This document shows positions 1 through 64,000 of a DNA stretch of 64,000 nt, in pieces. Below the pieces are notes generated by a model. That model did no database searches, was not told where the DNA came from, and saw only the letters and a list, made by a program, of their open reading frames with translations. Location of the stretch: assembly GCF_003990445.1 (NCBI RefSeq), contig NZ_REEZ01000011.1:90289-154288 (forward strand), in the 5' to 3' direction. Position numbers and translations under genes: made by a program. This DNA is from Pararhodobacter zhoushanensis. Its GTDB lineage: Bacteria; Pseudomonadota; Alphaproteobacteria; Rhodobacterales; Rhodobacteraceae. Positions within the stretch are counted from its first letter, which is position 1, and each line of letters begins with the position of its first letter.

Positions 1-2
1 TC

Positions 3-137
3 GAACTGCCGGCGCAGGCCTGGCTGCAACGTCCTGCCATCGCGGGGGAGGGGCGTCACCGCATCCGTCTGGATCCTGACAACCGGGCGTCGGGATGTGA
101 CGCCGTCTGTGCTGCGCTGCAACGACGCGCTGCCTGA
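3..137 (+). CDS. C-terminal end of an unidentified protein (cut by window edge)
   Basis: An open frame enters from the left edge and runs 44 codons to a TGA at 135-137. It ends with the residues CAALQRRAA. A strong hairpin (143-168) starts six bases after the stop, which is the main reason to believe this frame rather than the other two. Too little protein is visible to name a family. Confidence 0.45.
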   Translation, partial: ELPAQAWLQRPAIAGEGRHRIRLDPDNRASGCDAVCAALQRRAA

Positions 138-142
138 CGCGA

Positions 143-168
143 AAGGCCCGCCACTGATGGCGGGCCTT
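143..168 (+). terminator. Rho-independent-type hairpin after the left-edge gene
   Basis: Perfect 10-bp stem AAGGCCCGCC / GGCGGGCCTT with a 6-base loop. The arm ends in TT and is followed by GG, so the U tract is short. It separates the plus-strand left-edge gene from the convergent etfA. Confidence 0.6.
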
Positions 169-178
169 GGTGGCTGGC

Positions 179-204
179 GTAGGGTGGGGTTTCACCCCAC
201 CGTG
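179..204. repeat. Palindromic extragenic element, copy 1
   Basis: GTAGG followed by the hairpin GGTGGGGT-TTC-ACCCCACC (arms 183-190 and 194-201). It sits three bases beyond the etfA stop codon (TAA read from 209 to 207). Two related copies lie at 50635-50659 and 50668-50693; the latter differs by a compensatory base-pair change. Confidence 0.75.
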
Positions 205-206
205 CC

Positions 207-1133
207 TTACAGCTTTTCAGTCAGTTCCGGCAGGACGGTGAACAGATCGCCCACCAGACCGTAATCCGCGACCTGGAAGATCGGCGCTTCTTCGTCCTTG
301 TTGATCGCGACGATGACCTTGGAGTCCTTCATCCCGGCCAAATGCTGGATCGCGCCGGAAATACCGACCGCGATGTACAGCGCAGGAGCCACGACCTTGC
401 CGGTCTGGCCAACCTGCCAGTCGTTCGGTGCAAAGCCCGAATCGACCGCGGCGCGCGAGGCGCCAACGGCGGCGCCCAGCTTGTCGGCCAGTGCTTCGAT
501 GATCTTGAAGTTCTCTTCCGAACCCACACCACGACCGCCCGACACGACGATCCCGGCCGAGGTCAGCTCGGGGCGATCAGACGCCGCGACCTTGTCTTCC
601 AGCCAGTTCGACAGACCCGGATTGGCCGCAGCGCCCACGGTCTCGACCGGGGCCGAGCCGCCGTCACCGGCTGCCTCGAAGGTCGAGGTGCGGATGGTGG
701 CGACGATCACGCTATCGGAAGATTTCACCGTCTGGATCGCGTTACCGGCATAGATCGGGCGCTCGAACGTCTGCGCATCAACCACGCCCGAGACATCCGA
801 CAGCACCATCACGTCCAGAAGGGCGGCGACGCGCGGCAGCACGTTCTTGGCGTCCGTAGTCGCGGGCGCGAAGATGTGGCTGTAATCGCCCGCCAGCGAC
901 ACGATCAGCGCAGCGGTCGGCTCGGCCAGACGGTGGCCGAGCGAGGCATCCTCGGCGACCAGCACCTTGGACACACCGGCAATCGTCGCCGCTTCAGCGC
1001 CCGCAGCGGCGGCCGAGGCACCGGCGCAGAGCACGACAACATCGCCGATTTTCTTGGCGGCCGTCACGGCCTTCGCAGTGGCGTCGCGGTTCAGCGCGCC
1101 GTCGGTGACTTCACCCAGCAGCAGAACGGCCAT
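207..1133 (-). CDS. etfA: Electron transfer flavoprotein alpha subunit
   Basis: 308 residues, normal length for EtfA. The FAD-binding C-terminal half is recognisable ([13 protein letters not shown] near residue 198, then [10 protein letters not shown] and the [19 protein letters not shown] stretch near 245-262). With EtfB it forms the heterodimer that takes electrons from acyl-CoA dehydrogenases and passes them to ETF:ubiquinone oxidoreductase. The start codon at 1133 shares one base with the end of etfB, so the two are translationally coupled. It is the logical electron acceptor for the two acyl-CoA dehydrogenases encoded at 26.7-30.4 kb. Confidence 0.96.
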
Positions 1134-1894
1134 CAGATTACCCCCGCTTCGTCTTTGAGTTTCGCAATCAGCTCATCGACCGAGCCAACCTTCACACCAG
1201 CCTTGCGGGCGGCGGGTTCGGTGGTTTTCACCACCGTGTGGCGCGGTGCCACGTCGACGCCGTAATCGGCGGGCGTCTTTTCATCCAAAGGCTTTTTCTT
1301 TGCCTTCATGATGTTGGGCAGCGAGGCATAGCGCGGCTCGTTCAGGCGCAGATCGACGGTAACGATGGTCGGCATCGTCACTTCGATGGTCTGCAGCCCG
1401 CCGTCCACTTCGCGCGTGACCTTGCACTTGCCGTCGGCAATATCGACTTCGGACGCAAAGGTGGCCTGCGACCAGCCCAGCAGGGCCGACAGCATCTGCC
1501 CGGTGGCGTTCATGTCGTTGTCGATGGCCTGCTTGCCGGCCAGAACCAGACCCGGCTCTTCTTCCTTGACCACCGCGGCCAGCAGCTTGGCGACAGCCAG
1601 CGGCTCGATATCGGTGTGCACGTCGTCAGCAGCCACGATCAGGATCGCGCGGTCAGCGCCCATCGCCAGCGCGGTGCGCAGGGTTTCCTGCGCTTGCTTG
1701 ACGCCGATCGACACGGCGACAACCTCGGTCACGACGCCTTTTTCCTTGAGACGGATCGCCTCTTCGACGGCGATTTCGTCGAACGGGTTCATCGACATCT
1801 TGACGTTCGCAAGATCGACACCCGAGCCATCGGCCTTCACGCGGACCTTCACGTTATAGTCGATCACCCGTTTTACGGGCACCAGAACTTTCAT
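1133..1894 (-). CDS. etfB: Electron transfer flavoprotein beta subunit
   Basis: 253 residues. It starts [14 protein letters not shown], typical of EtfB, and carries the AMP-binding region ([18 protein letters not shown] around 117-134) and the recognition-loop area [14 protein letters not shown] near 190-203. First gene of the etfBA pair, with GGGAGAA about nine bases before the ATG. A 149-bp gap separates it from the next gene upstream, so the promoter is probably there, but no clear -35/-10 was identified. Confidence 0.96.
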
Positions 1895-2043
1895 GGGTGG
1901 TGTTCTCCCTTTCTCAACGCTTGCCGGTCATCGACAGACAAGCTGTTTGACGCTGCCCGTTTTCCTAGCCTCTCTGCAGCGCGGAAAACAGGGAAAAAAC
2001 GACCCTGCACCCGTTAGGAACGCCGCGTCGGATACCGTTAGCG

Positions 2044-2616
2044 TCAACGATTGGCGCCGGGCACCCAAAGCACATCGCCCGCGCCGTTTTCATTGGCGGC
2101 ACGGCTGGCGACAAAGAACCAGTCCGACAACCGGTTCAGGTATTTCACCGCCGCCGGGTTCACGTCGCCCTCGCGCGCCAGCGCCACCGACAGGCGTTCG
2201 GCCCGGCGGCTGACGGTGCGGCACAGGTGCAGGTGGGCGGCCAGCGCCGAGCCGCCCGGCAGCACGAAGCTGCGCAGCGGCGAGAGGCTGGCGTTCATCG
2301 CGTCGATCTCTGATTCCAGCCGGTCCACCTGCGCATCGATCATCCGCAGGGGCGGGTATTCGGCGGATGCGTCCCCGGCCATATCGGGACGGCACAGATC
2401 GGCACCCAGATCGAACAGATCGTTCGAGATGCGCATCAGCGCCGCGTCCATCTCACCGCTGGCGTGCTGGCGGGCCAGTCCAACGGTGGCGTTGGTTTCA
2501 TCGACGGTGCCATACGCCTCGACCCGCAGATCGTCTTTGGGCACGCGGCTGCCATTGCCCAGAGCCGTGTCGCCCTTGTCGCCGGTGCGGGTGTAAATCT
2601 TGTTCAGAACAACCAT
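2044..2616 (-). CDS. Cob(I)yrinic acid a,c-diamide adenosyltransferase, PduO type
   Basis: 190 residues. The PduO-type signature is visible: N-terminal YTRTGDKGDT (residues 8-17), then LRVEAYGTVDETNA, the LPGG motif near 120, and the C-terminal RTVSRRAERL and YLNRLSDWFFVASR stretches. It transfers adenosyl from ATP to cob(I)alamin, giving the coenzyme needed by methylmalonyl- or ethylmalonyl-CoA mutases. This fits a genome that activates propionate (prpE, 5.7-7.6 kb), though no mutase is in the window. It lies 14 bases downstream of the HIG1-like gene, probably in the same transcript. Confidence 0.93.
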   Translation of the reverse strand: MVVLNKIYTRTGDKGDTALGNGSRVPKDDLRVEAYGTVDETNATVGLARQHASGEMDAALMRISNDLFDLGADLCRPDMAGDASAEYPPLRMIDAQVDRLESEIDAMNASLSPLRSFVLPGGSALAAHLHLCRTVSRRAERLSVALAREGDVNPAAVKYLNRLSDWFFVASRAANENGAGDVLWVPGANR

Positions 2617-2630
2617 GAAATGCCCCTTTG

Positions 2631-2837
2631 TCAGTGCCGCGAACGGATCCAGGCGAAGCCGACGATCAGGATCACGGCAACGAATTGCGCACCCAGACGC
2701 CAGCGCATGATCTTGTTGGCGTTGCGCAGGTTGAATGCCCCGCCCTTGGCAAAGCTGCCGATGCCGAACAACAAAATGCCCAGCACGATGAGCGAGGCAA
2801 TGGCGGCGATGATAAAGAGCGGATCGTTGAGCAACAT
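2631..2837 (-). CDS. Small twin-transmembrane protein, HIG1-like
   Basis: 68 residues with two hydrophobic segments (about 6-28 and 48-64) separated by a short basic loop containing RNANKIMRWR. The loop-and-second-helix pattern matches the HIG1 (hypoxia-induced protein) fold found in alphaproteobacterial and mitochondrial inner-membrane proteins tied to respiratory complexes. The specific function here is unknown. It precedes the adenosyltransferase gene by 14 bases on the same strand, an arrangement I believe recurs in related genomes. Confidence 0.75.
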   Translation of the reverse strand: MLLNDPLFIIAAIASLIVLGILLFGIGSFAKGGAFNLRNANKIMRWRLGAQFVAVILIVGFAWIRSRH

Positions 2838-2909
2838 GGCGGGCCTCCGGGGTTGGTCTTTGACTTAGCGTCTCTGCGCCAAGATACCAGCCCCCAGATC
2901 GTCGCGCCC

Positions 2910-3746
2910 CTATTGTCGCGCCAAAAACCAGCGAATCGTGCGCTCGGGAAACAGGCGCATCACCCAGCCCATCACCTTGGTCGGCGTGGTGATCTTGTAG
3001 CTGGGGCGCGGGTTGGGGTGATCCAGTGCGGTGACCAGCGCTGTCGCCACGGCCTCAGGGCCCAGTTCCCAGCGATCCTTGGGGCCGGGCTGGTACAGGC
3101 GCTGCAGCAGATCGCCCTCGTATTGCGCGCGGCGCGGGCTGGCGCGCCAGTCCACCCAGCGCTCGAAATGCGGGATCGAGTTCACCCGGATTTTCGAGCT
3201 GATCGGCCCCGGTTGCAGCAGCACCACCTTGATCGGCGTGTCGGCCATTTCCAGCTGCAAGATGCGGCTCAACCCCTCAACCGCGTATTTCGACGCGCCG
3301 TAAGCCGCCCGCCAGCGGTAGGGCACAAATCCCAGCACGCTGGAGCATTGCACGATGCGCCCGTGCCCCTGCGCCCGCATCACCGGGATCACGCGCCGGG
3401 TCAGCTCGTGCCAGCCAAAGACATTGACCTCGAAGATCTCGCGCAGCGCGTCGGTTGGCAGATCCTCGACCGCCCCAGGGCAGGCATGCGCGCCGTTGTT
3501 ATAGAGCGCGTCCAGCGTGCCGCCGGTTGCCGCCAGAACCTCGGACAACGCGGCCTCAATGCTGGCCGTGTCGGCGTAGTCCAGACGCGGGCTGTCAAAC
3601 CCCTCGGCGCGCAGGCGCTCGCAGTCGGCCTCGGCCCGGCACGAGGCAAACACCCGCCAGCCGCGCGCCCGCAGGTCATGAGCACAGTGGTATCCGATCC
3701 CCGACGATGCGCCGGTGATTAGGATCGCGCGCGGCGATGGTGTCAT
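2910..3746 (-). CDS. Short-chain dehydrogenase/reductase (SDR)
   Basis: 278 residues from ATG 3746, chosen because its ATGA overlaps the stop of the preceding response regulator; a longer frame to 3770 exists. Classical SDR features are the TGASSGIG nucleotide loop near residue 12, NNGA, the catalytic Ser (CSSVLGF) and YGASK (Tyr-x-x-x-Lys). Substrate cannot be read from the sequence; the C-terminal region resembles the DltE/YdfG-like SDRs. It is the last gene of the Hpt-LuxO-SDR operon, so it may be a passenger or an output of that signalling pair. Confidence 0.85.
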   Translation of the reverse strand: MTPSPRAILITGASSGIGYHCAHDLRARGWRVFASCRAEADCERLRAEGFDSPRLDYADTASIEAALSEVLAATGGTLDALYNNGAHACPGAVEDLPTDALREIFEVNVFGWHELTRRVIPVMRAQGHGRIVQCSSVLGFVPYRWRAAYGASKYAVEGLSRILQLEMADTPIKVVLLQPGPISSKIRVNSIPHFERWVDWRASPRRAQYEGDLLQRLYQPGPKDRWELGPEAVATALVTALDHPNPRPSYKITTPTKVMGWVMRLFPERTIRWFLARQ

Positions 3747-5140
3747 TTGCGGCCTTCGGCTTTGTCCCAAGCTTCGCGTTTGCGATAGAGGGTCGAGGCT
3801 GACACGTCCAGTTCCCGCGCTGCCTTGGGCACGGAATCCCCGTGCCGGGCCAGCGCATCCTCGATCACGATCCGCTCGATCTGGGCCAGCGTGCGCCCGG
3901 CCAGTTCGCCCAGACTGATACCTGTCCGCTCTGGCGTGGCCTCGGTCATGCGGGGCTGGTCGGCCAGCAGGTCCGGCGGCAGCATGTCGACGGTGACCAC
4001 CGGCCCCTCATTCAGCACCACCACGTTGCGCAGCACGTTGATCAGCTGGCGCACATTGCCCGGCCATGGCAGCGTGCGGAACAGCTCACGCACACGCGGC
4101 GAGATGCTGTTGAAGACATGCTCTTCCTCAGCCGCCATTTCGGCGACCAGACGCTCGGCGATCTCGTTCACATCGTCGCCGCGGTCGCGCAGCGGCGGCA
4201 TGTGGATCGGCACGACGTGCAGGCGGTAATACAGATCTTCGCGGAACCGCCCCCGTCGGACTTCTTCCAGCGGGTTGCGGTTGGTGGCGCAGATGATGCG
4301 CGCGTTGACCTTGCGCGGTTTGATCGCGCCGACGGGGGTGATGGTCGAGGTCTGCAAGAAGCGCAAAAGCTTGGTTTGCAGGTTCAGGTCCATCTCGCAG
4401 ATTTCGTCCAGAAACAGCGTACCGCCATCGGCCGCCGCCGCCGCCCCCATCTTGTCCGAGATCGCCCCGGTAAACGAGCCGCGCAGATGGCCGAAAACCT
4501 CGCTTTCCAGCAGATCGACCGGGATCGCCCCGCAGTTCAGCGCGATGAACGGCCCGCCCGCGCGGGCCGAGGTGCGGTGAACAGCTTCGGCGCACAGCTC
4601 CTTGCCGGTGCCGCTTTCGCCGGTGACAAAAACTGTCGCCATCGAACGCGCAACCGAACTGATCTTGTCATAGACCGCCATCATCGGTGCCGAGCGCCCG
4701 ATGAAAGGCGGCAGCACCAAGGCTTCGGCTGCATCTCGGGTCGGGGCAGGGGGGCGATGGCGCAGCGATTTGCGCGCATTCTCGATCGCCCCGATCAGGC
4801 GCTGATCGTCGAAGGGCTTGACCAGAAATTCATGCGCCCCGGCGCGCATCATCTCGACCGCCTTGTTGATCGAGCCATTGGCCGTGATGACGATCACACA
4901 GGTCTGCGGCGCTTCGCGCAGAATGTCGATCATCACCTCCAGACCGGTGCGGTCAGGCAGCATCAGATCCAGCAGAATGATGTTGGACTTCAGTCGCCGG
5001 AAGGCCGCCAGACCCTCGGCCGCAGTGCCGCAGGTCTCGACCTCGAAACCGGCGCGTGCCAGTGCCGCCTTGTAGATCATTTGCAGCGACGGCGTATCCT
5101 CGACCAGCAGGATCGTATCGGCAGGAAGGGAAGAGTTCAT
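3743..5140 (-). CDS. Sigma-54-dependent response regulator, LuxO-like
   Basis: 465 residues in three domains. A receiver domain (about 8-120) has phospho-acceptor Asp58 and Lys108 in FLVKPF. An AAA+ domain (about 145-375) has Walker A GESGTGK 174-180, the sigma-54 contact loop written GSFTGA (221-226) rather than GAFTGA, and Walker B TLFLDE 241-246. A Fis-type helix-turn-helix lies at the C-terminus (PKAARELDVSASTLYRK). Stretches such as TLFLDEICEMDLNLQTKLLRFLQT and WPGNVRQL-NVLRNVVVLNEG resemble Vibrio LuxO more than NtrC. It overlaps the Hpt gene by 4 bases (ATGA), matching the luxU-luxO partnership. The inducing signal and targets are unknown. Confidence 0.9.
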   Translation of the reverse strand: MNSSLPADTILLVEDTPSLQMIYKAALARAGFEVETCGTAAEGLAAFRRLKSNIILLDLMLPDRTGLEVMIDILREAPQTCVIVITANGSINKAVEMMRAGAHEFLVKPFDDQRLIGAIENARKSLRHRPPAPTRDAAEALVLPPFIGRSAPMMAVYDKISSVARSMATVFVTGESGTGKELCAEAVHRTSARAGGPFIALNCGAIPVDLLESEVFGHLRGSFTGAISDKMGAAAAADGGTLFLDEICEMDLNLQTKLLRFLQTSTITPVGAIKPRKVNARIICATNRNPLEEVRRGRFREDLYYRLHVVPIHMPPLRDRGDDVNEIAERLVAEMAAEEEHVFNSISPRVRELFRTLPWPGNVRQLINVLRNVVVLNEGPVVTVDMLPPDLLADQPRMTEATPERTGISLGELAGRTLAQIERIVIEDALARHGDSVPKAARELDVSASTLYRKREAWDKAEGRK

Positions 5141-5517
5141 ACGTCTGTTGGATCCTGTGCCGCCGCGCGCAAATGCGCCATGACTGCGTCGATCTCTCGT
5201 TCGATCGGCACAGCGACGGCATTGCGTGCAGCGGGTGCCATGCCTTCGGCAATGGCGTCGAAACGGCGGGCCATATCCGCCAGACGCATCGCGCCTACGG
5301 TTGCGGCAAGGCCCTTGAGCTCATGCGCAGCACGGCTGACTTCCTTGCCGTCTTCCCCCGAAATAGCGCCACGCAGTCGATCGAAATCGATCAGAAACTG
5401 CTGGCAAAAAGCTTGCTTGAGGGCGGCATCGCCCATCTCAAACAGGCGTTGGAGCACATTGTCATCCACTGCCGGGGGGGTCTGGCCGTGGGTACTCATG
5501 ATGAAGCGATCATCCAT
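5137..5517 (-). CDS. Hpt phosphotransfer protein, LuxU-like
   Basis: 126 residues, a single histidine phosphotransfer domain with the phospho-accepting His65 in AAHELKGLAAT. No kinase or receiver domain is attached, so it should relay phosphate from a hybrid sensor kinase encoded elsewhere to the adjacent LuxO-like regulator. An internal ATG at 5499 is an alternative start; neither start has a convincing Shine-Dalgarno sequence. First gene of a three-gene coupled operon (Hpt, LuxO-like, SDR). Confidence 0.85.
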   Translation of the reverse strand: MDDRFIMSTHGQTPPAVDDNVLQRLFEMGDAALKQAFCQQFLIDFDRLRGAISGEDGKEVSRAAHELKGLAATVGAMRLADMARRFDAIAEGMAPAARNAVAVPIEREIDAVMAHLRAAAQDPTDV

Positions 5518-5591
5518 TTGCGTTTGTATTCACACCTTTAACCCCTACGGTCGGAGATTGCTTTCTTAACGCGACACAATCAAGGGATGAA

Positions 5592-5610
5592 TTGTATTTT
5601 CTATATACAA
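5592..5610. promoter_or_regulatory. Inverted repeat TTGTAT-N7-ATACAA upstream of the Hpt/LuxO operon
   Basis: Perfect 6-bp arms in an AT-rich patch 75 bases before the Hpt start. It could be an operator for that operon, or simply the AT-rich tail of the prpE terminator beside it. Confidence 0.3.
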
Positions 5611-5640
5611 GTGCCCCGCCAACGTGTTGGCAGGGCAACT
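5605..5640 (-). terminator. Putative terminator of prpE
   Basis: Read on the minus strand: a stem GCCCTGCCAA / TTGGCGGGGC with loop CACG, including one wobble pair, followed by TTGTATATAG. It lies 26 bases past the prpE stop. Confidence 0.55.
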
Positions 5641-5665
5641 TTACGCGTGTGGTTTTGCAAAAAGC

Positions 5666-7558
5666 TTAGCGTTTTGCGTATCCAATGGATTTTAGGGCTG
5701 TTTCAATCTCATCCAGGATTGCGGGGTCGTCAATTGTCGCGGGCATTTTGAAAGATTCGCCGTCGGCGATCTTAACCATGGTCGCACGCAGGATCTTGCC
5801 CGAGCGGGTCTTGGGCAGGCGGTCCACCACCACCGCCAGCTTGAACGCAGCGACCGGGCCGATCTTGTCGCGGATCAGCGCGACGCACTCCTTGATCACC
5901 GCATCGGGGCTACGATCCACACCCTTGTTCAGGCACAAGAAGCCCAGCGGCATTTGTCCCTTCAGCGCATCCGTCACCCCGATCACGGCGCATTCGCCGA
6001 CGTCGGGATGGCTGGCCAGAACCTCCTCCATCGCGCCGGTCGACAGGCGGTGTCCGGCGACGTTGATCACGTCATCGGTGCGCGCCATGATATAGACATA
6101 GCCGTCCTGATCCAGATAGCCCGCGTCGCCCGTCTCGTAATAGCCGGGGAAGGTGGTGAGGTAGCTCTTCTTGAACCGTGCCTCGGCGTTCCACAGGGTC
6201 GGCAGCGTGCCCGGCGGCAGCGGCAGCTTGATGGCGATTGCGCCCAGTTGTCCGTTCGGCAGCGGGTGGCCGCCTTCGTCCAACACCTTGATGTCATAGC
6301 CCGGCATCGGCACCGTGGGCGAGCCGACCTTGATCGGCAGCAGCTCGATCCCCATCGGGTTGCCGGCGATCACCCAGCCGGTTTCCGTCTGCCACCAATG
6401 GTCGATCACCGGCACGCCCAGCTTTTCGGCGGCCCAGTTCACCGTGTCGGGGTCGGCCCGTTCACCGGCCAGAAACAGCGCCTGCAGGTTCTTGAGGTTG
6501 TAGTCCTTGATGAACGCGCCGGTCGGATCTTCGCGCTTGATCGCGCGCAGCGCGGTGGGGGCGGTGAAGAAGCTCTTGACCTTGTGGTTCTGGATCACCC
6601 GCCAGAACGTCCCGGCATCGGGCGTGCCGACCGGCTTGCCCTCGAACACGATGGTCGTCGCCCCGGCGATCAGCGGGGCGTAGCAGATATACGAATGACC
6701 CACGACCCAGCCCACATCCGAGGCCGCCCAGAACACATCCCCCGGCGCAATGTTGTATTTCGCCGTCATCGTCCATTGCAGCGCAACCAGATGCCCCGCC
6801 GTCGGGCGTACAACGCCTTTGGGCTGGCCCGTCGTGCCCGAGGTATAGAGAATATAGGCCGGATGATCGCCTGAGACCGGCACGCATTCCGCAGGCTCGA
6901 CCCCGTATTGAAACGAATGCCAGGCGAAATCGCGACCTTCGATCAGCTTGGCGACTTCTTGTTCGCGCTGAAAGATGACGGTGAAATCCGGTTTATGCGT
7001 TGCCGCGTCAATCGCCGCATCCAGCAGGGGCTTATAATGCACCACCCGGCCCGGTTCGAGCCCGCAGGACGCCGCGATAATCGCTTTGGGCGTGGCATCG
7101 TCAATCCGCACGGCCAGCTCATTGGCGGCAAATCCGCCGAACACCACCGAATGGATCGCGCCCAGCCGGGTGCAGGCCAGCATCGCTTCCAGCGCCTCGG
7201 GGATCATCGGCATGTAGATGATCACCCGGTCGCCCTTTTCGATCCCCTTGGCCCGCAGTGCTCCGGCCAGCGAGGCGACCCGGGACTGCAATTCACGGTA
7301 GGTGATGCCTTTGGTCGAATGGGTGATCGGGCTGTCATGGATGATCGCCAGCTGATCGCCGCGCCCGGCCTCGACATGGCGGTCGACGGCGTTCCAGCAG
7401 GTGTTGACCTGCGCGTCCTTGAACCATTCGTACAGGGGCGCGTTGTCCGCGAAGAGGGCTTTGGAAGGGGGCTTTACCCAATCAATGGTCTCAGACTGCT
7501 CCATCCAGAACCCTTCGGGATCCTCGATCGAGCGGCGATACACGTCTGCATAGGTCAT
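5666..7558 (-). CDS. prpE: Propionyl-CoA synthetase
   Basis: 630 residues, ANL superfamily adenylate-forming enzyme of the acetyl/propionyl-CoA synthetase branch. Visible motifs are YTSGTTGQPKGVV near residue 240, WWQTETGW near 390, YETGDAGY near 477, and the C-terminal catalytic lysine in PKTRSGKILR near 583. PrpE rather than Acs is supported by the N-terminal RSIEDPEGFW and the HYKPLLDAAI region. It makes propionyl-CoA from propionate, ATP and CoA. Monocistronic, with TTTGCAAA-type boxes in its 285-bp upstream region. Confidence 0.93.
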   Translation of the reverse strand: MTYADVYRRSIEDPEGFWMEQSETIDWVKPPSKALFADNAPLYEWFKDAQVNTCWNAVDRHVEAGRGDQLAIIHDSPITHSTKGITYRELQSRVASLAGALRAKGIEKGDRVIIYMPMIPEALEAMLACTRLGAIHSVVFGGFAANELAVRIDDATPKAIIAASCGLEPGRVVHYKPLLDAAIDAATHKPDFTVIFQREQEVAKLIEGRDFAWHSFQYGVEPAECVPVSGDHPAYILYTSGTTGQPKGVVRPTAGHLVALQWTMTAKYNIAPGDVFWAASDVGWVVGHSYICYAPLIAGATTIVFEGKPVGTPDAGTFWRVIQNHKVKSFFTAPTALRAIKREDPTGAFIKDYNLKNLQALFLAGERADPDTVNWAAEKLGVPVIDHWWQTETGWVIAGNPMGIELLPIKVGSPTVPMPGYDIKVLDEGGHPLPNGQLGAIAIKLPLPPGTLPTLWNAEARFKKSYLTTFPGYYETGDAGYLDQDGYVYIMARTDDVINVAGHRLSTGAMEEVLASHPDVGECAVIGVTDALKGQMPLGFLCLNKGVDRSPDAVIKECVALIRDKIGPVAAFKLAVVVDRLPKTRSGKILRATMVKIADGESFKMPATIDDPAILDEIETALKSIGYAKR

Positions 7559-7653
7559 GAAACCCTCCTCCTCGTCCTGAGCAGCAGTTACGCAGCGACA
7601 CGCTGGCGACGCAACTCTGTTACCGGCTGACAGTCCGGCAGTCGGCGGGAGAA

Positions 7654-7743
7654 TTTGCAGAAAAGGTCAAAGTGTCGCAGCTAATCTTTGCAAAGCCTCA
7701 AGGAATGCACGCGGTTCTGTGCGGGGCTTTGCAGGTTTGCAAA
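7654..7743. promoter_or_regulatory. Cluster of TTTGCAAA-type boxes upstream of prpE
   Basis: TTTGCAGA at 7654, TTTGCAAA at 7687, TTTGCAGG at 7728 and TTTGCAAA at 7736 lie 96-185 bases upstream of prpE. From memory, the short-chain acyl-CoA regulators (ScfR/PccR/RamB family) recognise TTTGCAAA half-sites. The spacing here (8 bp between the last two) differs from the 12-bp period I recall for PccR, so assignment is tentative. Confidence 0.45.
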
Positions 7744-7779
7744 GTGTTGCGACGGGAATCACTTTGCCGGGGCTGCGGC

Positions 7780-7813
7780 ATAAAGAAAGGGCGCGACCGG
7801 CTGGCCGCGCCCT
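7780..7813 (-). terminator. Rho-independent terminator of the outer-membrane protein gene
   Basis: On the minus strand, an 11-bp GC-rich stem (AGGGCGCGGCC / GGTCGCGCCCT, one wobble) with a 4-base loop, followed by TTCTTTAT. It lies 31 bases beyond the stop of the beta-barrel gene. Confidence 0.75.
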
Positions 7814-7843
7814 CTCGGGTCTCAGGTTTACGAGGTCCTGGGA

Positions 7844-8611
7844 TTAGAAGCTGTAGTTCAGGAAGACGCGCGCGGTGTGGATCGAGGCGTCGAAGCCAGC
7901 GTTCAGCGTGTCGCTCGCAGCCAGACCGAGGGGGCCGTTGTAAAGCTCGTAGCGGCCCATGTGGTTGTAGCGGTACTCAACACCCAGCGTGGTCCGCGCG
8001 CTCAGGCGGGTTTCCATGCCGACGCCGATCGCAGCGCCGTCCATCGAGAACGAATAGTCGTCCGCAAAGACCGACGTGCCGTTGATGCTGACGTTCAGAT
8101 CGCCCGAGTAGTTGGCGCGGCTATAGCCGAGCAGGCCGTAAACCATCGTGTCCGGCGAGGTCAGATAGCCAACGCGTGCAGCCAGCGTGTAGATCGTGCT
8201 CGGCGACAGGTCGTAGGTCGCGCTCAGCGTGTTCGTACCCAGCGTTGCATTCAGCGCGGTATCGTTGGTGATGCCGGTGAAAGTGCCGTCCAGTTGCAGG
8301 CCGACGACGATGCGGTCGGACATCTGGTGGTTGTAGCCCGCTTGCAGGCCGACAAACGCGCCTTCGCCGCCGAGATCCGGCAGGTTCAGGTCCACGTTCA
8401 GCGGGGGCGTCGGTGCGTCATAGGCGGCGCTCATATCGTAGTTGCTGGCGCCGAAGCCGAGCGACCCACCGAAATACAGGCCTTGCCACGGGGCAGGCGT
8501 AGTCATCGCGACCGTTTCAACGACGGTCTCGGTATACAGTTGCGGTCCGCTGGCAAATGCGGCGGATGCGCTGATCGTCAGGGCCGTCGTGACCCAAAGC
8601 AGTTGTTTCAT
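7844..8611 (-). CDS. Outer-membrane beta-barrel protein, Omp25/OmpW-like
   Basis: 255 residues from the ATG at 8611 (MKQLLWVTTAL), chosen because it begins a standard signal peptide with cleavage after AFA near residue 20. The mature part alternates hydrophobic/polar strands with glycines (LYFGGSLGFGASNYDM, GLQAGYNHQM, YGLLGYSRANYSG, TLGVEYRYNHMG) and ends in a terminal Phe (VFLNYSF), the usual signature for outer-membrane insertion. Similar to the surface-antigen barrels of alphaproteobacteria. No transport function can be deduced. Transcribed alone, with its own terminator downstream and a near-perfect palindrome about 95 bp upstream. Confidence 0.85.
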   Translation of the reverse strand: MKQLLWVTTALTISASAAFASGPQLYTETVVETVAMTTPAPWQGLYFGGSLGFGASNYDMSAAYDAPTPPLNVDLNLPDLGGEGAFVGLQAGYNHQMSDRIVVGLQLDGTFTGITNDTALNATLGTNTLSATYDLSPSTIYTLAARVGYLTSPDTMVYGLLGYSRANYSGDLNVSINGTSVFADDYSFSMDGAAIGVGMETRLSARTTLGVEYRYNHMGRYELYNGPLGLAASDTLNAGFDASIHTARVFLNYSF

Positions 8612-8706
8612 GGTTCTACCCTCTCCGAACAAAAATCACCTTGGCCGAATAGCTCGGTGCCTTCGTCCACCCGCGAGAGTTGTAACAAAGAGTTTTGTAA
8701 ACATTA

Positions 8707-8724
8707 GTCGCAAAATTTGGCGAC
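8707..8724. promoter_or_regulatory. 18-bp near-palindrome upstream of the outer-membrane protein gene
   Basis: GTCGC-AAAATTTG-GCGAC: perfect 5-bp outer arms and an AAATTT centre, with one mismatched pair. It lies in an AT-rich patch about 95 bases upstream of the barrel gene start and beyond the end of maeB. Candidate operator; regulator unknown. Confidence 0.4.
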
Positions 8725-8754
8725 AACGCTTGCCTTTTAGGGCGCGCGCACTAA

Positions 8755-8779
8755 GCGGCCGTGGCGGTGCCACAGCCGC
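8755..8779 (-). terminator. Possible terminator hairpin after maeB
   Basis: GCGGC-C-GTGGC-GGT-GCCAC-A-GCCGC: two 5-bp stems with a single mismatch between them and a 3-base loop, 16 bases past the maeB stop. There is no U tract, so intrinsic termination is uncertain. Confidence 0.4.
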
Positions 8780-8794
8780 CTGTCGTGTCAGGTG

Positions 8795-11086
8795 TCACCC
8801 GTATTGCGAGACGGGCGTTCCGGCGATGGCCGCCACGTTCAACAGCCCGCGCGCGGTGATCGAAGGCGTCACGATATGGGCGCGGTTGCCCATGCCCATC
8901 AGGATCGGCCCCACCTCAAGTGCGCTGCCGCGGGTCTTGAGGGTGTTGCGCACAGCGCTGGCGGCGTCGGTGTTGGCGAAGACCAGAATATTCGCCGGAC
9001 CTTCCATGCGCGAATTCGGCATGATGCGCTCGCGCACCGCCGGATCCAGGGCGGAATCGACGTGCATTTCACCTTCGTATTCAAAGTCCAGACCCATCTG
9101 GTCCAGAATGGCCAGCGCCTCGCGCATGCAGCGCCCTGAGGCCGTGTCCAGCGTGCCGAACTGCGAGTGCGAGCACAACGCGACCTTGGGCGTGACGCCA
9201 AAGCGGCGGGCGTGACGCGCAGCGCCCAGCACGGAATCCGCCACCTGTCGCGCGGTCGGTTCGGGGTTCACCTGCGTGTCGGCGATAAACAGCGGACCTT
9301 CGGGCTGAATCATCAGGCTCAGCGCGCCGGTCGGGCACAGCCCGTCGCGGGCCAGCACTTGCCGCACATAGTTCAGGTGCCACGAGTATTGCCCGATGGC
9401 GCCGCAGATCAGGCTGTCGGCTTCGTTCCGGTGAACCATGATCGCGCCAATGGCGGTCGAATTGGTGCGCAGAATGGCGCGTGCGGTGTCCGGCGTGACG
9501 CCGCTGCGCGCCATCAGGGTGTAATACGTCTCCCAATAGTCGCGATAGCGCGGGTCGTTTTCCGGGTTTACCACCTGAAAGTCGATACCGGGCCGGATTG
9601 GCAGGCCGAAGCGCTCGCAGCGCCGTTCGATCACCTCGGGGCGGCCGATCAGGATCGGCACCTCGGTGGTTTCTTCCAGCACCGCCTGAGCGGCGCGCAG
9701 GATGCGCTCGTCCTCGCCCTCGGCGAACACCAGACGACGCGCGGCGCTGCGCGCGGCCTCGAACACCGGGCGCATCAGCAGGGCCGAGCGGAACACCGAT
9801 TGGTCCAGCTTCTGCTTGTAGGCCGCCAGATCTTCGATCGGCCGCGTCGCGACGCCGGTTTCCATGGCGGCCTTGGCCACCGAGCTGGCGACCACGCCCA
9901 TCAGGCGCGGGTCAAACGGTTTGGGGATCAGGTACTCGCTGCCGAATGTCAGCTTCTCGCCCTGGTACGCCGCCGCCGCCTCGGCCGAGGTCGTGGCGCG
10001 GGCCAGCTTGGCGATGCCTTCGACACAGGCGATCTCCATCTCGTCATTGATCATCGTCGCGCCGACATCCAGCGCGCCGCGGAAGATGAACGGGAAACAC
10101 AGCACGTTATTGACCTGGTTGGGATAATCCGACCGGCCCGTCGCCATGATCGCGCCGGGCGCGACGGCTGCAACCTCATCGGGCATGATTTCCGGCGTCG
10201 GGTTGGCCAGCGCGAAGATGATCGGGTCTTTGGCCATCCGGGCGACCATCTCGGGCTTGAGCACCCCCGGTCCTGACAGCCCCAGAAACAGATCCGCCCC
10301 GTCGATCACCTCGGTCAGATCGCGCAGCGCGCTGGGCTGGGCGAAGGCGGCTTTCTCAGGGTTCATGTCCTGCTCGCGGCCTTCATAGACCAGCCCGTGA
10401 ATATCGCACAGCCAGACGTTTTCGCGCTTCACGCCCAGTTTCAGCAGCATGTTCAGGCAGGCAATCCCCGCCGCCCCGCCGCCGGTCGACACCACCTTGA
10501 TGTCTTCGGCTGCGCGATTGCTCAGGCGCAGCGCGTTGACCGCAGCAGCCCCCACAACAATCGCCGTGCCGTGCTGGTCGTCGTGGAAAACCGGGATGCC
10601 CATGCGCTCGCGGCAAATTCGTTCAACGATGAAACAATCGGGTGCCTTGATGTCCTCAAGGTTGATCGCCCCAAAAGTCGGTTCCAGCGCACAGACGATA
10701 TCGGCCAGCTTGTAGGGGTCGGGTTCGTTCAGTTCGATGTCGAAACAGTCGATGTTGGCGAATTTCTTGAACAGGACCGCCTTGCCCTCCATCACCGGCT
10801 TGGATGCCAGCGCACCGATGTTGCCCAGCCCCAGCACGGCGGTGCCATTGGTGACCACGCCGACCAGATTGCTGCGGATGGTGTAGCGGGCGGCAGCTGT
10901 GGGATCCGCCTTGATTTCGAGGCAGGCCTCGGCCACGCCGGGCGAATAGGCGCGGCTCAGATCGCGGCCATTGGCCAGCGGCTTGGTGGCGCGGATTTCC
11001 AGTTTTCCGGGGCTCGGAAACTCGTGATAAAACAGCGCCGCTTGCCGTGCTGCCTGCTTGACGTCGTCCTTGTGTGCGTCGGTCAT
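8795..11086 (-). CDS. maeB: NADP-dependent malic enzyme with phosphotransacetylase-like C-terminus
   Basis: 763 residues, the size of the two-domain MaeB type. The N-terminal part (about 1-430) is malic enzyme: [24 protein letters not shown] and the metal/NADP region [12 protein letters not shown]. The C-terminal part (about 440-763) is a phosphate acetyl/butyryltransferase-like domain, which in characterised homologues is regulatory rather than catalytic. It decarboxylates malate to pyruvate and NADPH, linking C4 products of propionate or acetate assimilation to gluconeogenesis and biosynthesis. Monocistronic. Confidence 0.95.
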
Positions 11087-11462
11087 GAGTCCCTCCTCGA
11101 ATGTGGTTCAGCCTTAAACCATTTTTCTCAAAATGCCAGTGCCGGGTCTGTGATCCTGCTGGCAAGGCCGGGTTGCAGGGGTAACATAGCCACATCGGAC
11201 CACCTTGCGCGCAGCGTTCGCGCGACGGGCGGGGCATAAGGTGCCGCAGGGCGTGTCCGTTTCAACCATTCTGCGTCCTTGGGTTCAGACAGCTAGATAC
11301 CACGGATTTTGGCAAGTCGCGCGGTCTTGCGGTCGGGCAGCACCCCACTCTGAGCGCGACGCGGCAGCGCTGTCAAACGCCGCCGAGGCCCGGTGGTATC
11401 GCTTGCATCCCCCTTCGTGCTGGGTAAAGCTCGATCAAATGGTCAATTCTCCGGGGTGTCAG
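11087..11462. other. Divergent intergenic region between maeB and cdd
   Basis: 376 bases without a convincing gene. Open frames here lack database-like features and a ribosome site. It must carry the promoters for maeB (leftward) and the nucleoside operon (rightward). A weak match TTGCAT-N16-TAAAGC (near 11403-11430) is the only promoter-like element noticed before cdd. Confidence 0.5.
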
Positions 11463-11855
11463 ATGTCCTTGCTCGAAGCTGCTCTTGCCGTTCAGAAGAA
11501 TGCGTATGCGCCCTATTCCAAGTTTCGTGTCGGGGCGGCGATCCGGTCGGGGTCGGGGGCTGTCTATCGGGGCTGCAACGTTGAAAACGTTGCCTATCCT
11601 GAGGGAACCTGCGCCGAAGCCGGGGCGATTGCGGCGATGATTGCGGGGGGTGATACGGCGATTGCCGAAATCGTCGTGGTGGCGGACTCGGCCGAGCCGA
11701 CCACGCCCTGCGGCGGGTGCCGGCAGAAGCTGAAGGAATTCGCCGCGCCCGAGGTCAAGGTCATCATGGCCACGCTCGATGGTGCGTCGCTGACGATGAC
11801 GGTGGCCGATCTGTTGCCTGGTGCGTTCAGCGCATCGCATATGGACCGTGCGTGA
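11463..11855 (+). CDS. cdd: Cytidine deaminase
   Basis: 130 residues from ATG 11463, the normal size of the tetrameric bacterial enzyme; the frame extends further upstream but the extra residues look non-coding. Zinc site: Cys in GTCAEAGA (with catalytic Glu) and PCGGCRQ. YAPYSKFRVGAA and GCNVENVAYPEG are diagnostic substrate-site motifs. It converts cytidine/deoxycytidine to uridine/deoxyuridine. First gene of the salvage operon; its TGA shares one base with the deoA ATG. Confidence 0.95.
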   Translation: MSLLEAALAVQKNAYAPYSKFRVGAAIRSGSGAVYRGCNVENVAYPEGTCAEAGAIAAMIAGGDTAIAEIVVVADSAEPTTPCGGCRQKLKEFAAPEVKVIMATLDGASLTMTVADLLPGAFSASHMDRA

Positions 11856-13156
11856 TGGATGCGCGCGCGGTCATCGAGGCCACGCGCGACGGACGCGCCA
11901 CGGCTGAGGGCATGGCGTGGTTCGCGCGCGGGCTTGCCGATGGCGCGGTGACCGACGCGCAGGCCGGGGCTTTTGCCATGGCCGTGCTGCTAAAGGGGTT
12001 GAGCGAGGACGCGCGTGTCGCGCTGACCCGCGCCATGCGCGACTCGGGTGACGTGCTGCGCTGGGATCTGCCCGGCCCGGTGGTGGACAAGCATTCCACC
12101 GGCGGGGTGGGCGATTCCATCTCGCTGCTGCTCGCCCCCGCGCTGGCCTGTTGCGGGGCCTATGTGCCGATGGTCTCGGGCCGCGGGCTGGGCCACACCG
12201 GCGGCACGCTGGACAAGCTGGAAGCCATCCCCGGTTTCAACGTCAATGTCAGCGAGCCGCGCCTGCGCGCGCTGATGCGCGACACCCGGTGCGCGATTGT
12301 CAGCGCCTCGTCCCGCATCGCGCCTGCCGACAAGCGGCTCTATGCGATCCGCGATGTCACCGGCACGGTGGAAAGCCTCGATCTGATCACCGCCTCGATC
12401 CTGTCCAAGAAGCTGGCGGCAGGGCTGGGCGTGCTGGTGCTGGATGTCAAAAGCGGTTCGGGCGCGTTTCTGCCGGATGCCGAGCAGGCGCGCGCCCTGG
12501 CCCGCTCGCTGGTCGACACCGCGAATGGCGCGGGCTGCAAGACTACCGCGCTGATCACCGATATGGACCGCCCGCTGGCCCTGACCGCCGGCAACGCACT
12601 TGAGGTGGCCGAGGTTCTCGATACCCTGACCGGCAAGGCTCCCACCACGCGGCTTGTCGATCTGACCTGCGCGCTGGGCGGTGAGATCCTGAGCGTTGCC
12701 CAGCTCGCCCCCGACGCAGATGCGGGCGCGGCCAAGATCCGCGCCGCGCTGGAGAGCGGCGCGGCAGCAGACCGCTTTGGCGAGATGATCGAGGCGCAGG
12801 GCGGCCCGGCTGATCTGGTGGAACACTACGCGACCCATCTGCCCACCGCCCCGGTGATCCGCGATGTGCCCGCCCCGAGCGCGGGCACCATCGCCCGCAT
12901 CGACACCCGTGCTATTGGCATGGCGGTGGTGCATCTGGGTGGCGGGCGGCTCAAGGGCGGTGATGTCATTGACGCCAGTGTGGGCTTTTCGGCGCTGGCA
13001 GCACCCGGCGCACAGGTCGGCCCCGGTGTCCCGCTCGCCCGTGTCCACGCGGCCAGCGACGCTGCCGCCGATGCCGCGATTGCCGCCTTGCAGGCAGCGT
13101 ATCATCTGGGCGATACGCCAGCCTCCGTGTCGCTGATACAGGAGCGCATCGCATGA
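11855..13156 (+). CDS. deoA: Thymidine phosphorylase
   Basis: 433 residues from ATG 11855 (TGATG overlap with cdd). The family signature is the phosphate/nucleoside site KHSTGGVGDS near residue 75, followed by SGRGLGHTGGTLDKLE, then SRIAPADKRLYA and VKSGSGAF. It cleaves thymidine/deoxyuridine by phosphate to the base plus 2-deoxyribose-1-phosphate, the substrate of DeoB encoded next. A close relative, pyrimidine-nucleoside phosphorylase, cannot be fully excluded. It overlaps deoB by ATGA. Confidence 0.94.
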   Translation: MDARAVIEATRDGRATAEGMAWFARGLADGAVTDAQAGAFAMAVLLKGLSEDARVALTRAMRDSGDVLRWDLPGPVVDKHSTGGVGDSISLLLAPALACCGAYVPMVSGRGLGHTGGTLDKLEAIPGFNVNVSEPRLRALMRDTRCAIVSASSRIAPADKRLYAIRDVTGTVESLDLITASILSKKLAAGLGVLVLDVKSGSGAFLPDAEQARALARSLVDTANGAGCKTTALITDMDRPLALTAGNALEVAEVLDTLTGKAPTTRLVDLTCALGGEILSVAQLAPDADAGAAKIRAALESGAAADRFGEMIEAQGGPADLVEHYATHLPTAPVIRDVPAPSAGTIARIDTRAIGMAVVHLGGGRLKGGDVIDASVGFSALAAPGAQVGPGVPLARVHAASDAAADAAIAALQAAYHLGDTPASVSLIQERIA

Positions 13157-14364
13157 GCCGCGCTTTCATCGTCGTGCTGGATTCCGTCGGCTGCGGCGGT
13201 GCGCCCGATGCCGATCAGTTCTTCAACGATACCCGCCCTGATACCGGTGCCAACACGCTGGGCCATATCGCACAGGCCTGTGCCGAAGGCCGCGCCGAAG
13301 ACGGGCGCAGCGGGCCGCTGAAACTCCCCACGCTTGACGCGCTGGGCCTTGGCCGGGTGATTGCGCTGGCCTCGGACCTGCAAGCGCCGGGTCTGGGCGC
13401 GCAGCCCCAAGGCCGCTGGGGTGCCGCGACCGAGGTGAGCCGCGGCAAAGACACGCCGTCCGGCCATTGGGAGCTGGCGGGCGTCCCGGTGCCGTGGAAC
13501 TGGACCTATTTCCCCGACGCCACCCCCGCTTTTGACGACGCGCTGGTGGCCGAGGTCTGCCGCCTCGCGGGAACCAAGGGCATTCTGGGCAACTGCCACG
13601 CTTCCGGCATCGCCATCATGAACGAGCTGGGGGCCGAGCATCTGCGGACCGGCTGGCCGATCTGCTACACCTCGGCGGATAGCGTGTTCCAGATCGCCGC
13701 GCATGAAGAGGCGTTCGGGTTGGATCGGCTGCTCAAGCTGTGTACCGACCTTGCACCGCTGTTGCATTCCCGCCGCGTTGGCCGGGTCATCGCCCGGCCT
13801 TTCACGGGGGGTGAGGGCGCATTCAAGCGCACCTCGAACCGCCGGGACTATGCCATCGAGCCGCCGAAACCGGCGCTGATGGACTGGGCGCAGGCCGACG
13901 GGCGTGTGGTGCATGCCATTGGCAAGATTGGCGATATTTTCTCGCACCGGGGCGTCGGCCAGTTGCACAAAGGCAAAAGCGACGCCGATCTGGTGCAGCA
14001 TCTGCTGCGGCTGGCGGATGAGGCCGAAGACGGCGCGCTGACCTTCTGCAACCTCGTCGAATTCGACAGCCTCTATGGCCACCCGCGCGACGTGTCGGGC
14101 TATGCCCGCGCGCTCGAAACCTTCGATCTGGCGGCCGCCGATTTCCTTGCCCGCCTCAAACCCGGCGACATCGCGCTTTTCACCGCCGACCACGGCAACG
14201 ACCCCACCTGGTCCGGCACCGACCACACGCGCGAGCGTGTGCCGGTGCTGGTCGCCGGGGCAGGGCAGGGCGAGATCGGCCTGTGCGCCTTTGTCGACGT
14301 CGCTGCCTCGGTCGCCACCCACCTTGGCCTGTCTGAAACCGGCCCCGGACGGAGTTTCCTATGA
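13153..14364 (+). CDS. deoB: Phosphopentomutase
   Basis: 403 residues. Alkaline-phosphatase-superfamily metal-site motifs: VLDSVGCGGAPDA at the N-terminus, DTGANTLGHIA, GKDTPSGHWE, and FTADHGNDPTWSGTDHTRE near the C-terminus. It interconverts (deoxy)ribose-1-phosphate and (deoxy)ribose-5-phosphate, feeding sugar from nucleosides into central metabolism. It overlaps both neighbours by 4 bases (ATGA). No deoC aldolase is present in this operon. Confidence 0.95.
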   Translation: MSRAFIVVLDSVGCGGAPDADQFFNDTRPDTGANTLGHIAQACAEGRAEDGRSGPLKLPTLDALGLGRVIALASDLQAPGLGAQPQGRWGAATEVSRGKDTPSGHWELAGVPVPWNWTYFPDATPAFDDALVAEVCRLAGTKGILGNCHASGIAIMNELGAEHLRTGWPICYTSADSVFQIAAHEEAFGLDRLLKLCTDLAPLLHSRRVGRVIARPFTGGEGAFKRTSNRRDYAIEPPKPALMDWAQADGRVVHAIGKIGDIFSHRGVGQLHKGKSDADLVQHLLRLADEAEDGALTFCNLVEFDSLYGHPRDVSGYARALETFDLAAADFLARLKPGDIALFTADHGNDPTWSGTDHTRERVPVLVAGAGQGEIGLCAFVDVAASVATHLGLSETGPGRSFL

Positions 14365-15359
14365 GCGAGAAAATTGATCCGGCCCTGCCCAAGGTCGAAC
14401 TGCACCTGCATTTCGAGGGCGCGGCCCCGCCCGCCTTCATCAAGGGGCTGGCGCAAGAGAAACATATCGACATTGCCAAGATCTTCACGCCCGATGGCGG
14501 CTATGCCTATCGCGATTTCTGGCATTTTCTTGAGGTGTATGAGGCTGCCTGCACCACGCTGCAAAGCCCCGAGGACTTCCGCCGCCTGACCCTCGCCGTG
14601 CTCGAAGACCGCGCCAACGACGGCGTGGTCTATGCCGAGACCTTCCTGTCCCCCGATTTCTGCGGTGGTGGCGATGTGAGCGCGTGGCGCGAATACCTGC
14701 TGGCCATCGAGGAAGCCGCCCTTGAGGCGCAGAAAACGATGGGCATCACGCTGAAAGGCATCGTCACCGCGATCCGCCATTTCGGCCCGGACCAATCGCG
14801 CGCGACAGCGCTCTGCGCCGCCGAAACCAAAAGCGATTTCCTCACCGGCTTCGGCCTTGCGGGCGATGAAAAACAATTTCACCCCAAGGACTTCACCTGG
14901 GCCTTCGACTGCGCGCGCGAAGCCGGTCTGCGCCTGACCGCCCATGCGGGCGAATGGGGCGGACCCGAAAGCGTGCGCGACGCGCTGGACCATCTCAAGG
15001 TCGAGCGGATCGGCCACGGCGTGCGCGCGATCGAGGATCTGGCGCTGGTCGATCAGTTGGCCGAACAGGGCATCGTGCTTGAAGTCTGCCCCGGCTCGAA
15101 CGTCTTTCTTGGTGTCTATCCCAGCTTTGACAAGCACCCCATCGACCGGCTGCGCGAGCGTGAGGTCAAGGTGACCATCTCGACCGATGATCCGCCCTTT
15201 TTCCGCACCACGCTGACCAGGGAATACGAAACCCTTGCCCGCGCCTTTGGGTGGACAGAGGACGATTTCCGCGCCATCAACCGGGACGCCGCGAATGCCG
15301 CGTTCTGCGACGAGGCGACGCGCGCACGCATACTCCAGATCATTGAGGGCCGCGCATGA
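14361..15359 (+). CDS. add: Adenosine deaminase family protein
   Basis: 332 residues. Zinc-site motifs of the adenosine/AMP deaminase family: HLHFEGA (residues 13-19), THAGEWGG in the form [19 protein letters not shown], and STDDPPFF. The operon (cdd, deoA, deoB, upp) strongly supports nucleoside salvage. HLHFEGA replaces the more common HLHLDGA, and the PPFF loop after TDD is seen in several alphaproteobacterial members, so an adenine or other aminopurine substrate is possible. Coupled to both neighbours by ATGA overlaps. Confidence 0.87.
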
Positions 15360-15988
15360 CCGAACACCTGACCGTCGTTACCCACCCGTTGGTGCAGCAC
15401 AAACTCTCGATCATGCGGGATCAGGAGACCTCCACCTCGAAATTCCGCCAGCTCTTGCGCGAGATTTCGATGCTGCTGGCCTATGAGGTCACGCGCGATC
15501 TGCCGCTGACCAGCGTCAAGATCCAGACCCCGGTCTGCGAAATGGATGCCCCCATGCTTGAAGGGCGCAAGCTGGCGCTGATCTCGATCCTGCGGGCGGG
15601 GAACGGGCTGCTCGATGGTATTCTCGAGCTGGTTCCGGCGGCGCGGGTCGGGTTTGTCGGCCTGTACCGCGATCCCGAAACGCTGACCCCGGTGCAATAC
15701 TACTGCAAACTGCCCGCCGATCTGGCGGAGCGCTGGACGATCGTCGTCGATCCGATGCTGGCGACGGGTAATTCCTCGGTCGCGGCGGTTGATCTGATCA
15801 AGGCGCAGGGCGCGCAGAATGTGATCTTCCTGTGCCTGCTCGCAGCCCCCGAAGGCGTCAAGCGCATGCACGAAGCGCATCCCGATGTCCGCATTGTGAC
15901 CGCCGCACTGGATGATCATCTCAACGACCACGGCTACATTGTGCCGGGTCTGGGTGACGCCGGAGATCGTATGTTCGGCACCAAGTAA
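15356..15988 (+). CDS. upp: Uracil phosphoribosyltransferase
   Basis: 210 residues. It begins with the family's conserved [16 protein letters not shown]. The PRPP-binding loop reads [16 protein letters not shown] near residue 131, and the C-terminus has the uracil-site [12 protein letters not shown]. It converts uracil plus PRPP to UMP, closing the pathway that starts with Cdd and DeoA. Last gene of the five-gene operon; no clear hairpin follows before the SPOR gene 71 bases on. Confidence 0.96.
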
Positions 15989-16059
15989 CGGGAAAGATAA
16001 GGCTTTACTCTCGCGAATCGGCAAGGCATCCTTCTGTCAAAGGTAACAGGGGGTTCATT

Positions 16060-17145
16060 ATGGTTGCCAAATTTGTTTCGACTGCTGCCTTGATCGCTAT
16101 GGTTGCAGCCGGGTCGGCCACTGCTCAGACCGGGCGCACGCCCGCCGAGATGCCACCGGCAAGCTATGATCAGTCACAATATGTGGATTCCGCCGGTTGC
16201 GTGTTCATCCGCGCGGGCTTTAACGGCGCGACCACCTGGGTGCCGCGCTATGGTGATGACCGCCGCCCGATGTGTGGCTTCGCACCGAGTGCGGCCACCG
16301 GGGCCGCGCAGGTTGCCGCCGCACCGATGCCCGCCCCCGTAACCGTCACCGCTGCGGCACCTGCGCCCGCGCGCGCCGCTCCGCGGCCGGCAATGGTCGC
16401 AGAAGCGCCGCGCACCCGCCGGCCCTATTCCGTTGCCCCGGAAACCCAGCGCGTCCGCGTTCAGGCCGCCCCGGCGCCCGAGGCGCGCGTCTATCAGGCC
16501 CAGTCCGGGCTCGACACCCGCTGGAGCCATTACGACCGCACCGGCCCGTCGCCCTGCACCAACTATTCACCCCACAGCCAGATGTACGCCGTGCCGTCGC
16601 CCGCACTGCCGAACCTGCCGCTGCGCTGCGGCCCGCAGGCCCAGCACCCGGCCGACGCCCTGCGCGAGCAATCGCCGCGTGGCAACGTCTGGGAACCGTG
16701 GGATGGCGCGAACCCCTATCCGGCGCATAACAACAACGTCTACATGCTGCCGCGCCCCTACGCGCCGCGCTGGCCCCAGCCCTATCTGCAAGGCGCGTCC
16801 GAGCAGCGCGGCACGGTGATCCCCTCGACCCGCGCGCCCCGCGCCACGGTCTCGACCATGGGCACCACGGCTGAGATCGACCGCGCCCCGGTGCGCGCTG
16901 CCACCTCGGGCGGCATGAGCAACGGTCGCTTCGTGCAGGTCGGCACCTATGGTGTCGCTTCGAACGCGCAGGCCGCGATTGCGCGTCTGCAAGCACAGGG
17001 TCTGCCGGTGGCACGCGGCAACGCGACCTCGGGTGGACGCAGCCTGCAAGTTGTGCTGGCCGGTCCGTTCAACAACCAGGCCGAGCTGAACGCCGCCCTC
17101 GGTGCTGCCCGCGCCATGGGCTATTCGGACGCCTACGTCCGCTGA
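16060..17145 (+). CDS. Secreted SPOR-domain protein
   Basis: 361 residues with a signal peptide (MVAKFVSTAALIAMVAAGSATAQ, cleavage after ATA). A long Ala/Pro/Arg-rich linker (about 85-155) and a Pro/Asn/Tyr-rich middle precede a C-terminal SPOR domain (about 287-361, beginning GRFVQVGTYG and ending AMGYSDAYVR). SPOR domains bind denuded peptidoglycan strands, often at the septum. The middle region contains several cysteines (CVFIRAG, PMCGF, PCTNYSP, LRCGP) that may form periplasmic disulfides. Ends in a textbook terminator. Confidence 0.85.
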   Translation: MVAKFVSTAALIAMVAAGSATAQTGRTPAEMPPASYDQSQYVDSAGCVFIRAGFNGATTWVPRYGDDRRPMCGFAPSAATGAAQVAAAPMPAPVTVTAAAPAPARAAPRPAMVAEAPRTRRPYSVAPETQRVRVQAAPAPEARVYQAQSGLDTRWSHYDRTGPSPCTNYSPHSQMYAVPSPALPNLPLRCGPQAQHPADALREQSPRGNVWEPWDGANPYPAHNNNVYMLPRPYAPRWPQPYLQGASEQRGTVIPSTRAPRATVSTMGTTAEIDRAPVRAATSGGMSNGRFVQVGTYGVASNAQAAIARLQAQGLPVARGNATSGGRSLQVVLAGPFNNQAELNAALGAARAMGYSDAYVR

Positions 17146-17165
17146 TCGCTGACCGAAACGACAAT

Positions 17166-17194
17166 AATCGCGCCGTGCCTGCGGCGCGATTTTT
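17166..17194 (+). terminator. Rho-independent terminator of the SPOR gene
   Basis: Perfect 10-bp stem AATCGCGCCG / CGGCGCGATT, 6-base loop, then TTTTC. Located 20 bases after the SPOR stop. Confidence 0.9.
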
Positions 17195-17196
17195 CT

Positions 17197-18093
17197 ATGC
17201 CTGACAGGCTGGCCCGCATGTCCCCCGTCTTCACCAGCGCGATCTTTGGCCCGGACGGCATGCCTGACCGCGACGACGCGCAGATCTTCCCCTACTGGAG
17301 CTTCACCAAAACCGCGCTGGCGATCACCGCCTTGTCGCTGGCTGAGGACGGCGTGCTCGACATCGACACGCCGGTGCTCGACGTCACCCTGCGCCAGTTG
17401 CTGACGCATACCGCCGGGATGCCGGACTATTTCACGCTGCCCGCCTACCGTCAGGCCGTGGCGCATGATGAAGACCCGTGGCCCCGTGAGCGCCTGATCC
17501 GCGACACCCTCGCCCAGGGCAGGCTCTTTGCGCCGGGCGCGGGCTGGTCTTATTCCAACCTCGGCTACCTGCTGGCGCGCGAGGCGATCGAGACTGCCAG
17601 CGGTCAGTCCTTCGCCACCCTCTTCAGCACCCGGATCGCCAAACGGCTGGGGCTGCACACCGCCCGTCTTGCTGAAACCCGCGACCAGTTCGCCGCTGTT
17701 CACTGGCCGCAGGCGCATCACTATCACCCCGGCTGGGTCTATCACGGCTGCCTGATCGGCACCGCTGCCGACGCTGCCCGCCTGTTGCACGGCCTGTTCA
17801 CCGGCAAGCTGCTCAGCCCGTCGTCGCTAACCCAGATGATGGTCACGCATCCCTTGGGCGGCGCGTTGCCCGGCAGGCCGTGGACGGCGTGCGGCTATGC
17901 AATGGGGCTGATGAGCGGGCGCATGGGCGCTGCTGGCCGGGGCATCGGTCACAGCGGCGGCGGGCCGTTCAGCGTCAACGCGGTCTATCACTTCCCCGAT
18001 CTGGACACGCCCGCCACCGTCGCCAGCTTCACCACCGGCCCGCATGAGGGCATCGCCGAACACGCCTGCGTCAATGCTGCGATAGCGCCCTAG
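17197..18093 (+). CDS. Serine hydrolase, class C beta-lactamase / DD-peptidase family
   Basis: 298 residues. The three family motifs are present: SxxK as SFTK (near residue 38), YxN as YSN (near 119), and HSGG near 252 in place of KTG. No signal peptide is obvious, so a cytoplasmic esterase-like role is as likely as a cell-wall one. The ATG at 17197 sits right on the end of the preceding terminator; a second in-frame ATG at 17218 is an equally plausible start. The stop codon overlaps that of the convergent gene in the palindrome CTAG. Confidence 0.8.
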   Translation: MPDRLARMSPVFTSAIFGPDGMPDRDDAQIFPYWSFTKTALAITALSLAEDGVLDIDTPVLDVTLRQLLTHTAGMPDYFTLPAYRQAVAHDEDPWPRERLIRDTLAQGRLFAPGAGWSYSNLGYLLAREAIETASGQSFATLFSTRIAKRLGLHTARLAETRDQFAAVHWPQAHHYHPGWVYHGCLIGTAADAARLLHGLFTGKLLSPSSLTQMMVTHPLGGALPGRPWTACGYAMGLMSGRMGAAGRGIGHSGGGPFSVNAVYHFPDLDTPATVASFTTGPHEGIAEHACVNAAIAP

Positions 18094-19112
18094 TTCGCGC
18101 AGATCGCCTGCAAGGTCAGCCATTCGCCATCGCTGAGCAGCGGCGCGGGGATGCGCTCGACCGCCGGACGATCCGCCAGCGCCTGCGCCAAAGCCGAGCG
18201 GTCAGCGGGCAGGGACAGCGCATAAGGGGTCGAGGATATGCCAATCCCGTCCAGCCAGCTGCCCAGCGCTTCGGCATCCGGCAGGGCAGGGGTGCGCGCG
18301 ATGCGCCGCCGCGCGTAGTCGCGCACCGAGCCCTCGGGCAGCTCGCCCGTTGTCAGCAGCGCCAGCGTCGCGCGGGTGCCCGCATAATCCAGCACGTCCA
18401 GCAGCGGGTCCGACGTCGCGCGCGCCTGGGCCTCGGCCACCATCCAGCCCGCCAGCGCCTCGGGGCTGTCGAGCCGCGCGATCAGCGCCTCGCCCAGCAC
18501 GATCACCCGGCCCGGCAGATGCGCTGCCTGTGCGCCCGCCACACCGGCGACAACCGCAACGCGCCAATCGCTTCCCAGCACCCGGTTGCGCAGCGTCGCC
18601 ATCGCCTGACGCCCCTCAGGATCGGCGCAGATCCGCTCGGTCGAGGCGCTGAGCGTCAACCCGTCCAGCACCATGCGCCCGATCTCGGCGCGCGCAGCGG
18701 GGGGGATGATGGCGGCGGTGCGGTTGACCAGCACGGCGGGCAGCCACAGGAACCCGGCCAGCACCAGAACCACCACGCCCGCCGTCAGCCCCAGCCGCAA
18801 CCAGCGTAGCGGCGGCTTGGGGCTGAGCGCGGCGCGGATCGTCTCAAGCGCCTCGATCAGCAGCGGATCTTCCAGTTCCAGCGTTTCGTCGTCGTCATCG
18901 CTGAGCGGGGAATAGACCGCCGGGCGCACCCCTCGGTTCTGGCGGTACACGGCAGGCAGCGACCAATGGCTGAGCGCATGGCCCGAGCGCGAATCCGAGA
19001 TCACAAGGCTCGAGTCACCAAGCGCGACAACGACATCACGTCGCTGCGCTTCGGGGCCTGCCCGCCAGACACCCGGCCCTTCGAGCCGGGCGTATTTATC
19101 AAGCGCCGTCAT
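18090..19112 (-). CDS. Membrane-anchored protein resembling an M48 peptidase without its active site
   Basis: 340 residues. A soluble N-terminal region contains an acidic patch SDDDDE (71-76), one transmembrane helix lies at about 107-129, then an extracytoplasmic domain. Residues 198-230 follow the M48 (HtpX/Oma1/LoiP) pattern of LPGG-x-I-x-V followed by LL-x-x-L and AHE-x-x-H, but the HExxH region reads VAEAQA (225-230), retaining Glu and losing both histidines. It is therefore probably an inactive relative, or the similarity is coincidental. It lies 82 bases downstream of the acyl-CoA synthetase start on the other side, with separate transcription. Confidence 0.55.
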   Translation of the reverse strand: MTALDKYARLEGPGVWRAGPEAQRRDVVVALGDSSLVISDSRSGHALSHWSLPAVYRQNRGVRPAVYSPLSDDDDETLELEDPLLIEALETIRAALSPKPPLRWLRLGLTAGVVVLVLAGFLWLPAVLVNRTAAIIPPAARAEIGRMVLDGLTLSASTERICADPEGRQAMATLRNRVLGSDWRVAVVAGVAGAQAAHLPGRVIVLGEALIARLDSPEALAGWMVAEAQARATSDPLLDVLDYAGTRATLALLTTGELPEGSVRDYARRRIARTPALPDAEALGSWLDGIGISSTPYALSLPADRSALAQALADRPAVERIPAPLLSDGEWLTLQAICAN

Positions 19113-19194
19113 TGCCTCAACTGCCGCCCGGTTTTTGTTCTTTGGGTCACGCTCATGCTACCGCAGCCAGCACAGTCGCGCCAGAGCCAGCGCG

Positions 19195-20817
19195 TCACAA
19201 GGTTTTGGCCAAAGCGCGCAGTTCAAACTTCTGGATCTTGCCGGTCGATGTCTTGGGCAACTCGTGGAAAATCACCCGCTTGGGCGTCTTGAACCCGGCC
19301 AGCCGCTCGCGGCAAAAGGCGATCAGCTCGGCCTCGGTGGCCTGCGCGCCCTCTTTCAGCTCGACAAAGGCGCAGGGAACTTCGCCCCATTTGTCGTCAG
19401 GCTTGGCAACCACGGCGCACAGCGACACCGCCGCGTGATGGGCCAGCGCGCCCTCGACCTCGACCGAACTGACGTTTTCGCCGCCCGAGATGATGATGTC
19501 CTTCGAGCGGTCAGCGATCTTGATATAGCCGTCGTCATAGCGGAACGCGATGTCGCCGGAGTGGAAGTAGCCGCCCTTGAAGGCCTCGGCCGTGGCTTCG
19601 GGGTTGCGGAAATAGCCCTTCATCACGCCATTGCCCCGGTGCATGATCTCCCCCAGCGCCACGGTATCGCGCGCGACGGGGGCCATCGTGTCGTCCAGCA
19701 CGGTGATCTCTTCCATGAACGGCATCAGCACCCCGGTGCGCGCCTTGACCGCCGCGCGGTCGGCCTGCGGCAGCGCATCGAACCCCTCATGCCAGGTGCA
19801 TTCGGTGGCCGGGCCGTAGGTCTCGGTCAGGCCGTAAACCTGCGTGACGTTGAAGCCCAAAGGCTCGATCGCGGCCAGCGTCGCGGCGGGGGGAGGGGCA
19901 CCGGCGGTGAAGACTTCGACGATATGGTCGAAGGGCAGGCGGTCCTCCTCCTTGGCGGCAACGATGGTGTTGAGCACAATCGGCGCGCCCCCAAAATGCG
20001 TGGCCTTTTCAACGGCGACGGCCTGATAGACCCCCTTGGCCGTGATGTCGCGCAGGCAGATGATCGCGCCGCCCATCAGCGGGATCATCCACGGATGGCA
20101 CCACGCGTTGCAGTGGAACATCGGCACAATGGTCAGATAGCGCGGGTACAGCGTCATGCGCCAGCTGATCGGCTGGGCCATGGTGCTGAGATACGCGCCC
20201 CGGTGATGATAGACCACGCCCTTGGGCCGCCCCGTGGTGCCGCTGGTATAGTTCAGCGCCAGCGATTCCCATTCGTCTTGCGGCATGATCCAGTCGAACG
20301 ACGGATCGCCCGAGGCAATGACGTCCTCATAAACCAGATGTCGCCCGGTTGCCGGGATACCGGCCTGCTCGTCCGGCACCTCGACAATTTTCGGCCCGCC
20401 ACCGATGACCATCGCTGCGCGCTCGACCAGCTCGATCAACGAGCTGTCCACCAGCGCCACCTTGCAGCCGCTGTGCTCAAGGATATAGGCGACCGTGTCC
20501 AGATCGAGCCGCGTGTTGATCGAGTTGAGAATCGCGCCGCAAGCGGGCACGGCGAAATGCGCCTCGGCATGCGATGGCACGTTGGGCAGCAGCACTGACA
20601 CAACCTGACCCGGCGCAACCCCCAGTTTCGCCAGACCCGAGGCCAGCCGCGTCACCCGCTCGAAGTATTGCGTATAGCTCCAGCGCTGGGTGCCATAGAC
20701 CAGCGCCTCGCGGTTGGCAAAGATATCCGCCGCGCGGCGCAGATGCGACAGCGGCGTCAAAGGCACGTAATTTGCTGAACATTTCTCCAGCCCCGTCTCG
20801 TCTGCCAACCATCCCAT
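19195..20817 (-). CDS. Acyl-CoA synthetase (medium/long chain, DmdB-like)
   Basis: 540 residues, ANL superfamily: LNYTSGTTGRPKGVV near residue 183, YGLTETYGP near 320, HSGDIAFRYDDGYIKIADR near 412, and the C-terminal lysine in PKTSTGKIQKF near 526. It resembles the acyl-CoA ligases that roseobacters use for fatty acids or methylmercaptopropionate (DmdB); substrate cannot be decided from sequence. A purine-rich GGGGGGAA lies before the ATG. It stands next to the beta-oxidation region and likely feeds it. Confidence 0.85.
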   Translation of the reverse strand: MGWLADETGLEKCSANYVPLTPLSHLRRAADIFANREALVYGTQRWSYTQYFERVTRLASGLAKLGVAPGQVVSVLLPNVPSHAEAHFAVPACGAILNSINTRLDLDTVAYILEHSGCKVALVDSSLIELVERAAMVIGGGPKIVEVPDEQAGIPATGRHLVYEDVIASGDPSFDWIMPQDEWESLALNYTSGTTGRPKGVVYHHRGAYLSTMAQPISWRMTLYPRYLTIVPMFHCNAWCHPWMIPLMGGAIICLRDITAKGVYQAVAVEKATHFGGAPIVLNTIVAAKEEDRLPFDHIVEVFTAGAPPPAATLAAIEPLGFNVTQVYGLTETYGPATECTWHEGFDALPQADRAAVKARTGVLMPFMEEITVLDDTMAPVARDTVALGEIMHRGNGVMKGYFRNPEATAEAFKGGYFHSGDIAFRYDDGYIKIADRSKDIIISGGENVSSVEVEGALAHHAAVSLCAVVAKPDDKWGEVPCAFVELKEGAQATEAELIAFCRERLAGFKTPKRVIFHELPKTSTGKIQKFELRALAKTL

Positions 20818-21061
20818 CGCGCATTCCCCCCGTTCTGCTCGTCTCGCGTAAGGCGGTATTGTGACCTCAGTTCACGGCGGCGGAAAGGGGGCAACGCATT
20901 GGCAAGGGGCGGCTGCGTCCGGCCTGCGAAATGAGGCATAATATGTCGCCAATTCCGTGCAAAATTCGCAGATTAACCATATTTGGTCCCAGTCTTTGCC
21001 ATTTCTCGACGTCCATATGGGGACATGGAACGCGGTGTCGTGTTCGCGAAAGGACAATGGA
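20818..21061. other. Divergent intergenic region, acyl-CoA synthetase / Hint gene
   Basis: 244 bases, partly AT-rich (20930-21010). No RNA gene or clear promoter consensus recognised. It holds the start signals for both flanking genes. Confidence 0.5.
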
Positions 21062-21757
21062 ATGTTGCACAATTGGGTGGGTGGTATGCTGGGCCAGGGA
21101 TGTTTTGTCCCGTATTCGTTTGCCGATCGCGGCAACGTTTGGTCCGAACACGAAGCAGCGCATCGGGTGCCGACGCAAAGCTGGCACGAGACGGGGGCGC
21201 TGGCCGAGGGGTTGATCGCGGGAACGCTGGTCGCCACCGAACTGGGCTGGCAACCGGTCGAGGATCTGCAGGTCGGCGACCGGGTGGTGACCTTTGACAA
21301 CGGGATGCGGCCGCTTCAGTCGGTACGTGTCAGCACGCTGTGGACGGCTGCGGCTGCCGCGCCGACCGGGCTGTGGCCGTTGCATCTGCCCGCCGGTGCG
21401 CTGGGCAACCGCACTGCCATGCTGTTGCTGGCCGACCAGCCCGTGCTGATCGAATCCGACGCGGGCGAGGATCTCTTTGGCGATGCCTTCACCCTTGTGC
21501 CTGCGGGTGCTCTGGAAGGGTACAAGGGCGTCACCCGCACCGCTCCGGCGCGCGAGGTGACGATTGTCACGCTGGAATTCGCCGATGATGAGGTCGTCTA
21601 TGCCAATGGCACGCTGCTGGTGCAGTGCCGCAATGGCCACCGTCCGACGGCCAGCACCCCCAACGCGACGTTGACGCTGGGCGACAGCAGCCCCTATCGG
21701 TGCCTGACCGAAACGCAGGGCCGCTGTCTGGTGGCAGCGATGCACACGACCGGCTGA
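21062..21757 (+). CDS. Hint-domain protein (hedgehog/intein-type fold)
   Basis: 231 residues from ATG 21062, preceded by GAAAGGA at good spacing; the frame continues upstream without support. Residues about 45-175 match the Hint_2-type domain widespread in Rhodobacteraceae: LIAGTLVATELGWQPVEDLQVGDRVVTFDNG near 50-80, ADQPVLIESD, and VYANGTLLVQ. There is no RTX repeat region and no catalytic Cys at the domain start (residue is Ala/Gly), so autoprocessing is doubtful. No signal peptide. Function unknown. Confidence 0.8.
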   Translation: MLHNWVGGMLGQGCFVPYSFADRGNVWSEHEAAHRVPTQSWHETGALAEGLIAGTLVATELGWQPVEDLQVGDRVVTFDNGMRPLQSVRVSTLWTAAAAAPTGLWPLHLPAGALGNRTAMLLLADQPVLIESDAGEDLFGDAFTLVPAGALEGYKGVTRTAPAREVTIVTLEFADDEVVYANGTLLVQCRNGHRPTASTPNATLTLGDSSPYRCLTETQGRCLVAAMHTTG

Positions 21758-21785
21758 TCCCCGGCACTGCCTTGCGCGATCCCAT

Positions 21786-21819
21786 GCAAAACGCCCGCCC
21801 CGGTCAGGGGGCGGGCGTT
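21786..21819. terminator. Bidirectional terminator between the Hint gene and fadB-like gene
   Basis: Perfect 12-bp stem AACGCCCGCCCC / GGGGCGGGCGTT with a 6-base loop. On the minus strand it continues TTTTGC, so it should work best for the fadB-like operon, whose stop is 24 bases away; it also follows the Hint stop by 32 bases. Confidence 0.85.
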
Positions 21820-21842
21820 CTGTCATTCAGCCGTCAGCGGCC

Positions 21843-24035
21843 TCAGGCGACCTTGACTGCCGTCGCGCCGTAAAAGGTCTGGCCCTTGGCTGCCATGTCA
21901 CGCAGCAGCGCGGGGCATTTGAACCGAGCGCCGAACTTGGCTTCAAGACCGTCGCAGATCTCGACCGCTTTCGCCGCACCGATGATGTCCAGCCAGCCGA
22001 ACGGGCCACCCGACCACGGCGCAAAGCCCCAGCCCAGGATCGCGCCCACGTCACCCTCGCGGATGTCTTCCAGCACGCCCTCTTCCAGCGCCCGCACTGC
22101 TTCCAGCACCTGCGCCATCATCAGACGGTTCTGCACCTCTTCCAGCTCGGCACCCTCGATGACCGGATACTTCGCCTCGAAGCCGGGCCAGTAGCCCTGA
22201 CGCTTGCCGCTCTCATCATAGTCAAAGAACCCGGCCTTGGACTTGCGGCCATAGCGGCCCTGATCGACCATCCAGAACACCACCTCATCAACGGCGTCAT
22301 CGGGATAATCATTGCCCATCGCCGCCTTGGTCGCCTTGGCGATCTTGGCCCCCAGATCGAGCGAGGTCTCATCGACCAGCGTGATCGGCCCCACCGGGAA
22401 ACCGAGCAACTTGGCGGCATGGTCCACCATCGGCAACGGCGTGCCCTCAGCCGCCAGACGCATCCCCTCATTGATATAGGGGATGATGCAGCGGTTGGCG
22501 TAGAAGAAGCGCGCGTCATTGACCACGATCGGCGTCTTGCGGATCTGGCGCACGAAATCCAGCGCCTTGGCCACCGCACGCTCGCCGGTCTTGGCCCCCT
22601 TGATGATCTCGACCAGCAGCATCTTGTCGACCGGGCTGAAGAAGTGGATGCCGATGAACTGCTCGGGCCGCTTCGAGGCCGCTGCCAGACTGGTGATCGG
22701 CAGGGTCGAGGTGTTCGAGGCAAAGATCGCCGTCTCGGGGATCACGGCCTCAGCCTTGGCGGTCACGTCGGCCTTGACGCCGGGGTCTTCGAACACGGCT
22801 TCGACGATCAGATCGCAGCCCTCAAGATCCGCATAATCGGCGGTGGTCTTGATCAGGCCCAGCACTTTGGCCTTTTTCTCTTCGGTGACCTTGCCGCGCT
22901 TCATGCCCTTGTCCAGCAGGCCCTCGGAATAGGATTTCCCCTTTTCCGCCGACTCGATGGCCGCATCCAGCAGCACCACCTCGATGCCCGCCAGCGCCGA
23001 GACATAGGCAATACCGGCACCCATCATGCCGGCACCCAGCACGCCGACCTTTTTCACCCGCTCATCGGGCACATCGGGACGGTTCGCGCCTTTCTCCAGC
23101 GCGCCCTTGTTGACGAACAGGCTGCGGATCATCGCGCTCGATGACGGGTCCAGCAGCACATGCGTGAACCAGCGCGCCTCGATCTTGAGTGCGGTGTCGA
23201 AGGGCACCTGCATGCCCTCATAGACCGCGCTCAACAGCGCCTTGGCCGCCGGGTACACGCCCCAGGTGTTGGCGTGAACCATGACCGAGGCGCCCACGAA
23301 GGTCGGGAAACCCGGCGCGGAATAGGGCGCGCCACCGGGGATCTTGTAGCCCTTGGTGTCCCAGGGCTTGACCAGATCGGCATCTTTCGCGCCCAGAACC
23401 CACTCTTTCGCGCGGGCGAGCAGCTGATCGGCGGGCACAACCTCGTCAATGATACCGGCCGATTTCGCCTTGGCCGGGGCCAGCGTCTTGCCCTCCAGCA
23501 GCAGCGGTGCCGCCGCCATCGCGCCCAGCTTCCACGCCAGACGGGTCGTGCCGCCGCCGCCGGGGAACAGGCCGACCTTGATCTCGGGCAGGCCGATCTG
23601 CGCGCGCGGGTTGTCCGCCGCGATGATGCGGTGACAGGCCAGCGGCAGTTCCAGCCCGATGCCCATCGCGGTGCCGGGCAGGGCGGCGACAATCGGCTTG
23701 CCGCCCTTCAGCGTCTTGGGGTCCATGCCCGCGCGCTCGATCTTGCGCGACAGATGGTGCATGCCCATGATCCCGTCGAACAGGCTTTGGGCGGCGTTGC
23801 CCTCGATGGTGCCGCGCAGCTCGGCCAGCAGGTTCAGGTCCATCCCGCCGGCGAAATCCGCCTTGGCGCTGGTCAGGATCACGCCCTTGACCGCGTCATC
23901 GGCCAGCGCCTTGTCGACGGCGGCCTCCAGCTGTTGCAGACCGGGCATGGTCATGACGTTCATCGACTTGCCGGGCAGATCCCAGGTGATGGTGGCAACG
24001 CCGTCGGCGTCCACGGCATAATGGAATTCGGTCAT
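21843..24035 (-). CDS. fadJ: Fatty-acid oxidation multifunctional protein (enoyl-CoA hydratase / 3-hydroxyacyl-CoA dehydrogenase)
   Basis: 730 residues. The N-terminal crotonase domain has the oxyanion-hole and catalytic regions KADFAGGMDLNLL and PGTAMGIGLELPLACHRI-x-GLPEIKVGLFPGGGGTTRL. The C-terminal NAD domain begins VGVLGAGMMGAGIAYVSALAG near 329 and contains the HADH signature HFFSPVDKMLLVEII. It hydrates enoyl-CoA and oxidises the resulting 3-hydroxyacyl-CoA. Last gene of the operon GST-thiolase-cupin-fadJ, overlapping the cupin stop by ATGA, with AAGGAGG before its ATG. FadB versus FadJ naming is a choice. Confidence 0.93.
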   Translation of the reverse strand: MTEFHYAVDADGVATITWDLPGKSMNVMTMPGLQQLEAAVDKALADDAVKGVILTSAKADFAGGMDLNLLAELRGTIEGNAAQSLFDGIMGMHHLSRKIERAGMDPKTLKGGKPIVAALPGTAMGIGLELPLACHRIIAADNPRAQIGLPEIKVGLFPGGGGTTRLAWKLGAMAAAPLLLEGKTLAPAKAKSAGIIDEVVPADQLLARAKEWVLGAKDADLVKPWDTKGYKIPGGAPYSAPGFPTFVGASVMVHANTWGVYPAAKALLSAVYEGMQVPFDTALKIEARWFTHVLLDPSSSAMIRSLFVNKGALEKGANRPDVPDERVKKVGVLGAGMMGAGIAYVSALAGIEVVLLDAAIESAEKGKSYSEGLLDKGMKRGKVTEEKKAKVLGLIKTTADYADLEGCDLIVEAVFEDPGVKADVTAKAEAVIPETAIFASNTSTLPITSLAAASKRPEQFIGIHFFSPVDKMLLVEIIKGAKTGERAVAKALDFVRQIRKTPIVVNDARFFYANRCIIPYINEGMRLAAEGTPLPMVDHAAKLLGFPVGPITLVDETSLDLGAKIAKATKAAMGNDYPDDAVDEVVFWMVDQGRYGRKSKAGFFDYDESGKRQGYWPGFEAKYPVIEGAELEEVQNRLMMAQVLEAVRALEEGVLEDIREGDVGAILGWGFAPWSGGPFGWLDIIGAAKAVEICDGLEAKFGARFKCPALLRDMAAKGQTFYGATAVKVA

Positions 24036-24532
24036 TCGTCGGTTCCTCCTTGCGGCGCGAGGTCACGGTGTCCCGCCCAGTCGCTGCCGTCGTGATAGGT
24101 ATAACGGGGCTCGCCGCCCTCGATGATGAGTTTGAAATCGACCTCGGTGTATGTCGCCACCTCGCGCGGGGCCTTTGAGCCCACGACGAGGAAACTGGCC
24201 TGCGCATCGGTGCGGTTGACGAAGCGATGGCCGACCGGCTCGCCCGCCTTCCACGCCGCACAATCGCCGGGGTGCATCACGGTCTCGCCCGTATCCTCGG
24301 ACAGGATCAGCTCGCCGGTCAGCACCATGGCGAATTCGTCTTCGTTGAGGTGCCAGTGGCGCAACGAGGCCACGCCACCGGGCTCAAGATAGACGATGTT
24401 CACGCCAAACTGCGTCAGACCCGCCGCCTGCCCCAGCCGGTGCGACGAGCGCCCGGCCATCTGGCTCGCGTAGGGTTCGGGATAGGTCGAACCCGTCCGC
24501 AGCGACAGCGTGCTGAGGTCGATCTTCGGCAT
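24032..24532 (-). CDS. Cupin-domain protein
   Basis: 166 residues from ATG 24532. Cupin motif 1 is visible as SLRHWHLNEDEFAMVLTGEL (His, His, Glu ligands) and motif 2 as PGDCAAWKAGEPVGHRFVN (His). It belongs to the small single-cupin group whose members often bind metal or ligands without known catalysis. It is embedded in a beta-oxidation operon, four bases after the thiolase stop and overlapping fadJ by ATGA, suggesting coordinated synthesis, perhaps as an acyl- or thioester-related accessory. Function unknown. Confidence 0.82.
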   Translation of the reverse strand: MPKIDLSTLSLRTGSTYPEPYASQMAGRSSHRLGQAAGLTQFGVNIVYLEPGGVASLRHWHLNEDEFAMVLTGELILSEDTGETVMHPGDCAAWKAGEPVGHRFVNRTDAQASFLVVGSKAPREVATYTEVDFKLIIEGGEPRYTYHDGSDWAGHRDLAPQGGTDE

Positions 24533-24536
24533 GATG

Positions 24537-25748
24537 TTACATCCGCTCGATGATCGTGGCCGCACCCATGCCCGAGCCGATGCACAGCGTGGCCAGACCC
24601 GTGCCTTTGCCGGTGCGCTCCAGCTCATCCAGCAGCGTGCCCAGAATGATCGCGCCGGTCGCGCCCAGCGGGTGCCCCATGGCGATCGAACCACCGTTCA
24701 CGTTGACCTTGCTGTGGTCGACGTTGAACGCCTGCTCGAAGCGCAGCACCACGGCGGCGAAGGCCTCGTTGACCTCGAACAGATCAATGTCCTCGATCGA
24801 CATGCCGCTTTCGCGCAGGATCTTTTCGGTCACTGGCACCGGGCCGGTCAGCATGATCGTCGGATCGGTGCCGATCTTGGCGGTGGCGCGGATGCGGGCG
24901 CGCGGGGTCAGGCCGTATTTCTCGCCAAACTCCTTGTTGCCGATCAGAATGGCGGCCGCGCCATCGACAATGCCCGACGAGTTGCCGGCGTGGTGGATGT
25001 GGTTCACCCGCTCCAGCTCGGGGTATTTCATCAGCGCGATCTTGTCGAAACCGGGCATCACCTCGCCCATGTCCTTGAAGCTGGGCTTCAGCGCGCCAAG
25101 GCTCTGCATGTCGGTCTGCGGGCGCATGAATTCGTCATGGTCCAGAATGGTCAAGCCGTTGACATCCTTGACCGGCACGACGGTCTTGTTGAAGTAGCCA
25201 GCAGCCCAGGCGGCGGCGGCACGCTTCTGGCTTTCAACCGCCATGGCGTCAGCCATGTCGCGGGTGAAGCCGTATTTCGTGGCGATAATATCGGCGCTGA
25301 TACCCTGCGGGACGAAGTAATTGTCAAAGGCGATCTGCGGATCGACAGCAATCGCGCCGCCATCGGTGCCCATCGGCACCCGGCTCATGCACTCGACGCC
25401 ACCAGCGACATAGGCCATGCCCGCGCCGCCACGGATCTGGTTGGCGGCCATGTTGACGGCCTCAAGTCCGCTGGCGCAGAACCGGTTCACGCTGACGCCC
25501 GGAACGCTCTCGTCATAATCCGAGGCCAGCACGGCGGTGCGCGCAAGACAGGCACCCTGCTCGCCGATCTGGGTCACGTTGCCCCAGATGACATCCTCGA
25601 TGGCGCGGGTGTCCAGATTGTTGCGGTCCTTGATCGCGTTCAGCGCGACGGCGGACAGACGCGCAGCGGTGACTTCGTGCAGGCTGCCATCCTTGCGGCC
25701 CTTGCCGCGGACGGTGCGGGCAGCGTCATAGATATAGGCTTCGGTCAT
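24537..25748 (-). CDS. fadA: Acetyl-CoA C-acyltransferase (thiolase)
   Basis: 403 residues. Thiolase active-site residues: nucleophile Cys in NRFCASGLEAVNMAA near 90, GGSIAMGHPLGATGA with catalytic His near 356, and CIGSGMGAA with Cys near 390. It cleaves 3-ketoacyl-CoA with CoA, completing the beta-oxidation cycle. The SVNRFCASGL context fits the degradative FadA class rather than PhaA. GAGGAG precedes the ATG. Ten bases separate it from the GST gene upstream. Confidence 0.92.
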   Translation of the reverse strand: MTEAYIYDAARTVRGKGRKDGSLHEVTAARLSAVALNAIKDRNNLDTRAIEDVIWGNVTQIGEQGACLARTAVLASDYDESVPGVSVNRFCASGLEAVNMAANQIRGGAGMAYVAGGVECMSRVPMGTDGGAIAVDPQIAFDNYFVPQGISADIIATKYGFTRDMADAMAVESQKRAAAAWAAGYFNKTVVPVKDVNGLTILDHDEFMRPQTDMQSLGALKPSFKDMGEVMPGFDKIALMKYPELERVNHIHHAGNSSGIVDGAAAILIGNKEFGEKYGLTPRARIRATAKIGTDPTIMLTGPVPVTEKILRESGMSIEDIDLFEVNEAFAAVVLRFEQAFNVDHSKVNVNGGSIAMGHPLGATGAIILGTLLDELERTGKGTGLATLCIGSGMGAATIIERM

Positions 25749-25758
25749 GGTGGTCTCC

Positions 25759-26397
25759 TCAGGCCTGGGCCCGGTCGGCAGGCGAGCCGGGCATCATGTC
25801 ATACGGGTGCTTCCAACCGGGCAGGGCAGCGAGGCTGCTCAGCCAACGGTCGATATTCGGCCAGTCCGCGCGGTCAAAGCCGAACGGTTCCGGGTAATAG
25901 AGATAGCCACAGCAGGCAGTGTCGGCGATGGTGACGTCGCTTCCCACAATCCAGTCGCGGCCCTCAAGATGGGTGTTGAGCGTGGCATAGGCGGCCTTGA
26001 GCCGCGCCTGGGTGAAGGCGATGACATCCTTGGGGCGCTTGTCCTCGGGCAGGAAGTTCGCCAGGAAACGGGTCATCCCGGCGGGACTGCTGAGCTTGTG
26101 GTTGTCCCACAGGATCCAGCGCAGAACTTCTTCCTGCTCGCCCGGCGCGCCGCCCAGCTTGCCCGTCACCTTGGCCACATGCAGCTGGATCGCGCCCGAC
26201 TGGCTGAGCACCAGATCGCCCTCGACCAAAAGCGGCGCCTCACCCATCACATTGAGCGCACGGTATTCGGGCGTGCGGGTCTCGCCGCCGAAGAAATCGA
26301 CATAGCGCGGGGTCCAGTCGTAGCCAGACAGCGCCATGGTCAGCGCGGCCTTATACGAATTCCCGGATTCGCCGAAGCAATAGAGCTGTGCCGTCAT
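25759..26397 (-). CDS. Glutathione S-transferase family protein
   Basis: 212 residues. It begins with a thioredoxin-fold N-terminal domain (QLYCFGESGNSYKAALTMALSG with the putative catalytic Ser/Asn region, EAPLLVEGDLVLSQSGAI as the cis-Pro and gamma-glutamyl site) followed by an all-helical C-terminal domain. Substrate unknown. First gene of the GST-thiolase-cupin-fadJ operon. AAAGGAAA precedes the start. Confidence 0.88.
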   Translation of the reverse strand: MTAQLYCFGESGNSYKAALTMALSGYDWTPRYVDFFGGETRTPEYRALNVMGEAPLLVEGDLVLSQSGAIQLHVAKVTGKLGGAPGEQEEVLRWILWDNHKLSSPAGMTRFLANFLPEDKRPKDVIAFTQARLKAAYATLNTHLEGRDWIVGSDVTIADTACCGYLYYPEPFGFDRADWPNIDRWLSSLAALPGWKHPYDMMPGSPADRAQA

Positions 26398-26600
26398 GGC
26401 GCTTTCCTTTCAGGCGGGGTGAGGGTGGAGGCGTTGAAAAGGGCGTATTTGAAACAAGGTGAAAGGGCGCGGTCAGGATTTGTTAACCTTTTCCGCCGAA
26501 TACTGGCGTCACGGTACAGGCTGGCGAGCCGATGACCGTGCAAGGTGAAGCCACCCCGACCCGCCCGAGAGCTTCTGGCACAGGCGGGGAGGGGTGTGCG

Positions 26601-26632
26601 CCCATCATCTTGTCGCAAATACTCACGGGGGT
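26601..26632 (-). repeat. Dispersed element, copy A (CCCCGTGAGTATTT...AGATGATGGG)
   Basis: Read on the minus strand, it has CCCCCG, AGTATTT and AGATGATGGG in the same order and near-identical spacing as the plus-strand copy at 42730-42763. Such GAGTATTT-containing extragenic sequences are, from memory, common in Rhodobacteraceae genomes. Confidence 0.6.
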
Positions 26633-26634
26633 TT

Positions 26635-26694
26635 CCAAAGGGGGCGCGTGCGCCCCCTTTGGCGAGGGAGCGCGAGGGGCGAGCAGCCCCTCGC
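26635..26694 (-). terminator. Two tandem GC-rich hairpins after the acyl-CoA dehydrogenase operon
   Basis: Hairpin 1 (26635-26662) has perfect 13-base arms CCAAAGGGGGCGC / GCGCCCCCTTTGG with a 2-base centre. Hairpin 2 (26672-26694) has 9-bp arms GCGAGGGGC / GCCCCTCGC and a 5-base loop. They lie 59-118 bases past the stop of the minus-strand dehydrogenase. Neither has a strong U tract. Confidence 0.6.
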
Positions 26695-26752
26695 ACCCCG
26701 GCCCAACGGGAGGGGCGCGATCTTTGATCGTGCGCACGACGGGCGGGAGCCG

Positions 26753-27907
26753 TCACAGCGACCTCCCGATCAGTTCCTTCATGATCTCGTTCGTGCCGCC
26801 ATAGATCCGCTGCACCCGCGCATCGGTCCACATCTCGGCCACCGCGTATTCCTGCATGAAGCCGTAGCCGCCGTGCAGTTGCACGCACTCGTCCAGCACC
26901 TGGCATTGCAGGTCCGACAGCCAGTATTTCGACATCGCTGCCATCTCGACCGTCAGCTCGCCCTTCAGATGCGCCTCGATGCAGCGGTCCAGAAAGCTGC
27001 GGGCGACGACGGCGTTGGTCTTGCACTCGGCGAGTTTGAAGCGGGTGTTCTGAAAGTTGATGATCGGCTGGCCGAACGCCTCGCGTTCCTTGCAATAGGC
27101 GATGGTCACTTCCACCGCGCCCTCGATCGCGCCGACCGCGCCGCAGCCGATGATCAGCCGTTCCTGCGGCAGCTGCTTCATCATCTGGTAAAAGCCCTGA
27201 CCCTCGGCCCCGCCCAGCACATTTTCCGGCGGCACCGGCACGTTGTCGAAGAACAATTCGGACGTATCGCCCGCCTTCAGCCCGATCTTGTCCAGATTGC
27301 GCCCGCGCGTGAAGCCCTCGGCGCTGTCGGTCTCAACGACCATCAGCGACATGCCCTTCGAGCGCGCATTCGGGTCGGTCTTGGCGGCGACGATGATCAG
27401 GTTGGCGTGCTGGCCGTTGGTGATGAAGGTCTTCGACCCGCTCAGCCGGTACACATTGCCTTCGCGCACAGCGCGGGTTTTCAGGTTCTGCACGTCCGAG
27501 CCGCCCGAGGGCTCGGTCATCGCCAGCGCGCCGACCAGCTCACCCGTCGCCATCTTCGGCAGCCAGCGCTGCTTTTGCTCTTCGGTGCCGTAGTGCAGGA
27601 TGTAATGCGCGACGATTCCCGAATGGATGCCCTGACCCCAGCTGGCCAGATTGACCCGTGCCGCTTCCATCAGGATCACCGCTTCGTGGCCGAAATCGCC
27701 ACCCGCGCCGCCGTATTCCTCGGGGATCGAGGCGCAGAGCAGCCCCATCGCGCCCGCCTCGGCCCAGGTCGAGCGGTCCATTTCGCCCTGTTTGCGCCAT
27801 GTGTCGAACTGGGGTGCCCATTTCTCGGTGATGAAGCCGCGCGTCATCTCGGCGAGCATCTTGTGCTCGTCGCTCATCCAGGCCGAAGGCATCAGCGGAA
27901 ATGTCAT
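26753..27907 (-). CDS. Acyl-CoA dehydrogenase
   Basis: 384 residues from ATG 27907, which has GGGAGGGG ten bases upstream; an upstream in-frame TTG is unlikely. Family motifs: [19 protein letters not shown] near 125-143 (FAD/substrate loop), the C-terminal [41 protein letters not shown] block, and catalytic Glu expected within that segment. It oxidises an acyl-CoA to the trans-2-enoyl-CoA and hands electrons to EtfAB. Chain-length preference cannot be read. Final gene of the dehydrogenase operon. Confidence 0.93.
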
Positions 27908-27938
27908 AGGCGAGGCCCCTCCCAAGGCCGTGGCATGG

Positions 27939-28151
27939 TTATTTCTTGCGGGATTCCAGCTCGGAGTTGAACAGCCGCAGCCGGTGCGACAGGTTTTCCG
28001 AATGGGTCACGCTGTCGAAATGCTCAAACAGAAAGGACAGCGCCTCGCCCTCGTCCAGCCCCGCTTCGGCGGCGAAGCGCTTCAGGCGGCGATAGCCGTC
28101 TTCGCTCATCGCGACGGGAAAACGGCGGGTCAGGCGCAGGCGTTTGGGCAT
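27939..28151 (-). CDS. Small basic/acidic protein, possibly ribbon-helix-helix-like
   Basis: 70 residues, starting [20 protein letters not shown]. The start at 28151 was preferred over 28154 because the GAGGAGG upstream is otherwise too close. A short basic beta-like N-terminus followed by two predicted helices ([14 protein letters not shown] and [16 protein letters not shown]) is reminiscent of ribbon-helix-helix DNA-binding proteins, but this is a visual impression only. Its start overlaps the stop of the GFA-type gene by one base; the acyl-CoA dehydrogenase follows after 31 bases. Confidence 0.65.
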
Positions 28152-28597
28152 CATCCCTCCTCGGGCGCTTGAAAGCTCTGAACCTCGGCGACCAGCGCCG
28201 GGCTGGTCTCGTGCCCCGGCCCGGTCAGGCCGGGCAGCCAGTCGACGCGCGATTCCACGCTCGTATTCGCGACCGGCGCAAAACCGGTGCCGGTGGCCAG
28301 CGTGCCGGCCATCAGCTCGATACTGTCGCCGCTGCGGTAGTAGAGCGGCGTGCCGCAGGTGGCGCAGAACCCGCGCCACGCAACCGTTGAGGACGCCCAT
28401 TCCCGCGGTGTCCCGTCCCAGGTCACGCGGTTGGCCTTGACCTCGACCAAGGGCGCGAAGGCATTGCCGGTGGCGCGCTGGCACATCCGGCAATGGCAGA
28501 CGCAATCCTTGGCCGGGCCTGCCGCCACCGCGTAGCGGACGGCGCCGCATTGGCAGCCGCCACGGAACGCGGGATGGTCGGTAAAGCCCTTGGTCAC
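28151..28597 (-). CDS. GFA/CENP-V-type zinc protein
   Basis: 148 residues from GTG 28597, chosen because GGGAGGG lies seven bases upstream and the preceding dehydrogenase stops 17 bases before. Zinc ligands typical of the glutathione-dependent formaldehyde-activating (GFA) fold are present: GGCQCGAVRY, CVCHCRMCQRATG and FCATCGTPLYYRSG. Most family members have no proven formaldehyde activity. Located within an operon of acyl-CoA dehydrogenases; role there unknown. Confidence 0.85.
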   Translation of the reverse strand: MTKGFTDHPAFRGGCQCGAVRYAVAAGPAKDCVCHCRMCQRATGNAFAPLVEVKANRVTWDGTPREWASSTVAWRGFCATCGTPLYYRSGDSIELMAGTLATGTGFAPVANTSVESRVDWLPGLTGPGHETSPALVAEVQSFQAPEEG

Positions 28598-28614
28598 GGC
28601 GTCCCTCCCGGGGA

Positions 28615-30393
28615 TCAGAAGTTCTCGGCGGCCAGTGCCATCACCGGCTCGGCGCCCGACTGGATGCGCGCAAGGTGCATGCCGGTCGCGGGCAGTTGCC
28701 GGGCCATATAGTAGCGGCCGGTTGTCAGCTTCGTCTCGTGGAACGTGGCGTCTGACGTGCCATCCTGCAAGGCCTGAGCCGAGGCTTTGCCCATCATCGC
28801 CCACATCAGCCCCAGGCAGACATGGCCGAACATGTGCATAAAGTCGGTCGAACCGGCCAGCGCCGCGTTGGGGTTCTTCATGCCTTGCTGCATGAAGTAC
28901 ATCATCGCCGCCTGCAGATCCTTGGAGGCTGCTTTCAGCGGTTCCAGGAACGAGTCTTTCAGCGCCTCGTTGCCCTCGTTCTCCTTGATGAAAGTCTTCA
29001 CCATCTCAAAGAAGGCCATCGCTGGCTTGCCACCCTCAGCCGCCAGCTTGCGGCCGACAAGGTCCAGCGCCTGCACGCCATTGGCGCCTTCGTAGATCAT
29101 CGCGATCCGCGCATCGCGGGCGAATTGCGACATGCCCTGCTCTTCGATATAACCATGGCCGCCGTAGACCTGCTGCGCCTGCACCGTCATGGCAAAGCCG
29201 ACATCGGTCTGGAAGCCCTTGATCACCGGGGTCAGCAGCGAGATCAGCCCTTCGGCCTCTTTGTCGCCCAGACGGTGCGCGCGGTCGATCAGATGCGCGC
29301 CCCAGAAGGTGAAGGCGCGCGCGCCCTCGACGAAGGACTTCTGGTCCATCAGCATGCGGCGGATGTCGGGGTGCACGATCAGCGGATCGGCGTTGCCGTC
29401 CGGGTTCTCAACCCCCGTGACCGCGCGGCCCTGCAGACGGTCGCGGGCATAGTCGACGGCGTTCTGATAGGCGGCTTCGGCCTGGGCATAGCCTTGCAGG
29501 CCCACGCCCAGACGCGCCTCGTTCATCATCACGAACATCGCGCGCAGACCCTTGTGCAGGTCGCCGACCAGATAGCCGGTCGCCTCGTCATAGTTCATGA
29601 CGCAGGTGGCGTTGCCGTGGATGCCCATCTTCTCTTCGATCTTGCCGACCGACACGCCGTTGCGCGCACCAAGCGAGCCGTCTTCATTCACCATGACCTT
29701 GGGCACGATGAACAGGCTGATGCCCTTGGTCCCCTCGCCACCGCCCGGTGCCTTGGCCAGCACCAGATGGATGACGTTCTCGGCCATGTCGTGATCACCG
29801 GCCGAGATGAAGATCTTCTGCCCGGTGATCTTGTAGCTGCCGTCGTCCTGCGGCACGGCCTTGGTGCGGATCAGACCCAGATCGGTGCCGCAATGCGGCT
29901 CGGTCAGGTTCATCGTTCCTGTCCATTCCATCGAGATCATCTTGGGCAGATAGGTCTGTTTCAGCTCATCCGACGCTGCGGCAAGGATCGCGTTGATCGC
30001 GCCATGGGTCAGGCCCTGATACATGTTGAAGGCCATGTTGGCCGACACGAAAACCTCACCGACCGCCGTGCCGACCACATAGGGCAGGTTCTGGCCGCCG
30101 TATTCCTCGGGCAGATCCAGCCCGTTCCAGCCGCCCTCTTTGAGCTGCTCGAAGGCATCCTTGAAGCCGGTCGGGGTGTAGACCACGCCGTTTTCCAACC
30201 GGCAGCCTTCGGTGTCGCCGACAGCGTTCAGGGGGGCCAGAACGCCCTCAGCCAGCTTGCCCGCTTCCTCAAGGATCGCAGCGGTGAACTCGCGGTCAAG
30301 GTCGGAATAGCCGGGGATGCCGGTATCCGTGGCCTTGAGCATATCGTGCAGGATGAACTGCATGTCTTTCACGGGGGCGGTATAGCGGGGCAT
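28615..30393 (-). CDS. Acyl-CoA dehydrogenase, long type with C-terminal extension
   Basis: 592 residues from ATG 30393 (GGGAGAG before it). It starts with the family-specific [21 protein letters not shown]/substrate motifs: [21 protein letters not shown] near 157 and [42 protein letters not shown] near 428-470. An extra C-terminal domain of about 110 residues follows, as in the FadE-type dehydrogenases of alphaproteobacteria that act on longer acyl chains or 3-methylmercaptopropionyl-CoA (DmdC-like). These homologues cannot be told apart by eye. First gene of the dehydrogenase operon. Confidence 0.92.
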
Positions 30394-30463
30394 CTTTCTC
30401 TCCCTGGTCTGCCGGGGGGCGCGGGGCCCAACGACGGTTGGTTCTGGGTTCCGGGGCCGGGGC

Positions 30464-30856
30464 TTATTCAGCCGCCTGGCGGAATTCGGCGAGCTTTTCA
30501 GCGCCCGATTCAAGCTGCGCGCGCAGCTCGTCGATCGCTTCGGTTAATTCGTCGCGCTGCTGTTCCATCTGAGCCAGACGCTCGCGCGCAGCGACAACGG
30601 TGCGCTTGAGCTGTTCGCCCTGCTGGTCGCCCCGGTCATAGAGGTTCAACAGCTGGCGCATCTCTTCCAGCGCAAAGCCAAAGCGCTTGCCGCGCAGGAT
30701 CAGCTTCAACCGACCCCGGTCGCGGCGCGTGTACAGACGCTTCTGGCCCTCACGCAGGGGGGTGATCAATTCCTTGGCTTCATAAAAGCGCAGCGTCCGG
30801 GGCGTCACGTCGAACGCCTCGCACATCTGCCGGATGGTCATCAAGTCCTGGTCCAT
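30464..30856 (-). CDS. MerR-family transcriptional regulator
   Basis: 130 residues. Winged-helix N-terminus ([44 protein letters not shown]) and a long C-terminal coiled coil (about 85-125, heptads of Leu/Glu/Gln). No cysteine-rich effector site, so not a metal sensor. It is 70 bases upstream of the acyl-CoA dehydrogenase operon on the same strand. With two inverted repeats just upstream, autoregulation and control of fatty-acid genes are likely, resembling the LiuR type of MerR regulator. Confidence 0.9.
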
Positions 30857-30931
30857 ACATCACCTCACAGCGCCGGAGATCGGCTCCGACACAGACTCAC
30901 ATAGCGCAAGTTTGTACAGGGTGAAGCAATC

Positions 30932-30982
30932 TTGACGTTAACGTAACTCACGACGCTGCGTCACAGGGTGACGTTTACGTCA
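30932..30982. promoter_or_regulatory. Two related inverted repeats upstream of the first MerR gene
   Basis: TTGACGTTAACGTAA (30932-30946) and TGACGTTTACGTCA (30969-30982), 37 bases apart centre to centre, lie 76-126 bases before the MerR start. They agree at 12 of 14 positions and are palindromic. From memory they resemble the LiuR (MerR-family) consensus used for branched-chain/fatty-acid catabolism genes. Confidence 0.65.
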
Positions 30983-31051
30983 GGTTCAGGTGACGCAAGG
31001 GCAATTCAGGTGAATTGGCACGTAATCGGCAACCAGAGCGCGAATCGGCCC

Positions 31052-31429
31052 TCAGCTCTCGGTCTCGGCCAGACGCGAGGCTTCTTCGCGCAGGGACTTC
31101 AGATCGTCGATGGTCACGGCCAGCTCCTCGCGCTGGCGCGCCAGCTCGCCCAGCTGGCGGTCGGCCATCTGCACGAAGGCTTCCAGCTGCGATTTGGTGC
31201 CATTCTGATCGTAGATCAGCAGCCATTGACGCAGCTCTTCAAGGGCAAAACCGAAGCGGCGGCCCCGCAGGATCAGCGTCATGCGCGCCACTTCGCGCGG
31301 GCCGTAGGACCGGTTGCGACCGTCCTTTTCGGGCGTGAGCAGCTCGATGTACTCGTAATAGCGCAGGGTTCTCGGGGTGACCTCGAACCGCGCACACATC
31401 TCTTTGAACGACAGTTTCGTCTCGCTCAT
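31052..31429 (-). CDS. MerR-family transcriptional regulator (second copy)
   Basis: 125 residues from the ATG at 31429; an in-frame upstream start at 31459 would add ten residues. HTH: SFKEMCARFEVTPRTLRYYEYIELLTPEKDGRNRSYGPREVARM. Like its neighbour it has the [17 protein letters not shown] connector and a C-terminal coiled coil. The two regulators are clear paralogues (shared VTPRTLR-YE and [15 protein letters not shown]). It is divergently oriented to the thioesterase operon, with a third related inverted repeat between them (31461-31474). Confidence 0.9.
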   Translation of the reverse strand: MSETKLSFKEMCARFEVTPRTLRYYEYIELLTPEKDGRNRSYGPREVARMTLILRGRRFGFALEELRQWLLIYDQNGTKSQLEAFVQMADRQLGELARQREELAVTIDDLKSLREEASRLAETES

Positions 31430-31460
31430 CACCCGCCCAATGGCCTCCACGCCGATCACG

Positions 31461-31474
31461 TTACCTTAGCGTAA
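31461..31474. promoter_or_regulatory. Third MerR-type inverted repeat, between the second MerR gene and the thioesterase operon
   Basis: TTACCTTAGCGTAA matches the 30933-30946 site at 11 of 14 positions and has TTAC / GTAA arms. Positioned 32 bases upstream of the MerR start and 168 bases before the divergent thioesterase. Confidence 0.5.
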
Positions 31475-31641
31475 GTCGCGCACCGTTCGGGCGCAACCGC
31501 CCAATACCACACATGTGCAATAACTGTCGCAAGGCGCACCGTTGCGACGCGTTTCCCCGCGTGAGGACTTGCCTTGCCCGCCGCTTTTGCGCGATGCCTG
31601 TGGGAACGGGGCGGCAACGCCCGGAACCAGCAGGACTTGCG

Positions 31642-32097
31642 ATGACCGACATCAGCCCCGCCCAGCGTTTCATCGAGGCGATCCCTCATTCCCGCGCCCT
31701 GAACATGCGGCTGGAATCCATCGGTGACGGCAAGGCCGAGATTTCCATGCCCTATGACGAGGCGTTGATCGGCGATCCGGCAACCGGCGTGATCGCGGGC
31801 GGGGCGGTCTCGGCGCTGATGGACACCTGCTGCGGGGCGGCGGTGATGTCCTATCCCGGCGCGCGCGGCACCGCGACGCTGGACCTGCGCATCGACTATA
31901 TGCGCGCCGCCAAGCCCGGCCAGCGCATCACCGCCCGCGCCGAATGCTTCCACGCCACGCGCACCGTCGCCTTTGTCCGCGCCACCGCCCATGACGAGGA
32001 CGAGGGGCTGCCCGTCGCCACCGCCTCGGGTGCCTTCACCATGGAGAGCGTCACCAAGGCCCGCGACAGCGCCAAGAAAGCGGAGGGCGCGCAATGA
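31642..32097 (+). CDS. PaaI-family (hotdog) thioesterase, first of a tandem pair
   Basis: 151 residues from ATG 31642, taken over a longer frame because the family similarity starts here (DISPAQRFIEAIPHSRALNMRLESIG). Hotdog-fold pattern: VIAGGAVSALMDTCCGAAVMS corresponds to the HGG-x-x-x-x-x-D helix with His replaced by Ala, and ATLDLRIDYMRAAKPGQRITARAEC is the conserved strand pair. It hydrolyses acyl-CoA thioesters; substrate unknown. It overlaps the second thioesterase gene by ATGA. Confidence 0.85.
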   Translation: MTDISPAQRFIEAIPHSRALNMRLESIGDGKAEISMPYDEALIGDPATGVIAGGAVSALMDTCCGAAVMSYPGARGTATLDLRIDYMRAAKPGQRITARAECFHATRTVAFVRATAHDEDEGLPVATASGAFTMESVTKARDSAKKAEGAQ

Positions 32098-32609
32098 CCC
32101 GTCCCGCGCCCGAGCCCGTGCAGGTCGTCAAGGAACGCCGCGACAACGCGCTGCGCACATTGGTCGGCGGCATCCCCTATCTGCGCTTTCTGGGCATCCA
32201 GTTCGACCGGCGCGGCGACGAGCTGACCGCCATCCTGCCCTTTGACGAAAAGCTGATCGGCAACCCGTTCCTGCCCGCCATCCACGGCGGCGTGACCTCG
32301 GCCTTTCTGGAAATCACCGCGATGATGGAACTCAGCTGGTCGATGCTGTGGGAGGATATGGAGAAAGGCGCGCTTGATCCCCGCGCGCTGGACCCCGCGC
32401 ATCTGCCCCGCCTGCCCAAGACCATCGACTTCACCGTCGATTACCTGCGCTCGGGCCTGCCGCGCGATGCCTACGCCCGCGCCCGCGTCAACCGCTCGGG
32501 GCGGCGCTATGCCTCGGTCCATGTTGAGGCGTGGCAAGACAACCGCTCGCGGCTCTTTGCGCAGGCCACCGGTCATTTCCTGATCCCCAGCCGGGACCGA
32601 CCCGCGTGA
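32094..32609 (+). CDS. PaaI-family (hotdog) thioesterase, second of a tandem pair
   Basis: 171 residues. Hotdog motif IHGGVTSAFLEITAMMELSW (canonical HGG) near residue 62, and TIDFTVDYLRSGLPRDAYARARVNRSGRRYASVHVEAW. An insertion near 85-105 (EDMEKGALDPRALDPAHLPRLPK) is not found in its partner. The stop overlaps the GTG start of the MATE gene (GTGA). The tandem, unequal pair suggests a hetero-oligomer or two different acyl substrates. Confidence 0.87.
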   Translation: MTRPAPEPVQVVKERRDNALRTLVGGIPYLRFLGIQFDRRGDELTAILPFDEKLIGNPFLPAIHGGVTSAFLEITAMMELSWSMLWEDMEKGALDPRALDPAHLPRLPKTIDFTVDYLRSGLPRDAYARARVNRSGRRYASVHVEAWQDNRSRLFAQATGHFLIPSRDRPA

Positions 32610-33928
32610 ACGGTCCGAGCGACGGCCCGATCATCCCGCTGACCAACCGCCGCGTCCTCAGGATCGCGCTGCCTATCGTCGCGGCCAATGTCACCGTCCC
32701 CCTGCTGGGGCTGGTCGATACCGCCGTCATCGGTCAGCTGGGCCTTGCCGCGCCGATCGGCGCGGTGGGTCTGGGGGCGGTGATTCTGTCGGTGCTGTTC
32801 TGGATGTTCGGCTTTCTGCGCATGGGCACCACCGGCCTGACCGCGCAAGCCTATGGCGCGGGCGACAAGGACGAGGCCGGCGCGATCCTCAAACGGGGCC
32901 TCTTGATCGCCGGCGCCGCCGGGCTGGCGCTGGTCGCCCTGCAAATCCCGCTGTTCTGGGCCGCCTTCCAGCTTGCTCCGGCCTCGGATCAGGTCGAATC
33001 TCTTGCTTCCGACTATCTGCGCATCCGCGTCTGGGGCGCGCCCGCCACCATCGGCATGTACGCCCTGACCGGCTGGCTGATCGCGCTGGAGCGTACCCGC
33101 GCGGTGATGGCGCTGCAAATGATCACCAACGGTGCGAATATCGCGCTGGATGTCTGGTTCGTGCTCGGCCTCGGCTGGGGGGTCGAGGGCGTTGCCTCGG
33201 CCACGCTCATCGCCGAATGGTCCGGGCTGTGCTGGGGCCTGTATCTGTGCCGCGACGGCCTTGCGCGCAGCGGCGCGCGCATCTTCGATGCGGTCAGGCT
33301 GCGCCGCATGGCCTCGGTCAACGGTTACATCATGCTGCGCTCGATCTTGCTGCAGGCCTGTTTCACCGCCTTTTTGTTCCTGTCCTCGGGGCGGGGCGAT
33401 CTTGCCATCGCCGCCAACCAGATCCTGCTGCAATTCCTTGAGCTGATGGCCTACCTGCTCGACGGCTTCGCCTTCGCCGCCGAAACGCTGGTCGGGCAGG
33501 CCGTCGGTGCCCGCGCGCGGTCGCGCCTTGCCCGCGCCGTGCGCCTGACCTTCGGATGGGGCATCGGTGGCGCGCTCTTGATGGCCGGTGTCTTCGCGCT
33601 TGCTGGTCCCGGCATCATCGACCTGATGACCACGGCGCCGGATGTCCGCGCCGAGGCCCGCCACTACCTGCCCTGGGTCGTCGCCGCCCCCCTGTTGGGC
33701 ATCGCGGCGTGGATGTATGATGGCGTCTTTATCGGCGCGACCTTCACGCGTGAGATGCTCGTCACCGCTTTCTTCGCCGCCGCCGTCTATGTCGTGGCGG
33801 TGGTTGCGACCTGGGGGATGGGCAATCACGGGCTCTGGCTGTCGCTGATGATCTTCAACGTTGCGCGCGGTGCCTCACAGGCGCTGCTCTACCCCCGGAT
33901 TTCACGCTCGCTGGCCTATGACACCTGA
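32606..33928 (+). CDS. MATE-family efflux transporter, DinF-like
   Basis: 440 residues from GTG 32606, fixed by the GTGA overlap with the thioesterase stop. Twelve hydrophobic segments are discernible, starting with RIALPIVAANVTVPLLGLVDTAVIGQLG, the TM1 pattern of the DinF branch. It exports organic cations or drugs using Na+ or H+ gradients. Its operon position after two thioesterases is unusual for a multidrug pump. The last 11 bases overlap the next gene. Confidence 0.9.
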   Translation: MNGPSDGPIIPLTNRRVLRIALPIVAANVTVPLLGLVDTAVIGQLGLAAPIGAVGLGAVILSVLFWMFGFLRMGTTGLTAQAYGAGDKDEAGAILKRGLLIAGAAGLALVALQIPLFWAAFQLAPASDQVESLASDYLRIRVWGAPATIGMYALTGWLIALERTRAVMALQMITNGANIALDVWFVLGLGWGVEGVASATLIAEWSGLCWGLYLCRDGLARSGARIFDAVRLRRMASVNGYIMLRSILLQACFTAFLFLSSGRGDLAIAANQILLQFLELMAYLLDGFAFAAETLVGQAVGARARSRLARAVRLTFGWGIGGALLMAGVFALAGPGIIDLMTTAPDVRAEARHYLPWVVAAPLLGIAAWMYDGVFIGATFTREMLVTAFFAAAVYVVAVVATWGMGNHGLWLSLMIFNVARGASQALLYPRISRSLAYDT

Positions 33929-34547
33929 CACCCTGACCCCCGACCAGATCGCCGCCCTGTTCACCCAAGCGGATGGCAGCTACCGCTTTGCCCGCTGGGG
34001 GCGGCCCATCGTGCCCATCGTCTTTGGCACCGACGACGCCACGCTGTCTGTGGTCAAAGGCGCGGTCGAGGCCGTCGTCGGCATGTCCGGGCACAAGATG
34101 GCCGAGCACGACCCCGAGCTGGGTGCCAACCTGATGGTGTTCTTCTTTCGCGACTGGGACGAGCTGCTCGCCGTCCCTGATCTGGACAAACTGGTCGAGG
34201 GGCTGGGCACGCTGGTTCCCCGCCTCAAGGCGCAGGCCGCCACCCAATACCGCGCCTTCCGCTTCGACCCCGAGGGCACCATCAAGGCCGCCTTCGTGTT
34301 TATCCGCATGGACGATGCGATGGCCGAGATCCCCGCCGCCGATCTGGCGCTGATGCAGGCGGTGCAGGTGATCCTGCTCTGGGCCGACGGGGCCCTGCGG
34401 GTCCACTCCCCCTTCGCCCGCGCGAACGACCTCACCGTCCTGCGCCCTGAGTTCGCCTCGGTGATCCGCGCCTGCTATGACCGGGTCATGCCGGGGGTGG
34501 CGACGGATGCGTCGCACGCTCTGCGGGTGGCGGCGAGGGTCGGGTGA
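33918..34547 (+). CDS. Conserved-looking protein of unknown function
   Basis: 209 residues from ATG 33918, which lies inside the MATE gene's last codons. No signal peptide or membrane segment; mixed alpha/beta composition with long hydrophobic strands (GANLMVFFFRDWDELL, AAFVFIRMDDAM, AVQVILLWADGALRV). I do not recognise the family. Tight coupling suggests the product works with the transporter or thioesterases, or is merely co-transcribed. Confidence 0.7.
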   Translation: MTPDTLTPDQIAALFTQADGSYRFARWGRPIVPIVFGTDDATLSVVKGAVEAVVGMSGHKMAEHDPELGANLMVFFFRDWDELLAVPDLDKLVEGLGTLVPRLKAQAATQYRAFRFDPEGTIKAAFVFIRMDDAMAEIPAADLALMQAVQVILLWADGALRVHSPFARANDLTVLRPEFASVIRACYDRVMPGVATDASHALRVAARVG

Positions 34548-35303
34548 GCGGGACGCTAAGCTTTCGGGCTCTCTCATTCGCAGGCTCCCGGTGCCCGAAA
34601 TGATGAACCCAACCCGCCCGCTTATTGACCTCGCCTTCTAATAAAAGCGTTGGAATTTTGCGGGTCAGGGATCAGGATGCTTGTGATATTTTCGGAACAA
34701 TTCTGATTGGATTGATTTCAAAGGCTAGAATCGGAAACAATTAAGCCGAGCCCATCCTGAAAAAACGGATTGGCCGCGCATTGCCGATTATCCTTGCCGT
34801 GCCAACCTCGCGACGGTGTCCAGGAAGGACACTCCTTATCCCGCAACGAGGATCTTTTGCCTTGGCGGCAACCATGCCCGCCAAGCCGGGCCCATGCCGC
34901 CGAACCGTTGCGCGCGAGGTGAGGGCGAGGGCAAGCGGCGACGTCCTGCCCGTCGCTTAGAGAGTTGGAATCACTCGATTGTGTTGCAACTCTTCTGAAA
35001 GTAGAGATCGCACCCTCCGCCCGATCCCCTGCGCCTCGAATAAACGCCTCCGGTGTCCGTTTCGCTGCACGGGCGCGCAGACCGGAACACTGGTCATGCC
35101 CGCATCGGCACGGTGTGCGATCTCCTTGAACGTGCAAAAATCAAGCGCAACGACGGCCCCCTTAAACTGCCAAAGACATGGTTCCGACCAGTCAAACTGG
35201 GTGTTTTTCAAGTCAGGCAGGGGAACCTTCGCGGAAACTCCCGGTTGGTAAATAGTCGCGTTGCAGTTGTGACGCATCCACTTCACAGATCAGGAGAGTA
35301 ACG
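34548..35303. other. Gene-poor region before the repeat protein
   Basis: 756 bases with no supported gene. Composition is lower in G+C than the surroundings, particularly 34625-34760. Open frames of 80-139 codons exist on both strands but show no recognisable motif, signal peptide or ribosome site. A small hairpin GTGTCC-AGGAA-GGACAC occurs at 34816-34832. Could hold a small RNA or decayed sequence. Confidence 0.5.
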
Positions 35304-35903
35304 ATGAATATCAGTAATCGAATGGCCATCGCTTTGACCCTCGTCGGTGCAAGCATCCCTCTGCCCGCGCTCAGCCAGAGCTTTTGCGAACAACCTGCCC
35401 GCAACCTGACACCTTCGCAACTGCGGCTGGTGCTCGCGGGTGACTGCGAGCAGGTGTTCGCGGGCGATCAGGCGGGGCGCGCCCCCGGTCAGCCGGGATC
35501 GGGCACTGACCCCGGTGGTAGCGGGACCGACCCGGATGAAGGCGGTCTTGCCGTGAATATTGGCGGCAACGGCGTCAATATCGGCGCGGGCACTGCGGCT
35601 GCCACGGGCAACGATGGCGGCATCAATGCAGGTGTCGGCTCAAGCGCGGCCTCGGACAATGGCGGGGGTATCAACGCTGGCATCGGCGACAATGCCGCGT
35701 CCGGGAATGACGGCGGTCTGAATGTCGGCGTCGGCGAAAACGCCGCGTCGAACAATCAAGGCGGCGTCAACGTCGATGTCGGTGGCGGCGGATCCGGGGC
35801 TGGCAGCGACAACGCCGGCGGCATCAATGTGGGCGTCGGCGGAGCGGAAGGGCTCGGCGTTTCCGTGAACGGGGACGGCGTCGGGATCGGCCTCGGGCGC
35901 TGA
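35304..35903 (+). CDS. Secreted glycine/asparagine-rich protein with 15-residue repeats
   Basis: 199 residues with a signal peptide (1-25, cleavage after PALSQ or ALS). A short head carries two cysteines (Cys28, Cys48), then a Gly/Asp/Pro linker. From about residue 84 come imperfect repeats with the pattern [IVL]N-[VAI]-G-[VAI]-G-x-x-A-A-x-x-N-x-G-G (starts near 91, 107, 123, 139, 155, 174). The regular alternation suggests a beta-solenoid or fibre-forming surface protein. No known family recognised. CAGGAGAG precedes the ATG. It sits alone in a gene-poor segment, followed by a strong hairpin. Confidence 0.8.
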   Translation: MNISNRMAIALTLVGASIPLPALSQSFCEQPARNLTPSQLRLVLAGDCEQVFAGDQAGRAPGQPGSGTDPGGSGTDPDEGGLAVNIGGNGVNIGAGTAAATGNDGGINAGVGSSAASDNGGGINAGIGDNAASGNDGGLNVGVGENAASNNQGGVNVDVGGGGSGAGSDNAGGINVGVGGAEGLGVSVNGDGVGIGLGR

Positions 35904-35910
35904 CAAACCG

Positions 35911-35932
35911 GGCGGGGCGCACGCGCCCCGCC
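35911..35932 (+). terminator. Hairpin after the repeat protein
   Basis: Perfect 10-base arms GGCGGGGCGC / GCGCCCCGCC with a 2-base centre, 7 bases after the stop. Followed by TGTCCTC rather than a U run. Confidence 0.55.
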
Positions 35933-36082
35933 TGTCCTCGCGCCTTTGAGTGATGCTGCGCGCCAGTCGCACAGCGCTGCAAGGCGCGGGACTGAACACC
36001 TGCTGCCGACGCGGTTCATCCAAGAGCCGTTCATGAACGATGGCGTCCAAGCGAAACGGCCCATCCTTGAGTGGCGTTTATC

Positions 36083-37147
36083 TTAAACCTTGCCGAGCAG
36101 GCGATAGGTCACACCCGCAGGATTGTATTCGATGTTTCCATTGCCAAAGAAATAGCCGGGCCCAACCTGATGCAGCAGTTGAGAGCCAAACCCGCGTGAC
36201 GATGGCGGGTTGACGGTCGGCCCATGGCTCTCTTGCCAGTCAAGCGTGAATTGCCCGTCGTCCGCACGGGTCCAGGAAATGCTGACGCTGCCTTCCTGCA
36301 GGGAAAGGGCACCATATTTGAGAGCGTTGGTCGCCAGTTCGAACAGGATCAGCGACAGACCAAGGGCTTGATCCGGCGCCAGAATAATCGGCGGGCCTTG
36401 CAACGAGAGCCGTTCGTCGCGGTCCAGATGCGCTGCCAGAGAACGGTTGATCACCTCGGTGATGTCGATCGCCACATCCGCTTGCAGCAATTGCTGAGCC
36501 TGTCCCAGTGCCCTGATCCGCGCCGTCACGGTCTCTCGCGCGTGCTTCAGGTCCGGCGACGAGCGCAGACTGGAAGAGACGACAGCAGAGGTGACAGCAA
36601 GCATGTTCTTGATGCGATGGGACAGCTCGCTCCGCATAGCGTCCTGAAGCAACCGTGCCTCGACACTCTGCGTTTCGTCGACAGCAACATTGATCATCCC
36701 ACAGATGGTCCCGTCATCGTCGTGCAGGGGGCTGTAGGAAAATGTCCAGTACGTCTGCTCGTCGTAGCCATTCCGCGTCATGGTCAGCGGAAGTTCCCTG
36801 AAAAATGTACCTTCCCCAGCAAAGGCCTTGTCGATGAAGGGCAAAATGTCTGCCCAAATTTCCGGCCAGACATCTTTGGCAGCAGCGCCCAACGCCATAG
36901 TTTGTCGCGCCCCGAGGATGGGAGCATAGGCGTCGTTGTAGAGAAACGTCAGATCCGAGCCCCAGAAAATGCACGACGCGTGCTGTTGGCCAAGCATTAT
37001 TCGAACCGCTGAAAGCAAGGACACCGGCCACGTCTCAATCGGGCCGAGCGGCGTGTTGCTCCAATCGAACGAAGAGGTTTTCTGCGCCATCATGCCGCTT
37101 CCGAGCACCGGCAGCGACCGTTCAGAAGACAAGAGGTCCCGCGACAT
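36083..37147 (-). CDS. HWE-family sensor histidine kinase with N-terminal PAS-like domain
   Basis: 354 residues from ATG 37147 (AAAGG nine bases upstream); an upstream GTG at 37174 is possible. The N-terminal half is a PAS-like sensor (FDWSNTPLGPIETWP, CIFWGSDLTFLYNDAY, FSYSPLHDDDGTICGMINV). The kinase core has the phospho-His in ELSHRIKNMLAV, the N-box ELATNALKYGAL, and WQE in LDWQESHGP, the residues that name the HWE group. The ending GFGSQLLHQ-GP is also typical. No transmembrane segment, so it senses a cytoplasmic signal (light, redox or ligand). No partner response regulator is adjacent. Confidence 0.88.
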   Translation of the reverse strand: MSRDLLSSERSLPVLGSGMMAQKTSSFDWSNTPLGPIETWPVSLLSAVRIMLGQQHASCIFWGSDLTFLYNDAYAPILGARQTMALGAAAKDVWPEIWADILPFIDKAFAGEGTFFRELPLTMTRNGYDEQTYWTFSYSPLHDDDGTICGMINVAVDETQSVEARLLQDAMRSELSHRIKNMLAVTSAVVSSSLRSSPDLKHARETVTARIRALGQAQQLLQADVAIDITEVINRSLAAHLDRDERLSLQGPPIILAPDQALGLSLILFELATNALKYGALSLQEGSVSISWTRADDGQFTLDWQESHGPTVNPPSSRGFGSQLLHQVGPGYFFGNGNIEYNPAGVTYRLLGKV

Positions 37148-37822
37148 GTTCCCAGACCTTTCATGTGACAACACATAGCTTTATGCGCATTCTTTGCCGG
37201 TTGAAAAGGGGATTTTCGAAGGTTTTTTCCACCTTTCGGAGGCGATTCGCATCATTCTGCCGAGCGGAGCGCGGGTTGCTCCGGTTAATCGTTCCAAGGG
37301 GGATTTGAGCTTGCGCTTGCTCTAAACTGCCGCGCTGTGTGACTTTTCCCGCTTCCATCAGGCAGTTTGCGATGCATGTGCTGTCGCTGGAATGCGGGCT
37401 TCGGGCAGCGACGAGGCAGCATTGGTTGGATTGCGAACCTCCGCTCAGGCCCGAACCTGTCCGGCTGATCACCAGCAGCCGGGTTCAGGGGTTTGGTGCA
37501 CCATGACGCGCCCCTCCGGGATCCCCAAATCCTTAACAACTCCCTAAACGCTCCTGCTAACCCTCTGATCTTCCTGACCCCGCAAAGATGTCCCATCGTG
37601 GGACATCCTCGCTTCGGCCCGATATTCCCACCTGATTGCGTGTCTTTGCCAGCTTGGCACAATTGGGGGTTGACCCTGAGTCAATCTGGTCATTTCCTGC
37701 AGACTGTTTCGTAACGAATGCCGTTTCCAGGCTGCCAGGGCCTCGACTTACCCCCTTCGGACACCTGCCCCCACCGCACTTGATCCTTGGCGGATACGGC
37801 GGGGCTTCAGAAGATCAGGCCG
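37148..37822. other. Gene-poor region between the kinase and ybgC
   Basis: 675 bases with no intact gene. On the minus strand around 37180-37255 a frame reads RLRKVEKTFENPLFNRQ, resembling the end of a LysR-type helix-turn-helix, without a start or downstream effector domain; it may be a remnant. The rest shows no recognisable feature. Promoter of the tol-pal cluster should lie near its right end. Confidence 0.45.
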
Positions 37823-38212
37823 ATGCATACCTTCCCCGTGACCATTTACTACGACGAGACCGATCTCGGCGGGATCGTCTATCACGCGAACTACCTGCGG
37901 TTCATCGACCGCGCCCGGACCGACTGGGTTGGCGGGCTGGGCATCGATCAGAACGCCATGCGCGCCGCTGGCACGATCTTTGTCGTCCACCGGATCGAGG
38001 CCGACTTCCGCGCGCCCGCCCGGCTGGATGACCGCCTCGTGATCACCACCCGCCCGCTGTCCGTCAGCTCGGCCCGGCTGGTGCTGGATCAGCAGGTTTT
38101 GCTGGGTGATTGCTGTCTTTTTCAGGCCAAGGTGACCATCGTTTGCATCACAACCGACGGCAAGCCGCGTCGTTTGCCGCCCGCGCTGCGCACGATCGGC
38201 GAAAACGCGTAA
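37823..38212 (+). CDS. ybgC: Tol-Pal system-associated acyl-CoA thioesterase
   Basis: 129 residues from ATG 37823. YbgC hotdog signature YYDETDLGGIVYHANYLRFIDRAR (catalytic Asp in the usual position) at residues 9-32, then HRIEADFRAPARLDD. It hydrolyses short or acyl-carrier-bound thioesters in the cytoplasm; the family is almost always next to tolQRAB-pal. First gene of that cluster here, 102 bases before tolQ. Confidence 0.94.
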   Translation: MHTFPVTIYYDETDLGGIVYHANYLRFIDRARTDWVGGLGIDQNAMRAAGTIFVVHRIEADFRAPARLDDRLVITTRPLSVSSARLVLDQQVLLGDCCLFQAKVTIVCITTDGKPRRLPPALRTIGENA

Positions 38213-38314
38213 CATTCGCGTGCTGTCATTGGCCTTTGTCCGCGAAACGCGCTAGAATCGGCGCAAACGAGGGCCGTCTGAACGGCGCCCCCCAGAACGA
38301 GCAGGACTGAAGGC

Positions 38315-39010
38315 ATGGATACCGCCACCCTGGCACAGGCCAGTGACATCGACTTTTCGCTGGTCGCGCTTTTCCTGCGTGCCACGTTTACTGTGAAGCT
38401 GGTGATGATCCTGCTGATCGTCGCCTCGTTCTGGTCGTGGGCGATCATCGTCCAGAAGCACCTGGTCTTCCGCCGCGCCCGCGCGCAGGCCGCTGCCTTT
38501 GATGCGACCTTCTGGTCGGGCGAGCCGCTGGATGCGCTGTATTCCCGCGTTGGTCCCAACCCCGCCGGCGGCCCCGAGCGCATCTTTGCCGCCGGTATGG
38601 CCGAGTGGCAGCGCTCGCATCGTTCGGACGGGGCGATGATCCCCGGCGCGGCGCAGCGCATCGACCGCTCCATGGATGTAGCCATCGACCGCGAGGCGCG
38701 GGTGCTCAACAGCAACCTGACCTTCCTCGCCTCGGTCGGCTCGGCCAGCCCGTTCGTGGGCCTGTTCGGCACCGTCTGGGGCATCAAGACCGCGTTCGAG
38801 GAAATCGCGCTGGCGCAATCGACCAACCTTGCCGTGGTCGCGCCCGGCATCGCCGAGGCGCTGCTGGCCACGGGTCTGGGCCTGCTGGCAGCGATCCCGG
38901 CCACGATCTTCTACAACAAGCTTACCGATGACAGCGACACCATTGCCTCGGGCTATGAGCAGTTCGCGGACGAATTCGGCACGCTTTTGTCGCGCAATCT
39001 GGATTCCTGA
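38315..39010 (+). CDS. tolQ: Tol-Pal proton channel subunit TolQ
   Basis: 231 residues with three transmembrane segments (about 24-45, 139-160, 175-195). The ExbB/TolQ signature is visible in FLASVGSASPFVGLFGTVWGIKTAFEEIALAQSTNLAVVAPGIAEALLATGLGLLAAIPATIFYN. It forms the inner-membrane proton channel with TolR that energises TolA. Three bases separate it from tolR. Confidence 0.96.
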   Translation: MDTATLAQASDIDFSLVALFLRATFTVKLVMILLIVASFWSWAIIVQKHLVFRRARAQAAAFDATFWSGEPLDALYSRVGPNPAGGPERIFAAGMAEWQRSHRSDGAMIPGAAQRIDRSMDVAIDREARVLNSNLTFLASVGSASPFVGLFGTVWGIKTAFEEIALAQSTNLAVVAPGIAEALLATGLGLLAAIPATIFYNKLTDDSDTIASGYEQFADEFGTLLSRNLDS

Positions 39011-39013
39011 GCC

Positions 39014-39490
39014 ATGGGTGCGCAAGCCATTCGCAAACAGAGCGGGTCCGGCACCCGCCGTCGGCGTCGCGGTCACGCGGCCAAGATGGCCGAGATCAAC
39101 GTCACGCCGATGGTTGACGTGATGCTGGTGCTGCTGGTGATCTTCATGGTCGCCGCGCCCATGCTGGTGGTCGGCGTCCCGGTCGAGCTGCCGCGCACCG
39201 CTGCAGGCGCTCTGCCCGCGCAGCAAGAAGAGCCGCTGTCGATCACGCTGGGCGCTGACGGCTCGATCGCGCTGATGACCACCGATGTGGCCGAGGGCGA
39301 TCTGCTGCCGCGCTTGCAGGCGATTGCCGCCGAGCGGACCGATGACCGCGTGTTCCTGCGTGCCGACGGGTCGATCCCCTACGCGCGGGTTGTGCAGGTC
39401 ATGGGCGCGCTCAATGCCGGTGGGTTCCACAATATCGGCCTGGTCACCGAAACCGGCGGGCCATCCTTTGGGGCCCAGTCGGGTCAGTAA
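39014..39490 (+). CDS. tolR: Tol-Pal proton channel subunit TolR
   Basis: 158 residues. A basic N-terminus (GTRRRRRGHAAKM) precedes AEINVTPMVDVMLVLLVIFMVAAPML, whose aspartate in MVDVMLVLL is the proton-path residue of ExbD/TolR. The rest is periplasmic. The basic N-terminal extension is a little longer than in enteric TolR. Confidence 0.96.
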   Translation: MGAQAIRKQSGSGTRRRRRGHAAKMAEINVTPMVDVMLVLLVIFMVAAPMLVVGVPVELPRTAAGALPAQQEEPLSITLGADGSIALMTTDVAEGDLLPRLQAIAAERTDDRVFLRADGSIPYARVVQVMGALNAGGFHNIGLVTETGGPSFGAQSGQ

Positions 39491-39496
39491 GCGCAC

Positions 39497-40699
39497 ATGG
39501 CTGCCTTTGCACAGGTACAAATGAACACGGGACACAAGGTCTCGGCCCTGCTGCATGGCGGGCTGATCCTGTGGATTCTGGTGTTCGATCTTTTCGGCGC
39601 CCCGGATGAGCCGATGATGCCCGATGTGACCGAGGTCTCGATCGTCTCGGCGCAGGAATTTGCCGAGCTGTCGCAGCTTGCGCCCGCGGCTCCGCCAGCC
39701 CCCACGCCGACGCCCGAACCGGCCCCGGCCCCCACGCCGATTCCGACGCCTGCGCCCATCGAGCCGCCCGCGCCGGTGGTCCCGCCTGCGCCGATCCCGG
39801 CGCCGACGCCTGCGCCTGCCCCCGCACCCGAGCCGGTACCAACGCCCGAGCCGCCGCAAGCCGCGGTGATCGCGCCGCAGACCACACCCGATTCCAGCCT
39901 GCGCCCCGTTCAGCGCCCGGCCGAGCGCGTCGCGCCCGAGGCCGCGCCAACGCCGCAGCCCGACGTCGCCATTGCGCCGCAGGACCGCGCAGCGGTGGTG
40001 CCCGATGCGACGGCGACGGTGATCGCCCCCGAAGCGCAGGAGGCCACGCAACGCGAGGCCGCCGCGACCGAAACGGTGACCGAGGCGACCGATATCAGCG
40101 AGACCGAACCGGTGCGCCGCACGGCGACCGCGCCTGAGGTCAGCATGCGTCCGCGTCAGCGCCCGACGCGCGCAGAGCAGGTCGCCGCGGCTCCCGCTCC
40201 GACGCCAACCCCTGCGCCAACACCGACGCCGACGCCAACGCCAACCCCGACGCCCCCGGCCGACCGCACGCCGATCCCGACGCCAGCGACCGAAGAACCG
40301 ACCGAAAGCCCCATCTCGGGGGCAATCGAGGATGCACTGGCGCAGGCGCTCGGCTCGGCTCTGGACGAACCCACCGCCACGCTCAGCCAGTCCGATGCCG
40401 ATATGCTGCGCCTCAATATCGAGGCCTGCTGGAACGTTGGCATCCTGTCGACCGAAGCGTTGAACGTGGTGATCACCATTGCGTTCGAAATGACGCCTGA
40501 TGGACGCCCCGTTGAATCCTCGATCCGCGAGGTCGAGGCGTCAGGCGGTTCCATTGGCGCTGTGCGCGCGGCGTTTGACGCTGGGCGACAGGCCATCGTT
40601 CAATGTGGTATCAATGGTTACGGATTGCCTCAGGACCTTTATGATCAGTGGCGACTGGTCGAAATCACGTTCAACCCAGCACGGATGAGTACACGATGA
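39497..40699 (+). CDS. tolA: TolA-like periplasm-spanning protein with proline-rich stalk
   Basis: 400 residues. One N-terminal transmembrane helix (about 14-34), a stalk in two Pro-rich stretches (about 62-123, and a Pro-Thr run 232-260), and a C-terminal globular domain (about 280-400, with [17 protein letters not shown] and [15 protein letters not shown], two cysteines). Enteric TolA has a helical Ala/Lys-rich stalk; here polyproline-like segments replace it, resembling TonB. Gene position between tolR and tolB fixes the identification. It overlaps tolB by ATGA. Confidence 0.88.
40192..40260 (+). repeat. Low-complexity Pro-Thr-coding repeat inside tolA
   Basis: Degenerate hexamer-like units (CCGACG, CCAACG, CCAACC) encode the PTPTPTP run. 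Slippage-prone composition; unit changes keep frame because units are multiples of three. Confidence 0.6.
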
Positions 40700-42018
40700 C
40701 CCAATTTTCCCGCCGCCCCGTGCTTGGACTTCTGGCCGGTTTCGCGGTTGCCCCCGGTATCGCGCGGGCACAAACGCCCTTGCGCATCGAGATCACCGAA
40801 GGCGTGATCGAGCCGGTGCCCTTTGCCATCCCCGATTTCGTCGCTGAAAACGCGGCGGGCGGGCAATACACCGCCGGGATCGCGCGGGTGATTGCCAACA
40901 ACCTTAGCGGCACCGGCCTGCTGCGGGAAATCCCGCCGACCGCGCATGTCGGGCGGATCACCAGCTTTGACAGCCCGGTTCAGTTTGCCGACTGGCGCGC
41001 GATCAATTCCCGCGCGCTGATCACCGGCGCGGTGCGGGTGAACGGGCCGACGATCACGGTGAAGTTCCGCCTGTTCGACGTGGTCAGTGGCCAGCAGCTG
41101 GGCGACGGTCTGCAACTGGACGGGCGCACCGATGCGTGGCGGCGCATGGCGCACCGGGTGTCGGATCAGGTCTATATGCGCCTGACCGGCGAGACCGGCT
41201 ATTTCGACAGTCAGGTGGTGTTCATCGCCGAAAGCGGCCCGGCCACCAACCGGCGCAAGCAGGTGGCGATCATGGATCAGGACGGCGAGAACACGCAGTA
41301 CTTGACCGACGGCACGTCGCTGACCTTTGCGCCGCGCTTCTCGCCGACCGGCGACCGCATCCTGTTCACCAGCTACGAGACCGGCTTTCCGCGCATCTAC
41401 CTGATGGACGTCGCGTCGCGCCGCCGACAGGTGCTGGGCGACCAGCCGGGCGAAATGACCTTCGCGCCGCGTTTCTCGCCCGATGGTGGCTCGGTGGTCT
41501 ATTCGCTGTCCGTCGACGGGCGGACCGACCTTTACATGCTCAACCTTGCCAGCGGCCAGCGCTGGCAGCTGACGCAGACCGACGCCATCGACACAGCGCC
41601 CAGCTTCTCGCCGGACGGGCAACAGGTGGTGTTCGAAAGCGACCGCACCGGCGCGTCGCAGCTGTATATCATGGGCTTGCAGGGTGGCGGGCAGAACCGC
41701 ATCAGCCAGGGTCAGGGGCGCTATTCCACGCCCGTCTGGTCACCGCGCGGCGATCTGATCGCGTTTACCAAGCAGCTCAACGGGCGCTTCCACATCGGCG
41801 TGATGCGCACCGATGGCTCGAACGAGCGGATCCTGACCCAGAGCTTCCTGGACGAGGGCCCGACTTGGTCGCCCAACGGTCGTGTCATCATGTTCGCGCG
41901 CGAAGAGGCCGGGAACAACCCGGTGCTGATGTCCGTCGATATCACCGGTCGCAACCTGCGCCGGGTGCCGACGCCGGGGCCTGCCTCGGACCCGAGCTGG
42001 TCGCCCCTTCTGCCGTAA
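40696..42018 (+). CDS. tolB: Tol-Pal system beta-propeller protein TolB
   Basis: 440 residues from ATG 40696 (ATGA overlap with tolA). The signal peptide [16 protein letters not shown] contains SRRPVLG, close to a twin-arginine motif. An N-terminal domain (about 28-165) precedes six propeller blades with the TolB repeat pattern ([86 protein letters not shown]). It is periplasmic and binds Pal and TolA. Confidence 0.96.
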
Positions 42019-42021
42019 TCC

Positions 42022-42044
42022 TGAACCCCTGAACCCCTGAACCC
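42022..42044 (+). repeat. Short tandem repeat TGAACCCC, about 2.9 copies
   Basis: Three direct 8-base units start four bases after the tolB stop. The 8-bp unit is not a multiple of three and lies in non-coding DNA. Confidence 0.8.
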
Positions 42045-42145
42045 ACGCGCTGCGCCGCGTACCGTGAACACCGCCCGATTCCCCCGCGACGCGGCATCTG
42101 TTATGATGCGCGTCGGGCAGGACCGAACAACAAGGACTGAAAACG

Positions 42146-42658
42146 ATGCAAATTCTGACCAAGGCCATTCTGGTCGTCGCCGCACTGGCATTGGCCGCGT
42201 GTAACAACCCCCGTGGCGGCGATTATGACGATCCCCTGACCAATGGCGGTGCCGGTGCTGGCGGTATCTCGTCGACGGCGCTGGGCGATCCCAACGATCC
42301 GACCTCGATCGCGTATTTCAACCAGACGATCGGCGACACCGTTCACTTCACCGTGGACAGCAGCGACCTGACCGCCGAGGGCGTCACCGTCCTGCGCACC
42401 CAGGCCGCGTGGCTGAACCGCTATCCGTCCTACGCGATCCTGATCGAAGGCCACGCCGACGAGCGCGGCACGCGTGAATACAACATCGCGCTGGGTGCCC
42501 GCCGTGCTGCGCGCGTGCAGCAGTTCCTGATCGGCGAGGGCGTGTCTTCGGGCCGCATCCGCACCGTCAGCTACGGTAAAGAGCGTCCGATCGAGGCTTG
42601 CGCCGCGCAGCGCTGCTGGGATCTGAACCGCCGCGCGACCACGGTCGTGTCGCGCTAA
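42146..42658 (+). CDS. pal: Peptidoglycan-associated lipoprotein Pal
   Basis: 170 residues. Lipoprotein signal peptide ending in lipobox LALAAC (Cys about 19). The C-terminal OmpA-like domain contains VHFTVDSSDLTAEG, LIEGHADERGTREYNIALGARRAARV (with the meso-diaminopimelate-binding Asp/Arg region) and SYGKERPIEACAAQRCWDLNRRATT. Outer-membrane anchored; binds peptidoglycan and TolB. Usual distance from tolB. Confidence 0.97.
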   Translation: MQILTKAILVVAALALAACNNPRGGDYDDPLTNGGAGAGGISSTALGDPNDPTSIAYFNQTIGDTVHFTVDSSDLTAEGVTVLRTQAAWLNRYPSYAILIEGHADERGTREYNIALGARRAARVQQFLIGEGVSSGRIRTVSYGKERPIEACAAQRCWDLNRRATTVVSR

Positions 42659-42689
42659 GAATGCCGGGGGCCGCAGGCTTTGGCCGGGC

Positions 42690-42712
42690 AGGGGGGCTTT
42701 CTGCCCCCCTCT
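42690..42712 (+). terminator. Terminator hairpin after pal
   Basis: Perfect 8-bp stem AGGGGGGC / GCCCCCCT with loop TTTCT, then CTTCG; 31 bases past the pal stop. Confidence 0.55.
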
Positions 42713-42729
42713 TCGCGTGCCGCGAATTC

Positions 42730-42763
42730 ACCCCCCGAGGATATTTTCAGACAGATGATGGGG
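42730..42763 (+). repeat. Dispersed element, copy B (CCCCCCGAGGATATTT...AGATGATGGG)
   Basis: Matches the minus-strand element at 26601-26632 in motif order and spacing. Here it ends eight bases before the tilS start, where its GAGG could not serve as that gene's ribosome site (too distant). Confidence 0.6.
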
Positions 42764-42770
42764 CGGGGCT

Positions 42771-43997
42771 GTGACAGGCCCGGCCCCTTTGGCTGTCATG
42801 CGCGCGGGCTGCGAAGGCTTCGCGCGGCTTGGCGTTGCTGTGTCGGGCGGCGGCGATTCGGTGGCGGCGCTGGTGCTGGCGGTCGAGGCGCTGGGCGCGG
42901 CGCGGGTGGCGGCGGTGACGGTCGATCACGGCCTGCGGCCCGAGGCGGCGGCGGAGGCTGTGGGCGTTGCGGCGCTGTGCGCCCGGTTGGGCGTGGCGCA
43001 TGACGTTCTGCGCTGGTCGGGGCCTGAGCGCGGCAATCTGATGGACGAGGCGCGCGCGGCGCGGCTGGCGCTGATTGGCGGTTGGGCGCGTGGGCGGGTG
43101 GACGCCGTGGTTCTGGCGCATACGCTCGATGATCAGGCCGAGACGGTGCTGATGCGGCTGGCGCGGGGATCGGGTGTGGACGGATTGTCCGGGATGGCCG
43201 AGCGGCGCGAGGCCGAGGGGGTGATCTGGCTGCGGCCCTTGCTGGGCGTGACGCGCGAGGCGCTGCGCAGCGAGTTGCGGGCGCGGGGCGTGGCGTGGGT
43301 CGACGACCCGAGCAACGACAACCCGCGCTATCAGCGGGTGCGGGCGCGCAAGGCACTGGCGGCGCTGGCCGATCTGGGGATCGGGGCCGAGGGTTTGGCG
43401 GCGACCGCCGGGCGCATGCGCCGGGCACGCGGCGCTTTGGAGGCACAGGCCCAGGCAGCGCTGGACGCGCTGGTGGGCGAGGATCGCGGGACAGTGATTA
43501 TCGACGCGGGTGTGCGGGCGCTGGAACCGGAAATCAGGGACCGGGTGGTGGCGCATCTGCTGATGCAGCTCTCGGGCGCGACCTATCGCCCCCGGCTGGA
43601 GGATCTACAGCGGTTGCTGTCGGCGGGGCAGGGCACATTGATGGGCTGCGTGCTGACCGTTGAGGGCACTGGGCTGCGCCTGTCGCGCGAGGCGCAGGCG
43701 GTGGCCGGGCTGGTATGCCCCAGCGATCAGGTCTGGGACCATCGCTGGCGGGCGGAAGGCCCCGTCCCCGGCGAGATCCGCGCCTTGGGCGAGGCCGGGC
43801 TGTTACAGCTGAGCCAGCAGGCGCGGGCCGGCATGCATACACATTGGCGTGACACCGGCCTGCGCCGCGAGACCCTTGCCGCGCTGCCGGGGATCTGGCG
43901 CGAGGGCGCTTTGATCGCCGCGCCGCTGGCGTTTTGGCCCGGCGAATGGCGTCTTTCTGCGCGACCTGTCGCCGCGATTGTCACGCAGCGGGCATAA
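42771..43997 (+). CDS. tilS: tRNA(Ile)-lysidine synthase
   Basis: 408 residues from GTG 42771; ATG at 42798 is an alternative. ATP-pyrophosphatase P-loop SGGGDS (25-30), VDHGLRPEA near 50, and AHTLDDQAETVLMRLARGSGVDGLSGM near 115. It modifies the CAU anticodon of tRNA-Ile so that it reads AUA. The C-terminal region is short and variable, as in other alphaproteobacterial TilS. It precedes ftsH, a common pairing. Very high GC with many GGGG/GCG codons. Confidence 0.93.
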   Translation: MTGPAPLAVMRAGCEGFARLGVAVSGGGDSVAALVLAVEALGAARVAAVTVDHGLRPEAAAEAVGVAALCARLGVAHDVLRWSGPERGNLMDEARAARLALIGGWARGRVDAVVLAHTLDDQAETVLMRLARGSGVDGLSGMAERREAEGVIWLRPLLGVTREALRSELRARGVAWVDDPSNDNPRYQRVRARKALAALADLGIGAEGLAATAGRMRRARGALEAQAQAALDALVGEDRGTVIIDAGVRALEPEIRDRVVAHLLMQLSGATYRPRLEDLQRLLSAGQGTLMGCVLTVEGTGLRLSREAQAVAGLVCPSDQVWDHRWRAEGPVPGEIRALGEAGLLQLSQQARAGMHTHWRDTGLRRETLAALPGIWREGALIAAPLAFWPGEWRLSARPVAAIVTQRA

Positions 43998-44074
43998 TCG
44001 CATTGAAGTCACCCTGCGCATCACTATCTTAGAGGCTAACTGGCCAGACTTGGCCGAGAAGATTGGAGAGCTCC

Positions 44075-45988
<1,914 letters not shown>

Positions 45989-46007
45989 TCCGGTTGCTCT
46001 TGCAATC

Positions 46008-46040
46008 ACCCCGGCACCGCGCGACGGTGCCGGGGTTTTT
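46008..46040 (+). terminator. Rho-independent terminator of ftsH
   Basis: 12-bp perfect stem ACCCCGGCACCG / CGGTGCCGGGGT with loop CGCGA, then TTTTC; 19 bases after the ftsH stop. Confidence 0.92.
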
Positions 46041-46060
46041 CTTTGCCTTGAGGTCTGCCC

Positions 46061-46660
46061 ATGCCCGCGCTTGCCGCCACCAAATTCGAAGCCGAGATCG
46101 TCTGGCTGGGCGTGGTCACAGACCGCGCCGCCGCGCTGCCCTCAGCGCCGCTCGAGGCGATGGAACTGACCTTCGACGGCCCGCTGGGGGAGGCGCATGG
46201 CGGCATGACCCGGCCGTCGTGTTCGCGTGTGCTGGGCCTTTATCCGCGCAACACACCGATCCGCAATGTGCGGCAATTGTCGATCGTGTCCGAGGAAGAG
46301 CTGGCGGCGATTGCGCAAGAGATGGGGCTGGAAGCGCTGGACCCGACGCTGCTCGGCGCGACGATGGTGCTGCGCGGGGTGCCTGATTTCAGCCATGTGC
46401 CGCCCTCCTCACGGCTGCTGGCCGACAGCGGGGCCTCGCTGACCGTGGACATGGAAAACCGCCCCTGCACGCTGCCCGCCCGCCCCATCGAGACCCAGCA
46501 CCCCGGCTACGGCAAGGCGTTCAAACCCGCCGCCGCGAATCGGCGCGGGGTGACCGCCTGGGTCGAGGCTGAAGGCCGCGTGGCGTTGGGCGACCGGCTC
46601 CGGCTGTTTGTGCCCGATCAGCCGGTCTGGTCACAAATGCCGCGCGCCCTTCGCCGATAA
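46061..46660 (+). CDS. MOSC-domain protein
   Basis: 199 residues. The MOSC domain (molybdenum cofactor sulfurase C-terminal type) is recognised from the strand pattern RQLSIVSEEELAAIAQEMGL, the loop LLGATMVLRGV and the cysteine in MENRPCTLPA near residue 136, followed by RRGVTAWVEAEGRVALGDRL. MOSC proteins bind or transfer sulfur from cofactors; exact substrate unknown. No neighbour suggests a partner. It starts shortly after the ftsH terminator. Confidence 0.85.
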   Translation: MPALAATKFEAEIVWLGVVTDRAAALPSAPLEAMELTFDGPLGEAHGGMTRPSCSRVLGLYPRNTPIRNVRQLSIVSEEELAAIAQEMGLEALDPTLLGATMVLRGVPDFSHVPPSSRLLADSGASLTVDMENRPCTLPARPIETQHPGYGKAFKPAAANRRGVTAWVEAEGRVALGDRLRLFVPDQPVWSQMPRALRR

Positions 46661-46724
46661 CGGCTAGGATTTCCGATACGAAACCGTGTGCCCCGCAAAA
46701 ACCGGCGGCGGCACTGCATTAGGA

Positions 46725-46734
46725 ATGTATACAT
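46725..46734. promoter_or_regulatory. Palindrome ATGTATACAT upstream of fhs
   Basis: A perfect 10-bp palindrome, extended to GCA/TGC partial arms, 58 bases before the fhs start in an AT-rich patch. TTGTATACAA-like palindromes are classic GntR-family operators, so this is a candidate operator for the C1-folate cluster. Confidence 0.4.
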
Positions 46735-46791
46735 GCAACGCGGCTAGCTAAGTCAGGGTTACGCCACGCCGCAGAAGGGGAGACAGCGTTC

Positions 46792-48468
46792 ATGACCTTC
46801 AAGACCGACATCGAAATCGCGCGCGCGGCTCACAAGAAGCCGATCCTTGAGATAGGCGAAGCACTGGGGATCCCCGCTGCCGAGCTTCTGCCCTATGGCC
46901 ACGACAAGGCGAAAGTCAGCCAGAGCTTCATCAATGGTCTGGCGGATCGCCCCGATGGCAAGCTGATCCTTGTGACGGCGATCACCCCGACCCCCGCCGG
47001 TGAGGGCAAGACGACCACGACGGTGGGGCTGGGTGACGGGCTGAACCGGATCGGCAAGAAGACGGTGATCTGCATCCGCGAGGCCAGCCTTGGCCCCAAC
47101 TTCGGCATGAAGGGCGGGGCGGCGGGGGGCGGCTATGCGCAGGTCGTGCCGATGGAAGAGATGAACCTGCATTTCACCGGCGATTTCCACGCGATCACCA
47201 GCGCGCATAACCTGCTCAGCGCGATGATCGACAACCACATCTATTGGGGTAACGGGCTGGAGATCGACGAGCGCCGCGTGATGTGGCGCCGGGTGATGGA
47301 CATGAACGACCGCGCGCTGCGCGATGTGGTGACCAGCCTTGGCGGCGTGTCCAACGGCTTTCCGCGCCAGACCGGATTTGACATCACCGTCGCGTCCGAG
47401 GTCATGGCGATCCTCTGTCTGGCGAAGGATCTGGCCGATCTGCAGCGCCGTCTGGGCAATATCGTCGTCGCCTATACCCGCGACCGCACGCCGATCACCT
47501 GCCGCGACCTCAAGGCCGATGGCGCGATGACGGTGCTGCTCAAGGACGCGATGCAGCCCAATCTGGTGCAGACGCTTGAGAACAACCCGGCCTTCGTCCA
47601 CGGCGGCCCGTTTGCCAATATCGCGCATGGCTGCAACTCGGCCATTGCCACGCGCACGGCGTTGAAGCTGGGCGAGTATGTCGTGACCGAGGCCGGCTTT
47701 GGCGCGGATCTGGGGGCCGAGAAGTTCTTTGACATCAAGTGCCGCAAGGCCGGTCTGACGCCTGCTGCCGCTGTCCTTGTCGCCACGGTGCGGGCGATGA
47801 AGATGAACGGCGGCGTCGCGCGCGCCGATCTGGGCGTTGAAAGCGTCGAGGCCGTGGAGAAGGGCTGCGCCAATCTGGGCCGTCACCTTGAGAATGTGAA
47901 AAGCTTCGGCGTGCCGGTGGTGGTGGCAATCAACCATTTCCATTCCGACACCGAGGCCGAGCTGCAGGCGATCAAGGATTTCGTCGCCACGCAGGGGGCC
48001 GAGGCGATTGTGTGCACCCATTGGGCCGATGGCTCGGCGGGGATGGAAGACCTGGCGCACAAGGTCGTGGCGATGGCCGACTCCGACGCGGCCAATTTCG
48101 CGCCGCTCTACCCCGACGACATGAGCCTGATGGACAAGATCGAGACCATCGCAAAGCGCATCTACCGTGCCGACGGGGTGATCGCCGATACCACGGTGCG
48201 CAACCAGCTCAAGACCTGGGAGGCGGCGGGCTATGGCCATCTGCCGGTCTGCATGGCCAAGACGCAGTATTCCTTTACCACCGACCCCAACGTGCGCGGC
48301 GCACCGACCGGGCACTCGTTCCCGGTGCGCGAGGTGCGCCTGTCGGCAGGGGCCGGGTTCATCGTGGCGATCTGCGGTGAGATCATGACCATGCCGGGCC
48401 TGCCGCGCAAACCGGCGGCGGAAACCATCGGCATCAATGATGACGGCTTTGTCGAAGGGCTGTTCTGA
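46792..48468 (+). CDS. fhs: Formate--tetrahydrofolate ligase
   Basis: 558 residues, full length. ATP-binding [19 protein letters not shown] near 65-83, [22 protein letters not shown] near 97-118, and [15 protein letters not shown] near 377. It makes 10-formyl-THF from formate, THF and ATP, or runs in reverse to yield ATP and formate. First gene of fhs-folD1-chorismate mutase-folD2. In roseobacters such clusters accompany oxidation of methyl groups (DMSP, glycine betaine, methylamines); none of those genes is in the window. GGGGAGAC precedes the ATG. Confidence 0.96.
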
Positions 48469-48526
48469 CACATCCACAGCCGGGCAGGGGCAGCCCCCGC
48501 CCGGCGCTTAACTCCGAGGATAGCAG

Positions 48527-49423
48527 ATGAAAACTGACGGGATCCGGGCAGCCCTGATCGACGGAAAGGCCATCGCCGCCAAGATGCGCACCGAGACGGC
48601 TGCCGAAGCGGCTGAGCTGGCGGCACTGGGCTGGCAGCCCCGGCTGGTGTCGATCACCGTCGGCGATGGTGCGGCCTCCGAGGTCTATGTGCGCAACCAG
48701 CAGCGCACCGCCGAGAATGCGGGGGTCGAGTTTGAGGCGCGCACTTACCCCGAGACCATCTCGATGGAACAACTGGTTGGCGTGCTGCAAGGCCTGAACG
48801 CCGATCCGCGCGTCAACGGCATCATCATCCAGCGCCCGCTGCCCGCGCATATCCCGGTGAAAACGCTGCAAAAAGCCGTGCATCCGCTCAAGGATGTCGA
48901 GGGGATGCACCCGGCCTCGATCGGCAATATCGTCTATAACGATCTGGCGCTGGGGCCCTGTACCGCCGTCGCTGCGGTCGAGATTCTGAAAACCCTGCCG
49001 CTGAAGATCGAGGGGCTGGATGTCACCGTCATCGGCCATTCCGAGATCGTCGGCAAACCCATCGCCTTTCTGCTGATGAGCCTTGGCGCGACGGTCACGG
49101 TCTGCCACCACATGACCCGCTCGGTCGCCATGCACTCGCGCGCGGCGGATGCGGTGTTCGTGGCGGTCGGCAAGCCGGGTCTGGTGACGGGCGACATGCT
49201 CAAACCCGGTGCGGCGCTGATCGACATCGGTATCAACCGGGTCGATGGCAAGACGGTCGGTGACGCCGATTTTGACAGCTGCGCCAAGGTCGCCGGGTGG
49301 CTGACTCCGGTGCCGGGTGGCGTGGGGCCGGTGACGGTGGCAACGCTGATGAAGAACGCCGTGCTGGCGACCCGGCTGCAAATGGCGCATTACCGCGCCG
49401 AATACGCGCTGACCGATGTCTGA
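48527..49423 (+). CDS. FolD-like protein with substituted catalytic residues (FolD1)
   Basis: 298 residues with both FolD domains, including the NAD(P) motif GHSEIVGKPIAFLL and the C-terminal [15 protein letters not shown]. Active site compared with the well-known FolD layout: Tyr54 is kept, but the catalytic lysine four residues later is Gln58 (YVRNQ instead of YVxSK). Gln102 is kept (IIIQRPLP), while the DVDG aspartate is Glu125 (KDVEGMHP). In human MTHFD1 the lysine is required for the cyclohydrolase step, so this protein may be a dehydrogenase only, or act on another C1-folate. Follows fhs by 58 bases and overlaps the next gene by 8. Confidence 0.88.
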   Translation: MKTDGIRAALIDGKAIAAKMRTETAAEAAELAALGWQPRLVSITVGDGAASEVYVRNQQRTAENAGVEFEARTYPETISMEQLVGVLQGLNADPRVNGIIIQRPLPAHIPVKTLQKAVHPLKDVEGMHPASIGNIVYNDLALGPCTAVAAVEILKTLPLKIEGLDVTVIGHSEIVGKPIAFLLMSLGATVTVCHHMTRSVAMHSRAADAVFVAVGKPGLVTGDMLKPGAALIDIGINRVDGKTVGDADFDSCAKVAGWLTPVPGGVGPVTVATLMKNAVLATRLQMAHYRAEYALTDV

Positions 49424-49736
49424 GGCGCTGCCGCTGCCCGAGGCGGTGCAGACGATGGCCGAACTGCGCGGCTGCATCGACACGCTCGACGACCAGCTGA
49501 TGGGGATTCTGGCCGCGCGGCTGGCCTATGTCGACCGGGCGGCGGTCCTGAAGGCACGCGAAGGGATTGCCGCCGCCGCGCCATCCCGCGTGCAAGCGGT
49601 GGTGGACCGGGTCCGCGCGCGGGCCGAGGTCACCGGCTTTGACCCCGATATCGCCGAAGCGATGTGGCGGGTGATGATCGAACAGCTGATCGCGCGCGAA
49701 GCGCGGGTCTTGGGACATAACGGGAGGGACGCATGA
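49416..49736 (+). CDS. Chorismate mutase, AroQ class (PchB-like)
   Basis: 106 residues, all-helical AroQ fold. Compared with E. coli chorismate mutase and PchB, the active-site arginines and lysine are conserved (Arg18, Arg35, Lys46, and Arg58 in PSRVQ). The Gln88 position of the E. coli enzyme is Glu95, a variant seen in other chorismate mutases. Isochorismate-pyruvate lyase activity is an alternative because PSR-V resembles PchB. Overlaps folD1 by 8 bases and folD2 by 4, so it is translationally locked between them. Why an aromatic-pathway enzyme sits in a C1-folate operon is not clear. Confidence 0.85.
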
Positions 49737-50623
49737 GCGCCACCATCATCGACGGAAAAGCCTTTGCGGCGACAGTGCGCGCACAGGTGGCCGAGCATGT
49801 TGCGCTGCTCAAGGCCGATCACGGGCTGACGCCGGGACTGGCCGTGGTGCTGGTCGGCGAAGATCCGGCGTCCGAGGTTTATGTCCGCTCCAAAGGCAAG
49901 CAGACGACCGAAGTCGGGATGAACTCGTACGAGCACAAGCTGCCGGCGGATACGTCTGAGGCTGATCTGCTGGCGCTGATTTTCCAGCTGAACGCCGACC
50001 CGGCGGTCAACGGGATTCTGGTGCAATTGCCGCTGCCGGATCATCTGGACAGCGATCTGGTGATCAATGCCATCGACCCGGCCAAGGATGTGGACGGGTT
50101 CCATATCTCGAATGTCGGGCTGTTGGGGACGGGTCAGAAGTCGATGGTGCCCTGCACGCCGCTGGGATGTCTGATGATGTTGCGGGCGCAGCTGGGCTCG
50201 CTGTCGGGCCTGAATGCGGTGGTCGTGGGGCGCTCGAACATCGTCGGCAAGCCGATGGCGCAGCTGCTGCTGGGTGACAGCTGCACGGTGACGATTGCGC
50301 ATTCGCGCACCAAGGATCTGGCCGAGGTCTGCCGGGGCGCGGATATTCTGGTGGCGGCGGTCGGTCGTCCCGAGATGATCCCGGGCGACTGGATCAAGCC
50401 GGGGGCGACGGTGATCGACGTGGGCATCAACCGGATCGAGCGGGACGGCAAGAAGACGCTGGTCGGCGATGTCGCGTTTGCCAGCGCGGCCGCCGTGGCC
50501 GGGGCGATCACCCCGGTGCCGGGCGGGGTGGGGCCGATGACGATTGCCTGCCTGCTGGCCAATACGCTGACGGCGACGTGCCGGGCGAACGGGTTGGCCG
50601 AGCCGCAGGGGTTGACGGCCTGA
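49733..50623 (+). CDS. folD: Methylenetetrahydrofolate dehydrogenase / methenyltetrahydrofolate cyclohydrolase
   Basis: 296 residues and canonical: Tyr50 and Lys54 (YVRSK), Gln98 (ILVQLPLP) and Asp121 (KDVDGFH) fall at the same numbers as in E. coli FolD. NADP site [16 protein letters not shown]-terminal [16 protein letters not shown]. It interconverts 5,10-methylene-THF, methenyl-THF and 10-formyl-THF. With Fhs it links formate to C1-folates. This copy supplies the cyclohydrolase that FolD1 probably lacks. Last gene before paired palindromes. Confidence 0.96.
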
Positions 50624-50634
50624 GGGCTTGCACA

Positions 50635-50659
50635 GGGTGGGGTGAAACCCCACCCTACG
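50635..50659. repeat. Palindromic extragenic element, copy 2 (inverted orientation)
   Basis: Hairpin GGGTGGGGT-GAA-ACCCCACCC followed by TACG, 11 bases after the folD2 stop. Reverse-complement orientation relative to copies 1 and 3. Confidence 0.75.
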
Positions 50660-50667
50660 GGCGCCGC

Positions 50668-50693
50668 GTAGGGTGGGATTTCATCCCACCGTC
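50668..50693. repeat. Palindromic extragenic element, copy 3
   Basis: Hairpin GGTGGGAT-TTC-ATCCCACC. Relative to copy 1, a G-C pair became A-T in both arms (compensatory). It abuts the stop of the minus-strand SRPBCC gene just as copy 1 abuts etfA. Confidence 0.75.
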
Positions 50694-50695
50694 GC

Positions 50696-51169
50696 TTACG
50701 CTGCCAGGTGCTCGCGCTCCAGCCGGGCGTAGCTGGCTTCCATACCATCGGTCATGCCGGTGGCGAGCATCGCGTCCATGGTTTCGGCGGCCTCGACCGT
50801 CATCGTCATGACCATCCGGGTGCCAGAACCGTCGGCGATGAACCGGGTATCGACGGTGTTGTCGGGTGTCTGGTCGGGCAAGAACATGCGCTCGACATGC
50901 AGGATGCGGTGCGGTTCCTCGACCTCGAGCACGTCGGCGGTCATGTAGAAACCGTGGGTTCCGTCGGCGGATTGCCAATCATAGCGCAGGCTGCCGCCAG
51001 GGCGCATGTCGACCTCGCAGCGGCTCATCACCCAGCCGTCCGGTCCGACCAGCCATTGGCTCAGCAGCGCGGGGTCAGTGTGCGCCTCCCATACACGGGC
51101 CGGAGGCGCGGAAAAATGGCGGGTCACGGTGGCGACGGTTGGGCTGGTTCTGTCAAGTGTCAGGGGCAT
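50696..51169 (-). CDS. SRPBCC (AHSA1-type) protein
   Basis: 157 residues. START/Bet v1-like fold recognised from the N-terminal RHFSAPPARVWEAHTDPALLSQWL and GGSLRYDWQSADGTHGFYMTADVLEVEEPHRILHVER, with the C-terminal helix ETMDAMLATGMTDGMEASYARLEREH. A small-molecule-binding protein of unknown ligand. Overlaps the ArsR-family gene by 17 bases, the usual ArsR-SRPBCC pair. Confidence 0.88.
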   Translation of the reverse strand: MPLTLDRTSPTVATVTRHFSAPPARVWEAHTDPALLSQWLVGPDGWVMSRCEVDMRPGGSLRYDWQSADGTHGFYMTADVLEVEEPHRILHVERMFLPDQTPDNTVDTRFIADGSGTRMVMTMTVEAAETMDAMLATGMTDGMEASYARLEREHLAA

Positions 51170-51494
51170 TGTCGGTCCTTTCCGGGGTGGCCAGCAGCGC
51201 GTCGAGCCGCGCGAAATTCATCTCCATCACGCGCTCAAGCTCGCTGATCCAGCCGCGCACCGGCGCCAGCGCCTGCGGGTTCAACCGGCAGGGACGCCGG
51301 GTGCCGTCGATGCGGCGCTCGATCAGACCAGCCTCTTCCAGCACCTTGAGATGGCGCGAGACGGCGGGTTGGCTGATCGGGAACAGCGCGGCCAGATCAT
51401 TGACCGTCGCCTCACCCTGCGCCAGCCGATTGAGGATCGACAGGCGCGTGGGATCGGCGAGCGCCGCGAAGGTGGCGGGCAGAGGGGCGGTCAT
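51153..51494 (-). CDS. ArsR-family transcriptional regulator
   Basis: 113 residues. Winged-helix core LADPTRLSILNRLAQGEATVNDLAALFPISQPAVSRHLKVLEEAGLIERRIDGTRR; no metal-binding CxC motif, so this is the non-metal group that partners SRPBCC proteins. It probably controls its own operon; an AT-rich stretch TATATAG / CTTATATAA lies just upstream (51508-51530), a candidate promoter/operator. Confidence 0.92.
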   Translation of the reverse strand: MTAPLPATFAALADPTRLSILNRLAQGEATVNDLAALFPISQPAVSRHLKVLEEAGLIERRIDGTRRPCRLNPQALAPVRGWISELERVMEMNFARLDALLATPERTDNAPDT

Positions 51495-51548
51495 GTGCGT
51501 GATTCGTTATATAGCATGAAGCTTATATAATGAAGGACTTCAGCTCGC

Positions 51549-51980
51549 TCAAGCGCGTTGCGCAACCGGGATCATCGTGCCCTGCAACAGCGCGATGGAT
51601 TTGCGGTTCTCGCCGGTCAACGCGAACACCTCGGCCCGCACCACCGTCAGCCGTTTGCCCGCGCGCACGACCTCGCCCACCGCTTCCAGGGCATCGCCGA
51701 TGGCAGGGGACAGCAGGTTGATCTTCATTTCGACCGTCATCACGTCGCTCTCCAGCCCCATCAACGTCAGCGCGGCATAGCCGGCGGCGCTATCCCCGAT
51801 GGTGAAGGCCAGCCCGGCATGCGCCGCGCCGTGCTGCTGTTTGAGATGCGGCGCGATGGGCGCGCGGATGACGCAGCGACCGGGGCCGGTCTCGATCAGC
51901 GCGGCCCCCATGGTCTGCATCATTGTCTGGCTGGCGAAACTCGCGCGCGCTGCGGCCTCGATCGCGGTGAAATCGTCCAT
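51549..51980 (-). CDS. PaaI-family (hotdog) thioesterase
   Basis: 143 residues. Motif QHGAAHAGLAFTIGDSAAGYAAL is the PaaI HGG-x-x-x-x-x-D segment with HAG in place of HGG. The conserved VEMKINLLSPAIGDALEAVGEVVRAGKRLTVVRAEVF strand pair supports the assignment. Substrate unknown. Third hotdog thioesterase of this type in the window besides YbgC. No operon partner. Confidence 0.88.
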   Translation of the reverse strand: MDDFTAIEAAARASFASQTMMQTMGAALIETGPGRCVIRAPIAPHLKQQHGAAHAGLAFTIGDSAAGYAALTLMGLESDVMTVEMKINLLSPAIGDALEAVGEVVRAGKRLTVVRAEVFALTGENRKSIALLQGTMIPVAQRA

Positions 51981-52067
51981 GAATATCCCTCCCTGCTGCG
52001 CGCCAGCAAAGCGCGAAGCCGGGCGCAGGCCAACACCCGGCAGAAGGATCGTTACGTCACGCGCGGT

Positions 52068-53390
52068 TTAGCGGATGATTTCCTCATCCCTGACGAACAT
52101 GTTCGACCAGGCGCGGTCTATCAGTTCGGGCGACATGTGATAGGGGCGCCCCTCATAGTCACAAATCGCGATCATCTGGTCGATCAGGAACACCGGCTGA
52201 TAGTTCGCATAGACGTTGTCGATGGTGGGATACTTGGTCTGCAGCAGGTGGATCAGCGCGTCTTCGTTCAGCGGAATGCGCCGCTTGCGGGCGACCAGCG
52301 CAAAGATCTTGAGGAAGTCGGCCTGGTTCGGGCCGTCGATCTTGATCTTGAAAAAGATCCGACGCAGCGCGGCGGTATCGAAGATCGTATTGGGATGAAA
52401 GTTGGTGGAGAAAATGACCAGCGTGTCAAACGGCACGATGAATTTCTCGCCGGAAATGAGCGTGAGAATGTCATAGTTCATCTCAAGCGGAACGATCCAG
52501 CGGTTGACCAGCGCCTGCGGCGGCTCCTCTTGCCGGCCAAGGTCGTCGACGATGAACACGCCCCCCATCGCCTTGAACTGCAGTGGGGCCTGATAGGTGC
52601 GCGAGGCGGCATTGTATTTCAGCTCGAGCATATCGAGCCGCAGTTCGCCGCCGGTAATCACTGTCGGGCGCTCGCACAGTTGATAGCGTGGGTCGTGGCG
52701 TTGGCCGTGCAACCGCAGCGAGGTGCCGGTGCTGGCGTTGGCGGGGGCAACCTTGCGGTGGACGATGGGGTCATAGACCGCGATCACCTGACCCGAATGC
52801 ACGACAGCACTGGGCACGTAGATGGTGTCGCCCAGGGCATCGCGGATCCCGTTCGAGATTGACGATTTTCCATTGCCCGGCGGGCCATACATCAGAATCG
52901 AGCGACCCGAGGTCACGGCGGGGCCCAAATCGCCCAGCAGTCCTTCGGGCAGGATCAGGTCGCCCATGGCGGCGGTCAACTGCTCGCGGGTGATCTTGAC
53001 CTTGCGGATCGACTGGCGGCGCACCTGTTCGCCGTAGCTTTCAAGCGAGACGGGCATCGCGCCGTAATATTCCGAGATCGCCAGTGCCTGCTGGGCGCGC
53101 TGGCGTCCGGCGTCGGTCAGCTGATAGCCCATCTCGGTCGAGGTGGCGGTCGCCTGCAAGGTGCCCATCGCCTCGACCAGACGTTCGGCGCGGGCGCTGT
53201 CGATCAGCTGCTGGGTCTGGGCAAAGGACAGGCACACGATCCGCGAGACATCCGACACATGGGTCAGCGACATGCGGAACATGGTCTTGAGAAGGATGTC
53301 GCTCATCAGGGTAAGCGGCAGGCCCGTATCCTCCAGCGTCGCGGGCGGCGGCGGCGGGGGGATGCGGGACAGGGCGGGTGCGTCGTTCAT
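52068..53390 (-). CDS. AAA-family ATPase linked to the tad locus
   Basis: 440 residues. A Pro-rich start (RIPPPPPPATLEDTGLPLT) and a winged-helix-like N-terminal half (about 28-135) precede a P-loop (ILMYGPPGNGKSSI near 165), Walker B-type VFIVDDLGRQEEPP, a sensor-1 stretch LVIFSTNFHP and an arginine-rich segment ALRRIFFKIKI. Not a TadA-type secretion ATPase; the AAA core resembles the MoxR/DnaC-type remodelers. It sits 22 bases downstream of the prepilin peptidase on the same strand and so may be part of the pilus locus. Function unknown. Confidence 0.8.
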   Translation of the reverse strand: MNDAPALSRIPPPPPPATLEDTGLPLTLMSDILLKTMFRMSLTHVSDVSRIVCLSFAQTQQLIDSARAERLVEAMGTLQATATSTEMGYQLTDAGRQRAQQALAISEYYGAMPVSLESYGEQVRRQSIRKVKITREQLTAAMGDLILPEGLLGDLGPAVTSGRSILMYGPPGNGKSSISNGIRDALGDTIYVPSAVVHSGQVIAVYDPIVHRKVAPANASTGTSLRLHGQRHDPRYQLCERPTVITGGELRLDMLELKYNAASRTYQAPLQFKAMGGVFIVDDLGRQEEPPQALVNRWIVPLEMNYDILTLISGEKFIVPFDTLVIFSTNFHPNTIFDTAALRRIFFKIKIDGPNQADFLKIFALVARKRRIPLNEDALIHLLQTKYPTIDNVYANYQPVFLIDQMIAICDYEGRPYHMSPELIDRAWSNMFVRDEEIIR

Positions 53391-53412
53391 GGGCGGGCCT
53401 CAGATCGCGGCG

Positions 53413-53910
53413 TCAGCTTCCATGCATGCTCGCCAAAGCCAGATAAAAGATTAACGCGGGCCCCAGAGCCAGCCCATAGGGAAATTCGCGGCGCTCCCAG
53501 CTGGCCCAGTCGGGGGTGGCGCGGCGGATGGCCGGGATCACCCGCATTACGCGGTGGACGACCAGCGCGGCGATGCTGACAGCGCAAAGCAGGACCAGAA
53601 AGCTGCGCACATCGCCAAGGGCGATAAAGGGCGCCATCGCGGCGGCGAACTTGGCGTCACCGGCACCGAACCCGCCGGTCAGGCTGAGCACGAAGCCGAT
53701 CACCAGAACAACGACCAGATGCAGCCAGGACCACGCCCAGTCAACGAAGGGCAGGGTCAGCGCGCCGACCACGGCATAGACGGCGACAAGCGCCAGCACA
53801 GCCAGATTGGGAATGCGCATCGCCTTGAGGTCGCTCCAGGCGACATACAGGGCGACGGGCGTTGAGAAAATCAGCAGCCAGAGCGCGGCCGGGGCGGATT
53901 GCGTGAGCAT
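53413..53910 (-). CDS. cpaA: Prepilin peptidase CpaA/TadV
   Basis: 165 residues, five or so hydrophobic segments. The two aspartates of type IV prepilin peptidases are visible in SDLKAMRIPN and GGFGAGDAKF (GxGDxK). It removes the Flp leader peptide at the inner membrane. Shorter than PilD and lacking its N-terminal methylase domain, as expected of TadV. Downstream of the TadD-like lipoprotein by 9 bases. Confidence 0.9.
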   Translation of the reverse strand: MLTQSAPAALWLLIFSTPVALYVAWSDLKAMRIPNLAVLALVAVYAVVGALTLPFVDWAWSWLHLVVVLVIGFVLSLTGGFGAGDAKFAAAMAPFIALGDVRSFLVLLCAVSIAALVVHRVMRVIPAIRRATPDWASWERREFPYGLALGPALIFYLALASMHGS

Positions 53911-53919
53911 GCGCCCCCC

Positions 53920-54762
53920 TTATTGCAGCGCGGCGAGGGCGTTTGCAGCGGCCTCGAAATGCTGCGGATGGGTGGCGATCGCGTCTTGCAGCAGCGCCCG
54001 CCCGGTCTGGACGTCGCCCTGACGGATCGCGGCCAGCGCCATGGTGTGCAGCAACTCGGCGCGCTCGATCTGTGTCATCTCGATCAGCGGCAGCTCATAA
54101 TTGCGCTGGGCGGCGCGGGCCAGAACGAGGTTGTTCTTGGCGGTGAACAGGCTGCCATCCTGACGCAGCGCGTCGGTGAACAGGCGTTCCGCGCCGCGAT
54201 AATCGCCGCGCGTCAGCTTGGAGAAGCCCCAGTTGTTCAGCACGCCTGCCGGCGTCGGCGTCAGGCCGGCGGCGATTTCATAAAAGCTGTCGGCGCGGTC
54301 CCATTGCTGGCGGCTGTCGGCGACCATGGCCTCAAGCCGGTAGCGGCCATAGGTTTCATGGGTGGGCGGGACGCTGTTGAGCATCGCTTCGGCCTGCGGC
54401 CATTGGTTGGCGCGGATATAGGCCTCGGCGGTGTCGATCCGGTCATCGAGGGTGGCGTCGGGGTGTTCGAGCACCTGCAGCCAAACCGGGATCGAGGCTT
54501 CGGCCTGACCGGCGCGCATCAGCGACTTGCCCAGACCCCGGCGAAAGATGACCCGGTCGGGGAATTGCTGCGACTGTGCGGTGAAATAATCGACGGCCTC
54601 GCGCGGATCAGAGACGGCGAGCATCATCTCGGCCATGTTTTCCTGATCAATCGCGGCCACACTGTCGATGGCGCGGGCCGTTTGGGCATGCATCGACTCG
54701 CCACAGGCGCCCAGCAGGCTGAGGCCCGCAAGGCACAATGGTGCTATCCACACCTTGCGCAT
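53920..54762 (-). CDS. TPR lipoprotein of the tad locus
   Basis: 280 residues. Lipobox LLGAC (Cys about 20). TPR-like helical repeats throughout (VIFRRGLGKSLMRAGQAEASIPVWLQVL, VLNNWGFSKLTRGDYRGAERLFTDALRQD, LLHTMALAAIRQGDVQTGRALLQDAIATHP). One of two tandem TPR lipoproteins; TadD homologues in Aggregatibacter are also TPR lipoproteins needed for secretin assembly. Confidence 0.85.
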   Translation of the reverse strand: MRKVWIAPLCLAGLSLLGACGESMHAQTARAIDSVAAIDQENMAEMMLAVSDPREAVDYFTAQSQQFPDRVIFRRGLGKSLMRAGQAEASIPVWLQVLEHPDATLDDRIDTAEAYIRANQWPQAEAMLNSVPPTHETYGRYRLEAMVADSRQQWDRADSFYEIAAGLTPTPAGVLNNWGFSKLTRGDYRGAERLFTDALRQDGSLFTAKNNLVLARAAQRNYELPLIEMTQIERAELLHTMALAAIRQGDVQTGRALLQDAIATHPQHFEAAANALAALQ

Positions 54763-54789
54763 GATCTGTCCTTCTTCACTGCTCGATGC

Positions 54790-55341
54790 TCAGGGCGTGG
54801 CGAGGAGGAGGAAGCGTCCATTCCCGCGTCTGACCAGAGCGAAATTATTATTGTTATTTTCGTCAGTATAGCTTGAATTTTCAAGATTTGCGAGAGCAAG
54901 CCGCAGGTTCTGACGGATTTCTTCAGAGCGACCCGAGTCCAGCGCAAAGGCCGTTCGGAACAAATGCGCCGCCTGTCCCCAGTCCGCCCGCTCGACCATG
55001 ACGACGCCCAGATTGTTGATGGCCGGGACAAATTCGGGGTCGAATTCGATGGCGCGGCGGAACATCTGGTCGGCCTGACCCAGACGCCCCAGATGCAGGT
55101 TCGCCGACCCGATGGCGGACAACGCGTCCACCGTTGGCCCCTGTTCGGCCATCGAGCGGTAATAGGCCCTGAGCGCCAGTTCGTATTCGCCACCCTCCAT
55201 CAGCCGGTGGCCGACAATCAGCCCGTCAACGTCCTCGGCCGCGCTTGAGGCGCGGCCGGGCAGACCATCGGGCGAAAACTCGCCGCTGGATTGGCAGGCG
55301 GACAACGCAATCAGCGCCGCCAGCCCGAAGATTTTTATCAT
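54790..55341 (-). CDS. tadD: TPR lipoprotein TadD
   Basis: 183 residues. Signal peptide with lipobox LSAC (Cys about 16) and three TPR units (ELALRAYYRSMAEQGPTVDALSAIGSANLHLGRLGQADQMFRRAIEFDPEFVPAINNLGVVMVERADWGQAAHLFRTAFALD). An Asn run (DENNNNNF) lies near the C-terminus. The start overlaps the tadC stop by 4 bases (ATGA), supporting a role in tad pilus assembly at the outer membrane. Confidence 0.85.
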   Translation of the reverse strand: MIKIFGLAALIALSACQSSGEFSPDGLPGRASSAAEDVDGLIVGHRLMEGGEYELALRAYYRSMAEQGPTVDALSAIGSANLHLGRLGQADQMFRRAIEFDPEFVPAINNLGVVMVERADWGQAAHLFRTAFALDSGRSEEIRQNLRLALANLENSSYTDENNNNNFALVRRGNGRFLLLATP

Positions 55342-56312
55342 AAACCGAAATCAGCCGTCGCAAGCATGGTAATGACTCCATGGACCGACGGGCCGATCAG
55401 GATGATCAGCAACGGCGGCACCGTGAACATCATTGTGCCCAGTGTCAGCTTCGTCGGCAAGACGTTGGCTTTCTCTTCGGCAAGCATCACACGCTTGTCA
55501 CGCATTTCAGCCGCATAAACCCGCAGCGCATCAGCGACCGAGGTGCCATAGGTTGCCGATTGCACCAGCACCGTCACGAACGAGCGGATATCGGCGTTCC
55601 CGCAGCGGATGCCCATGTCCTTGAGCACCTCAAGCCGGTCCTTGCCTGCCTTCACTTCATGCGAGACGGTGTCGAATTCATCGGCCAGCGCAGGGTAGCC
55701 TGCGCGCAGTTCCTTGGCGACGCGGGCGATGGACTGGTCCATGGATTGCCCGGCCTCGGTGCAGATCAGCAGCATGTCCAGCGAATCGGGAAAGCCACGG
55801 GTGATCTGTTCTTGGCGCTCTTGCTGGCGTTTGTTCACCCAGTAGATCGGCGCGTAATAGCCCAGCAGGGTGGGGACCAGCACCGGCATTGCCGTGGCAA
55901 AGACCGAGGCACCCTCATTGGGGGGGAACACCAGAATATAGACCAGACCGATCAGCAGCCCGCCCATGCCCATGATCAGCTTGGCGGCGTGAAAGTCGCG
56001 CACGGCATTGCGGCCCAGATAGCCAGCCTGAATCATCTTCAGCTTGGCGTCGCCCATTTCGGATTCGTCAGTCGGTTCCAGAAAGGATTTGTACCGCTCA
56101 AGGCGTTTGTTCAGGGCAGTCTCGTCGCTGGAGGCCCGGCGCGACAGGTTGGTGCGGTCGGTGCCGGGTCCACGGCGCGACTGTTCCTTGAGCTTGGCCA
56201 GTGGGTCCGGCTTTGAATCGCCACGGCCCATCAGCATCAGCAGAACCAGCGTCACACCCCCGGCCACGCAGAGCGCGATGATGACAGGCAGGGACAGCAG
56301 ATTGGCACTCAT
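55338..56312 (-). CDS. tadC: Tad pilus inner-membrane protein TadC
   Basis: 324 residues, T2SS-F/GspF domain. Membrane segments at the N-terminus, near 118-150, and at the C-terminus; the conserved FPDSLDMLLICTEAGQSMDQSIARVAKELRAGYPALADEF segment lies in the cytoplasmic domain. Works with TadB as the platform for the TadA ATPase. Twelve bases from tadB. Confidence 0.93.
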   Translation of the reverse strand: MSANLLSLPVIIALCVAGGVTLVLLMLMGRGDSKPDPLAKLKEQSRRGPGTDRTNLSRRASSDETALNKRLERYKSFLEPTDESEMGDAKLKMIQAGYLGRNAVRDFHAAKLIMGMGGLLIGLVYILVFPPNEGASVFATAMPVLVPTLLGYYAPIYWVNKRQQERQEQITRGFPDSLDMLLICTEAGQSMDQSIARVAKELRAGYPALADEFDTVSHEVKAGKDRLEVLKDMGIRCGNADIRSFVTVLVQSATYGTSVADALRVYAAEMRDKRVMLAEEKANVLPTKLTLGTMMFTVPPLLIILIGPSVHGVITMLATADFGL

Positions 56313-56324
56313 CTTGGTAACCCT

Positions 56325-57293
56325 TTACACCTGAATGTTGACCATCTTGCGCATGTACAGGACGTTGATGACCAGAAAGGCCAGCACGACCAGCGCGGTC
56401 GGGATGAACAAGGCGGTTTCCTTGACCTCATCATAGTAGTCGGGCTTGATCACACTGATCATGATCATCGCCCCGATGGGGAAGGCCGACAGGAACATAC
56501 CGGACCATTTCGCCTCGGCGGTGATGGCGCGGACGCGGCGGAACAGTTTGAAACGCGCGCGGACGACCTTGGACAGACCATCGAGGATTTCGGCCAGATT
56601 GCCGCCCGATTGCGCCTGAATGGTCACCGACACAGCCAGAAACCGCAGATCCTGCATGTCCATCCGTTCGGCAAAGGCCAGCAGCGCCTCGCCCATGTCG
56701 CGGCCATAGGCGGCCTCGTCGGCGATCAGGCCCAGTTCGGTGCCCAGCGGGTCAGGGATTTCCTTGGCGGCAGCGGCCAGCGCGTGCACGAAGGGGTGGC
56801 CGACGCGAAGGCCGCGCACGATCAGGTCGATGGCATCCGGCAGTTGTTCTTCGATCAGCCCAAAGCGCTTTTTCGCCTTGCTCGATACCCAGAACCACAC
56901 GCCGCCGATCCCCATCGCCGCCCCGACACCGGCACGCACCGCTACCGGCGCGCCGGTGAACAGCGACAACGCCAGAAAGGCGACGGTCGACACCAGAACC
57001 ATGATCAGGATCAGCATCAGCGGCGAAAAGGCGATCTTGCCTTTTTCGGCCTTTTCCGCGAGCAGCGAATAGAAGGGGATCGCCGTCGATTTCGAGTGCT
57101 GGTTCGCTTCCTTGCGCAGCCGGTCGATGACCTCGGCCCGGTTGGTGTTGGCGTCCAGCATCTCAAGCCGTCGATTCATCCGGCTGCCCAAGCGGATCGA
57201 GCGGCCAAAGACCATGAGATAGATCGCCTCGACCAGCATCAGAATGCCGACAAAGATAGCGATATAGATGATTAGAATTGGTGAGATGGTCAT
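56325..57293 (-). CDS. tadB: Tad pilus inner-membrane protein TadB
   Basis: 322 residues, T2SS-F domain. An N-terminal transmembrane helix (1-28), membrane segments near 85-130, and QLPDAIDLIVRGLRVGHPFVHALAAAAKEIPDPLGTELGLIADEAAYGRDMGEALLAFAERM in the F domain. Paralogue of TadC. Starts six bases after the cpaF stop. Confidence 0.93.
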   Translation of the reverse strand: MTISPILIIYIAIFVGILMLVEAIYLMVFGRSIRLGSRMNRRLEMLDANTNRAEVIDRLRKEANQHSKSTAIPFYSLLAEKAEKGKIAFSPLMLILIMVLVSTVAFLALSLFTGAPVAVRAGVGAAMGIGGVWFWVSSKAKKRFGLIEEQLPDAIDLIVRGLRVGHPFVHALAAAAKEIPDPLGTELGLIADEAAYGRDMGEALLAFAERMDMQDLRFLAVSVTIQAQSGGNLAEILDGLSKVVRARFKLFRRVRAITAEAKWSGMFLSAFPIGAMIMISVIKPDYYDEVKETALFIPTALVVLAFLVINVLYMRKMVNIQV

Positions 57294-57299
57294 CTCAGA

Positions 57300-58793
57300 T
57301 CACCCCTTTTGCGCCTGAACGACGTCATACAGGCTCGAGGGCAGATCATAGCCCCAGCGGCGGAAGCGGTCGGCGTAATGCGAGCGCAGCCCACAGCCGG
57401 TGAAATGGCCCAGGATCTTGCCATCCGGCTCCAGCCCCGTGCGTTCAAAGCGGAACACTTCCTGCATGGTGATGATGTCGCCTTCCATGCCGGTCACCTC
57501 GGTGATCGACACCATCCGGCGCGAGCCGTCCTGCAGGCGCGATGCCTGCACGATCAGGTTCACAGCGCTGGCGATCTGGCTGCGCACGGCTTTGAGCGGC
57601 ATCTCGATCCCGGCCATGGCGACCATGTTTTCCAGACGGCTGATGCCGTCGCGGGCCGAGTTGGCGTGGATCGTGGTCATCGATCCGTCGTGGCCGGTGT
57701 TCATGGCCTGCAACATGTCGATCACTTCCTCGCCGCGCGTTTCGCCGACGATGATGCGGTCAGGCCGCATCCGCAGCGCGTTGCGCAGACAGTCGCGCTG
57801 GGTCACCGCGCCCTTGCCCTCAACGTTGGGCGGGCGCGATTCCATGCGGCCGACGTGGACCTGTTGCAGCTGAAGTTCGGCGGTGTCCTCAATGGTCAGG
57901 ATGCGTTCGGCGTTGTCGATAAACGAAGACAGCGCGTTCAGCGTGGTGGTTTTGCCCGAACCCGTCCCGCCCGACACGATCACGTTGAGGCGTGTGGCAA
58001 CCGCGGCCTCAAGATACATCGCCATCTCTTCGGAAAAAGCGCCGAAGTTCACCAGGTCATTGATGCCCAGCTTTTCCTTTTTGAATTTGCGGATCGATAC
58101 CAGCGACCCATCCACCGCGACCGGCGGCACCATCGCGTTGAAGCGCGAGCCATCGGCCAGACGGGCGTCGACATAGGGATTCGATTCATCGACGCGGCGA
58201 CCGACGGCGGACACGATCTTGTCGATGATGCGCAGAAGGTGGCGCTCATCCTTGAAGGTCACATCGGTCAGTTGCAGCTTGCCATCGCGTTCGATGAACA
58301 CGCGATTGGGCCCGTTCACCAGAATATCGTTAACCGTGTCGTCCTTGAGCAGCGGTTCCAGCGGGCCAAGGCCGCGGACCTCAAAGTAGAGATCCTGGTT
58401 CAGCGACAGACGCTCTTCGCTGGTCAGGGCAAAGTTGATCTCGCTCAGCGCCTCAGCCGAAATGGCGGCGATCTCGGCGCGCAGTTCCGCTTCGGACGCG
58501 GTGTCCAGTGCCGCCAGATTCAGGTTGTCCAGAAGCCGGGTATGCAGCTCGGATTTCACCTCAAGAATGCGCTGCTTGCGGCGACGATCCTTGTCGTTGG
58601 CGGCCGGCTGCGCCGCGATGGACGCGGCGGTCGACGCCTTGAAGCTGGGCCGGGGCGCCGTGGGGCGCGGCTGTGGTTTCAGCTCAGGCGCGGTCGAGGC
58701 CGAGACTTGTGCGATGCCATGAACCGGCACTGCCCGTGAATCGGGCGCGGCGGCCCCGGTGGTCGTGGTATCCTTGCGATAGCGCGAAAACAT
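57300..58793 (-). CDS. cpaF: Tad pilus assembly ATPase CpaF/TadA
   Basis: 497 residues from ATG 58793 (GAGGAGG eight bases before it). A disordered Pro/Ala/Thr-rich leader (about 1-70) precedes the VirB11/GspE-type ATPase core: Walker [10 protein letters not shown] 275-283, Asp/His boxes ([12 protein letters not shown]) and Walker [16 protein letters not shown]. It powers pilus extension and retraction. Ten bases downstream of cpaE. Confidence 0.95.
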
Positions 58794-58803
58794 GTCACCC
58801 TCC

Positions 58804-60045
58804 TCAGGCGGCGGCGCGGCTTTCGTCGCGGTTCGATGCAGCGATGCTGGCGGCGAGCTTGCGAATTTCCTTAAGCAGCGGATTCTTCGGCGAGATTTCA
58901 GCCAGCGGCAGCCCATGGTCGTTGGCATGGGTGACTTGCGTCGTGCCATCGGGAAGCATCAGTTCAAATTCGATATCCAGACTTTCGGCCATGCGCTTGG
59001 CGCGGGCCTTGCCGGAAAGGTCGGTAAATTTCGGCGCGCGGTTCAGCACGTACCGCAGCTTTGACAGCGGCAGATCCTCAGCCTTCAGGGCGCGGATCAG
59101 CCGCAGGGCGTTCTGGGCCGAGCGCATGTCCAGCTCCATCGTGGTGAAGTACGAATCCGCCTCATTCAGGACGGTTTCGGTCCATTGCACGACGGTGCCG
59201 GGCATATCCACGATCACCACGTCAAAGTTTGCGCGTGCCATGGTCAACACTCGCTCGATATCGTCGGGCGTGATCAGATCCAGCGGCAGCATGTCGGCGG
59301 CTGCGGTCAGCACCTTCAACTTGTCGTTGAAGGTTTGCAGCGTGTTCATGAAAAAGTCGCGGTCCATCACCGCCGTGTTTGACAGCAGTTCGTAAACTTT
59401 CTCGGTCCGCGCGAGATCAAGATAGGTCGCAATCGAGCCGGTTTGCAGATCGAAGTCGAGCAGGCAGACTGTGGGCGCGGTCTTGCCGGAATTGGCGATC
59501 TCCCATGCGAGGTTCACCGCAAAGGTCGTCGCACCCGAGCCACCGGCCAGCGGCTGCACGGCATAGACCGATCCCATGGTCTGATTGGCCATCGGCTGAA
59601 GACGCGACTGCGGTGAGATGTTGGCGACGTCAATCGTCGGCTGGCGCAGGCGTTTGATGGCGTCATGCAGCGCCCCTTCGGGCAGCGGGTAGGGGACGAA
59701 GTCGCTGGCCCCCAGCCGCAGCAGCCGGTGCAGCGCGGTCGGGCCCAGCTCTTCGGCGATGAGCAGGACGCGAATGTTGAGCGTGTTGGCGCGCAGGATC
59801 ACCGTTTCGACCATCGAAAGGTTCGCCTCATCGTCGTCATCCAGCGCGATGGCGATGAACTCCAGCGATCTGGCTTCGTTCTGATCGAGGTATTTCAACG
59901 CGCTGGGAAAGGTCAGGTCGCCCCAGCTTTCGCCCAGTTCCATTTCCATATCCTCGATCAGCAGATCGAAGTTCTGCACGTCCCGCGAGACGGTGCAGGC
60001 CCGGATCGGGGCCATGTGTTTGCTGCTGGTCGTTGCGCTCGACAT
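58804..60045 (-). CDS. cpaE: Tad pilus localisation protein CpaE/TadZ
   Basis: 413 residues. A receiver-like N-terminal domain (about 15-130, hydrophobic core VLLIAEELG... and FVPYPLPE) precedes a MinD/ParA-type domain. The P-loop reads AGGSGATT (167-174), lacking both lysines of the deviant Walker A KGGxGKT, so nucleotide hydrolysis is doubtful; TadZ proteins often have atypical loops. It marks the pole or site where the pilus is built. First gene of the cpaE-cpaF-tadB-tadC-tadD-TPR-cpaA-ATPase unit, downstream of a terminator. Confidence 0.9.
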   Translation of the reverse strand: MSSATTSSKHMAPIRACTVSRDVQNFDLLIEDMEMELGESWGDLTFPSALKYLDQNEARSLEFIAIALDDDDEANLSMVETVILRANTLNIRVLLIAEELGPTALHRLLRLGASDFVPYPLPEGALHDAIKRLRQPTIDVANISPQSRLQPMANQTMGSVYAVQPLAGGSGATTFAVNLAWEIANSGKTAPTVCLLDFDLQTGSIATYLDLARTEKVYELLSNTAVMDRDFFMNTLQTFNDKLKVLTAAADMLPLDLITPDDIERVLTMARANFDVVIVDMPGTVVQWTETVLNEADSYFTTMELDMRSAQNALRLIRALKAEDLPLSKLRYVLNRAPKFTDLSGKARAKRMAESLDIEFELMLPDGTTQVTHANDHGLPLAEISPKNPLLKEIRKLAASIAASNRDESRAAA

Positions 60046-60204
60046 GTTCGTTATCCTCCGGGGCCCGCGTTTTACAGGCGAATGCTACTCTGGCGGTCAC
60101 ACAAGCACCCGCAAACACAGCCGGGGCGCGAGACCTCAATCTCGTTGGTAATCTTGGCAATAATGGGGCTAAAAAACCGTAATTGTCGGGCTGACAGTCA
60201 CCAA

Positions 60205-60239
60205 AGCAAACGCCCTGCCACCGGTGACGGGGCAGGGCG
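60205..60239 (-). terminator. Terminator between the OmpA-like gene and cpaE
   Basis: Read on the minus strand: 9-bp stem CGCCCTGCC / GGCAGGGCG with an 11-base loop, then TTTGCTTTGG. It lies 39 bases past the OmpA-like stop. Confidence 0.7.
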
Positions 60240-60277
60240 CTGCGCGGGGTGCCAGACTTGGGTTCCGGCGGGAGATA

Positions 60278-60922
60278 TCAGGGGATAGCAGGGTCGCGCG
60301 TGGCGCTTTGCACGTATTCGCGGTGGACGATAAGTGCGTACTCGCCGTTCAGGATCAACGGGTGATCCTGAACAAAGCCCGAAACCTGCGTGACCGCGCG
60401 GCGGTTCTGACGCTCGCGGTTTTGTGTCGGGATCAGTGGCTGCGTTTCGCCGTTCGAGACGACGGCCTCGACCCGGCTGCGACTCACCCCGTTGCGGATC
60501 AGGAACGCAACAACGGCGCGCGCCCGGCGCAGGCCAAGACCGCGGTTATAGGCTTCAGAGCCGACCAGATCGGTATTGCCAAAGACGCGGAAGCGCACTT
60601 CGGGGAATTGCCGGATCCACGCCGCCTGCCGCCGCAGGATCACCTGCGCCTCGCCGTCCAGCCGCGCGCTGTCGAAGGCGAAATTCACGGTGCTGGGCAC
60701 TTCACGCTCGAACCGCTCGGCCAGATCGACGGCATAGTCCAGCTGTCCGGTCATGATCAGCAGGTTATGCGCTGTCGGGTTGCCAAAGGCCCCTTCATCG
60801 ACATTGCTGCCCACTTCCGAGGTCAAGGATCCGCTGCTGCAAGCCGTCAGCGCAGTGCCGCCAAGCGCCAGCAACAGGCTGCGGCGTGACAGAGAGAGGG
60901 GGGCTTGGGTCAGATGTTTCAT
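60278..60922 (-). CDS. OmpA-like lipoprotein in the cpaD position of the tad locus
   Basis: 214 residues. The N-terminus combines a twin-arginine motif (SRRSLL, 12-17) with a lipobox ending in Cys28 (LTAC). The C-terminal half is OmpA-like (VNFAFDSARLDGEAQVILRRQAAWI, FRVFGNTDLVGSEAYNRGLGLRRARAVVAFLIRNGV, SNGETQPLIPTQNRERQNRRAV). It sits where CpaD is found in Caulobacter and likely fulfils a pilotin/anchoring role for the secretin. Three bases from the cpaC stop. Confidence 0.85.
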   Translation of the reverse strand: MKHLTQAPLSLSRRSLLLALGGTALTACSSGSLTSEVGSNVDEGAFGNPTAHNLLIMTGQLDYAVDLAERFEREVPSTVNFAFDSARLDGEAQVILRRQAAWIRQFPEVRFRVFGNTDLVGSEAYNRGLGLRRARAVVAFLIRNGVSRSRVEAVVSNGETQPLIPTQNRERQNRRAVTQVSGFVQDHPLILNGEYALIVHREYVQSATRDPAIP

Positions 60923-60925
60923 CGC

Positions 60926-62338
60926 TTACTCCATCACATAGCCATAGCCGCCACGGAAATCCTGCCGCGACACTTCCGAGGCACCACCGCTGCCACCGGT
61001 CAACTGACCGTTCAGGAACAGTTGCCCTTCGTTGGGCAGGCGCACGCGGTCGGTCGGTAACAGCAGGGCCTCGCCCCGGGTCGGCGTGACCAGATGCGCG
61101 GTGACGAAGATCATCAACTCGCTCTGGTTGCGCTGGTAGTCGGCGCTGCGGAACAGGGCGCCCAGAACGGGGATATCCCCCAGCCACGGCACCTGAGAGG
61201 TGTTGCCCTGAAAGTCATCCTGCAACAGGCCGGCAATGGCAAAGCTCTGCCCGTCTCGCAACTCGACCGTGGTCGAGGTCTGGCGGCGGCTGAAGCCCGG
61301 AATGGTCACGCCATTGGTTGTCGTCGACGCTGCGCTGTCGAGGCTGGACACCGAGGCATCCATCGTCAGGTTGATCACGTCGCCATCGACAACGCGCGGC
61401 GTGAAGGTCAGCTCGACGCCAAAGGGGCGGTAATCGACGGTCACGGTGCCGGATGCGCCGACCACCGGCACGGGAACTTCGCCGCCGGCCAGGAAATGCG
61501 CTTCTTGCCCCGACAGAGCGGTCAGGCTGGGTTCCGACAGGGTGCGGGCCAGGCCGTTGGTTTCCATCGCTTCCAGCATGACCTGGAACTGCACGGCGCC
61601 AATGTTGAAGCCGCCGGAGATAAAGCCTTGAGGTTCCGAGTTCGCCCCGACGGCAATCGGACTGCCGCCCAGCACGGAATTGGCGGAAGTTGGCGTGTTG
61701 ACCCTGCCACTGCCCAGCACGGTGCCACCCTGACCAATCGCCAGACTGGCGGCAAGGTTTTGCGCCGCGCCGCGCTGCACTTCGGAAAAGCGCACGCGCA
61801 GCATGACTTGCTGGGTGCCGCCGACGCTCATCAGGTTCGACACGCGGCCGGGCGCATAGCGTTCCGCAAGCTGCATCGCGGCGTCGAGCCGGGCACCCGA
61901 GGACACAACGCCCGACATGACAATGCCATCGTTTGCGGTGCGAACTTCGATGGGTTCGGCGGGCAGGATCTGCCGCAGCCGTTCGCGGAATTCGGCGACA
62001 TCGGGGGTGACCTGCACTTCGACATTGGCGATCAGCTGGCCATTGGCTCCCAGAATCGTCAGCGTGGTGCGGCCGGGCGCCTTGCCCAGCACATAGATCG
62101 ACCGGTCCGATAGTGTCGAGATATCGGCGATGCCGGGATTGGCGATCGACAATTCGACAAACGGCGTGTCGCTTTCAACAACGACCGCGCGGTTCATCGC
62201 GACGGCAAGCGTCTCTCCCCTGCCACCCGAGGTGACGCGAAGGGCCTGTGCGAATGCCGCCTGAGTCGTAAATGGGAAGTGCCCCAGCCCGGTCAGGGCC
62301 AGCGCCACCGCAAACGCGATGCTGCTCTTTCTGGTCAT
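60926..62338 (-). CDS. cpaC: Tad secretin CpaC/RcpA
   Basis: 470 residues from ATG 62338. Signal peptide (MTRKSSIAFAVALALTG..., cleavage near AFAQA). N-terminal pilus-secretin domain (LSIANPGIADISTLSDRSIYVLGKAPGRTTLTI), a BON-like domain around 115-180, and the C-terminal secretin core (MLRVRFSEVQRGAAQNL, LSEPSLTALSGQEAHFLAGGEVPVPV, FGVELTFTPRVVDGDVINL, LPWLGDIPVLGALFR as VPWLGDIPVLGALFRS). Outer-membrane channel for the pilus. Confidence 0.95.
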   Translation of the reverse strand: MTRKSSIAFAVALALTGLGHFPFTTQAAFAQALRVTSGGRGETLAVAMNRAVVVESDTPFVELSIANPGIADISTLSDRSIYVLGKAPGRTTLTILGANGQLIANVEVQVTPDVAEFRERLRQILPAEPIEVRTANDGIVMSGVVSSGARLDAAMQLAERYAPGRVSNLMSVGGTQQVMLRVRFSEVQRGAAQNLAASLAIGQGGTVLGSGRVNTPTSANSVLGGSPIAVGANSEPQGFISGGFNIGAVQFQVMLEAMETNGLARTLSEPSLTALSGQEAHFLAGGEVPVPVVGASGTVTVDYRPFGVELTFTPRVVDGDVINLTMDASVSSLDSAASTTTNGVTIPGFSRRQTSTTVELRDGQSFAIAGLLQDDFQGNTSQVPWLGDIPVLGALFRSADYQRNQSELMIFVTAHLVTPTRGEALLLPTDRVRLPNEGQLFLNGQLTGGSGGASEVSRQDFRGGYGYVME

Positions 62339-62487
62339 GTGACCCTGCCTCTTGATCACGAATGGTGGGTCATCTGACGGACCCCCTTGGCGCAAGAATG
62401 CTTGAATCCTGTTTTTATTGCAAGTTTCAATTGTTTGCGGCGTCTTTTTCGTGTGATTTCAGAAAACTGTCCGCAAGGTTTGGCGTC

Positions 62488-62519
62488 AAAAACACCAAAA
62501 CCCCCCAGATTTAGGGGGG
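62488..62519 (-). terminator. Terminator between cpaB and cpaC
   Basis: On the minus strand: CCCCCC stem, 7-base loop TAAATCT, GGGGGG, then TTTTGGTGTTTTT. Located 34 bases past the cpaB stop and 150 bases before the cpaC start. Confidence 0.8.
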
Positions 62520-62553
62520 GCGGGTGTGGCGCTTTGGTCGCAACGGCGGGGGG

Positions 62554-63390
62554 TCAGTTGGTGCAGGGGATCTCGATCATCACGACATCCGAACCGCGGC
62601 GCGTGCGGACCGAGCAGCGCTGCTGTTCGAGCACGACCTGGGCTTCCTGACCCAACAGGCTGCGGGCATCGACCTGAAACTGGTCCACCGAGGTGGTGTC
62701 ATCCAGACCGACCAGCGACAGCGACAGGCGGCCGGTAGACTGGCCTTGCGCCATCGTCGCGATGATTTCCGGCTCAGCCTCGATGGTGACCGAGCGCGGG
62801 ATGCCGTTAAAGCTGCGATCCTGATCGCCGTTTTCATCCAGCGCGATGATCCGCACGCCGCTGGCGAGCAGGCGGGTAACTTCGCCCTGTTCGGCACCGC
62901 GACCGGTCCAGTAAATGTCGATGGCATCCGACGGTCGCAGGGTGCCCGAGATGCCGCTGTTCTGGTCAACCCGGATGGTAAAGGCGCGCATGCCCGGTGT
63001 CAGCATGGCCGTGATGCCAGCGGGCTGGCCGGGTGCGCTGACTTTGACGGCCAGCAAAGGCTCCATCGGTTCCATCGCGCGCAGGGCGACGCGGGGGCGG
63101 GTGGGGTCTGGGATCACGTCCTCCATCCGCTGCATCGCGCCCGGAGGCACGGCATCGGCTGGCCATTGAATGGCGCGCACGGATGCTTCGGTGATTGGCT
63201 CGCCATAGCGCAGCGGGCGGGTGGTAACCATCACGGTGACAGTCGGGATGCTGGGGGCCTGCGCTGCGCCCCGCGCTTGCGCGGCCACGAGGGCCTGCTG
63301 CGTCTGGGCGACATAGTTTTGCGCCATGTAGACGCCGAACCCCGCCAGAGCGAGCCCAATTCCAAGGATTGCGATCTGTACACCACGCAT
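62554..63390 (-). CDS. cpaB: Tad pilus assembly protein CpaB/RcpC
   Basis: 278 residues from ATG 63390 (AGGAG seven bases upstream). An N-terminal membrane anchor (3-27, IAILGIGLALAGFGVYMAQ), a SAF domain (VTVMVTTRPLRYGEPITEASVRAIQWP), and the CpaB-type domain with RAFTIRVDQNSGISGTLRPSDAIDIYWTG. A Cys near the C-terminus (IPCTN). It organises the secretin in the periplasm. First recognised tad gene from the right; the pilin gene expected beyond it is not seen in the window. Confidence 0.93.
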   Translation of the reverse strand: MRGVQIAILGIGLALAGFGVYMAQNYVAQTQQALVAAQARGAAQAPSIPTVTVMVTTRPLRYGEPITEASVRAIQWPADAVPPGAMQRMEDVIPDPTRPRVALRAMEPMEPLLAVKVSAPGQPAGITAMLTPGMRAFTIRVDQNSGISGTLRPSDAIDIYWTGRGAEQGEVTRLLASGVRIIALDENGDQDRSFNGIPRSVTIEAEPEIIATMAQGQSTGRLSLSLVGLDDTTSVDQFQVDARSLLGQEAQVVLEQQRCSVRTRRGSDVVMIEIPCTN

Positions 63391-63485
63391 GGTTTGCTCC
63401 TGTACGCCAGCCGATACCACGTAGACCGCGGTCCCGGTCTCTTTGCACATGTTGCCAGTGTGTTTGGTGATCTGGGCAACAACGT

Positions 63486-63511
63486 GTCCGGAAACGGAAA
63501 CAGTCCGGAAA
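63486..63511. promoter_or_regulatory. Direct repeat GTCCGGAAA x2 upstream of cpaB
   Basis: Two identical 9-base units at 63486-63494 and 63503-63511, 17 bases apart, lie 96-121 bases before cpaB. The layout suits a regulator binding as a dimer on direct half-sites, but no regulator is known. Confidence 0.35.
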
Positions 63512-63514
63512 AGT

Positions 63515-63547
63515 CGATAAAAGTTTCAAGAGCCGCCGGGCGGCTCT
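63515..63547 (-). terminator. Terminator-like hairpin before cpaB
   Basis: 8-bp stem AGAGCCGC / GCGGCTCT, loop of 3, followed on the minus strand by TGAAACTTTTAT. It would end a transcript carrying the 26-codon frame. Confidence 0.55.
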
Positions 63548-63557
63548 GTCGGGGTGG

Positions 63558-63638
63558 TTAGCCCATTGGTTCCGCGATCATCGCGTCCGGGCCCGGAGCG
63601 CCGTTGGTGGCCGGCGTGGGGCTGTTTGGAACTGTCAT
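63558..63638 (-). CDS. Candidate 26-residue peptide
   Basis: Starts with ATG after TGGAGAATTCC, a good ribosome site, and encodes a Pro/Ala/Gly-rich peptide MTVPNSPTPATNGAPGPDA... ending PMG, with the terminator hairpin just beyond its stop. May be the tail of a leader transcript or a real small protein of the tad region. No homologue recognised. Confidence 0.3.
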   Translation of the reverse strand: MTVPNSPTPATNGAPGPDAMIAEPMG

Positions 63639-63802
63639 GGAATTCTCCAGACGCAAGGGGGAAACAAGGGCTCGTGCCTCGATGCAGAGCGCCAGGTGGT
63701 GGGTGTTTGGTGGCGCTCATTGTCGGTACAACGCTTGTGACGCGACTTCGCGGTGCTTGCGTGCACTTCTGATGGTAAAAATAAGGCAATCAGGAGGCGA
63801 TT

Positions 63803-63928
63803 ATGTGTATTGATGCCGTATTGGCGATAGTAATGCTTAATAGCGGTCGATTATTCAATTTATCGCACAATAAGCTTGGAGTGGTTCGCTTTAGTGACAC
63901 GTCTTTGGCCCAATCTATCGGGGTCTAG
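63803..63928 (+). CDS. Candidate 41-residue small protein
   Basis: ATG preceded by AGGAGG at six-base spacing, ending in TAG. Residues begin MCIDAVLAIVMLNSG, a short hydrophobic stretch. AT-rich compared with the rest of the window, unlike normal coding DNA here, so it may be chance. Confidence 0.2.
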   Translation: MCIDAVLAIVMLNSGRLFNLSHNKLGVVRFSDTSLAQSIGV

Positions 63929-64000
63929 GCTCAGGACCCATTAATCGTCTTGCGGACTGCTTGGCTGCGTGATTCATGCTCGCGAACTGATGGGGGCAAT

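Follow-up and report, generated by a model that had tools for sequence, protein, structure and literature searches.

A lysine-less FolD subfamily of Alphaproteobacteria that is probably restricted to the dehydrogenase step of methyl-group oxidation

The FolD paralogue FolD1, encoded in the window (a 64,000-nucleotide stretch of the Pararhodobacter zhoushanensis genome), most probably acts as a monofunctional 5,10-methylene-tetrahydrofolate (methylene-THF) dehydrogenase in methyl-group oxidation, the cyclohydrolase step being left to an ordinary FolD. We put the probability of this reading at roughly two in three. Sequence comparison indicates that FolD1 is a real and old FolD subfamily. FolD is commonly regarded as a drug target and as an enzyme whose two functions are conserved.

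The region 46792-50623 contains four co-directional genes, of which fhs and folD1 come first, followed by the gene of a type II chorismate mutase and then by folD2 (Table 1). The chorismate mutase gene occupies the 309 bases between the folD1 stop and the folD2 start. A single search detected one promoter-like site and no terminator-like site, which does not exceed the numbers in shuffled sequences. A third FolD of the source genome is located on another contig and is 87% identical to FolD2.

Table 1. Genes of the fhs-folD locus in the window and three folD1 codons.
Feature	Coordinates	Strand	Evidence
fhs, formate--tetrahydrofolate ligase, 558 aa	46792..48468	+	PF01268 E 1e-269; NCBIfam NF010030 928 bits, cut-off 652
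folD1, FolD paralogue, 298 aa, Gln58/Arg103/Glu125/His171/His195	48527..49423	+	ORF, Pfam, alignment
folD1 codon CAG = Gln58; E. coli Lys54 / human Lys56 position	48698..48700	+	
folD1 codon CGC = Arg103; E. coli Leu99 / human Leu101 position	48833..48835	+	
folD1 codon GAG = Glu125; E. coli Asp121 / human Asp125 position	48899..48901	+	
type II chorismate mutase (CM_2), overlaps ends of folD1 and folD2	49416..49736	+	PF01817 E 5.1e-18
folD2, ordinary FolD, 296 aa, Lys54/Leu99/Asp121	49733..50623	+	NF010785 503 bits, cut-off 396

FolD1 contains both Pfam FolD domains (PF00763 and PF02882) above their curated cut-offs, and its AlphaFold model (mean pLDDT 89.4) has a predicted FolD fold; with the two domains and this fold it falls within the FolD/MTHFD superfamily. 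It departs from the bifunctional enzymes of this superfamily in the absence of the catalytic lysine and of the pterin-binding aspartate and in scoring below the curated NCBIfam cut-off: among the 25 listed of the 30 matched NCBIfam models none is exceeded, the best score being 295.3 bits against a cut-off of 421. Alignment with E. coli FolD pairs Gln58 with Lys54, Glu125 with Asp121, Tyr54 with Tyr50 and Gln102 with Gln98. This bears out the sequence-only reading made earlier of this DNA, according to which the lysine and the aspartate are replaced while the tyrosine and the glutamine are kept, and it was likewise right that the nearby FolD2 retains Lys54 and Asp121. The codons quoted there are correct for residues 57–59 (AAC CAG CAG) and for GTC GAG; codon 126 is GGG and not GGC, residues 124–126 thus being encoded by GTC GAG GGG. 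A third and equally constant change, Leu99 to Arg103 (123/123 distinct FolD1-type sequences), had escaped that reading.

Seven residues of the human enzyme are named as key ones in the available portion of PMC3368264 (Tyr52, Lys56, Gln100, Leu101, Asp125, Gly273 and Gly276), and three of them (Lys56, Leu101 and Asp125, numbering transferred via the alignment) are altered in FolD1. According to the accessible text of PMC6443876, these enzymes have aspartate at position 125, where the carboxylate is invariant; Glu125 of FolD1 retains the carboxylate but not the aspartate. The E. coli FolD variant K54N has ~19% of the dehydrogenase activity left and no detectable cyclohydrolase activity in the data excerpted from PMC5688156, whose authors add that the second step also proceeds spontaneously. 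A FolD1 that keeps the dehydrogenase and loses the cyclohydrolase activity would be the direct prediction from the K54N data and the residue changes. For the human enzyme, an excerpt of PMC9173628 sees the lysine mainly as a residue that helps binding during the dehydrogenase step, while its authors could not exclude that it is catalytic in the second step. If it is such a binding residue, the dehydrogenase activity of FolD1 may be weakened as well. The human K56Q variant is dehydrogenase-only; a search of the open-access literature found no paper naming it.

The altered residues are fixed throughout a subfamily. The best 80 of 497 stretches confirmed in a genome scan for the locus were used as close relatives. 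The pair of Gln and Glu is present in all 81 FolD1 rows (the window and these 80 of 497 loci), and Lys with Asp in all 81 FolD2-type rows (FolD2 of the window, the third FolD and 79 loci). Deeper relatives of FolD1 (54–69% identity) were taken from wider genome samples and two named plasmids. The final count covers 305 FolD rows, corresponding to 293 distinct sequences, with one short row and the plasmid set L220-L236 left out. Every one of the 123 distinct FolD1-type sequences (49–100% identical) has Gln54, Arg99 and Glu121 (E. coli numbering), and all 170 distinct sequences of other FolDs carry Lys54 and Asp121, position 99 being occupied by Leu, Phe, Met or His; no intermediates occur among the 293. 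Two further differences are fixed in the FolD1-type sequences (123/123): Val38 is replaced by Ser, and residues 167 and 191, mostly Arg and Ser in the others, are both His. On sequence grounds, these histidines hint at an altered 2'-phosphate site. Ser47 (human Ser49) is kept in 169 of the 170 Lys-type sequences and lost in 113 of the 123 FolD1-type ones, although FolD1 of the window retains it. A sequencing error or a private mutation, the latter having been named in the sequence-only reading as the outcome that would undo it, is thus ruled out, as the same residues recur in 123/123 distinct sequences.

In a tree of 110 rows (44 FolD1-type and 66 others), whose scope does not extend to root position and long-branch effects, a branch with support of 100/100 divides the FolD1-type sequences from the rest. 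They are separated again in a quick tree calculated without the 10 trait columns. The suggestion that the two substitutions go together in one clade adjacent to fhs therefore holds as far as co-occurrence (without exception in the 293 distinct sequences) and the single clade are concerned; its second half is considered below. The stem of the clade is long and there is no grouping with alphaproteobacterial FolD2, so that FolD1 appears to be an old paralogue and not a recent duplicate. A recent copy of FolD2 is ruled out by this long separate stem together with the 41.3% identity between FolD1 and FolD2 of the window. That FolD1 is enzymatically dead and kept for regulation or binding, as the altered key residues might suggest, is hardly credible: specific positions have changed in a constant manner, all 123 of 123 FolD1-type sequences retain Tyr50, Gln98 and the glycine loop, Pro100, Ser168 and Gly172 stay in 117/117, and the residues are held despite silent codon change. 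In 117 rows the Gln codon is CAG in 92 and CAA in 25, and the Glu codon GAG in 79 and GAA in 38, a pattern which is expected of purifying selection.

FolD1-type genes are carried by 19 of 149 Rhodobacterales genomes, by 21 of 337 genomes of Alphaproteobacteria (G149, with a hit of 47% identity, is left out) and by 15 of 397 genomes of Pseudomonadota, every one of the latter belonging to Alphaproteobacteria. The residues were read in every carrier counted; the limit of E <= 1e-75 would miss matches far below 50% identity, and other phyla were sampled via plasmid records only. The 397-genome sample gave four more matches, in family f194, of which the one read (L127) has Lys and Asp and three are unread. 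The FolD1-type is spread patchily over 12 family-level groups of Alphaproteobacteria, which makes gene transfer or repeated loss likely. The record CP059262.1 (L058), titled Exiguobacterium profundum (MAG), contains a Rhodobacterales fhs-folD1-folD2 cluster with 84–88% identity to the window and looks mislabelled.

At least one further FolD is present in all 46 FolD1-bearing genomes (19/19 Rhodobacterales as well as 4 and 23 others). The partner has Lys and Asp in 39/39 cases read, those of G096, G111, G136, G521, G525, G539 and G584 being unread. This constancy could mean merely that FolD1 is an accessory gene. The partner in G161 (L180, G161:C6, 5031-5915, minus strand), the sole one found in that genome, is divergent, with Glu at the Gln98 site, and appears from sequence to lie near ribF-like and isoleucyl-tRNA-synthetase-like genes.

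Without the second step, FolD1 would need another source of cyclohydrolase activity. The separate cyclohydrolase FchA (PF04961) was found in 0 of 149 Rhodobacterales genomes, the source genome included (the control matched in 2/14), which rules it out as the partner of FolD1 in Rhodobacterales. Its relation to the lysine was compared in 17 plasmid-borne FolDs, 10 from the FolD1 search and 7 from a search with a Collinsella FolD. In this small and non-random set (flanks of 0.6–3 kb, the Collinsella query itself having been found beside FchA), Lys is absent in 3/3 FolDs beside FchA and in 1/14 without adjacent FchA (Fisher p 0.006). The three are those of Collinsella (L226, Ala), Nonomuraea (L231, Ile) and Embleya (L232, Ile), all of them Actinomycetota and two closely alike; the fourth is that of Acetoanaerobium (L230, Ala), where the FchA examined is located elsewhere, beside formiminotransferase-like and imidazolonepropionase-like genes. 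Lys-less FolDs thus occur in Actinomycetota and Bacillota too, and the annotation of the Collinsella protein calls it bifunctional. In Peptoclostridium, FchA is part of a cluster for histidine degradation, and its stretch has no annotated folD. Arg at position 99 is shared by FolD1 with the Collinsella and Acetoanaerobium FolDs, and, as the lysine is lost beside FchA in this small set with Arg99 present there too, Arg99 seems to be no substitute for Lys.

This observation bears on the possibility that FolD1 is still bifunctional, its site having been rebuilt so that Arg103 and Glu125 replace Lys54 and Asp121, perhaps with other kinetics or another cofactor. The three substitutions always occur together, as compensating changes would, Arg103 puts a positive charge next to Gln102 and could stand in for the lysine, and the protein is named bifunctional by the depositors in both annotated records seen. 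We nevertheless consider a bifunctional FolD1 unlikely. The Collinsella FolD with Ala54 and Arg99 lies beside a cyclohydrolase gene, which Arg99 seems not to make unnecessary; FolD1 never takes the place of an ordinary FolD (46/46 genomes have another); and the loss of Lys54 removes the activity in E. coli (excerpted data of PMC5688156).

In the near loci (best 80 of 497) fhs is present in 76/80, folD2 in 79/80 and chorismate mutase in 51/80; three of the four loci without fhs are broken by a contig end. The usual order is tilS, ftsH, (MOSC), fhs, folD1, folD2, where tilS and ftsH are putative assignments; these two were found in 62 and MOSC in 41 of the 70 longer near loci. In R. pomeroyi, a figure legend in the available part of PMC4744692 puts ftsH among the neighbours of both fhs copies, and Fhs is described there as needed for the oxidation of choline methyl groups. 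The place of chorismate mutase shifts (Fhs-CM-FolD1-FolD2 in 45/80 and between folD1 and folD2 in 4/80 of the best 80 of 497), and its presence within the fhs-folD cluster represents a lasting link between chorismate and one-carbon metabolism. The distant loci, seen as stretches of 10–15 kb, contain fhs in 4/29 and no FolD2 in 25/29. A strict tie to fhs is ruled out by these 4/29 against the 76/80 (best 80 of 497), and the expected position next to fhs consequently applies to the close relatives and not to most of the more distant loci.

The same neighbourhoods are relevant to a mixed FolD1-FolD2 dimer, in which one active site would be limited to the dehydrogenase and the other would be bifunctional. 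FolD is dimeric, as stated in the excerpt of PMC5688156, and folD1 and folD2 adjoin in 79/80 close relatives (best 80 of 497). Such a dimer is nonetheless very unlikely, given that the two proteins of the window are just 41.3% identical and that 25/29 distant FolD1 loci are without FolD2 in the stretch.

In a deep branch, FolD1 of 6/9 Rhodobacterales genomes lies 1.8–3.5 kb from TMAO demethylase and 7–9.5 kb from GmaS (start to start). The Tdm of L095 is above its curated cut-off (1207 vs 1100 bits). In G427 (L108), FolD1 precedes amidotransferase-like, FwdC-like and glutamate-synthase-like proteins and a type III glutamine synthetase, a set which is read as MgsABC-GmaS from its sequences. The best PDB matches are 7cql, which we take to be GmaS, and 9qur, named glutamate--methylamine ligase. 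A Ponticoccus plasmid has the annotated order formate dehydrogenase, fhs, folD, FolD1, tdm. In L122 and L123, FolD1 has fhs-folD2 as neighbours, together with a molybdopterin oxidoreductase scoring below every cut-off; other neighbours are glycolate oxidase GlcF (L125, L126) and a BCCT transporter (plasmid record), and many of the FolD1 loci listed have no telling neighbours. A FolD1 whose pterin pocket is reshaped by Glu125 and Arg103 so that it acts on a different pterin or one-carbon carrier would be compatible with the change of both human Leu101 and Asp125, listed as key to substrate binding and catalysis in the accessible part of PMC3368264. It is, however, highly improbable, since the telling neighbours Fhs, FolD2 and Tdm are tetrahydrofolate enzymes.

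Across the Rhodobacterales, GmaS occurs in 10/19 FolD1-bearing and 40/130 other genomes (p 0.055), and Tdm of at least 53% identity in 9/19 and 27/130, respectively (p 0.016). Both signals come from the deep branch (8/9 each); in the near branch GmaS is present in 2/10 and Tdm in 1/10. A strict tie to methylamine use is ruled out, there being no enrichment of GmaS or Tdm in the near branch, to which the window belongs. The genome of the window has no GmaS at E <= 1e-100 and no Tdm at E <= 1e-150. Candidate methyl sources in this organism would be glycine, choline or serine. In another genome of the same genus, G098, a second fhs copy and a FolD (46% to FolD1) lie beside Tdm on contig C49 (217677-244303), with GmaS ~20 kb on. 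As this FolD is in the ordinary identity range, either type of FolD may serve in TMAO clusters. A Tdm paralogue of 41–48% identity was seen in G001, G045, G049, G033, G061, G065, G069 and others, also in genomes without a closer Tdm; in 8/11 rows it matches only from residue 125–180 onward.

A dehydrogenase-only FolD1 would work as follows. As it retains the nucleotide-binding domain and the overall fold as well as the Gln and the Tyr that stacks against the substrate, it would oxidize methylene-THF to methenyl-THF, the cyclohydrolase step being probably abolished by the loss of Lys, by analogy with E. coli K54N, in which this was shown. Arg103 and Glu125 may reflect a rearranged pterin pocket, the positive charge having shifted from the residue on the helix to the one next to Gln. 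An ordinary FolD, found in every carrier genome, would hydrolyse methenyl-THF, aided by spontaneous hydrolysis, and the resulting 10-formyl-THF would pass through reversed Fhs to formate and ATP. The role in methyl oxidation is suggested by the gene context (TMAO demethylase, N-methylglutamate clusters) for the deep branch, and would extend by inference from fhs and folD2 to the branch of the window. The specialised dehydrogenase is also the best supported of the three options offered by the sequence-only reading, in view of E. coli K54N, the constant other FolD and the Lys loss beside FchA; a partner subunit of FolD2 or a different folate gains no support beyond the neighbouring genes and the altered residues of the pterin site.

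FolD1 is distinguished from the bifunctional enzymes E. coli FolD, human MTHFD1 and MTHFD2 by Lys54Gln, Leu99Arg, Asp121Glu, Val38Ser and His167/His191. The FolDs of Collinsella, Nonomuraea and Embleya beside FchA resemble FolD1 in the lost lysine (theirs Ala or Ile) and the changed residue 99 (theirs Arg or Thr), but keep Asp121 and have an adjacent cyclohydrolase-family gene, whereas FolD1 has Glu, no FchA in Rhodobacterales and an ordinary FolD as its likely partner. Yeast MTD1, a monofunctional NAD-dependent methylene-THF dehydrogenase (PDB 1edz), is distant from FolD1 (E 3.7e-12, the other 26 matches being at <=1.1e-45). Monofunctional methylene-THF dehydrogenases as a kind are known; to our knowledge and within our searches, the clade, its residue set and the pairing with a bifunctional FolD are new. 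No description of a FolD1-type subfamily was found in the open-access literature, where the search is noisy since "fold" is a common word. A wider picture can be drawn only tentatively, at somewhat less than even odds: Alphaproteobacteria may have a split folate oxidation, in which an old FolD paralogue is dehydrogenase-only and probably NAD-linked and catabolic, the charge has moved from residue 54 to 99, and the bifunctional FolD serves as cyclohydrolase. This would be convergent with the independent Lys-less FolDs of Actinomycetota beside FchA, and methyl oxidation would be tuned apart from the supply of formyl-THF.

FolD1 is a natural test of the role of Lys54. Since carolacton has no effect on E. 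coli K54N according to the excerpt of PMC5688156, FolD1 would be expected to be insensitive as well. The subfamily extends over 12 family-level groups with three of the seven key residues replaced alike, and yet it is annotated as bifunctional (two annotated records). Our results suggest that in many Alphaproteobacteria FolD1 is a one-step specialist of methyl oxidation and not the two-step enzyme of the databases, and a wrong second reaction would then be assigned to it in metabolic models that describe how marine and soil Alphaproteobacteria use choline and methylated amines.
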